From positions 1-40,949 of the forward strand of contig CAKZMC010000191.1 of the NCBI GenBank assembly GCA_937128055.1: DNA of 40,949 nucleotides, read 5' to 3'. Each line of letters begins with the position of its first letter. The stretch's first letter is position 1. The position numbers and the translations under genes were made by a program. Below are positions 1-40,949 of this stretch, one piece after another. Source of the stretch: an uncultured Actinomycetes bacterium. GTDB lineage: Bacteria; Actinomycetota; Geothermincolia; Geothermincolales; RBG-13-55-18. The notes beneath the pieces are model-generated. The model had not been told where the DNA came from. It saw only the letters and a program-made list of their open reading frames with translations, and searched no databases.

Positions 1-1
1 A

Positions 2-112
2 CGCGCCTATAGGGCGAGCAATATCCTGTTGTTGCTGCCCACCGACATCCAGTTCAGGGGCGTCGAGATCTACGTGCCGCCGAACAGGCCCACCAGGCCA
101 CCGCCCTGGTAA
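2..112 (+). CDS. C-terminal fragment of an unidentified CDS, truncated by the window start (...RASNILLLLPTDIQFRGVEIYVPPNRPTRPPPW*)
   Basis: Open frame from base 2 to TAA at 110-112; no start in window. Confidence 0.35.
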   Translation, partial: RAYRASNILLLLPTDIQFRGVEIYVPPNRPTRPPPW

Positions 113-223
113 GGGGATTGCGAGGGCGCAAGTACCGCCCGGCCAGGCATCGTCCTCTTCGCCCTATCCTCAAGAAGCGGCGTCAAGCGCTGGAACGTGG
201 ACACATGATGGTATAATCTCCCT

Positions 224-2395
224 ATGGGCGGCGATATCTCCAGGGCGATAACCACGGCCTCCGGGCTTCTCAGTCCGGCCATCGGCTTCTACGTGTACCT
301 CAAGGGGCGGCGCCAGACAGTGAACACCCTTTTTCTCCTCATGACCCTGTTCCTGGCGATGTGGGCGGTGGGTGAGGTCATGACCTCGAGCGTATCCACC
401 CTGGAGGCCAAGATTTTCTGGACCAAATTTCAGGGCATAGGCGAACTGCCCCTGGTCCCCACCTACCTCGTCCTGGCCCTTTTCTTTCCGCGGACGAGGA
501 AGGCGGTAAAGGAAGCCCTTCCGGCCGCCACCACCATCACCGCCATCTATGCCCCCTTCTTAGTGGGGTTGGTCCTCCTCTACGCCAGCCGCCTGGTCTA
601 CTCGGATTACATGATAACGGGGGGCGTGTACGGCCTCGACGTGGAACGCACGCCCTTCTTCTGGATCCTGACCGCCCTGGGGTTCTGCTATGTGATCCTC
701 GGGTCTCTCCTCTTCGCGTGGGAGGGCAAACGGAGCGACACCGTGCCCACGCGCAGGGGCCTCTTCATCCTAGCGCTGGCTCCCTTCCCCATGCTCGCGG
801 CAAACCTGGTGCAGAACCTGAAGTGGAACGCCAAGGTGAGCACCCCACAGGCGAGCATCGTCTTCGTCATCATGCTCGCCTACGGGATATTGCGCTACGG
901 CCTTTTCCTCGACTACCGGCTTGCAGCCAAGAACACCATGGCGCACGCGGCGGCCATGGCCTTTAACCTGCCTGTCTGTTACCTGCTCTACGCCTTTTTT
1001 ACCTACGGGATAGGGCTGCAGGCGGGTTGGCTCTACTTTTCCCTTTTCCTTGTCTGCGCCGCGCCGCTGGTCATGGCTTATCCCGCTGAGGTAGCATGGG
1101 CGAAGAGGTTCATCTCGCATCACATCTACGGAAGCGAGGCCAGGGCCGAGGGGCTGCTGCAGGAGCTCGGCCTGTCCATCCGCACCGTGTGGAACCCTGG
1201 CGAACTGGCCCGTGATGTTGTCAGGGCGCTGAGGGAATCTCTGGGCCTCACCGTGAGCGCCTTGCTGGAACGGGAGAGGGAGGGCGGGCACTATCAATTG
1301 CTGGGGATGTCCTCCCACGAGGGACACAGCGCCGAAAGGTGCCGCGACGAGGTGCACAAAGGCATCGTTTTAAGGGAGTGGCGGGGATCCCTAACCATCG
1401 ATTCCCTAAACGGGAACTTTTCCAGTTATTGGAGGATAGGGAAATCCGTGGACCGGGGCCATTGCAGGATATCCTTCCTGGACCTGGGCATCGTGCGAGT
1501 GCACGAGGGAGCCGGCGTGGTGAGGGAATTCATATGGCGCCGCAGCCGCAAGGCGGAAACCATCGCAGTGCCCCTCGAGGTAGGCGGGGAGAGGGTCGGG
1601 ATGCTCGTGCTGGGCAGCAAGCTGGACCGCGTGCCTTACACCGTCGAGGAGCTGGACGGCATGGCGGCGCTCTCCGCCCAGGTAGCGGTCTCCCTGCGCA
1701 ACGCACAGCTGGTGAAGGAGGTGGAGGAGAAGAGCGAGCGCCTGAGACGCCTTGCCCGTGCCGTTTCCATCGCGCAGGAGGAGGAGAGGATACGCGTTTC
1801 CCGGGAGTTGCACGATGGCCTCGCCCCCTATTTCCTGGACATCATGTTCCAGCTGGACGATCTCGCTAAACGGATACAGAACCTTCCGGGGGCAGGGGAA
1901 TACCTGGAAGGAATAAGGCAAGAGGCGCGCGAAGGCATGCGGGACCTGCGTCGCCTCATCTCCGACCTGCGCCCTTCCTCGCTCGAGGTACTGGGGCTGG
2001 AGAGCTCCCTCTCCTCCTACCTGGAACGCTTCGGGGCGGAGAACGGCGTGCGGACCCGTTTTCACGCCCGGGGAGAGCTCGGCGGCCTTGACCCGCTCTC
2101 GGAGACCACCCTTTTCCGGGTGGCCCAGGAAGCGCTCTCCAACGTGGCGCGCCACGCGCGTGCCGGGGAAGTAAGGGTCTTCCTGCACGGGAGCGATGGC
2201 CATGCGGAGCTGACCGTGGAGGACGACGGCGTGGGATTCCGGTGGGAAAAAATGCTCGAGAGGATGCGCGCCGGAGAATGCCTGGGGATAAAGGGGATGA
2301 TGGAAAGGGCGGAGCTAAGCCAGGGAAAATTCCATGTCGAGACAGCGCCGGGCAAAGGAACCCGGCTGGTGTTCGACCTTCCGTTGCGTCGCTGA
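224..2395 (+). CDS. Membrane sensor histidine kinase: N-terminal multi-TM (HisKA_7TM-like), GAF-like region, HisKA_3 (EEERIRVSRELHDGLAPYF), HATPase (DDGVGF)
   Basis: 723-aa ORF; HisKA_3 H-box RELHD and G-box motifs; several hydrophobic segments in the N-terminal ~300 aa. Confidence 0.93.
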   Translation: MGGDISRAITTASGLLSPAIGFYVYLKGRRQTVNTLFLLMTLFLAMWAVGEVMTSSVSTLEAKIFWTKFQGIGELPLVPTYLVLALFFPRTRKAVKEALPAATTITAIYAPFLVGLVLLYASRLVYSDYMITGGVYGLDVERTPFFWILTALGFCYVILGSLLFAWEGKRSDTVPTRRGLFILALAPFPMLAANLVQNLKWNAKVSTPQASIVFVIMLAYGILRYGLFLDYRLAAKNTMAHAAAMAFNLPVCYLLYAFFTYGIGLQAGWLYFSLFLVCAAPLVMAYPAEVAWAKRFISHHIYGSEARAEGLLQELGLSIRTVWNPGELARDVVRALRESLGLTVSALLEREREGGHYQLLGMSSHEGHSAERCRDEVHKGIVLREWRGSLTIDSLNGNFSSYWRIGKSVDRGHCRISFLDLGIVRVHEGAGVVREFIWRRSRKAETIAVPLEVGGERVGMLVLGSKLDRVPYTVEELDGMAALSAQVAVSLRNAQLVKEVEEKSERLRRLARAVSIAQEEERIRVSRELHDGLAPYFLDIMFQLDDLAKRIQNLPGAGEYLEGIRQEAREGMRDLRRLISDLRPSSLEVLGLESSLSSYLERFGAENGVRTRFHARGELGGLDPLSETTLFRVAQEALSNVARHARAGEVRVFLHGSDGHAELTVEDDGVGFRWEKMLERMRAGECLGIKGMMERAELSQGKFHVETAPGKGTRLVFDLPLRR

Positions 2396-2408
2396 CAAGG
2401 AGGTCCGG

Positions 2409-3077
2409 TTGGAAGAGGCGATCCGCTTGGCCGTCGTGGATGACCAGGTGATCGTGCGCCTGGGGATTCGCCGCATGCTGGAAGGGCAGGATGGCATACA
2501 GCTGGTGGGGGAGGCGGGATGCGGGGAGGAGGCTTTGCGGATGGCGAGCGACGTAAGGCCCCAGGTGATGTTGGTTGACGTCAAGCTCCCCGACATCAGC
2601 GGCGTGGAGGTGGTGCGCAGGCTGAAGATCGACGATCGGACCTCCAACATCCAATGCGTCATGCTCACCGTCTACGACGACCTGGAGATAGCGGCCGAGG
2701 CGTTGCGTGCGGGTGCCATCGGCTACCTGTTGAAGGACTCCGGCCCGGAGCAGATCCTCGAGGCAGTTGCGTCCGCATCGCAGGGCGTGCCCCTGGTTTC
2801 CTCAAGCATAGCAGGGAAGCTGCTGAGCACCTTCTACCGCAGCGACAGGCTGCCCGGGAGCGTGGTGACGGAGGGGAAAAGCGAGATACCCTTGACCGAG
2901 AGGGAATACGAGGTGCTGAGGCTGGTGGCCAAGGGATACAGCAACAAGGCGGTGGCCCGCGAGCTCAATATCAGCCTGAGCACCGTCAAGACGCACCTGC
3001 GCGGCGTATTCCGCAAGCTGGAGGTCGAGGACCGCGCGCACCTGATCATCAAGGCCATCAAACAGGGGATCATCTGA
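2409..3077 (+). CDS. NarL/FixJ-family response regulator (REC + LuxR HTH)
   Basis: Receiver motif VVDDQVIVRLGIRRML, phospho-Asp in MLVDVKLPD, C-terminal LTEREYEVLRLVAKGYSNKAVARELNISLSTVKTHL; TTG start at 2409, 13 bp after the kinase stop. Confidence 0.93.
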   Translation: MEEAIRLAVVDDQVIVRLGIRRMLEGQDGIQLVGEAGCGEEALRMASDVRPQVMLVDVKLPDISGVEVVRRLKIDDRTSNIQCVMLTVYDDLEIAAEALRAGAIGYLLKDSGPEQILEAVASASQGVPLVSSSIAGKLLSTFYRSDRLPGSVVTEGKSEIPLTEREYEVLRLVAKGYSNKAVARELNISLSTVKTHLRGVFRKLEVEDRAHLIIKAIKQGII

Positions 3078-3224
3078 CCGGAAGGGCTTGCCGCGGCGGG
3101 GGTGCCCGGCACGAGCCGCTCCCCGCAGGACCTCCGGGAACGCCGAGGACCGCCAGGAGGCTCTCCCGCGACCGCGCCACGCAATACGCACGCAAAGGTC
3201 AATGCCGTGAAAGAATGGTGCGCA

Positions 3225-3406
3225 GGCTTAGGACATGGCGCCTAGGTTCAGAGACATGGTGTATAGGTTCAGAAACATGGTGCCCGGGTTCAGAAACATG
3301 GTGTCTAGGTTCAGAAACATGGTGCCCGGGTTCAGAACATGGTGTCTAGGTTCAGAAACATGGTGCCCGGGTTCAGAACATGGTGTCTAGGTTCAGAAAC
3401 ATGGTG
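3225..3406. repeat. Tandem array of ~20-21 bp units GGTTCAGAA(A)CATGGTG(TCTA/CCCG), 8 recognisable units plus a degenerate one
   Basis: Units begin at 3245, 3266, 3287, 3308, 3329, 3349, 3370 and 3390; degenerate unit at 3225-3244. Confidence 0.95.
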
Positions 3407-3555
3407 GACAAGCGCCGCACCCGGTGATATATTTTGCGGGATAATACAAAAAGGGCGGCGTGCGGCGCAGTTGCGTTCTTCTTCCGCGTGATGCGAGGCA
3501 TCGCGAGGCAAGTTAGGGACTGCGCGAGGATTTCCAGGGCAGTTTGGGAATATAT

Positions 3556-3802
3556 GGTAATCGATGGAGACGGCATGGAGAACCCTCCCTTAGCCGGCAT
3601 CGTAATACGGGAAATACGCGACTTCTTCACCTCCAACCCCTTCCTGCTGGTAAGCGAGAGAAGGCTGGCGACGCTGCTCTGCCGCCCGCCCCACCTGGTG
3701 CGCGAGGCGGTGAGGATCCTTGAGGGCGAGGGGCTGCTGGAGCGCAGGGACGAGGATACCCTGATAGGGTTGTGGGAGGCGGAGGAAAGGTCGCCTCGCT
3801 GA
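3556..3802 (+). CDS. Small winged-helix (GntR/MarR-like) DNA-binding protein
   Basis: MVIDGDGMENPPLAGIVIREIRDFFTSNPFLLVSERRLATLLCRPPHLVREAVRILEGEGLLERRDEDTLIGL reads as a wHTH; the longer ORF starts at 3434. Confidence 0.6.
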
Positions 3803-4363
3803 CGGTTAGGCTGCGAGGCGGCCGCATGCAATCCCACGCGACCTTTCCCCCACGGCACGCTTCGCTTGCGCGCATTGCGGGCGCGGCGACGCGCACCTCC
3901 GGCAGACCGGCGCCTTTCCAGGGAGCGGGTTTCGCGCGCGAGAGAGCGGACGGCCCGTGACGGGCACTCACCGCGGATTGCCCACCCCGGTGCTTCGGGA
4001 GCGAGGGAGCGCCGTAAACCCGTTCCATGGCGCAGGCGGTGTTCATGAACCGGAGCAATACGGCGGTGGCCTCCCGCATGCCCGTTGCCCATTGCAGGGG
4101 CATCCGCGGGGCGCCGCCTCGCGCTGCAAGCTTCACGGCTGGCATGGCCTCGCGGACGACATGCGGGATGCGATTTTACCTGAAAGGTGGAACAGCCGAT
4201 ACCATTGATTGCATCGCATGCGATACGGGCGCCGGCGTGAGCCGGCCGGCTTCCCGTGCCCGGTTATTTCTGTGTTGCGATTATATTATTGTTGATAGAT
4301 AATATTAATGTTTAAATATTAAGCTATTGAGAAAACTGGGTCAGCGCACGGAGGAGGCGGCGA

Positions 4364-6619
4364 ATGGCCTTGCGATCCCCGCTGGGGGAGATGCGACGGG
4401 GGAGACCGGCAACCATGGCCGGCAGGGGCGGCGGCATGCGGCGCAAGCCCGCCCTCGTCGCCTGCGTGGTGGTGGCCGTCGTGGTCCTCTGCCTCGGCCT
4501 GCAGGCCTTGCCGGGGAGGAGGACCGCCTCGGCGCGCGGCGGCAGCGTCACCTTCGTCGGCCACGGCTACGGGCACGGGGTGGGCCTTTGCATGGCGGGC
4601 GTCTATTACCGCGCCCTGCGGGGGGAGGAATACCACCAGATAATCCGCACATACTATACGGGCATCACCTTCTCCCGCGACAGCGACGACAGGATCATCC
4701 GGGTGCTCTGCCGCGATGGCGTGGTGCGCGAATACACCATGCGGGAATACCTCTACCGGCTGCAGGAGGAGCCCGATAGCTGGCCGCAGCAGGGCCTGCG
4801 GGTGCTCATGGTGGCGGCGAGGACCTACGTCCTCTCCTGTATCGCGCGGGGGAAGCACGCCAAGGATGGCTACAACATCTGCCCCTACGGGAGTTGCTGC
4901 CAGGCCTTCAACGAGGAGATCAACCCCGCGACGCGACCCAACACCGTGGCCGCGGTGAACGCCACCGCGGGAGAGATCATCACCTACAACGGCCAGCCCA
5001 TCACCGCCGCTTACAGCTCCTGTTGCGGGGGATACACGGCGGGCGTGGACGAAGCCTGGGGCGGGAACCCCGCCTCCTACCCCTACCTGCGGCCGGTCCC
5101 CGACGATGCCTGCGCCCCCGACCAGAACCACGACTGGAAGGTCACCGTGAGCTGGGCCGAACTCGAGGCCAGGCTAAATTCCCGCGCCGAGACGGCGGTG
5201 GGCGGGCTGTACGGTTTCGAGATCCTCTCGCGCTGGACCTCCGGTAGGGTGAAACAGGTCCGCGTGAACGGGAGTGGCGGGAGCAAGGTGGTTTCCGGCG
5301 TATTATTCGCCTCCGTGGTGGGACTGAAGACCCATTTCTTCTACGTCGCCTCCCAGAACTTCGACGAATACCTGTGCATCCAGAACCCGGGGGACGGGGA
5401 CGCGCTCTGCGAGATCACCTACATGTTGAAGGGAGGGGGCACGGTGCAGGGATCCTGCCTGGTACCTGCCCACAGCCGCCGCACCATCTTCGTCAACGAC
5501 GTGGTGCAGAACGAGGAGGTCTCCGTGAAGATCTCCAGCGACAGAGAGGTGGTTGCCGAGCGCGCCATGTACTTCAATTTCCTGGGCAGCGAGCGCAAGG
5601 GCGGCCACGCCTGCATGGGGGTGAAGGAGGCCCGTACGCACTGGTATTTCGCGGAGGGATACACCTCTGGCGCCTTCGATACCTTCTTCACGGTGCAGAA
5701 CCCCAACCCCGCCGAGGCGCGCCTCACGGCGTCCTTCCTGGGAAGGACGGGCGAGGTGGACGAGATCTACTACACCCTTCCTCCCAACTCCCGCATGACC
5801 ATCTGGATGGACCAGGAGCCGAGCCTGAGCGACGGGGAGTTCACCGCGGAGCTTGAGAGCAGCCTCCCGGTGGTGGCGGAGCGCGCCATGTACTTCGGCT
5901 ACGGGGACCGCGCGGGGGGATCGGCGGCGGAGGGGGCGCCCGAGCTGGCGAAGAAGTGGCTTTTCGCGGAGGGCTACACGGGGGGGCTTTTCGACTCCTG
6001 GCTGGTGCTTGCCAATCCACAGCAAACCGATTCGCCGGCCAAGCTGACCTTCATGCTCCCCAGCGGCGCCACGCGCGAGTTCAACATCGTGGTGCCGGCC
6101 CGCGGCCGCGCCACCGTGCACGTGGACGAGCTCCCGGGAATGGGGAACACGGAGTTCTCCGCTCAGGTTGACAGCGACCTACCGGTGGTGGCGGAGCGCG
6201 CCATGTACTTCTCCTACGGCGGGAAGCAAGGGGGACACGATGCCTCCGGCGTGCGATCCGCCTCGCGGAGGTGGTTCTTCGCCGAGGGCTACACCGCCGA
6301 GGGCTTCGACACCTGGATAGTCCTGATGAACCCCAACGGCCATGCCGTTGACGCCTGGCTGACCTTCATGCTGCCGGACGGCACCACGCGCTCGCTGGCG
6401 GTGAACGTCAAGGCGCGCAGCCGCTTCACCGTCGGCGTAGATCACCTGCCCGGCATGGGAAGCACGGAGTTCTCCACGCTGGTTGAGGCCTCGGGTCCCC
6501 TGGTGGCGGAGCGCGCCATGTACTTCATCTACCGCGGGAGGGACGGTGGGAGCTGCGCCCAGGGAACGGAATCACCTTCGCGGTTCTGGTACTTCGCAGA
6601 GGGTTACACCGGCAGCTGA
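4364..6619 (+). CDS. Secreted SpoIID/LytB-domain protein with C-terminal WYFAEGYT repeats
   Basis: GHGYGHGVGLCMAG; ARTYVLS...YGSCCQAFN...AVNATAGEIITYNGQPITAAYSSCCGGYT; N-terminal hydrophobic segment; repeats at 315-bp spacing. Confidence 0.85.
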   Translation: MALRSPLGEMRRGRPATMAGRGGGMRRKPALVACVVVAVVVLCLGLQALPGRRTASARGGSVTFVGHGYGHGVGLCMAGVYYRALRGEEYHQIIRTYYTGITFSRDSDDRIIRVLCRDGVVREYTMREYLYRLQEEPDSWPQQGLRVLMVAARTYVLSCIARGKHAKDGYNICPYGSCCQAFNEEINPATRPNTVAAVNATAGEIITYNGQPITAAYSSCCGGYTAGVDEAWGGNPASYPYLRPVPDDACAPDQNHDWKVTVSWAELEARLNSRAETAVGGLYGFEILSRWTSGRVKQVRVNGSGGSKVVSGVLFASVVGLKTHFFYVASQNFDEYLCIQNPGDGDALCEITYMLKGGGTVQGSCLVPAHSRRTIFVNDVVQNEEVSVKISSDREVVAERAMYFNFLGSERKGGHACMGVKEARTHWYFAEGYTSGAFDTFFTVQNPNPAEARLTASFLGRTGEVDEIYYTLPPNSRMTIWMDQEPSLSDGEFTAELESSLPVVAERAMYFGYGDRAGGSAAEGAPELAKKWLFAEGYTGGLFDSWLVLANPQQTDSPAKLTFMLPSGATREFNIVVPARGRATVHVDELPGMGNTEFSAQVDSDLPVVAERAMYFSYGGKQGGHDASGVRSASRRWFFAEGYTAEGFDTWIVLMNPNGHAVDAWLTFMLPDGTTRSLAVNVKARSRFTVGVDHLPGMGSTEFSTLVEASGPLVAERAMYFIYRGRDGGSCAQGTESPSRFWYFAEGYTGS
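5642..6610 (+). repeat. Intragenic repeat, exact 315-bp (105-aa) period, W(Y/F/L)FAEGYT...NP...VVAERAMYF
   Basis: TGG codons of the WxFAEGYT motif at 5642, 5957, 6272 and 6587: three intervals of exactly 315 bp; the last unit is truncated. Confidence 0.93.
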
Positions 6620-6781
6620 GCGGCGCTTTCGCGACCCCGGCATTCACGGATCTTGCCGGAAGACGCCCACGCCCGACACGGCCATGCTTGGCGCCGGATG
6701 GCTTTTCGAAAGGGACGCAGGGTCCCCTGCAGGAGAGGCGTAACACTTGCGGGTTGTGGGTTCGCGGGGAAATTCGTTTAA

Positions 6782-8203
<1,422 letters not shown>

Positions 8204-8226
8204 CATGGTAAAATGTACCATATAGC

Positions 8227-9345
8227 ATGATGTCCACGAAAACCGGCAGAGGGGAAGAGAGGATTCCCAGGCGGTTCCTTTTCATTGTCATCGCCATGAC
8301 GGCGTCCTGCGCCGTGCTGGTAGGTCTGGGCTATTACATAGCGAGCCTCTTTTCGGGGTTGATAATGATCCCGCGCACGCGGGTGGAGGACTTCTACGAG
8401 TGCGGTGAGCTTATTCTGCCACTCGACCAGGAAGTAATTACCATGCAGGTATCCGGCGGCGGGGATGTCCTCCTGGTGGTGATCGCCGGCGCCGCCCGGG
8501 GGAACAACCTGCTTGCGCTCTACGACCTGGAGGGGGGTGCCGCGCAGGGGCCGTTCTGGCAGCGGGAGATAAGCGGTTTCAGGGCGAGGTGGGTGGGGAC
8601 CGAGCGGAGGCTGGCATTCGAGGATGGGGGGGATATATGGCTGCTGGACCTCTCCGCCGGTGAGCCAGCTCCCGTGAATCTCACCTCCAGCGAGGGATTC
8701 GACGAGAACCCGCTTCCTTCCCCGCGTGGCGACTTCATCCTCTGGACCACTTCCCCTCCCGGCTCCGTCGCGACGGAGTTCTGGTGCATGCTCTCCAACG
8801 GCAGAGAGAAGGGATACCTGGCCCCCTGGCAGGAAATGGTGGCCTGGAGCCCGGCGGGGGATCGCGTGATGTCCGCCAGCCCTACCGTTTCCCAGGGCGC
8901 GGAGGGCGAGGCCGGCTACCTCCTGCAGGAGGCGAAGGTAGGGAGCAGCGGGTGGTACTATTACCTGCGCAGCGAGGAGGAGGTCCGCTGTCTGTGGTGG
9001 CCCGCGATCGACGAGCTTTTCTTCGTGGCCCCGCGCCGGCTCGGGGAGGAAGGGGAGATGCGCGCGGTGTGGTTCAAGGTGGAACCGTCGGGGCGCGTGC
9101 TGCGGGAGGCATCCACGGACGGCCTGGGCGCGGATGTTTCGTCTTACGTGTTCTATCCCGAGAGGGGCGGGAAGAGGATCGCCTATGCGGGCGAGAAGGG
9201 ACTGGAAATCCTGGACATGGGGCGGGAGGTGATAAGCCGCTACCCCGGGCTGGAAATCTCCCCCAAGATACTGGCCTGGAGGGAAGCGGCGGAGGCGTTG
9301 CTGTACCCCGGCCCGGGAGGGATCTACCAACTTCCCCTGCGCTGA
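8227..9345 (+). CDS. Membrane-anchored protein of unknown function, probable beta-propeller (TolB/WD-like) ectodomain
   Basis: N-terminal TM (FLFIVIAMTASCAVLVGLGYYIASLF); repeated short blocks such as GDILLVVIAG, RLAFEDGGDIWLLDL, DFILWTTSPPGS, RIAYAGEKGLEILDM. Confidence 0.55.
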   Translation: MMSTKTGRGEERIPRRFLFIVIAMTASCAVLVGLGYYIASLFSGLIMIPRTRVEDFYECGELILPLDQEVITMQVSGGGDVLLVVIAGAARGNNLLALYDLEGGAAQGPFWQREISGFRARWVGTERRLAFEDGGDIWLLDLSAGEPAPVNLTSSEGFDENPLPSPRGDFILWTTSPPGSVATEFWCMLSNGREKGYLAPWQEMVAWSPAGDRVMSASPTVSQGAEGEAGYLLQEAKVGSSGWYYYLRSEEEVRCLWWPAIDELFFVAPRRLGEEGEMRAVWFKVEPSGRVLREASTDGLGADVSSYVFYPERGGKRIAYAGEKGLEILDMGREVISRYPGLEISPKILAWREAAEALLYPGPGGIYQLPLR

Positions 9346-9390
9346 GGGGAGCCGGGGCCGTACCTTACGTTATACGTGTGAGGGGGAGAG

Positions 9391-10824
9391 ATGATGGACA
9401 TGGGCAAGAGCAAGATCGTCGCCACCCTGGGGCCTGCCTGCAGGGGGGTGGAGACGCTCTCGGACATGATCGAGGCGGGGATGGACATGGCGCGCATCAA
9501 CGCCTCCTACGCCGACGCGGAGGTCATCAGCGCCGAGGTGGAGGCGGTGCGCGAAGCCTCGCGCCGCGCGGGCAGGGAGGTGGGGATTATCCTGGACCTC
9601 ATGGGGCCGAAGCTCAGGGTGGGGGAGGTCGCCGGGGGAGAGGCGACGCTCGCGACGGGAAGCCGGCTCCGCCTCCGCGTGGGGTCCTTTGCCGGTGACG
9701 CCGGGAGCGTTAGCGTGGATCTACCGGAATTCCCTTCGCTGGTGGGCACGGGCGATACCGTTCTGCTGGACGACGGAGCCATCGTCCTGAGGGTGGAGGA
9801 GATCGGGGCCTCAGAGGTGGTCTGCCGCGTCGTGAGCGGGGGGGTGCTGCGTTCCCGCAAGGGGTTGAACCTTCCCGGCAAGACCCTGCCGCTTCCCTCC
9901 CTGACGGACAAGGACCTCGCGGATCTGCGGGTGGGAGTGCGTGCGGGCGTGGACTGGGTCGCGCTTTCCTTCGTGCGTTCGGGGGAGGACCTGGAGGCCC
10001 TGCGCGGGGTGCTGCGGGAAAACGGATGGCAGCTTCCCGTGATAGCCAAGGTGGAGAAGAGGGAAGCGGTGCAGGACCTGGACGCGGTGGTGAAGGCGGC
10101 GGACGCGGTGATGGTGGCCAGGGGGGACCTGGGGGTGGAGATGCCCCTGGAGGAGATACCCCTCCTGCAGAAGAGGATCATCGCGGCGGCGGCCAGGCAG
10201 GGCAAGCCGGTGATCACCGCCACCCAGATGCTGCAGAGCATGATGGAAAGCCCCGCGCCTACGCGGGCGGAGGTGACCGATGTGGCCAACGCGGTGCTGG
10301 ACGGGAGCGACGCCGTGATGCTCTCGGGCGAAACGGCGGTGGGCGGCTTCCCGGTGGCGGCGGTGGAGACCATGCGGCGCATCGCGCGCAGGGCGGAAAC
10401 CGCGCTCAATTACGCCGCCTGGCTGGATGAGCGCCGCCGCTGGATCGGGAAGGGAACGGTGGAGGCGATCTGCATGGCGGCGTGCGAGCTGGCGCTCCAG
10501 ACGGAGGCGAGCGCGATAGTCACCCCCACGGAATCCGGTTTCACCGCGCGGCAGGTGAGCCGCTTCCGGCCGCGCCAGCCCATTCTCGCCCCCACGCCCG
10601 ACCTCGCGGTAGCCCGGAGCCTCAACCTGTACTGGGGCGTACATCCGCGGCTGGTGGGGGTGCACGGTGGCGTGGAGGCGACCTTCCGCGCGGCCGAGGA
10701 GGTGGCGCGCGAGGCGGGGCTGTTCGAGCGGGGGCAGACGCTGGTGATCACCGCCGGCCTCAAGGCCCCGGGCCAGAAGGGAATACCCACCACCAACACC
10801 ATCCACTGCGTTACCGCCCCGTGA
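9391..10824 (+). CDS. pyk: Pyruvate kinase
   Basis: KSKIVATLGPACRGVETLSDMIEAGMDMARINASY, VARGDLGVEMPLEEIPLLQK, PVITATQMLQSMMESPAPTRAEVTDVANAVLDGSDAVMLSGETAVGGFP. Confidence 0.98.
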   Translation: MMDMGKSKIVATLGPACRGVETLSDMIEAGMDMARINASYADAEVISAEVEAVREASRRAGREVGIILDLMGPKLRVGEVAGGEATLATGSRLRLRVGSFAGDAGSVSVDLPEFPSLVGTGDTVLLDDGAIVLRVEEIGASEVVCRVVSGGVLRSRKGLNLPGKTLPLPSLTDKDLADLRVGVRAGVDWVALSFVRSGEDLEALRGVLRENGWQLPVIAKVEKREAVQDLDAVVKAADAVMVARGDLGVEMPLEEIPLLQKRIIAAAARQGKPVITATQMLQSMMESPAPTRAEVTDVANAVLDGSDAVMLSGETAVGGFPVAAVETMRRIARRAETALNYAAWLDERRRWIGKGTVEAICMAACELALQTEASAIVTPTESGFTARQVSRFRPRQPILAPTPDLAVARSLNLYWGVHPRLVGVHGGVEATFRAAEEVAREAGLFERGQTLVITAGLKAPGQKGIPTTNTIHCVTAP

Positions 10825-10867
10825 CCCCCATGTCCTAAGATTGGCCGTTGGGCTTGTAAATTAAAGT

Positions 10868-10873
10868 TATAAT
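10868..10873 (+). promoter_or_regulatory. Candidate -10 box (TATAAT) in the AT-rich spacer upstream of the ftsB/divIC-like gene
   Basis: Perfect TATAAT in an AT-rich island; no convincing -35. Confidence 0.35.
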
Positions 10874-10930
10874 ATGATATTAATGATAATAATAGTGACG
10901 AAATCCTATTATTGGTGAAAAAGTGAGGAT

Positions 10931-11440
10931 ATGAGCAGGGTGATAAGAGGGGAAGGGGCAGGAAAAACACCTCCCGCGGCGGTGCGTGCCCGCCGTGGAG
11001 GGAGTGAGGGGCACGCGCGCGCCGGCGCGCCCGCGACCTCCCGGGGCACGAGGCGAGAGGGCGTCGGAAGGGAGCCCCGCGCGGCGGCATCGCAGGCCCA
11101 GCGCCGGGTAGCGCCGAGGAAGGGCAGGAAGCGCCGTGCGGTCGTGCTCGCCGCGGTCCTCGTCTCCCTGGGGCTGATCGCGGCGGTGCTTTACCGACCG
11201 GTGACGCAGGCCCTGGACAGCAGGAGGGCACTGGCGCAGGCCGAGGAAAAACTCGCGGAGGAAAGGGCAAGGACACAGGAGCTGGAGGAGAGAAAGGAAC
11301 GCGACCTCGGCGAGGAGTACGTGGAGGGCGAAGCCCGCAAGATGGGTTACGTCAAGCCCGGTGAGATACCGCTTATCGTACTGGACGAGAAGGCGGCGGG
11401 CGAGGAGCAGTCCGCTTCCCCCCCGCAGGAAGCCCCCTGA
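10931..11440 (+). CDS. Septum formation initiator family protein (FtsB/DivIC-like)
   Basis: Basic/Pro-rich N-tail, single TM (VVLAAVLVSLGLIAAVLY), coiled coil, then GEEYVEGEARKMGYVKPGEIPLIVLDE typical of DivIC. Confidence 0.88.
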   Translation: MSRVIRGEGAGKTPPAAVRARRGGSEGHARAGAPATSRGTRREGVGREPRAAASQAQRRVAPRKGRKRRAVVLAAVLVSLGLIAAVLYRPVTQALDSRRALAQAEEKLAEERARTQELEERKERDLGEEYVEGEARKMGYVKPGEIPLIVLDEKAAGEEQSASPPQEAP

Positions 11441-11579
11441 GCGCGAACACCTCCTTGCTCCGCTTGCGCCACGTCATATCCAGGGATCCCGCCCGAGCCA
11501 GAACGCACCGGTTGGACGCCCTCCATTAAAGCGTGGCCATCCCGTTGCCGGGGAGGAAAGGCTTGCGTGCACCGGCGGT

Positions 11580-12518
11580 TCAATCCTCCCGGAGGTTCCA
11601 GGAGAAGGAACCCTTATCGCACGCGTCCTTGCATCCTTGCCTATAGGGGTCCTCTGCCTGCCGATGCTCGTCCGGGGGCGCCGCGCTGCTTCCATCGGCA
11701 TGGGGGATGAGCTCTTCCTGCTCGGGGGAACCGGAAGGTCCGCCGTTGCCCGGTGAGACCCTACCGTCACCGCCGGCGCCGCCATTCTCGTTGCAGCCCC
11801 CGGGCATCCCCGGGGATTCCAGGTCGCCCCCGCCTTGCCCGTAACGTTTCCGCATGCGCGTCATGCACGCGCCGCATTCCTCGTAGGCGCGCTCCAAAAT
11901 CGGGGAAAGGGCGGAGGTCGCGTCCCGGCGCATATCGTGCATGAGGATGGAATGTCCTTCCAGCATTTCCAGGAAGTGGGAGGAGAGAGCCTCTGCTTCT
12001 TGGGGCGGCACGGAGTCGAGGAGGCTCTCGGCGCCGTCCAGGTTGCGCAGGTATTCCTGGAGCCAGCGCTCCCGCCCTTGCTCCTCTCCCCCGCGAAGCA
12101 GCCTTTCCAGCTCCTGCACGCGGCGTTCGCAGTACGACATCTCCAGCCGGGCATCCTCGGTACGGGAGATGGTGAAGAAGAGAAGGGCCCTCTCGAAGAA
12201 GATCTTGCTCCCGTAAAGCGTGGACCCCGGCATGGCATCCAGGGAGGCGGCATAGGTAACGGAGGTTCCCCCCGCGAGGACCAGCACGCAGACGAGGAGG
12301 ATCAGTGCCAGGCGGCGCGCGAAGGCCGGCCGCCGGTGGACAGGCTCCTTTCCTCCACGGGACTCTTCCCGCGAGGAGGCGAGCGCCATGACGCGAGAGA
12401 GCCCGTAATCCCGTAGCGCGCGGGGGATCTCCGGCGGCGGGGTCTCCTCGAGGAACGCCTCCGCCGCGAGCTCCAGCTCCGCCGCTTCTCTTCCCCGCCC
12501 GAACAGCTTCAATGCCAT
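11580..12518 (-). CDS. DUF5667-type membrane protein, likely anti-sigma partner of the adjacent ECF sigma factor
   Basis: Cytosolic N-term, TM LALILLVCVLVLAGGTSVTYA, ectodomain AMPGSTLYGSKIFFERALLFFT...RLEMSYCERRVQELERLL; overlaps the sigma gene by ~10 bp. Confidence 0.72.
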   Translation of the reverse strand: MALKLFGRGREAAELELAAEAFLEETPPPEIPRALRDYGLSRVMALASSREESRGGKEPVHRRPAFARRLALILLVCVLVLAGGTSVTYAASLDAMPGSTLYGSKIFFERALLFFTISRTEDARLEMSYCERRVQELERLLRGGEEQGRERWLQEYLRNLDGAESLLDSVPPQEAEALSSHFLEMLEGHSILMHDMRRDATSALSPILERAYEECGACMTRMRKRYGQGGGDLESPGMPGGCNENGGAGGDGRVSPGNGGPSGSPEQEELIPHADGSSAAPPDEHRQAEDPYRQGCKDACDKGSFSWNLRED

Positions 12519-13051
12519 CCCCTCTCATCCAGCACGCCGCCCAGTTTCCTCAGCGCCCGGTGCTGCAGGGCGTTTACCGCGCCGGTGGTCTTGCCTAGGA
12601 CGCGCGCCACCTCCTCGTTGCCCATATCCGCGAAGTATTTCATGATCAGCACCTGTCTCTGAAGGGAGGGCAGCTCCAGCAAGCATTCCCTCAGCGCGCG
12701 CCTCCTCTCCTCTTCTTCCAGCGATTCCCCCACCGCCGGCTGGTCGCTCTCGAGCTCGGCGGAGATTTCTTCCCCGGCCCGTCGCCTGCCCCTCCTCAGG
12801 TTGTCCACCAGGAGGTTGTGTGCGATGCGAAAGGCCCAGGACTTGAACGAGGCCTTGCGGCGGTCAAAGGCGTCCAGGTGCGTCAGGCAGCGCACGAAGA
12901 CCTCCTGCGTCAAGTCCTCCGCTTCCTCGCGAGAGGACAGGTTCCAGTAAAAATAGCGGTACAACGGCTCCAGCAACGCCTCGTATATCCTCGCGAAGGC
13001 TCCCTTGTCGCCCTCGGCCGCCTCTTGCGCCAGCTCCTCAAGGGAAATCAA
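12509..13051 (-). CDS. RNA polymerase ECF-type sigma-70 factor
   Basis: SREEAEDLTQEVFVRCLTHLDAFDRRKASFKSWAFRIAHNLLVDNLRR (region 2) and LPSLQRQVLIMKYFADMGNEEVARVLGKTTGAVNALQHRALRKL (region 4); TTG start. Confidence 0.93.
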   Translation of the reverse strand: MISLEELAQEAAEGDKGAFARIYEALLEPLYRYFYWNLSSREEAEDLTQEVFVRCLTHLDAFDRRKASFKSWAFRIAHNLLVDNLRRGRRRAGEEISAELESDQPAVGESLEEEERRRALRECLLELPSLQRQVLIMKYFADMGNEEVARVLGKTTGAVNALQHRALRKLGGVLDERGWH

Positions 13052-13541
13052 TGATCCGCCTTTCCTAACCTTGAATACGTCCCGCGAGGTGATAATGAAC
13101 GCGCTCTCTGCGCCGCTTGTGAAGGCCGGTCACGCCGCCACCGGCTTCAAGCCTCGCCTTTCCTCCAGGGCTGCCCATGTCCTCTCTCCTGTTTCCTCCC
13201 TGCGCTCCGCCTGCCCTCATGGCGGTGCGGCGCTTTTCATCATATCCCATGCCGAGGGCCCGGCACATGCCCTCCGCCATCCCCGGAGGCCGACTGCGCG
13301 GTGTGGAGGTGCCTGCCATCCTCGCACCCCGCGTGGCCGCGCCGGTTTTCGCGCAAAGGCAAATTCCGCAACCCACCAAGGCTCCCGGCCGGCTACGTGG
13401 CCCCTTTCCATATCCCTGCCCCGGGAGTGCGGATGGGCGGGAGAGGAAAGGCCTGCGGGATCTGAGCTCCTTTGCGTATGTCGGCCAGGTCCGGTGCGTA
13501 TATGGGGTTGTAGGAATTGAGCTGAGGAAAGGAGGCATGGA

Positions 13542-13907
13542 ATGACCAGAAAAGCACTTGCCATTACCTGCACGGCCGTTGTCGCCCTCATTATCATGGC
13601 GGGGATCGCCATCGCGGCGTCGGCGGGCGGTGAAGCTGGCAGCGCTTCCACTTGCGGGCAGTGCAAGGGAGCGGTGGAAGCGGAGCAGGGAAACCGCCTG
13701 TCGTTGGGCGACGGGGGCCAGGCGGGCCAGATCCGTTGCGAGGATTGCCTGCAGGAGAGGAAGGGAGAATGCTCCGGCGATTGCGAGCGCCTGCAGGAGC
13801 AGCTCCGGGAGAGGGACTGCGACGGTGATTGCCCACAGGACGGAACAGGCGAGCAGCGCCGCAAGGGCGATACCGACGGAGGGTCCGCAGGGAAGGCATC
13901 AAGGTAG
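13542..13907 (+). CDS. Small secreted Cys-rich protein (four paired-Cys motifs), unknown function
   Basis: Signal peptide MTRKALAITCTAVVALIIMAGIAIAASA; motifs CGQC, CEDC, CSGDC, CDGDC; preceded by AGGAGG. Confidence 0.55.
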   Translation: MTRKALAITCTAVVALIIMAGIAIAASAGGEAGSASTCGQCKGAVEAEQGNRLSLGDGGQAGQIRCEDCLQERKGECSGDCERLQEQLRERDCDGDCPQDGTGEQRRKGDTDGGSAGKASR

Positions 13908-13975
13908 AAGGCATCAAAGTAGCATCAATATAGGTCTCGTAGGCGTCGGGAACCCCGACCTCTTGGGCGCACGCG

Positions 13976-14007
13976 CGGAAACCGCCGTTCGGAGGCGGTT
14001 TCCGTTT
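13976..14007 (+). terminator. Rho-independent terminator-like hairpin
   Basis: CGGAAACCGCC (13976-13986) / GGCGGTTTCCG (13994-14004), 11-bp perfect stem, 7-nt loop, short T run. Confidence 0.7.
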
Positions 14008-14305
14008 GCGCGGGGAAAACCCGCTTTGCCCCCGCGACGTGGCACTTTTACGGCCGACTGCGGGTCAAGCCCTTCACTGCCCCTGTCCGGCGATGTTGCC
14101 GTGGGGAAGGCCCGAAACGGAGGTCGCCGGGTGGAGAGCGAAGCCGCCCCGGGGGAGGGGTGAGTGCCGCTTAAGGGCCTGGCCGCCGAGATGGATGGTG
14201 GGTGGCCGGGGGTGATATTGTGGGCCTGGCGAACGCGATGCTAATATTTTCTTGCCTTGTTTCCCCGGGGGTGCAGGGAAGCGGACGGGCAAAGGAGGGA
14301 GGCTC

Positions 14306-14749
14306 ATGATAGATCACCGGTGGATCGGCAAGACCTACGGCCCCATCAAGTACGAGGTGGGACGGGAGAAGATGCGGGAATACGCGGCCGCCGCCAAGGA
14401 CTACCGCCCCATCTTTCACGACGAGGAGTTCGCCGCGCAGACCGGGTACGGCGACATAATCGCCATGCCCAACTTCGCCGCCGTGTACGCGCTGCGGGGA
14501 GCGGGTATGCTGCTCCTGGACCAGGAGATCAAGCTCAACCTGGCCATGCTGGTGCACGGCGCCCAGGAGTTCGAGTGGTTCACCGTGGTCAAGCCCAACG
14601 ACGTGATCACCGAGACGGGCAGGGTGGCGGACATCTACGAGAAGGGCAACCTGGATTTCGTGGTCTACGAGGGCGAGGCGCGCAACCAGGACGGGGAGCT
14701 GGTGTGCCGCGCGCGGGCCACCTTCATCATCAGGGGAGGTGGCGCGTGA
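14306..14749 (+). CDS. MaoC-like N-terminal (FAS1-type) dehydratase, HadA-like subunit
   Basis: MIDHRWIGKTYGPIKYEVGREKMREYAAAAKDYRPIFHDEEFAAQTGYGDIIAMPNFAA; RBS AAAGGAGGG. Confidence 0.85.
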   Translation: MIDHRWIGKTYGPIKYEVGREKMREYAAAAKDYRPIFHDEEFAAQTGYGDIIAMPNFAAVYALRGAGMLLLDQEIKLNLAMLVHGAQEFEWFTVVKPNDVITETGRVADIYEKGNLDFVVYEGEARNQDGELVCRARATFIIRGGGA

Positions 14750-15174
14750 TGGCCGAGCTGTGCAACCTGAAATACGATGACGTGCAGGTGGGAGAGGAGA
14801 TTCCCAGTTTTTCCCATACCTTTGACCGCATGGATGCCGTGGTCTACGCGGGAGCAAGCGGGGACTTCAACCCCATTCACACCAACCCCTTCTTCGCCAG
14901 GGACATGGCCATGCTTCCGGACGTCATCGCGCACGGCCTCTTCAACATGGCCTTGCTGGGAAAGACGGTCATGGACTGGATAGGCGACCCCGGGTACCTG
15001 AAGAAGCTCTCGTGCCAGTTCCGGGGCATGGTCATCCCGGGAGAGACGGTGGTCTTCAGAGGCAGGGTGCGCGAGAAGCTGGAGGGCAACCTGGTGGTGC
15101 TAGACGTCTGGGCCGAGAAGGAGGATGCGAGCGAAGTCCTCAAGGGCGGCGAGGCCGTGGTCTACCTTCCCTGA
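14749..15174 (+). CDS. MaoC-domain (R)-specific hydratase, HadB-like subunit
   Basis: YAGASGDFNPIHTNPFFARDMAMLPDVIAHGLFNMALLGK hot-dog/hydratase motif; TGATG stop/start overlap with the previous gene. Confidence 0.9.
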   Translation: MAELCNLKYDDVQVGEEIPSFSHTFDRMDAVVYAGASGDFNPIHTNPFFARDMAMLPDVIAHGLFNMALLGKTVMDWIGDPGYLKKLSCQFRGMVIPGETVVFRGRVREKLEGNLVVLDVWAEKEDASEVLKGGEAVVYLP

Positions 15175-15177
15175 GCC

Positions 15178-16365
15178 TCAAGCGTACAGGCCCATGGTGG
15201 TGGCGATGATCTCCCGCATGATCTCGTCGGTGCCGCCGCCGATGCGCCCCAGGCGCGCGTCGCGCCAGGCCCTCTGCACGGGATATTCCATCATGTACCC
15301 GTAGCCCCCCATGAACTGCAGCGCCTCGTCGGTCACCTCGCAGGCCACCTGGGCGGCGATGAGCTTGGCCATGGAGATCTCCTTCACGGGATATTCGCCG
15401 TGGTCATATTTCCAGGCGCACAGATAAACCAGCGATTGGGCCGCCTCGACCTTGGTGGCCAGGTCGGCGATACGGTGGGCGATGGCCTGGTTCTTGCATA
15501 TGGGCTTGCCGAACTGCTCCCTTTCCTTGGTGTACTCGATGACCTCCTCCAGGGTGAGGCGCGCGCCTCCGATGGCGGCCGCCGCGCCGAGAAGCCTTTC
15601 CCCCTGCAGCTCCCACATGATGTTGTAGAAGCCGCGGCCCTCCTCGCCCAGCAGGGCGTCCTCGGGGATGAACATGTCCTCGAAGAAGATCTCCGCCGTG
15701 TCGGAAGCCCGCATGCCGACCTTGTCCAGCTTGCGGTTGACCACGAATCCAGGGGTGTCCGTGTCCACCAGGAAGATGCTCATACCCTTGTATCCCTTGC
15801 GCCTCTCGGTGCGGGCGAGGAGGGTCATGAAGTGCGCGCGTGCGCCGTTGGTGATGAAGATCTTGTTGCCGTTGACCTTCCAACCGCCCGGTACCCTCTC
15901 CGCGTAGGTCTGGATGCCGGCCACGTCTGAGCCGGCGTTGGGCTCCGTGATTCCCAGGCAGGCGATCTTCTCGCCCCTTATGGCGGGAACCAGGTATCTC
16001 TGCTTCTGCTCCTCCGTGCCGAAGGCCAGGATGGGAGGGGTGGCCATGCCCACCTGCACGGCCACCGCCATGTTCACGCTGCCGCTGCCGCAGCGGCTGA
16101 GCTCCTCGGCAAGGACGATGTTGGTGAAATAGTCGCCCCCGCCGCCCCCGTACTCCTCGGGGTAATGGAGGCCGAGGAACCCCAGCTCGCCCAGGCGGGT
16201 AAAAACCCAGTCCGGGAATCCTCCCTGCTCCTCCCATTCGTCGGCGTGCGGCGCGAGCTCCTTCTCGGTGAACTCGCGTATGCTCTGCCGCAGCATATCG
16301 TGCTCGTCGCTGAAGAAGGGACTGAGGGCCATTCCATGCTCCTTTCCCAATCTATTAACTGTCAC
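15178..16365 (-). CDS. Acyl-CoA dehydrogenase (LCAD/isovaleryl-CoA dehydrogenase-like)
   Basis: CLGITEPNAGSDVAGIQT, KVNGNKIFITNGARA, IMWELQGERLLGAAAAIGGA, QFMGGYGYMMEYPVQRAWRDARLGRIGGGTDEIMREIIA; a more likely start is the internal MALSPFF at ~16332. Confidence 0.95.
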   Translation of the reverse strand: MTVNRLGKEHGMALSPFFSDEHDMLRQSIREFTEKELAPHADEWEEQGGFPDWVFTRLGELGFLGLHYPEEYGGGGGDYFTNIVLAEELSRCGSGSVNMAVAVQVGMATPPILAFGTEEQKQRYLVPAIRGEKIACLGITEPNAGSDVAGIQTYAERVPGGWKVNGNKIFITNGARAHFMTLLARTERRKGYKGMSIFLVDTDTPGFVVNRKLDKVGMRASDTAEIFFEDMFIPEDALLGEEGRGFYNIMWELQGERLLGAAAAIGGARLTLEEVIEYTKEREQFGKPICKNQAIAHRIADLATKVEAAQSLVYLCAWKYDHGEYPVKEISMAKLIAAQVACEVTDEALQFMGGYGYMMEYPVQRAWRDARLGRIGGGTDEIMREIIATTMGLYA

Positions 16366-16508
16366 TTAACATTTAAGACCCTTTAAAAATAGCCCTGCGA
16401 GCCCGTCGGGTCAACCCCGCCGCAGCTGCGCGTTTATAAGGTATACTCAGCCTTGAGAGCTCAGCCTTGAGAGGCACCCGGAGAGAGGCGAGAAAGGAGA
16501 GAGATCCC

Positions 16509-16940
16509 ATGCGTTACTTCGAGGATTTCCAGGTGGGGGAGACCTTCGTGAGCCGCGGGCGTACCATCACCGAGGCGGACATCGTCATGTTCGCGTCCCT
16601 GAGCGGTGACTGGTATCCCCTGCACGTTGACCGCGAGTACGCGGCCAAGAGTCCCTTCGGGGAGAGGATAGCCCACGGCATGCTGGTGCTCTCGGTGGCC
16701 TCCGGGCTCATGCCGCTCACCGAGTGGGCCCTGGTGGCTTTTTACGGCATGGACCGCGTGCGTTTCGTGGCTCCCACCAAGATAGGGGACACCGTCCACG
16801 TGGAGGCGGAGGTGGTGGAGAAGCGGGACAAAGGGGAGCGCGGGGGCGTCGTCTGCTACAAGCAGGCCATAAAAAACCATAAAGGCGAGGATCTGGCGGT
16901 AGCCGACTTCAAGGTCCTCATAGCCTCGCGGCATGTATGA
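16509..16940 (+). CDS. MaoC-family dehydratase
   Basis: MRYFEDFQVGETFVSRGRTITEADIVMFASLSGDWYPLHVDREYAAKSPFGERIAHGMLVLS. Confidence 0.92.
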   Translation: MRYFEDFQVGETFVSRGRTITEADIVMFASLSGDWYPLHVDREYAAKSPFGERIAHGMLVLSVASGLMPLTEWALVAFYGMDRVRFVAPTKIGDTVHVEAEVVEKRDKGERGGVVCYKQAIKNHKGEDLAVADFKVLIASRHV

Positions 16941-17016
16941 GGAGCGGGAGGGCTTCTCGCATCCGCGAGGCCGTGATACGGCGTGGCATGCATGAGGGAA
17001 GGCGTGGGAGGACGCC

Positions 17017-17562
17017 GTGCGCTGGGAAGAGCTGCGAGGGGAGGACCGCCTCCTGGTGGAGGGGCAGCTCGCACGCCCCCTTCGTGGCGAGGTGGGAGCG
17101 GCCTCGCGCTGCCTCCACGGCAGGGTTCAGGTCATCGCCACCTCGCCCCTGCTCGAGGACGGCTCCCCCTTCCCCACCCTTTTCTGGCTTACCTGCCCGC
17201 TGCTGCAACGGGCCGTCTCCCGCCTGGAGGGGAGCGGGCTGAGGGAGCAATTGCGCCGCAGGCTGGAGGTAGATACGGAATTCGCCGCCGGGCTGCGCAG
17301 GGCGGAGGAGGATTACCGCAGGGCGAGGGAGGAGTGGGCCGAGCGCCTGGGCGCGGCGGACGAGGTGAGGGAGCTCTTCGGGGAGAGGGGAGGCATAGGA
17401 GGGACGGTCGCGGGGGGCTTGAAGTGCCTGCACGCCCACCTCGCGCATTATCTGGCCACCGGCGCCAACCCGGTGGGCGCAGAGGTGGCGGCGAGGGTCT
17501 GTGATTTGCAGCGTGAGGACTGCAGGGGAAGCTGCGATCCGTTCGTGGGGAAGGGAAGATGA
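17017..17562 (+). CDS. DUF501-family protein
   Basis: LLVEGQLARPLRGEVGAASRCLHGRVQVIATSPLLEDGSPFPTLFWLTCPLL...GGLKCLHAHLAHYLATGANPVG; GTG start; overlaps the downstream ppx start. Confidence 0.9.
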   Translation: MRWEELRGEDRLLVEGQLARPLRGEVGAASRCLHGRVQVIATSPLLEDGSPFPTLFWLTCPLLQRAVSRLEGSGLREQLRRRLEVDTEFAAGLRRAEEDYRRAREEWAERLGAADEVRELFGERGGIGGTVAGGLKCLHAHLAHYLATGANPVGAEVAARVCDLQREDCRGSCDPFVGKGR

Positions 17563-18509
17563 AGGTCGCGGCGGTAGATATCGGGACCAACTCGGTGCGT
17601 CTTCTCATCGCCGAGGTAGCGCGGGGACGGGAGGAGCCGGTACTGCGCACCCTGCATCGCCGCATGCGCATCACCCGGCTGGGGGAAGGCGTTGACGAGT
17701 CGGGGGTTTTGCGGCGGGAGGCCTTGCAGCGGACGAGGCACGTCCTGGGCGAGTACCGGGACCTCATGCGCAAGGAAGGAGTTGCGGCATGGGGGGCGGC
17801 GGCCACCAGCGCCGTGCGCGATGCGGCCAACGCGGCCCTTTTCCACGCCATGGTGGAAGAGGTCATGGGAGCGGGTGCCCGGGTGCTGACGGGGAGGGAG
17901 GAGGCCCGCCTCTCCTACCTCGGCGCCACCTACGACCTGGGGGAATTGGAGCCCGCCGGCGGCACGTTGCTGGTGGTGGATATCGGGGGCGGTTCCACCG
18001 AGATCATACTGGGTCGGGGCGGCCAGGCGATTAGGGAGTGGAGCCTGGACGTGGGGTGCGTGCGCATGAGCGAGAGATTCCTCAGGACGGACCCTCCCAC
18101 CCCGGGAGAAAAGGAGGAGATGGAGTCCTTTCTGCGCGGGCGCATGGCTCCCCTCGCGCGGGAGGTCAAGCCCGCCAGGCCGGCGCTTGCCGTGGGGCTG
18201 GCGGGCACTGTCGCTACCCTTTCCGGGATAAGGCTGGGGCTGAGTACGTACGACGGCGAGGCCATCCATCACAGCTGGCTGACACGCTTGGACGTGGAGG
18301 AGCTTTACGCCTCCCTCTCGGCGCTGCCGTGCGGGGAGAGGCGCGGCCTCATGCGCCTGGAACCGGGCAGGGCGGACGTGATAGTGGGGGGTTGCGGGGT
18401 GCTGGCGGTGTTCATGCGCGAGCTCGCCGTGGAGAGCCTGCTGGTGAGCGAGAAGGACATCCTCGACGGCCTGGCCCTGGAGGCGGCCTCGGGCTTGCAG
18501 GAGGCCTGA
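17559..18509 (+). CDS. Ppx/GppA phosphatase (exopolyphosphatase)
   Basis: MKVAAVDIGTNSVRLLIAEV, ATSAVRDAANA, GREEARLSYLGA, VVDIGGGSTEIILG, GLAGTVATLSGI. Confidence 0.95.
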   Translation: MKVAAVDIGTNSVRLLIAEVARGREEPVLRTLHRRMRITRLGEGVDESGVLRREALQRTRHVLGEYRDLMRKEGVAAWGAAATSAVRDAANAALFHAMVEEVMGAGARVLTGREEARLSYLGATYDLGELEPAGGTLLVVDIGGGSTEIILGRGGQAIREWSLDVGCVRMSERFLRTDPPTPGEKEEMESFLRGRMAPLAREVKPARPALAVGLAGTVATLSGIRLGLSTYDGEAIHHSWLTRLDVEELYASLSALPCGERRGLMRLEPGRADVIVGGCGVLAVFMRELAVESLLVSEKDILDGLALEAASGLQEA

Positions 18510-18631
18510 GGGGGCGCAGAGGAGGCGGCCGCCGCGCTTCGCTGCCTGCCTTGACGAACGGGTTTTTGGATGTAGAATGATGGAGATACGTCTTACCCGG
18601 TTCTGTACGGGTTTTCCTGGGAGATAGGGTG

Positions 18632-19003
18632 ATGGGGAAGAGGATACTGGTCATCGACGACGAACCCGCGATACACCGGCTGGTGCAGATCATCCTGGAG
18701 AACGAGGGCTTCCAGATATTGGGCATGGTGGAGAGAAGGGAAACCAGGAGGTCGGTGTTGCAGGGCAAGCCGGACGTGATCATCCTGGACATCATGATGC
18801 CGGAGGTGGACGGCTTCCAGATCCTCAAGATGCTCAAGGAAGACGCGGAGACGAGGGACATCCCCATCCTGGTCCTCACCGTGCGCAGCCTCGGCGAGGA
18901 TAGGGAAAAGGCTATGGCCCTGGGAGCCGACCTTTACATGACCAAGCCCTTCGAGCCCTCGGAACTGGTGGACGCGGTGAGGTCGCTGGCAGAGCCCCCT
19001 TGA
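18632..19003 (+). CDS. Stand-alone response-regulator receiver protein
   Basis: RILVIDDEPAIHRLVQIIL, VIILDIMMPEVDGFQIL, LVLTVRS, GADLYMTKPFEPSELVDAV. Confidence 0.93.
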   Translation: MGKRILVIDDEPAIHRLVQIILENEGFQILGMVERRETRRSVLQGKPDVIILDIMMPEVDGFQILKMLKEDAETRDIPILVLTVRSLGEDREKAMALGADLYMTKPFEPSELVDAVRSLAEPP

Positions 19004-19131
19004 GGGAGAAGAGCGCAGATCGTATCATATTCGTACGGCTGCATGCCCCATTATGACCTGCTGGCGCGAAAGCTTGCGGAAGCAGTCTGGGGCCATTCGG
19101 ATACGCCGTTGGGGTAAGGAATATTTTTTAT

Positions 19132-19216
19132 GCCCGGGTGGTGGAACCGGTAGACACAAGGGACTTAAAATCCCTCGGGTTATCCCATGCGGGTTCGACT
19201 CCCGCCCCGGGCACCA
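19132..19216 (+). tRNA. tRNA-Leu (anticodon TAA), CCA encoded
   Basis: Acceptor GCCCGGG/CCCGGGC, anticodon loop within AGGGACTTAAAATCCCT, long variable arm, T-arm GCGGGTTCGACTCCCGC, ACCA end. Confidence 0.96.
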
Positions 19217-19269
19217 CGCCTCTGATGTTTATCGTCTCACACCCGTATCGTGCTTCGCCCCGCGAGGCC

Positions 19270-20244
19270 TCAGGATGGCTTCCGCAACTCCACGGTCATC
19301 AGGATTTCGCCGCAGGCCCCCAGGGGAAGGCCGGCTCCGTAACAGTTCACGGGCAGGTCGAAGAGCCTGCTCTCGAAGGAAACCTCGCCGTCGACGGCGG
19401 CGGCCATTCTCTCCAGCATGAGCATGACACGCCACCAGATCTTGGATAGCGCCATGAGGCATATCCCTGCGCCGTTCCCCTCCTGCAGCACCCTGCCCAT
19501 GGCATCGAGGTGGAACTCGTCTCCCGCCCGGTGGCCGGCTATGCAGGCATGCGAAGATACTATCCTCACCACAACGTGGTGGTCGCGGAACTTCTCTATA
19601 GCCCGCAGCCGCCGCACCCTCTTGGGCGAGGAGAGGAAGGACGCCAGCTCCTCTTCATCCAGGGGGAGGTCCTTCATGAAGGCGTCGGGTTCCGGCCCGC
19701 CGGAGGTGGGCGCCTCCCGCACCGCCCGGCATTCTCCGCGCGCCCGCCTGTTCCTGAAGAACAGGTAAGGGGCCATGGTGAGCATGAAACGCATGACCTC
19801 CAGCAGGGGCATCCTCTCGTAGGTGATGCGAAAGAGGTTGCTGCCCAGCCCCCCCATCTCGACCCCCATGTCCGTGCAGGTTATGTGGTCGAAGATCATG
19901 CGGTTGGGATCCTCTCCCCGCAGCATGTGGTCGTAGTAATCGTAGATGACCGGCGAGAGCTGGGAAAGCCCGTGAATGCACATGCTCGGCGGGCACCTGT
20001 GCCTGATGAGCATCCCCATGGGGTCGAAATAGAAGGGGCGGCCCTCGCTATGGCAGCCGGAGCAATGAAGGGAACATACCGGCTCCGCCTTCAACCAGTA
20101 GAACATGGACTTCACTCCCAGGACTTCGAAGAAACCGAGCTCGGCCGCCTTGCGAAACTCCTCCTTGCTGTAACCCCAGCGGTTGACGATGATCCTTTTG
20201 ACCAGCGGCTTCATTAGCATGTCGAGGACGTCGATTATCTTCAC
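19270..20244 (-). CDS. Cys-rich uncharacterised protein with a C-terminal TIGR04076-like region
   Basis: EPVCSLHCSGCHSEG...HRCPPSMC; SHACIAGHRAGDEFHLDAMGRVLQEGNGAGICLMAL...VNCYGAGLPLGACGEILMTVEL; GTG start preceded by AGGAGG. Confidence 0.6.
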   Translation of the reverse strand: MKIIDVLDMLMKPLVKRIIVNRWGYSKEEFRKAAELGFFEVLGVKSMFYWLKAEPVCSLHCSGCHSEGRPFYFDPMGMLIRHRCPPSMCIHGLSQLSPVIYDYYDHMLRGEDPNRMIFDHITCTDMGVEMGGLGSNLFRITYERMPLLEVMRFMLTMAPYLFFRNRRARGECRAVREAPTSGGPEPDAFMKDLPLDEEELASFLSSPKRVRRLRAIEKFRDHHVVVRIVSSHACIAGHRAGDEFHLDAMGRVLQEGNGAGICLMALSKIWWRVMLMLERMAAAVDGEVSFESRLFDLPVNCYGAGLPLGACGEILMTVELRKPS

Positions 20245-20540
20245 AGCGCATACCTCCTTTCCCCCGGAGTCTCCTTTCCATGCACCAATTATCCTGCTGG
20301 GGCGGAGAGGCGGCAATCTTGCCGCGCCTGGTCAGGGCGGCGTCACGCGGGACGGGACATGTATGCCAAGGGAAAACGACTCGCGCATCAAGGGTGCCCG
20401 GGGAATGATCTTCACCGGCGGGCATTTTAACCCTGCGCAGGAGTGGGTATATACTGGATAACGGCAAAGAGGCTTTTGCAGGCCGTCGCCACCTCGCATG
20501 TCGGCGTGTAGAAGTCCACGGCGGACAACAGGGGTAGCAT

Positions 20541-21626
20541 TTGAAGTACAGACGATGCCGCATCTGCGGCAATCCCTTGATAGTCGCGCGCCTCAATCGC
20601 TGGATGCCCAACGGCACCATCGTCAGCGTGGGGGATGCGCGCATCCGGCAGGTCTTTTTCGAGGCGGACCTACTGCCGGAAATCAGGAGGCGCATCTCGG
20701 AGGGGCTCGGCTTCCCGGTCAACCGCATTTTCTACGAGGCGGAGCGCAATGCGGTGCGTGTGGTGGTGGAGGCCTTGCTCGACTCGGCCGCCAAGCGCTT
20801 CACCCTGCGCATCCCTCCCTTCCGGCGGGGGGTGGTGCATTTCTTCCACGACCTGGCGGCCCTCACGGGAACGACATATTCACGCACGCTCAGTTACCGG
20901 CCGGGCAGTTACGGAGAGGCGCTGCTGCGCAACCCGTGGGACATCGACCTCATGGCTGCGGTGGTTTTGGGGGCCTTCGAAGCCCTGGAGAAACGTCCCT
21001 TGCGCGCTCTATGGAAGGAAATGGAAGATGGATACCTGCTGCGCGTGGAGGTCGTGGAGTCGAAGCCGGAACACTCCGCGCGCCTGGAGGTCGATTTCCC
21101 CCCCGTGAAGGGAGGCGATTACCGCCATCACCATTGCCCCCGCTGCGGCCTTCCCCTGCCGCTTAGGAACCTGGAGTGGAGGGAGGATGAGGGGATCATA
21201 CTCGATAGACGCCGGGGGATACGCATGATCAACTGGGAGGCGCATTCCGTGCGCCTGGTGACAAGGGAGCTGGTCAGGGAGCTGGGGGAGGTCGTGGTCC
21301 CCATCATCGTGGAGGCCGAGAGGGAACACACCCTGCGCATGCTGGAAGACCTCGGCATGCGCGGATTCACGGAGGAGGAGCGGGGACAGCTCCTGCAGGA
21401 GATGCTTTCCATACTGCCCCTTTATGGGTACGGGTTGGCCACCGAGGTGGAGTTCACCTCGGGAGGCATATTGCGGGTGTGGATAGACAACCCTTACGAC
21501 GAGTACCTGCTGGCGGGCAGGATGGCCGCCTATTACCAGGCCATGGAGGGGAGAAAGGCGAGGGTGGAGTGGGCATTTCAGGGTCCTTCCACCGCCTCTT
21601 ACCTCCTGTCGCCCGAGGAGGACTGA
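20541..21626 (+). CDS. Uncharacterised protein with two zinc-ribbon-like CxxC motifs and apparent internal duplication
   Basis: CRICGNPL near the N-terminus and CPRCGLPL mid-protein, each followed by an alpha/beta region; C-half LYGYGLATEVEFTSGGILRVWIDNPY...YYQAMEGRKARVEW is faintly V4R-like. Confidence 0.65.
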   Translation: MKYRRCRICGNPLIVARLNRWMPNGTIVSVGDARIRQVFFEADLLPEIRRRISEGLGFPVNRIFYEAERNAVRVVVEALLDSAAKRFTLRIPPFRRGVVHFFHDLAALTGTTYSRTLSYRPGSYGEALLRNPWDIDLMAAVVLGAFEALEKRPLRALWKEMEDGYLLRVEVVESKPEHSARLEVDFPPVKGGDYRHHHCPRCGLPLPLRNLEWREDEGIILDRRRGIRMINWEAHSVRLVTRELVRELGEVVVPIIVEAEREHTLRMLEDLGMRGFTEEERGQLLQEMLSILPLYGYGLATEVEFTSGGILRVWIDNPYDEYLLAGRMAAYYQAMEGRKARVEWAFQGPSTASYLLSPEED

Positions 21627-21764
21627 GACGAGAGGGGCAAGGGCGTCTCGTGGCAGGCGGGGCGCAGAGCGTACGGAGCGGTGCGGGAGGGAGAGTGGCG
21701 ATCCGTAAGGCGCAGACGAAGCTGCATGCCTCGCGGCCGGTGAAACGGCGAGCTTGGAGGGAGG

Positions 21765-23072
21765 ATGGAGATGGATGAGCCTATCTCGATCGAGAAGCGG
21801 GAAGACAGGTTCATGCGCGAGCTGGTGGGCCCTGGGGACACGTTTCTCATCGCGTTGATGAGGGATTTCATCGAACGGGAGATCATGCCCATCCGCAGGG
21901 AGATGGAGGCCAGCACCCGGGGCGATTTCGCACTGGTGGAGGAGGTGCAGAAGAAGCTTGTCGGCATGGGGTTGCAGGGCGCCTTCCTTCCCCCGGAGTA
22001 CGGGGGCTGGAATCTGACTTCCGCCCTCACCTATTGCGTGATCGTGGAGGAGTTCGGGCGCGGCGAGCCGGCCTGCATAGCCGCCCTGGGCGGCGGTGCC
22101 TGGGCCTTCCGGCCGGCGGTGATCGCGGGGAACCGCACGTTGCTGGAGGATTTCGCACCCCGCTTCACCAGCGGGGAAACCTACGTGGCTTGCTTCGCCA
22201 TGACCGAGCCCTCCGGGGGATGCAACATCGAGAACGTGGACATGCACGGCAGGGGCATCAACACCAGGGCGGTGCTGGACGGGGACGAATGGGTGATCGA
22301 CGGCTCCAAGGTGTGGCCCACCAACTCCGGCATCGCCGACGTATACTGCGTGGTGTGCAATACCGACCCGGGACTGGGGGACGAGAGCATCGCCCTCATC
22401 TACGTCCCCGTCCCTACGGAGGGGTTCAGCTTCGGGAGGTTCGAGGACAAGGCGGGGTTCCGCGCCAGCCGCGAGGGCGATTTCTACTTCGACGGCGTGC
22501 GCGTGCCCCGGGGGTACCGGGCGGCGGGGCCGGGAGAGGACGCCGTGCTCCTGCACGATAACCTCATCTTCGCCCGCCTTTTCAGCGCCTCGTGGGCGGT
22601 GGGGATCGCCCAGGGAGCCTTCGACGAGGTCCTGGCCTTCACCCGGGACCATAAGCTCGCCGGACGGCCTATACGCCAGCATAGCGAGGCCGCCAACCTG
22701 CTGGCGGACATGGCCATCGGCATACAGGTGGGGAGGGACTCCTACGTGAACGCCGCCTACATGTTCGACCATCCCGAGACCTACGGGCCGCGCACCTCGC
22801 GTTACATGCTTTCGCGCTCCACGCTGGCCAAGGTCTTCTGCTGCGACATGGCGGTGGAGGTAACCAACCGGGCCATGGAACTCATGGGGATGTGGGGAGC
22901 CGACGCCTCCCTGCACGTGGAGAAGTACTGGCGCGACAACAAGATCATCCAGCTCTGGGAGGGCGGCGCCCAGCTGGGACGCATGGACGTGGCGCGTGGT
23001 TACTATCCCTACGACCAGTTTTACCCAAACGAGCTCTACGAGGCCGCACGGGCAGGACGGGGGAAGCGGTGA
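21765..23072 (+). CDS. Acyl-CoA dehydrogenase-family protein, copy 1 of a tandem pair
   Basis: CFAMTEPSGGCNIENVD, VIDGSKVWPTNSG, AMELMGMWGADASLHVEKYWRDNKIIQLWEGGAQLGRMDVARGYY. Confidence 0.9.
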   Translation: MEMDEPISIEKREDRFMRELVGPGDTFLIALMRDFIEREIMPIRREMEASTRGDFALVEEVQKKLVGMGLQGAFLPPEYGGWNLTSALTYCVIVEEFGRGEPACIAALGGGAWAFRPAVIAGNRTLLEDFAPRFTSGETYVACFAMTEPSGGCNIENVDMHGRGINTRAVLDGDEWVIDGSKVWPTNSGIADVYCVVCNTDPGLGDESIALIYVPVPTEGFSFGRFEDKAGFRASREGDFYFDGVRVPRGYRAAGPGEDAVLLHDNLIFARLFSASWAVGIAQGAFDEVLAFTRDHKLAGRPIRQHSEAANLLADMAIGIQVGRDSYVNAAYMFDHPETYGPRTSRYMLSRSTLAKVFCCDMAVEVTNRAMELMGMWGADASLHVEKYWRDNKIIQLWEGGAQLGRMDVARGYYPYDQFYPNELYEAARAGRGKR

Positions 23073-23112
23073 TCACCGTGGAGAACCACAGCAATTACCG
23101 TAAGGGCGTCAT

Positions 23113-24441
23113 GTGCTGGCGGCACCTTGGGAGGTGAAAGCGGTGAAACGGGCGTCAGCGAAGAATAACGAGGGCCGCTTCCTCGCGGACCTGCTGAGCC
23201 CCGAGGCTCGCATGTTCCTGGGATCCCTCAGGGAATTCGTGGATCGTGAGGTCATGCCGGCGAGGAGGGAACTGGACCAGGAGGCAAGGGAAGGCGGGGA
23301 CGGACTGTTGCAGGATTTGCTGCGCAAGCTGCATGCCCTGGGGCTGCCCGCCGGGGTACTCCTGGAGGAGCACGGAGCCCCGGGCCAGGAGCCCACTCTT
23401 GCCCTGGCCATGGTGGCGGAGGAAGTAAGCAGGGGCGACGCCTCGTTGTTCCAGGCGGTGGCGGGATCGGTGCTGGCCCTGCGGCCGGCCGTACTCTCCG
23501 GGAACGGGGAGCTGTTGCAACACTTCTCCCCGCACTTTGAGCGCTGCGAGGACGGTGAGCATATCTACCAGGGGTGTTTCGCCGTCAACGAAGCTCCCGC
23601 CACCGGGGATATCCTCAATGTCCACCTGCTGGGTACGAACCTGGGAACGAGGGCGGTAAGAGAGAAAGGGAGATGGTCGCTGCGCGGCGACAAGGTCTGG
23701 TGCCTGAACGCGGGCAGGGCGGACATGTGTTGCGTCGTCGCCAGCGAGAGTCCTTCCCGCGGGAGGGAAGGGTTGGTCCTGGCCTACTGCGAGTCGAGCG
23801 CCGAAGGTTACCGTTTCCTGGGCCGCCGGGAGACTGCGGGCCTGCTCTCCGCGTCCTTCGGGGACATAAGGCTGGAGGGGGTGAGGGTGCCCCTCTCATG
23901 GCGGGCAGCGGGGCCGGGAGAGGACGCCGAGATACTCCTGGACAACTTGGCCTTTTCCCGCCTGCTGGCGGCTGCCTCCTGCGTGGGCATAGCCCAGGGA
24001 GCCTTCGAGGAGGTCCTGGACTTCACCAGCGAGCGCCTGGCGGCCGGGAAGCCCATCCGCCAGCACAGCGTCTGCGCCTGCATCCTGGCCGACATCGCCA
24101 CTTCCATCCAGACGGGGAGGGATTCCTACGTGTGCGCGGCGCGCGCCTTCGACCTCGCGGGGAGGGAGGAGCGCGCCTCCCTCGCGATGCTCTCCCGCTC
24201 TTCGCTGGCAAGGCACCATTGCGGACGGGCCGCGGTGGAGGCCACCAACCGCGCCATGGAGCTCATGGGCTCCTACGGGTACGTGACGGATTACCACGTG
24301 GAGAAGTACTGGCGCGACGCGCGCACGTTGCAGCTCTGCGAGGTTGTTCCCCTGCAGTTGAAGATGGATATCGCGGGCGGTTACTACCGGCTCGACCCCT
24401 TCCATGCCAACCCGCTCTACGAGAACATGCGCCGTTCTTGA
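23113..24441 (+). CDS. Acyl-CoA dehydrogenase-family protein, copy 2 of a tandem pair, diverged active-site region
   Basis: Clear paralogue of the preceding gene (RAAGPGEDA, VGIAQGAFEEVL, KPIRQHS, GRDSYV, ATNRAMELMG, HVEKYWRDARTLQL) but CEVVPLQLKMD replaces WEGGAQLGRMD. Confidence 0.88.
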   Translation: MLAAPWEVKAVKRASAKNNEGRFLADLLSPEARMFLGSLREFVDREVMPARRELDQEAREGGDGLLQDLLRKLHALGLPAGVLLEEHGAPGQEPTLALAMVAEEVSRGDASLFQAVAGSVLALRPAVLSGNGELLQHFSPHFERCEDGEHIYQGCFAVNEAPATGDILNVHLLGTNLGTRAVREKGRWSLRGDKVWCLNAGRADMCCVVASESPSRGREGLVLAYCESSAEGYRFLGRRETAGLLSASFGDIRLEGVRVPLSWRAAGPGEDAEILLDNLAFSRLLAAASCVGIAQGAFEEVLDFTSERLAAGKPIRQHSVCACILADIATSIQTGRDSYVCAARAFDLAGREERASLAMLSRSSLARHHCGRAAVEATNRAMELMGSYGYVTDYHVEKYWRDARTLQLCEVVPLQLKMDIAGGYYRLDPFHANPLYENMRRS

Positions 24442-24520
24442 ACGGGCATGGGAAGCGCCGATATGACCCAGGTCATGGCGGCCTCTCCCTGCCACCTCTA
24501 TCTTTAAGGCAAAGTTAATA

Positions 24521-24653
24521 GTGAAGTCTAAAAGGAGACAATAGACAATCCTAATGTATGAGGAAGCTGTGACGGACGATTCGTGATATGGTCACCTGAG
24601 AGTCGTTCTGAGTGAATGGTGAAACCGGCCTCTTTACGCGGAGAGGCCGGTTT
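24521..24653 (+). promoter_or_regulatory. Structured 5' leader: successive hairpins ending in a terminator-like stem 27 nt before the ATG of the LPATG gene; candidate riboswitch/attenuator
   Basis: GTCTA/TAGAC (24526-24530/24542-24546); TCCT/AGGA (24549-24552/24561-24564); GGACGATTC/GAGTCGTTC (24574-24582/24600-24608) enclosing GTGA/TCAC; AAACCGGCCTCT/AGAGGCCGGTTT (24622-24633/24642-24653) then TTCC. Confidence 0.5.
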
Positions 24654-24679
24654 TCCTTATACCGAAAGGAGAGATAGAG

Positions 24680-26596
24680 ATGAACGAGATACAGAAGAGC
24701 ATCTGGAGGAGATCGCTGGTCATATTGCTGGCCTCCGCCCTCGCCCTCTTCCTCACCCTTCCGTTTCTGCCGGCTTCTGCTTCCGCGGTGAACGAGGATA
24801 CGGTTTACGCGGGAGCGGAAGCGGAGGCTGGGCAGAGCGCGGGTCTGGAGGGGGAGAACGATACGGCGTCGGAAACATCGCACGACGCGGTGGATGAGGA
24901 TGCGCTGGAGGAGGAACCGCCGGCAGTAATCCGGCAAGAAGCGGCTGCTGATTTCGGCGCCGCCACACGCAGCGGGGGAGACGGAGCCGCGGAGGATGAA
25001 GCCTGGGAGGTCACCAGCCTGGACATTTCCAAGGATGTGGACCTTGTGGAGGCCGCGGATCCCGAGATAGGGCTGGAGAAGACGGCTTCCGACGGATATC
25101 TGGAGATGGCGGTTGGAGAAAAAAAGGAGGTCACCTTCACCATAGAGGTGACGGCAGCGCAGGGCGACGCATACTACATCGAGGGTAACATCTTCGTGCA
25201 GAACACGGGGGATTGGCCGGCGGACGTTGTGGCCGTCTCCGACACGGTTTGGTACAAGTACGGCGGGCCGGACTGGATCCTCGTGCCGTCGAACATCGCT
25301 ACCACCGTTCCCCTGGGCGACGACGCCATACCCACGGGAGGCCCGCATGTCTATTCCTACGCGGGGACCTTTACGCTGCCGGTGCCCCTCTCCGGCGTCG
25401 ATGCCATGAGTAACCTCATCGAGATCACCATCAGCAACAAACCCGATCCGCCCAAGCCGGGCATGCAGGACTGGACTTTCCATTACCGCGAGGACTTCGC
25501 AAAGCCTGCGGCGGCCGGGGAGCAGTCGGTCTCGCTGGAGGACATCGAGAGCATGAGCCCGGACACCGGGCTGAGCTACGAGATCAAGTCCGTGACCATC
25601 AACGGGTCCCCCGCGGTATCCCTTACCGGGCCCTGGTCCCTAGACCTGGCCTCAGCTCCTTACACCCTGGTCATCACCAAGGAACTCACCGCCGAGTCAG
25701 CCGGAAGTTATGTCCTGCATAACAAGGCCAGGATCGGCGAGCTCGAGGACGAGGCCGAGGTGGAGATACTGGTGAAGGAGGAAGAGGGGGAAAGGCTTGG
25801 GAGCATCGAGGGCCACAAGTACGTGGACCTCGATGCGGACGGGGAGTTTGATGATGGCGAGAACGGGCTCGAGGGCGTGACCATCAAACTCTACCGGATT
25901 TACGAGTACAACAGCAATCTCGAGGTCGCCGCTACCACGCTCGCCCTCTCCCTGGTCGGCCAGACGGAGACCGACGCGAACGGGCACTTCTCTTTCGCGG
26001 ATTTGGAGTTCGGGAAGTATCTGGTGGCCGAGGAAGTGCCGGAGGGGTATTATGCCACCTCCGCCAACCCCGTCGAGGTTTCGGTGGATTCCGAAGAGGC
26101 GGCGGAAGTCGTCTTCCTCAACGCGCCCTACGCCTCCGTTACGGGCACCAAGTGGCTTGACCTCAACGCCAACGGTACGGCGGATGCGGGAGAGAGTGGC
26201 CTGGAAGAAGTTACCATACTACTCCTTGACGCGGACGGCATGCTGGTCGCCAGCACGAAGAGCGCCGCTGGCGGCGGTTACTCCTTCACCGGCCTGAAGC
26301 CCGGGCGCTACACCGTGCAGGAAGTCGTGCCCTTCGGGTACGAGGCCACCGCGCCCACGGCGGTAACCTTCGACCTGCTTCCCGGCGAGAAGAAGAGGGT
26401 GGACTTCTTCAACCGGGTCCCGGTGGGAGGTGAGGTGGTGACGCCCCCGGTGGACACGGGGATACAGGCGGGAGCGCAGCAGACGCTGCCGGCCACGGGT
26501 TTCGACGTCGTTTACCTCCTTATCGTGGTGGGATTCCTGCTTGTTGCGGGAGCCCTGCTCGCGTCCCTCGGGGCCAGGAGGATGAGCATGCGGTAA
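24680..26596 (+). CDS. LPXTG-anchored cell-surface protein with SdrD/Cna_B-type repeats
   Basis: Signal peptide; two SdrD-like blocks (GHKYVDLDADGEFDDGENGLEGVTIKL; GTKWLDLNANGTADAGESGLEEVTILL); C-terminal LPATG + hydrophobic stretch + RRMSMR. Confidence 0.9.
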   Translation: MNEIQKSIWRRSLVILLASALALFLTLPFLPASASAVNEDTVYAGAEAEAGQSAGLEGENDTASETSHDAVDEDALEEEPPAVIRQEAAADFGAATRSGGDGAAEDEAWEVTSLDISKDVDLVEAADPEIGLEKTASDGYLEMAVGEKKEVTFTIEVTAAQGDAYYIEGNIFVQNTGDWPADVVAVSDTVWYKYGGPDWILVPSNIATTVPLGDDAIPTGGPHVYSYAGTFTLPVPLSGVDAMSNLIEITISNKPDPPKPGMQDWTFHYREDFAKPAAAGEQSVSLEDIESMSPDTGLSYEIKSVTINGSPAVSLTGPWSLDLASAPYTLVITKELTAESAGSYVLHNKARIGELEDEAEVEILVKEEEGERLGSIEGHKYVDLDADGEFDDGENGLEGVTIKLYRIYEYNSNLEVAATTLALSLVGQTETDANGHFSFADLEFGKYLVAEEVPEGYYATSANPVEVSVDSEEAAEVVFLNAPYASVTGTKWLDLNANGTADAGESGLEEVTILLLDADGMLVASTKSAAGGGYSFTGLKPGRYTVQEVVPFGYEATAPTAVTFDLLPGEKKRVDFFNRVPVGGEVVTPPVDTGIQAGAQQTLPATGFDVVYLLIVVGFLLVAGALLASLGARRMSMR

Positions 26597-26620
26597 GAGG
26601 TAACCGGCGAGCAACCTCTG

Positions 26621-26652
26621 CGATGGAGGAGGTGAAAGACCCTCCTCCATCG
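26621..26652 (+). terminator. Hairpin downstream of the LPATG gene
   Basis: CGATGGAGGAGG / CCTCCTCCATCG, 12-bp perfect inverted repeat, 8-nt loop; weak T tail. Confidence 0.6.
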
Positions 26653-26720
26653 TCGTCTCATATGTCAACACCCTGGAGTCAGGCCACGAACGCCGCCTTT
26701 TCTTCCAAAGTGGCCGATCA

Positions 26721-26765
26721 AGTGGCGATTTTGGACGGGAAGGCAACTTTTAGGGCTTGACCCCG
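26721..26765. repeat. Copy A of a diverged 45-bp direct repeat
   Basis: AGTGGCGATTTTGGACGGGAAGGCAACTTTTAGGGCTTGACCCCG; ungapped hand alignment to 27599-27643 gives 32/45 matches. Confidence 0.65.
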
Positions 26766-26818
26766 TTCTTTGATGCGGGGAGGTCAAGGGCGTTCTTTGA
26801 TGCGGGGAGGTTGAGGGG
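26765..26818. repeat. 27-bp tandem duplication (GTTCTTTGATGCGGGGAGGTCAAGGGC x2)
   Basis: 26765-26791 and 26792-26818, differing at 3 positions near the end. Confidence 0.9.
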
Positions 26819-26858
26819 CATCATGGCCGCACTCGTGGGAAGGGCTTAACTTGGGAGC

Positions 26859-27509
26859 ATGGCAATACTGAAACGCTACGGTTGGATGATAGTGATAGGC
26901 GCGATCATGGCGGGCATCCTCCTCTGGACGCTTTCGCGCGATGGCGGGCCCTCGACGGAGATCGCGCTCCCGGACGGGAGCACAGCGGAGGTGACGCCGG
27001 TCGAGGAGATGCGGGTGAGGACCGCGGAGCCCGCGCCTTTCATAGACGAGGCGGAATACCGGCTAAGGGTCACCGGCCTGGTAGAGAGGGAAACCACGCT
27101 GAAGCTCGCCGATATCATGGCCTTGCCCGTGGAGGAAAGGTTGCTCGAACTCCCCTGTGTGGAGGGGTGGACGGAAAAGGCCCTCTGGAAGGGGACGAGG
27201 CTCTTCCCTTTGCTGGAGGACGCCGGCATCAAGGAGGAAGCCGACAGCGTGGTTTTCTACTCGCCGGGAGGTTACACCACTTCTCTCACCCTGCAGGACA
27301 TAAGGGAAAGCGACCCCCTGCTGGCCTACGCCGTTGATGGGGAGGCGCTCCCGCAGGAGCAGGGGTCCCCCCTGCGGTTGGTGGTCCCGGGGAAGTTGGG
27401 CTACAAGTGGATAAAGTGGCTGACTGGGATCGAGGTCATCTCCGGAGAGTACCGGGGTTACTGGGAGAGCAGGGGTTATTCCAACCAGGCTGATGCGGAT
27501 AGGCGTTGA
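26859..27509 (+). CDS. Membrane-anchored molybdopterin-dependent oxidoreductase (sulfite-oxidase fold)
   Basis: N-terminal TM; YRLRVTGLVERETTLKLADIMALP, ELPCVEGWTEKALWKGTRLFPLLEDAG, YSPGGYTTSLTL, GSPLRLVVPGKLGYKWIKWLTGIEV. Confidence 0.9.
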   Translation: MAILKRYGWMIVIGAIMAGILLWTLSRDGGPSTEIALPDGSTAEVTPVEEMRVRTAEPAPFIDEAEYRLRVTGLVERETTLKLADIMALPVEERLLELPCVEGWTEKALWKGTRLFPLLEDAGIKEEADSVVFYSPGGYTTSLTLQDIRESDPLLAYAVDGEALPQEQGSPLRLVVPGKLGYKWIKWLTGIEVISGEYRGYWESRGYSNQADADRR

Positions 27510-27598
27510 CGTGAGCACGGCGATAAGGGGGTTCACTCGCATCCTCTTACATGTTCCCGAACTTTCCGAGAAGGCTACCGCCGGGCGTTGACGAGCGA

Positions 27599-27643
27599 AG
27601 CGGCGACTTCAGATGAAGAGGCGACATTTGAGGCCTGACCCCG
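27599..27643. repeat. Copy B of the diverged 45-bp direct repeat
   Basis: AGCGGCGACTTCAGATGAAGAGGCGACATTTGAGGCCTGACCCCG. Confidence 0.65.
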
Positions 27644-27801
27644 GATGTTGCCATTTTAAATGCTGGGAAATCCACCCTGAAGTGTCGTATGGCAGGCGGC
27701 GCTCGCGGTAGTAAAATTAAAGCGGCTCCCCGCCCCTCCGCGAAGGGTTTCGGAAAGGGATGACGGGGGCGGGGGGGAAGTCGCCGCATGCGGGAGGAAA
27801 G

Positions 27802-28104
27802 ATGCGTGAAAGGGAGGACGGTATCCCACCGCTGGAGCTGGTCCTCGAGGTGGACCCGGACCATTGCGTGGAGACGGTGGCCAAGGGCGAGTACGAGCGG
27901 ATCACACGCGCACTCCTGCAGGAGGGAGGCGACGACGAGGCTCTCGGGGAGAGGCTGGAGCTGCTGCGGGAGTTCCTCTTGACGGCCGATTTCCCGGCGC
28001 TTCGCCGCAGCAGCGAGGAAAGGTTCCTCAGAGGGGAGAGGGTGAGTTTCTACCTGCGCCGGGAAGGAGGCAACCTTTCCTACGGGTTTCTCGCGTCCCC
28101 GTAG
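27802..28104 (+). CDS. Hypothetical protein
   Basis: MREREDGIPPLELVLEVDPDHCVETVAKGEYERITRALLQEG...; RBS GGAGGAAAG before ATG at 27802. Confidence 0.5.
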   Translation: MREREDGIPPLELVLEVDPDHCVETVAKGEYERITRALLQEGGDDEALGERLELLREFLLTADFPALRRSSEERFLRGERVSFYLRREGGNLSYGFLASP

Positions 28105-28510
28105 ATACGACCCCCGTGCTTTGCCGCCGGGCCTCCTTCCCCGGGCCGGACGGTCCGGGGGGTTTCGGACGACCGCCGGTTGCGAGGCGGAGGCCCGCGG
28201 CCGGCGCCGCAGCGCCGCAAAGGGCAGACGTAGCGCTTCGCGGAGGGCATCGCTTCACATCCGCGAAGATTGGGATATAATACTTCTGGCCACCCGCAAT
28301 TTTCCCACAGAAGCGAGAAAGCCGACCGACGGGGAGAAGGTCTCCCGGCCAGCAAAGTCAACGGCCTGCACAAGAAGGACAGGTTACTGTGTCCTGCTGC
28401 TCTCCGGCGGGCGTGATTCCGGAGAGGCCGGTTCGCGCCCCCGCGGGCATAAGCCGCCCGGCGGCGCGCGGTGGGGGCGAGGGCACTGCGCGGGAAGGAA
28501 GGGGAGGTCG

Positions 28511-30004
28511 GTGAAAGAGAACGTTGCAACGGCCAGGAAGCTCTCGCGGGGAAGGGAGGAGGCGGGATCGCGTTCCCGCGCCCCGGCGGGCACGGGGACA
28601 GATGAGCGTGCTGGCGAAGGGGAGCGGGAGGAAGAATTTTCCGGATGGAAGCAGCTGGCAAGCTCGTTTTTCCGCCTCTACGGCAGGTACCCGGCTTCCG
28701 CGCAAGGGGGGAGAGGCGGCCGGGATGAACGAGTAGGGGGCGACGGCAACCGCTATCCGGAGCGGGTTTGCCTGCAAGAGCGGGTTTTACGCGGCGGCGC
28801 TGAGCGAGCTTTCCCGTCGAGACGCACGGTCGGTTACGGCGCTTGGTACGACTCGGTGCCCCTGCCGCGGATACAGGACCATCTGCTGGTCGCGGCGGTG
28901 AAGAGGGAATTCGCCGCGGCGCGAACGCCCTTCCTCGCTTTCGACGTCCACCGCCTCTTGAACAACTATCGCCTCTTGGGCAGCCGCTTGCAGGGCGCGG
29001 AGGTCTTCTATCCCGTGAAATGCAACGACCACCGGCATATCCTGGAGTTGCTGAACGACTGGGGCGCGGGGTTCGAGGCGGCCTCCTGGGGTGAGGTAGA
29101 AACGCTGTTGGCCATCGGCGTGCGGCCGGAAAAGATCATCTTCGGGGCGACCGTCAAGGACGGGGACCATATCGCGAGGGCGTATCGCGAGGGGATAGAC
29201 ATCTATGCCTATGATTCCCGGGAGGAGATAGCGAAAATGGCGGCGGCGGCGCCGGGGTGCCGGGTTTACCTGCGGCTCGCGGTTCCCGATTACGGGGCGA
29301 GCGTCTTTCCCCTCTCGGGAAAGTTCGGGGCACAGCCGGAGGAAGCAGTCGCTCTGCTGCGAGCGGCCGGAAAAGCCGGCTTGCAACCCGTGGGCCTTTC
29401 CTTTCACGTGGGGTCCCAGTGCCTCGATCCCTCCACGTGGTGGCTCGCCGTGGCCATAGCGGCCTGGGTATGGAACAGGGCGAAGGCGGCCGGCATGAAC
29501 CTTTCGCTGCTGAACCTGGGGGGAGGCATCCCCATTTCCTATGCCCATCCCGTCCTGGAGAAAGAGATATTCCTCAGCAACCTCAACCTGGCCGTCAGGG
29601 GCCACTTTCACCGCCGTCCGAGGTTGATCATTGAGCCGGGGCGTTCCCTGGTGGGGGACGTGGCGGTCATGGTGGCGTCGGTGATAGGCAAGGCGCGCCG
29701 CGGGGATAGGGAGTGGCTCTACCTCGACGCGGGTACCTATCAGGGGCTGGTGGAGGCGGTGCAGGAGAGGGAGCGTTTCTCCTACCTGGTGTACGCCGAG
29801 GGCCGCGCCCCCATGCGCAGGTACTGTCTGGGCGGGCCTACCTGCGATGCGGGGGACGTGGTGGCCTGGGATGTCGTCCTCCCCGAGCTACAGTGCGGCG
29901 ATCGTGTGTACATCATGAATGCCGGTGCCTACAGCAACGTGTGCTCCACCACCTTCAACGGGTTCCCGCCGCCCGAGGTGTACTTCCTGTCCAGCGAGGG
30001 ATGA
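28511..30004 (+). CDS. Fold-type III PLP-dependent decarboxylase (ornithine/lysine-type)
   Basis: FYPVKCNDHRHIL (PLP Lys), GFEAASWGEVETLLAIG, LSFHVGSQC, LNLGGGIP, IEPGRSLVGD, GGPTCDAGDVV, GAYSNVCSTTFNGFPPPEVYFL; start uncertain (homology begins ~28830). Confidence 0.9.
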   Translation: MKENVATARKLSRGREEAGSRSRAPAGTGTDERAGEGEREEEFSGWKQLASSFFRLYGRYPASAQGGRGGRDERVGGDGNRYPERVCLQERVLRGGAERAFPSRRTVGYGAWYDSVPLPRIQDHLLVAAVKREFAAARTPFLAFDVHRLLNNYRLLGSRLQGAEVFYPVKCNDHRHILELLNDWGAGFEAASWGEVETLLAIGVRPEKIIFGATVKDGDHIARAYREGIDIYAYDSREEIAKMAAAAPGCRVYLRLAVPDYGASVFPLSGKFGAQPEEAVALLRAAGKAGLQPVGLSFHVGSQCLDPSTWWLAVAIAAWVWNRAKAAGMNLSLLNLGGGIPISYAHPVLEKEIFLSNLNLAVRGHFHRRPRLIIEPGRSLVGDVAVMVASVIGKARRGDREWLYLDAGTYQGLVEAVQERERFSYLVYAEGRAPMRRYCLGGPTCDAGDVVAWDVVLPELQCGDRVYIMNAGAYSNVCSTTFNGFPPPEVYFLSSEG

Positions 30005-30015
30005 AAGGAGAGGCC

Positions 30016-30597
30016 ATGAAGGCAACCATCGAAAGGAGGACGGAGGAGGGTTTAATTACCAGGATATACCGGGATGATCTTCCGCGCGACTGGGAGGAGC
30101 CCCTTTGGCGGAAGTACGAGGAGAGTTTCGGCGCCCTGGACAACTACCAGGACCAGATGTGCTACGACCGCGAGAGCTTCCTGGAAGCCCTCCGCGACAG
30201 GGATTACCTCAAGTTCGTGGTGCAGGAGGAAGGCCGCCCCCGTGGCCTGGCCCTTGCGGTGAACGACATGGAAAAGGCGGCCGTGGCCTACATCAATGCC
30301 GAGTTCCTGCGCAGGAGGTACCCCAGCGAGGTGGAGGAGGGCAGGTTCTACTACGTCACCGCCATCTTCATCGACCCGCAGTCGCAGGGCATGGGGCAGG
30401 TGAAGTCGCTGCTGCGCGCCATGCTCGCCTTCATGAAGGAGGGGAGGCGGGTAGCGGGCTTCGACTTCAGCGAGGCCAAGGAATTCCTTGCCGGGGTGAT
30501 CGAGAACCTGAGCCGCGATGAAGAGGTGAACATCCCCGTCCGCGCGCGGCGCCTGGATGCCCAGGTGTACTACTCGCTGGAGCTGCTGGAAGCCTGA
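30016..30597 (+). CDS. GNAT-like acetyltransferase
   Basis: FVVQEEGRPRGLALAVNDMEKAAVAYINAEF...YYVTAIFIDPQSQGMGQVKSLLRAMLAFM; starts 12 bp after the decarboxylase stop. Confidence 0.65.
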   Translation: MKATIERRTEEGLITRIYRDDLPRDWEEPLWRKYEESFGALDNYQDQMCYDRESFLEALRDRDYLKFVVQEEGRPRGLALAVNDMEKAAVAYINAEFLRRRYPSEVEEGRFYYVTAIFIDPQSQGMGQVKSLLRAMLAFMKEGRRVAGFDFSEAKEFLAGVIENLSRDEEVNIPVRARRLDAQVYYSLELLEA

Positions 30598-30619
30598 TCC
30601 CGCTCGCGCGCCGTTCGCC

Positions 30620-32782
30620 TCAACTCTGGGACTGCGGCTTGAGGGATCTGCCCGGTCCCATGGGCAGGCGGAAGGAGAACTCGGTCCCCTCGCCCGGCCG
30701 GGTGTCCACCTCGATTTCCGTTTCCAGGAGATCGGCGATGAGGCGCACGATGTAGAGGCCCAGGCCGGTGCCCGTCTGGTGCTTGTCCAGATCCTCAAGG
30801 CGGTCAAAGGGGTTGAAGATGTTGCGCACCTGCGAGGCGTCCATGCCCATCCCGAAGTCGCGCACGGATATGCGCACTCGGCCCTCCTCCCTTTCCGCCT
30901 TCATGATCACCGGGCTTTGCGGGGGGCTGAAGCGGATGGCGTTGTCCACTATGTTCTTGAGCAGCATCATGAGGTAGGAGCGGTCCGACGCCACGCTTAT
31001 CTCCCCTCCCTCGATCTCACTGGCGAGGCGCCTGCTCTCCTCCCCGCCGAGGTTGGCCTGCAGGCTGTCGAAGATCTCCCGCACGGGTATGACCTGCATG
31101 CTCATTGCCGCTTCCTTTCTCTGGAAACGCGAGATGGTGATGAACTGGTTGAGGAGGGAGGTGAGACGCTGGCAGGCGTTGGTGATGTGCTGGATGCACT
31201 CCTCCCGCTGCCGCTCGCTGAAGTCCCTGCAATGGTCACGAAGGAGGAGGGCGTACCCGTTGAGGATGGTGATGGGGGTGCGGAACTCGTGGGAGGTGAC
31301 GTTGATGATATCCGTCTTGAACTGGTCCAGCTCCTCCACCTTCTTCTGGAACTTGCGGGCCTCTTCCAGCTGTGCCGTGAGGTAGGCGGAGAGGAGGTAG
31401 TTCTCGATGAAAATGCCCAGACGGTCGCTGAGCTGGCGCAGGAACGCGAGGTCCACGGGGTCCAGCGAGGCCGGCCTCGCCTTGTTCCCCACCAGCAGCG
31501 TACCCACCTCTCCCAGGGTGCCCCTGATGGGGAGGCATGCCACCAGCCCCTTTTCGCGCATCTCGTGGCGCAGGTGCGCGTCCGCGTCGGGCTGTTCCTC
31601 GTCGAAGGCGATGTCCTCCAGCACCAGCGGGCGCTGCCGCAGGCGGTGGAGAGGGGAGCCGGAGTAATCTATCTCCCGGAAGTCCACGTAACCGTCGCCT
31701 TCCCTGCGCGCCCCCATCGACCAGTCGCCCTTGCCGGAGAATATCTCCCGGGGGATGATAACGGCGAGCTTCTCCAGGCGGAGTTGCCGGCAGACCAGGG
31801 CCGCCACCCCCGAGGCCCCTTCCCTGATGTCGGGGTTGCGGGTCAGCACGCCTGACACCTCGTGCAGTAGCCCCACCTCGTCGTACAGGCTCGCGAAGAG
31901 GAAGCGGGAAGCCAAGCGGTTGCAGAGTTCGCGCAGGGCGGGGGCGAAGGCCACTATCAGGGCCAGGGCGATCATGAAGATGGCCCGTTCCAGCGCTGGG
32001 TCAAGGGTCCAGAAGAGGTGCAGGGACAGGTAGAGGAGGAGAAGCGGTATTCCGAAAAGCACCAGGGCGAGCAGGTAGGCGAGGCCGCGGCGCATGGCGA
32101 TGCGCACGTCCAGCAGCCGGTAGCGCATGATGGCGTAAGCGGTGAAGGCGGCGGGGATGATCACCGCCAGGAAGGTGTAGTCCGAGGTGACGTCGCGGTT
32201 CAACATGCCCGGGATGGCGATGGTCAGCAGGAAGGCCAGGACGAAGAAGATGCCGAAACCGATGAGGATGTAGAGCGCCCGCGAGCGGTCGATGCTGCGC
32301 GAGCGGCGCCTTTTCAGCGATATGCAGAAGAAACCAGCCCCGCCCAGCAGCAGGAAGTAGAGCGTGAACAGGGCGTAGAAGGGGCCATTGGTGACCAAGT
32401 AGGACCCTTCCCTGTACTCGGCCTGCCTGATGATCATATCCGTAAAGCATATGAAGGCCAGGAGCGAGGCTGCGGAATACACCAGGCGGGTCAGCCAGGG
32501 AGATGGCTTGGTTCCCCGCATGAAAACAAGGCCGAAGAAAAAGAAGGTGGGAACGGCGAACGTGGCTATGGCGTATGATAAGCGGTATTGCATGGTGACG
32601 AAGAACGTGGAGGGCTGTGAGATCAGGCGGTCCACAAAACCCGAGAGCAGCCACAGGGAGACCAGGGCGAGGAAGAGGGAGAAATAGCGATTGAGGCTCG
32701 CCTTCCGCTTTGCTGCCAGCACGGCTACGGCCATACTCGTCAAGAAGGCGGCTTCCAGCGCGGTGATCACGAACCTAAACAT
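30620..32782 (-). CDS. Sensor histidine kinase with 7TM sensor, GAF-like and HisKA/HATPase domains (orphan)
   Basis: Seven hydrophobic segments; FKTDIINVTSHEFRTPITILNGYALLL H-box; DNAIRFSPPQ, DFGMGMD, GTGLGLYIVRLIADLL. Confidence 0.95.
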   Translation of the reverse strand: MFRFVITALEAAFLTSMAVAVLAAKRKASLNRYFSLFLALVSLWLLSGFVDRLISQPSTFFVTMQYRLSYAIATFAVPTFFFFGLVFMRGTKPSPWLTRLVYSAASLLAFICFTDMIIRQAEYREGSYLVTNGPFYALFTLYFLLLGGAGFFCISLKRRRSRSIDRSRALYILIGFGIFFVLAFLLTIAIPGMLNRDVTSDYTFLAVIIPAAFTAYAIMRYRLLDVRIAMRRGLAYLLALVLFGIPLLLLYLSLHLFWTLDPALERAIFMIALALIVAFAPALRELCNRLASRFLFASLYDEVGLLHEVSGVLTRNPDIREGASGVAALVCRQLRLEKLAVIIPREIFSGKGDWSMGARREGDGYVDFREIDYSGSPLHRLRQRPLVLEDIAFDEEQPDADAHLRHEMREKGLVACLPIRGTLGEVGTLLVGNKARPASLDPVDLAFLRQLSDRLGIFIENYLLSAYLTAQLEEARKFQKKVEELDQFKTDIINVTSHEFRTPITILNGYALLLRDHCRDFSERQREECIQHITNACQRLTSLLNQFITISRFQRKEAAMSMQVIPVREIFDSLQANLGGEESRRLASEIEGGEISVASDRSYLMMLLKNIVDNAIRFSPPQSPVIMKAEREEGRVRISVRDFGMGMDASQVRNIFNPFDRLEDLDKHQTGTGLGLYIVRLIADLLETEIEVDTRPGEGTEFSFRLPMGPGRSLKPQSQS

Positions 32783-33400
32783 GATTCCTCACCCGCTATC
32801 ACCTGAGGGCGTCCGGTTGCTTATTTCATCTCCCGCCCCGCGCGGGCGCCGTCGCGACCCTTCCGCCCGCCATACAGCCTGCCGCATCTCGTAAGCGAGG
32901 GAAACGCCTGCCTTCTCGGCTGTGCCGCGCCGGCCTTGCCGGCTCCTTTACTCATCCGGGAGGCGGCGCTACCGCGGGTGCCTACGTCCCGGCTTCCCCT
33001 TGCGCGCCACCCGTTTCTTGGGCCGGTGTCCTCATGCACCGTGGCAGCAGGCATTAATAATCAATATTTTATCGGCTTTTCCCGGCGATTGGTAAAGGCC
33101 ACTACGGGAGCGTTGCGAACCGGTGCACCACCTGCCTTGCGATGCGCGTGCGGCTTGCGGGCGGCGTTTTCGCGGCGGAGGGGCCGTCCCGTCGGGGCTA
33201 CTCGCCTCCAGGGCGGGACTATATAAGGGACCGGCACAGCGGGGAGGGGATGCGGTCCGCCGCCGTGCGCGCCGCGGAGTTGCTCCCGTCCGGATTGCCC
33301 CCGGGGGCGAGTTTGGGCGGTCCAGGGAAAAAGCGGGCAAAATACGGTGAAAAACCCCGAGGAACGGCAACAATATGACAAAAGTGCCATATATCTTGCT

Positions 33401-33429
33401 TGACAGTGCAAGCTCAATCAAATAGACTT
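33401..33429 (+). promoter_or_regulatory. Candidate sigma-70 promoter with overlapping small palindrome
   Basis: TTGACA (33401-33406), 17-bp spacer, TAGACT; overlapped by GCTTG-ACAGTG-CAAGC. Confidence 0.45.
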
Positions 33430-33587
33430 GTTTGGCGGTGGCGGTTGAGTAGCGGATGGGTGCGACGTATTTTTCAGTATCAAGAATTTATTGTATTCGA
33501 GGACGCTTGCGATAGCTTTGCGTTTGCGGCTCGGACCGGTTCCGTTCATTGTTCGGGTAAAGGTGGGGTTAACTACTTCGGGAGGTA

Positions 33588-34883
33588 ATGCACATGTACG
33601 AGGAACTAAACACCGCCATGTCCAGGGACGAAAGCATCTCCATGCTCAAGAAGGAAGTCCACGAGCTGGCCGTCAAGGACTTGAGGCCCATCTCGCTTCA
33701 GCTGGACAAGATGCATCCCCAGGAAGTCTGCGAGAAGGGGTCGCCCTATTACGAGGCGCACAAGAAGATAAAACAGATGGGGCTGCACAGGATGTACACG
33801 AGGAAGGAGTACGGCGGCCTGGAATCGACTCCCGAGGAGATACATGTCGTGCTGGAGGAGGTGTCCTGGGCGAGCATGGGTTTCGGGGGCGGCCTGGGCG
33901 TGGACATGTGCTGCATGGCCATCATCACGCTGACCAACGACATCCTGGGAGGCTCCGTCTCCGAGATGGTGGACGACATCGTCACGCCCTGGCTCGAGGA
34001 CGATGAGGGGAAATATCACGGGTGCATACCGTGGGTGGAGCCCGAGCACGGATCCGACATCATAGGCGCCTGCCATCTGCCCGACGAGCTCATCGTGGGA
34101 TATGGGCTGCGGGCTCCGGTGAGGATGGACGAGGAGGGGGACTTCTGGGTCCTCAACGGCATGAAGGCCCCGTGGACGACTTCGGGTCCGACGGCCACGC
34201 ACGGCGCGGTAATCGTCAACGCGCCTCCCCACGAGAGCATAGCGGACGCCACGCTGGCCTTCGTGCCCTTCGAGCTGGAGGGGGTGCGCAAGGGGCCAGC
34301 CCTGGAGAAGTTGGGCATGCGGGACGAGCCGCAGGGCGAGATAATCTTCGACAACGTCAAGGTCCCCAAGGAGTACGTCATCGTCATCCCCGGGCTCTGG
34401 AAATCCCTGGGGGGCACCATTCTCGCCCTGCTGAACGCGGGGATGGGCGCCCTGTACACCGGCCTGGGGAGAGCGGCCTTCGAGGAGGCCTTGAAGTACG
34501 CCAAGGAGAGGGTGCAGGGAGGCAGGCCCCTCATCGAGCACGACACCATGAAGATGCGTCTGGCGGAGATGTTCATGAAGGTGGAGGCGTGCAGGAGCTA
34601 TTCCAGGGCCGCCGTGAGCTATTCCCACGAGAAGGTCTTCAAGGAGACCGAGATGGATTTCCCCCACGGCATCTGCTTCGCCTGCAAGGCTTTCTGCACG
34701 CAGCAGGCCTTCGAGGTGGCCAGCGAGGCGGTCCAGATCCACGGAGGGTACGGGATAACCAAGGACAGCGTGGTCGAGAAGCTCTTCCGGGACGCGCGCA
34801 TGGGCCTGATCATGGACGGGTGCAACCGCGTGCTGACCCTCACGGCGGGCTGGAACCTGCAAGAGGCGTATTCGTTGGAATGA
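33588..34883 (+). CDS. Acyl-CoA dehydrogenase-family protein with Asp (DGCN) in the EGTN position
   Basis: GCIPWVEPEHGSDIIGA, WVLNGMKAPWTTSGPTA, VQIHGGYGITKDSVVEKLFRDARMGLIMDGCNRVLTLTAGW. Confidence 0.92.
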   Translation: MHMYEELNTAMSRDESISMLKKEVHELAVKDLRPISLQLDKMHPQEVCEKGSPYYEAHKKIKQMGLHRMYTRKEYGGLESTPEEIHVVLEEVSWASMGFGGGLGVDMCCMAIITLTNDILGGSVSEMVDDIVTPWLEDDEGKYHGCIPWVEPEHGSDIIGACHLPDELIVGYGLRAPVRMDEEGDFWVLNGMKAPWTTSGPTATHGAVIVNAPPHESIADATLAFVPFELEGVRKGPALEKLGMRDEPQGEIIFDNVKVPKEYVIVIPGLWKSLGGTILALLNAGMGALYTGLGRAAFEEALKYAKERVQGGRPLIEHDTMKMRLAEMFMKVEACRSYSRAAVSYSHEKVFKETEMDFPHGICFACKAFCTQQAFEVASEAVQIHGGYGITKDSVVEKLFRDARMGLIMDGCNRVLTLTAGWNLQEAYSLE

Positions 34884-34893
34884 GGTGGGGGAG

Positions 34894-36357
34894 ATGTCAG
34901 GAGGGATAGACAGGAAACAGCTGGTCGACATTGCGGGAAAAGACAACGTCTTCGACGACGAAGAGACCCTCGACGCCTACTCGCAAGACGAGAGCTTCCT
35001 CCCGCCGCGGCGCCCGAGTTTCGTCGTGAAGCCCAAGGGGCGGGACGAGATCGTCGCGTTGCTGAAAATCGCCAACGAGACCAAGACCCCCCTCGTCCCG
35101 GTCAGCTCGGGCCCACCGCACTTCCGGGGGGATACCGTCCCGGAATACGGAGGGATAGTGCTCGACCTCTCGGGGATGAGCAAGATCCTCTTCGTGGACA
35201 GGGAGGACCGGGTGGCGATGATCGAGCCGGGAGTGAGGTTCCGCGAGCTCCAGGCGGCGTTGCGCAAGGAGGGCATGAAGCTCCCCATACCGCTATGCCC
35301 GAGGGAGACGAAGTCGGTGGTGGGGAGCTGCCTGGAAAGGGAGCCGCACACCATCCCCAAGTACCACCTCGACCACTGCGACCCCCTGTCGTGCGCGGAG
35401 GTGGTCTTCGGGACGGGCGACGTTTTCTGCACCGGCGAGGCGGCGGGCCCGGGCACCATCGAAGACAAGCAGAAGGCGGGGTGGCGGCAGAAGATAAGGG
35501 TGGAGCCGCAGACGGAACTGATACGCCTCTTCCAGGGCTCGCAGGGCACCATGGGCATCGTTACCTGGGTGACCGTGAGGTGCGAGGTCATGCCCGGCAC
35601 CCAGAAGCCACTCCTGGCGGCGGGCGACGACCTGGAAGCCCTGCTCGAGTTCCTCTACCGGCTGGTGAGGATGAGGCTCTGCGACGAGGCCTTCATCCTT
35701 GACGGCGCCGACATGGCGGCCATCGCGGCGGAGGACGGTGACGTCGACGCCCTGCAGGACACCCTGCCGCGGTGGATCCTCTTCTTCTGCATAAGCGGCT
35801 ACCGCATACTTCCGGAGGAGAGGGTCTCCATACTGGAGAAGGAAACCAGGGAGATAGCCAAGCTGTGCAACGTCGGCCTGCAGGACGCCGTGGCGGGCCT
35901 TCCCGCGGAAAAGGTTCTGGACATCACCGGCCAGCCCTGCGCGGACACCTACTGGAAGTTGAGGAAGAGGGGCGCTTGCCAGGACATCTATTTTATAAGC
36001 TCCTTCGACGGCATCGCGAGATGCGTGGAGGTGATGCGGGAGTTCGCGGGCAGGAACGGCTTGCCCGTAAGGGACATCGGCGTCTACGTGCAACCGGTGT
36101 GCCAGGGACATGGGTATCACTGCGAGTTCAACATCTTCCACAAAGGGGAGGATCATGCGGAGAGGGAGAGGGTCAAGGACGCCTACGAATCGTTGTGCCG
36201 CGTGCTCTTGAACAACGGGGCCTTCTTCTCGCGCCCCTACGACCTGCTCCCGGAGATGGTCTACGAGAGGGACGCCGTGGCGGGTGGCGTCCTGCGCAAG
36301 GTGAAGAGCGTCTTCGACCCCAACAACATCCTCAACCCCGGTAAACTGTGTTTCTGA
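34894..36357 (+). CDS. FAD-binding oxidase (GlcD-like, PCMH-type)
   Basis: PSFVVKPKGRDEIVALLKIANETKTPLVPVSSG, GIVLDLSGMSKIL, IEPGVRFRELQAALRKEGM, GSQGTMGIVTWVTVRCE, C-terminal FDPNNILNPGKLCF. Confidence 0.9.
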   Translation: MSGGIDRKQLVDIAGKDNVFDDEETLDAYSQDESFLPPRRPSFVVKPKGRDEIVALLKIANETKTPLVPVSSGPPHFRGDTVPEYGGIVLDLSGMSKILFVDREDRVAMIEPGVRFRELQAALRKEGMKLPIPLCPRETKSVVGSCLEREPHTIPKYHLDHCDPLSCAEVVFGTGDVFCTGEAAGPGTIEDKQKAGWRQKIRVEPQTELIRLFQGSQGTMGIVTWVTVRCEVMPGTQKPLLAAGDDLEALLEFLYRLVRMRLCDEAFILDGADMAAIAAEDGDVDALQDTLPRWILFFCISGYRILPEERVSILEKETREIAKLCNVGLQDAVAGLPAEKVLDITGQPCADTYWKLRKRGACQDIYFISSFDGIARCVEVMREFAGRNGLPVRDIGVYVQPVCQGHGYHCEFNIFHKGEDHAERERVKDAYESLCRVLLNNGAFFSRPYDLLPEMVYERDAVAGGVLRKVKSVFDPNNILNPGKLCF

Positions 36358-36371
36358 AAGGAGAAGGCAAG

Positions 36372-37652
36372 ATGGCTTTGGAGGATTACGAATTCGGGGC
36401 CAGGTACTGCTCGCGGGATTCCATATGCAAGTTCATTCCCCAGTACGCGGTCAAGGACGCCCGCTTCGCGCAGTGCTGCCCCTCCATATCCAGGTATAAC
36501 GTCCACGCCTATTCCGGCGGGGGAAGGGTGATCATGGCGACCTCGCTCCTGCAGGGAAGGGGGGAGATCAGCGAGGAGGTCAAGGAGATCATATACAAGT
36601 GCCAGCTTTGCGGCGCCTGCCAGACCTCCTGCCACATCGTCACGGAGCTGGTGGAGCCTCTGGAGATAGCGCGCGAACTGAAGTTCCGCTGCGTGGAGGA
36701 GGGCAAGGAGAACCAGGCCCTGTCGAGCGTGAGGGAAAGGCTGGTCAAGACGAACAATATCTTCGGCAAGAAACAGGCCGACAGGGGGAAGTGGGCGGAG
36801 GGCCTGAAGGTCAAGGATGCGGGCGCGGAGGCGGCCGAGGTGCTCTTCTTTGCCGGGTGCCGGCTCTCCTACGACGATTCTTTCGCGCCGGTGGCCAGGA
36901 AATCCGTGGAGCTGATGAGCGGAGCGGGGATGGATGTGGGAATACTTGGAAAAGGAGAGACGTGCTGCGGCGGCCGCCTCTTCGACATGGGTTACAGGGA
37001 GGATTTCCGCAAGCTCGCAAGCACCATCGCGAAGAAGATCAAGGCTTGTGGCGCCAAGCGCTTGGTGACCGCCTGCGGGTGCTGCTACGGAACCTTTAAG
37101 CAGTTCTTCCCCATGATGGAGCTGGATCTCGAGGGCGTCGAGCTCCTGCACATATCGGAAGTCCTCGACGACCTCATGGGGGAAGGCAAGATCGAGCTCA
37201 AGAGGGAGATACCCCTGCGCGTCACCTATCACGACCCCTGCCACCTGGGGAGGCTGGGCGAACCCTATGAACGGTGGGAGGGGCAATACGTGAAGAAGCT
37301 GGGCCTGTGGGTGGCCGAGCCCGACAGGGAGGTGAGGAGGGGCCTGGGGGGAGTCTTCGACCCCCCGAGAAACGTCATCGCGGGCATCGAGGGCATAAAG
37401 CTCGTGGAGATGAAGAGGAAGCGCGAGTACGCCTGGTGCTGCGGGGCCGGAGGGGGCGTCCTGGAGGCGTACCCGGAGTTCGCGGCCTGGACGGCCGGGG
37501 AAAGGCTGCAGGAGGCGATGAGCGAAGGCTGCGAGGCGCTGGTGACGGCCTGTCCCTGGTGCGAGACGGCCTTCAGGATGGCAGTCAAGGAAAGCGGTGT
37601 AGGCGAGCTCAAGGTGATGGACCTGGTGGACCTGGTCGCCATGGCGACATGA
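36372..37652 (+). CDS. (Fe-S)-binding CCG-domain protein (GlcF/HdrD-like)
   Basis: CQLCGACQTSCHIV; two CCG-type modules (FFAGCRLSY...ETCCGG...ACGCCYGTF; YHDPCHLGR...WCCGAGGGV...ACPWCETAF). Confidence 0.92.
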   Translation: MALEDYEFGARYCSRDSICKFIPQYAVKDARFAQCCPSISRYNVHAYSGGGRVIMATSLLQGRGEISEEVKEIIYKCQLCGACQTSCHIVTELVEPLEIARELKFRCVEEGKENQALSSVRERLVKTNNIFGKKQADRGKWAEGLKVKDAGAEAAEVLFFAGCRLSYDDSFAPVARKSVELMSGAGMDVGILGKGETCCGGRLFDMGYREDFRKLASTIAKKIKACGAKRLVTACGCCYGTFKQFFPMMELDLEGVELLHISEVLDDLMGEGKIELKREIPLRVTYHDPCHLGRLGEPYERWEGQYVKKLGLWVAEPDREVRRGLGGVFDPPRNVIAGIEGIKLVEMKRKREYAWCCGAGGGVLEAYPEFAAWTAGERLQEAMSEGCEALVTACPWCETAFRMAVKESGVGELKVMDLVDLVAMAT

Positions 37653-37704
37653 GCGCCGCCCGCGGACGCTTGGTTCTTTCACGACCGGATGGAGGAGGTG
37701 CGCG

Positions 37705-39378
37705 ATGGCACTCGAGGAGAGCTCCCAGGCATATAGGCAGCTGAGGGAGATAGTGGGCGAAGAGAACATCACCACGGATCCCGTGGTCATGGACACGTAC
37801 GTATGGCAGTGGCTGGGGGACCTGGTCGGCGAGAAGGGCAACTGCTTCATGCCCTTGAGGCCGGAGGCCGTCGTCCTTCCCGGCAGCACCAGGGAAGTGC
37901 AGCGGGTGGTGAAGGTCTGCAACCGCTTCGGGCTCAAGTTCAAGGCGCATTCCACGGGCTGGATCTCCTACGCCGCCCCCTTGACGGAAGGCGTCGTCAT
38001 CCTGGATCTGCGCAGGATGGACAGGATCTTGGAGATCAACACCAAGGACATGTACGCGCTGATCGAGCCCTACGTGACCTTCTCCCAGTTGCAGGCCGAG
38101 TTGATGAAGGTCGGCTTGAACTGCGAGGTGAACGCGGCGGGCAGCAATTGCTCGGCGCTGGCACAGGCCGCGGCCGGTTTCGGCGCCGGTTACGGCAACT
38201 ACCACATGGGGTATGGCGCGGGTACCCTGCTGGGCGTGGAATGGGTGCTGCCCGACGGGGAGGTCCTGAAGATGGGTTCTCTGGGTTCCGGCTGCGGGTG
38301 GATAACCAGCGACGGCCCCGGCCCCAGCCTCAAGGGCATCATGAGGGGGCACATGGGGACGCTCGGTGGATGCGGCGTCTTCACCAAGTGCGCCCTCAGG
38401 GTTTACCACTGGCCGGGGCCCACGGAGATCGTGTGCGAGAACGAGGCGATGCCGGGTTATGAGAGGTTCGTGAACCTCCCGGACAACATCGCCATGTATT
38501 ACCTCTACTTCGACGATTACGAGAAGAGGAGCGAGGCCATCTGCAAGGTGGGGGAGGAGGACATAGGTTACGTAATGGGCTTCATGCAGAGGGGGCTGGC
38601 GATCCTCGGCCTCGCCGACACCAACGCCCACTTCGTGGACCTCAAGGAAGACCTCTTCGACGCCTTGCCGTCCATCTCGTTCGTGGTCCTTTTGGCCACC
38701 CATTCCCGGGAGGAGCTGGAGCACCAGAAAAGGGTGCTGGAGAAGATACTGGAGGAAACCGGCGGCGGGTACATCGAATTGCTGCAGCAGGAGCCCTTCA
38801 ACGACGTCATAACCCTGCACCTCATCAAGGTCGGCACCCTTTCCGCGCACGCCGTCTGCGGCAGGTCGGGGGCTTTCCTGTGCGCGCCGGGCTCGAACGC
38901 CGTCACCAGGCGCATTGCAGGCAGGCTGGAGAGCCTGTCCATCGAGCTGAAGAAAAAGTACATAGAGGAGGGCAAGCTGGTGGACGACGGCGGAGAGGGC
39001 ACCTGGGGCGTGGTATGGGACCACGGGCATACCATCTACATAGAGAACCTGGTGGAGTGGGATCCCGCAGACCCCGAGTCGAGCATGGCCCACGTGAGGC
39101 TGCAGGAAGAGGTGAACAAGGAGACCATAGAAAAACTGAGCTACCTCTCCTCCATGGGGACTTTCGTGGAGGAGAGCGCGAAGATGAACCCGGAGGACAT
39201 GGTCAAGCTCAAGGACATGACGCCGTCGGACCTCATCGAGAAGAGCGAGGAGATGGCCGCGGCGCATTCTCCCTACGACGCGAAGTTGGGGCCGCTGCTG
39301 CGCAATTACCATGTCTGGTTGCGGAGGATAAGGGAGCAGCTGGATCCGAACAACTCCTCGGACGCCAGCCCCCCCTAA
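37705..39378 (+). CDS. Second FAD-binding oxidoreductase (VAO/GlcD superfamily)
   Basis: FMPLRPEAVVLPGSTREVQRVVKVCNRFGLKFKAHSTG, VVILDLRRMDRIL, LIEPYVTFSQLQAELM, GWITSDGPGPSLKGIMRGHMGTLGGCGVFTKCALRVY. Confidence 0.9.
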   Translation: MALEESSQAYRQLREIVGEENITTDPVVMDTYVWQWLGDLVGEKGNCFMPLRPEAVVLPGSTREVQRVVKVCNRFGLKFKAHSTGWISYAAPLTEGVVILDLRRMDRILEINTKDMYALIEPYVTFSQLQAELMKVGLNCEVNAAGSNCSALAQAAAGFGAGYGNYHMGYGAGTLLGVEWVLPDGEVLKMGSLGSGCGWITSDGPGPSLKGIMRGHMGTLGGCGVFTKCALRVYHWPGPTEIVCENEAMPGYERFVNLPDNIAMYYLYFDDYEKRSEAICKVGEEDIGYVMGFMQRGLAILGLADTNAHFVDLKEDLFDALPSISFVVLLATHSREELEHQKRVLEKILEETGGGYIELLQQEPFNDVITLHLIKVGTLSAHAVCGRSGAFLCAPGSNAVTRRIAGRLESLSIELKKKYIEEGKLVDDGGEGTWGVVWDHGHTIYIENLVEWDPADPESSMAHVRLQEEVNKETIEKLSYLSSMGTFVEESAKMNPEDMVKLKDMTPSDLIEKSEEMAAAHSPYDAKLGPLLRNYHVWLRRIREQLDPNNSSDASPP

Positions 39379-39496
39379 GAAGCGCGCGGCGGGAGGCCCG
39401 CGCGGGGAGGCGCGGTCCTTTCGCCGCGGGAAAGCGGGCTGGGAGGCGGAGAGCCGCCGCGTGTGGCTGTGGCGTGGTCGAAAAGGAGGTAAGGTT

Positions 39497-40060
39497 ATGG
39501 CATTGACGTACGGGACCAAGGAATGGGACGAGGCTTACGAGGCGAAGCTCAGGGAAAGGCTGGAAAATGTTCCCAAGCCTTTCGTGGTCGGGACGCCGGA
39601 GTGGGTCCACGAGCTCAAAGAGGTGGTGAACAAGGACGACACCTACAAGAACGCGGCGAAGGGATGGGAGTACACCATAACCCTCGATGTGGGGGCGAAG
39701 CCGGAGTACGGCATCGACGAAAACGTGTGCATCTTTCTCGATATCTGGCACGGGGAGTGCAGGTCGGCGAGGATCCTCCCCAAGGAGGAGGCGGAAAAGG
39801 CGGACTACGTATTCAGCGGCACGTACGAGACATGGAAGAGCGTGGCAAAGCTGGAGAAAGATACCATGAAGCTGGTGGTGCAGGGGGAGATCAAGCTCAA
39901 GGGCGACCTCGCCAGGATGATGAAGTACGTCAAGGCGGCCAAGAGGCTGGCCGAGCTTTCGGGAGTCGTCGAGGGAGTATGGGCCGACGAGCTTCCTCCC
40001 GCCGAGCTGGAGAAGTTCAAGTCGGATATAAGAGAGCTGCGGGCCGAGTTCGGGGTATAG
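39497..40060 (+). CDS. SCP2-like sterol/lipid-transfer domain protein
   Basis: ITLDVGAKPEYGIDENVCIFLDIWHGECRSARILPKEEAEKADYVFSGTYETWKSVAKLEKDTMKLVVQGEIKLKGDLARMMKYVKAAKRLAEL; RBS AAAAGGAGGTAAGG. Confidence 0.82.
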   Translation: MALTYGTKEWDEAYEAKLRERLENVPKPFVVGTPEWVHELKEVVNKDDTYKNAAKGWEYTITLDVGAKPEYGIDENVCIFLDIWHGECRSARILPKEEAEKADYVFSGTYETWKSVAKLEKDTMKLVVQGEIKLKGDLARMMKYVKAAKRLAELSGVVEGVWADELPPAELEKFKSDIRELRAEFGV

Positions 40061-40177
40061 CGGGAGCGGCTCGCCAGCCCGCCCCAAGGTGATCGCGCCG
40101 GCCACGGTGCCGGGGCGTCGGGCCATGCGTGCGAACGGGCCGTTTCGCGTAGATCCGCTCTAAGGCAGGTGGTGAAA

Positions 40178-40442
40178 ATGCGGGTTTGGGCACAGTGCCC
40201 CATCAGCTTCCCGGAAGAGATGAGGGATGCCGCGGGGCCCATCAGGGAGGCGTACAGCAGCACGGCGATGCGGGCATGCAGGCCCGACACGGAGGTCGCG
40301 GTCAAGTTCCCCGAGGAGGGGCTCAGGGACACCGACATCTTCTTCTGGAAATACCCCTACTTCCTGCATTATGCCCCCATAATGGAGGGGCTCTTGCAGA
40401 GCGAGAGGGAAGGATACGACGCCGCGGCGATCCTCTGCTTCC
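40178..40442 (+). CDS. N-terminal part of an Asp/Glu/hydantoin racemase-like protein, interrupted by a probable chimeric junction
   Basis: MRVWAQCPISFPEEMRDAAGPIREAYSSTAMRACRPDTEVAVKF...PIMEGLLQSEREGYDAAAILCF, after which family character stops. Confidence 0.5.
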
Positions 40443-40469
40443 TGGTCCAGCTCGGCCCTTGGGGCGAGA

Positions 40470-40620
40470 CGCTGGAGGAAGCGCTCGCCTCGCGGCTGGA
40501 GGCGGGCGGGGCGTTTGGGCTGGCCCTCATTGACCTCGACGGCTTTAAGGGGGTCAACGACTGCGAGGGGCACGCCCAGGGTGACCAGGTGCTGCGGGTC
40601 TTTGCGGCGGCCCTGCGCGG
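40470..40620 (+). other. GGDEF-domain fragment fused in frame, probable foreign/chimeric segment
   Basis: ETLEEALASRLEAGGAFGLALIDLDGFKGVNDCEGHAQGDQVLRVFAAALRG matches the start of a GGDEF domain, but no GG(D/E)EF follows. Confidence 0.6.
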
Positions 40621-40629
40621 CGAAGGCGG

Positions 40630-40949
40630 CCTGCAGCGTGCGGCCCCAGGCCGGGGCGTCGAGCAGGTAGCAGTGCCGCTCGCCGAAAGTGTTGTTGACC
40701 TCCGCCACGATCGCCCGCAGCGAGCCGTCGGGCCGGTGGCAGTACCAGAAGCTCACGGGCTTGAAGGCGTAGCCCAGCGTCCGCGCGTAGGTGTGCAGCC
40801 AGACCGCGCCGTCCGCGTCCGCGATGCCATGCCGCGTCAGCAGCTCCCGCAGCCAGGCCAGCGCACCGCCGGCCTCGGGGCCACGCCCGTCGCCGTGGTC
40901 GCGGTCATGGAAACTGATCGGCGCCACTCGGTTGAGGGGCAGCCCGGCA
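40630..40949 (-). CDS. DUF1365-family protein fragment, truncated at both ends, probable foreign/chimeric segment
   Basis: Reverse strand: LNRVAPISFHDRDHGDG...WLRELLTRHGIADADGAVWLHTYARTLGYAFKPVSFWYCHRPDGSLRAIVAEVNNTFGERHCYLLDAPAWGRTLQA. Confidence 0.75.

Follow-up and report, generated by a model that had tools for sequence, protein, structure and literature searches.

The central three genes of a five-gene locus in the window (the whole stretch of actinobacterial DNA analysed here, 40,949 nucleotides in length) form a conserved ancient unit, which the five genes together do not. These three genes, hereafter the trio, encode a flavoprotein (GlcD1), a CCG iron–sulfur protein and a second flavoprotein (GlcD2), and are flanked in the window by a gene for an acyl-CoA dehydrogenase (ACAD) and a gene for an SCP2-like protein. 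Our survey provides a first answer to the question of how widely such flavoproteins are spread, with which the paper on the benzene-degrading strain BzS1 ends (PMC13416013): trios of this architecture are present across many bacterial and several archaeal phyla. In several phyla the genes for EtfAB, in some cases together with FixC and FixX, lie beside or inside the trio, so that the acceptor of the electrons can be put to a direct test for enzymes of this type. We give about even chances to the trio being a two-flavin/Fe–S dehydrogenase linked to an electron-transfer flavoprotein (ETF), with the ACAD and the SCP2-like protein acting on the same pathway.

The five-gene locus

The window corresponds to the entire contig C191 of the source assembly (G000; 2.70 Mb, 99% complete), and the visible sequence ends at position 40949. 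The locus comprises five plus-strand open reading frames (33588–40060), separated by spacers of 1 bp (ACAD–GlcD1) up to about 120 bp. It is preceded by an intergenic region of 805 bp (32783–33587), upstream of which a histidine kinase is encoded on the opposite strand (30620–32782). The description given by the sequence-only reading, of five co-oriented and closely spaced genes behind a long non-coding region, is accordingly borne out. The features are as follows.

33400–33428, plus strand: candidate sigma-70-type promoter, TTGACA-N17-TAGACT (consensus scan only)
33588–34883, plus strand: ACAD, 431 residues; three ACAD domains, one close orthologue (53%)
34885–36357, plus strand: GlcD1, predicted VAO/PCMH-fold flavoprotein with FAD_binding_4 and FAD-oxidase_C domains (Pfam, structure model)
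36372–37652, plus strand: CCG (HdrB/GlcF-like) iron–sulfur protein; two CCG stretches, matches to HdrB structures
37705–39378, plus strand: GlcD2, second predicted VAO/PCMH-fold flavoprotein, FAD_binding_4 only (Pfam, structure model; GlcD1 paralogue)
39497–40060, plus strand: SCP2-like lipid-binding protein, 187 residues (PF02036; Thermus SCP2 structure 2cx7; orthologue in G014)

The Pfam matches were to PF00441 in the ACAD (3.6e-27), PF01565 (9.1e-20) and PF02913 (1.4e-6) in GlcD1, PF02754 in two stretches of the CCG protein (5.4e-24), PF01565 and no other domain in GlcD2 (9.4e-22), and PF02036 in the SCP2-like protein (5.5e-12). Full-length matches in other genomes indicate that GlcD1, CCG and GlcD2 are real genes. 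Purine-rich ribosome-binding sites precede the ACAD, CCG, GlcD2 and SCP2 genes. Translation of the ACAD probably starts at the ATG at 33594 rather than at 33588, since the former lies about eight bases after a GGAGG motif and the G014 orthologue likewise begins with M-Y-G-E; the SCP2-like protein starts at the ATG at 39497. A consensus scan gave three sigma-70-like sites, where chance alone would give 1.6 in the region covered. A single good promoter-like site lies in the 805 bp gap, at 33400–33428, and is weak on its own.

Downstream of the SCP2 gene, an open reading frame with an unmatched start (40169–40949) reads through, without a change of frame, to a partial GGDEF match (residues 100–150), while a partial DUF1365 protein on the opposite strand reaches the contig end at 40949. 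This overlap could be an assembly chimera.

Conservation of the trio and its link to ETF in relatives

The survey comprised 80 named loci with a GlcD1 alignment, 58 of which had room for the whole trio (at least 3.3 kb after GlcD1), and the complete trio, in order and on one strand, was present in 57 of these 58. The bacterial loci belong to the Actinomycetota, Chloroflexota, Acidobacteriota, Thermodesulfobacteriota, Myxococcota, Pseudomonadota, Bacillota, Zixibacteria and Abyssobacteria and the archaeal loci to the Hadesarchaea, Jordarchaeia and Freyarchaeota; most are from MAGs, and single cases may be binning errors. Sampling of 398 genomes from the phylum of Desulfopila detected GlcD1 at E < 1e-60 in 55, and in the 40 loci examined from this sample the trio was present where the contig allows. 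The cultured Desulfopila aestuarii DSM 18488 (L098) also carries a trio. Variation in the order is rare: GlcD2 comes first in L073, and L144 and L212 also deviate. Plasmid records contained only distant GlcD2 matches, the best being about 29% identical. To the question of whether the gene order recurs in distant genomes, the answer is affirmative for the trio and negative for the five genes.

In 14 of the 80 loci, EtfA and/or EtfB is encoded on the strand of the trio and no more than 2.6 kb away from it, the remaining 66 having no ETF gene within this distance and many of the contigs being short; FixC accompanies the trio in five loci. The density of ETF genes is higher in the neighbourhood of the trio, with 23 in 316 kb near it versus four in 497 kb further away. 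Two loci (L107 and L118) display the order GlcD1–EtfB–EtfA–CCG–GlcD2–FixC–FixX, EtfAB lies inside the trio operon in the actinomycetotal relatives L065, L067 and L074, and GlcD2 is followed by FixC in L068. A tree of GlcD1 places the window and G014 together with L077, L078 and L079 (support 98/91). These three loci are the nearest relatives outside the phylum of the window, and EtfAB adjoins the trio in all of them; the pairing of EtfAB genes with those of the enzyme, as would be expected of an ETF-linked dehydrogenase, is seen in these and other relatives and not in the window itself.

No ETF genes were found in the window, nor around the G014 copy within the limits of the contigs that carry it. 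The earlier remark that etfAB is missing here holds for the window, and one EtfA was found elsewhere in the source genome, at the start of contig C201, where it is followed by genes for an HdrA-like protein, two Fe–S proteins and an NAD-binding Fe–S reductase. Given that EtfAB recurs at trio loci and the ACAD is nearly always absent from them, ETF rather than the ACAD appears to be the protein with which the trio would naturally exchange electrons.

We infer that the three proteins form a heterotrimeric oxidoreductase in which the CCG subunit joins two FAD subunits and which, in this organism too, works in the direction of substrate oxidation with ETF as acceptor. One of the flavins would take a hydride from a C–H bond of the substrate, an organic compound, and the electrons would pass through the CCG subunit and exit via ETF, as the presence in relatives of EtfAB in the operon, sometimes with FixC (ETF:quinone-oxidoreductase-like) and FixX, suggests. 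The ACAD would dehydrogenate a CoA ester in the pathway to which the trio belongs, drawing on a shared ETF pool, and the SCP2-like protein would hold a hydrophobic substrate or its CoA ester.

Several further observations concern the neighbourhood and copy number of these genes. A protein of about 150 residues recurs beside the flavoprotein genes (L067:4776–5231, L065:10728–11159 and L075:10191–10655); in L065 and L067 it is located between EtfB and GlcD1, and Pfam gave no match for the copy in L067. The source genome contains a second, distant trio (L057:6023–10496, on contig C160; 24–35% identical), downstream of which two HGD-D proteins are encoded, one of the two having been scanned with Pfam. 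GlcD2-type flavoproteins are strongly expanded in actinomycetotal relatives (G004–G029; L066, L071, L072 and L075), some of the genes having neither GlcD1 nor CCG nearby. Matches per genome in family and class relatives reach 23 for GlcD2 and 26 for CCG, counts that also take in distant paralogues as well as split matches, and do not give the number of trios. On the Desulfobacterota side (L223, L224, L226 and L232), the trio is adjoined by genes for an Fe–S protein, an AOR-like protein and a second CCG protein.

Comparison with phenol-, glycolate- and lactate-oxidizing enzymes

The predicted model of GlcD1 (pLDDT 88.6) has vanillyl-alcohol dehydrogenase and p-cresol methylhydroxylase as its closest fold neighbours, with a TM-score of up to 0.84 to the latter. 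That of GlcD2 (pLDDT 80.8) matches D-lactate dehydrogenases best and then these two phenol enzymes, at lower TM-scores; the LctD subunit of the Ldh–EtfAB complex appears further down the list of fold matches. Both proteins are predicted VAO/PCMH-fold flavoproteins, and they are paralogous to each other. They share this fold with the p-cresol methylhydroxylase/vanillyl-alcohol oxidase family, from which the window system differs in sequence (about 20% identity) and in the addition of a CCG protein and a second flavoprotein. The CCG protein matches HdrB and other CCG reductases among solved structures, and in the window copy an Asp replaces one Cys of the first motif (alignment A3).

An unlikely alternative, and the one that survives best, is that the trio is a 2-hydroxyacid dehydrogenase of the glycolate or lactate type, similar to GlcDEF or LctD, with the ACAD and the SCP2-like protein as pathway neighbours. 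The GlcD2 fold matches point in this direction, as does composition: GlcDEF also consists of two flavoproteins and a CCG protein (PMC13101534; PMC13416013), and the E. coli enzyme, with two FAD subunits and one CCG Fe–S subunit, differs from the window trio in gene order. On the other hand, the NCBIfam equivalog cut-offs were all missed widely (81.9 against 567.9 bits for GlcD and 25.5 against 333 bits for GlcF), and membership of the GlcDEF glycolate dehydrogenases was rejected on these scores. Moreover, GlcD1 is closer in both fold and profile to the phenol-oxidizing VAO/PCMH enzymes than to lactate dehydrogenase.

LctBCD is a single-flavoprotein dehydrogenase without a CCG subunit. As the Ldh–EtfAB complex of Acetobacterium woodii (7qh2), it represents a solved case of ETF linkage which resembles the trio relatives in that a VAO-fold FAD dehydrogenase is encoded with EtfAB, and differs from the window, which has no ETF genes. 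The supposition that the GlcD/CCG unit is unlike any characterized lactate or glycolate cluster is upheld by the missed cut-offs. The trio does match a gene set described in 2026, in the two papers discussed below.

The ACAD, the SCP2-like protein and benzene-type systems

The ACAD contains the N-terminal, middle and C-terminal domains and an acidic residue at the catalytic position, with Asp410 in place of the expected Glu. That this substitution makes it a dead enzyme was rejected as unproven, the residue still being acidic and a Glu in the G014 orthologue. One close orthologue (53%) was detected among 60 relatives, in G014, another member of the family of the window, where it lies ahead of a trio corresponding to that of the window; on a different G014 contig (L062), the end of a GlcD2 gene is followed by that of an SCP2 orthologue (47%). 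The five-gene order in G014 would therefore run across two contig ends. The five proteins of the window and G014 are 47–73% identical and keep the same neighbours in different genera, and a search of one further genome from the genus of the window, G001, gave no GlcD2 hit. An ancient five-gene operon was rejected, G014 being the only other case and nearly all of the trio loci surveyed having no ACAD; the proposal that the five genes constitute one conserved unit is likewise not supported.

The sequence-only reading had also suggested a dedicated oxidation unit of five proteins, in which electrons from the ACAD would go to the GlcD/CCG pair and not to ETF. The ACAD gene is indeed 1 bp from the trio here and adjacent to it in G014, and a Dehalococcoidia contig (L101) carries a distant ACAD (26%) among a trio, EtfB and a second GlcD/CCG pair, so that an ACAD may have been recruited to the trio more than once. 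The scarcity of the ACAD at trio loci, together with the recurrence there of EtfAB, and in some of FixC, and the presence of an EtfA in the genome itself, do not bear this suggestion out and make it decidedly unlikely.

The closest described counterpart of the trio is a putative benzene-activating heterotrimer reported in 2026. It is represented by the 'Magic' proteins 24–26 of Ca. Anaerobenzenivorax ORM2a (PMC13101534) and by BzS1_12970/80/90 ('BeDH') of strain BzS1 (PMC13416013); the known proteins are 63–89% identical to one another and are likened by the authors to GlcDEF and PCMH (PMC13101534; PMC13416013). The window trio shares with these systems, as there described, three adjacent genes with the same division of domains (FAD plus FAD-oxidase_C, an Fe–S protein with two Cys-rich domains, and FAD only) and the resemblance to VAO/PCMH enzymes and GlcDEF; the likeness is one of architecture and not of a tree. 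The flanks differ: the ORM2a trio is accompanied by an AMP ligase, a MaoC protein and two type III CoA transferases (PMC13101534); the window has the ACAD upstream, the SCP2-like protein downstream and none of these. Function is putative in both. By its architecture, the trio appears to be the same kind of machine as the benzene heterotrimer, and it is not filed here as a benzene enzyme. Neither paper settles the electron acceptor; ETF was only suggested as such from co-abundance in the BzS1 paper (PMC13416013), and some of the ETF synteny may already be known to the ORM2a and BzS1 authors.

It is very unlikely that the trio activates a hydrocarbon C–H bond in the manner proposed for the benzene heterotrimer, with the SCP2-like protein and the ACAD serving a hydrophobic substrate. 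The shared gene order and domain split, the SCP2 gene in the operon and 12 HGD-D proteins over the cut-off in G000, from a family that includes benzoyl-CoA reductase subunits, are consistent with such a role; the HGD-D proteins may instead be 2-hydroxyacyl-CoA dehydratases. Besides the absence of the benzene flanking genes from the window, neither MaoC nor a credible CoA-transferase turned up when the surroundings of the fetched trios, including the loci from the phylum of Desulfopila, were scanned for motifs, and the sampling of that phylum (398 genomes, 40 loci examined) gave no recognizable benzene-type cluster. Furthermore, NaphS2 and Ds. variabilis, neither of which uses benzene, have more distant homologues in the same synteny (PMC13101534; PMC13416013). 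The trio alone is no marker of benzene degradation. A more specific version, in which an actinobacterial benzene-type C–H-activating heterotrimer would pass its electrons on to ETF and would belong, along with the ACAD and the SCP2-like protein, to a hitherto undescribed anaerobic pathway for a hydrocarbon or alicyclic compound that is insoluble in water, is similarly a long shot.

That the ACAD and SCP2 genes landed beside the trio as unrelated neighbours devoid of joint function would agree with the occurrence of their arrangement in just one other genome examined, and is made highly improbable by its retention between genera at the identities given above. The best reading of the two proteins, within an ETF-linked dehydrogenase pathway, is that they are partners particular to this lineage and act on a CoA-linked compound that is probably hydrophobic, a substrate side that is guessed from the SCP2-like protein and the ACAD alone.

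The HGD-D genes of G000 (2-hydroxyacyl-CoA dehydratase/benzoyl-CoA reductase family) lie on several contigs, and a number of them are in pairs and near ACAD genes, on C58 and C110.
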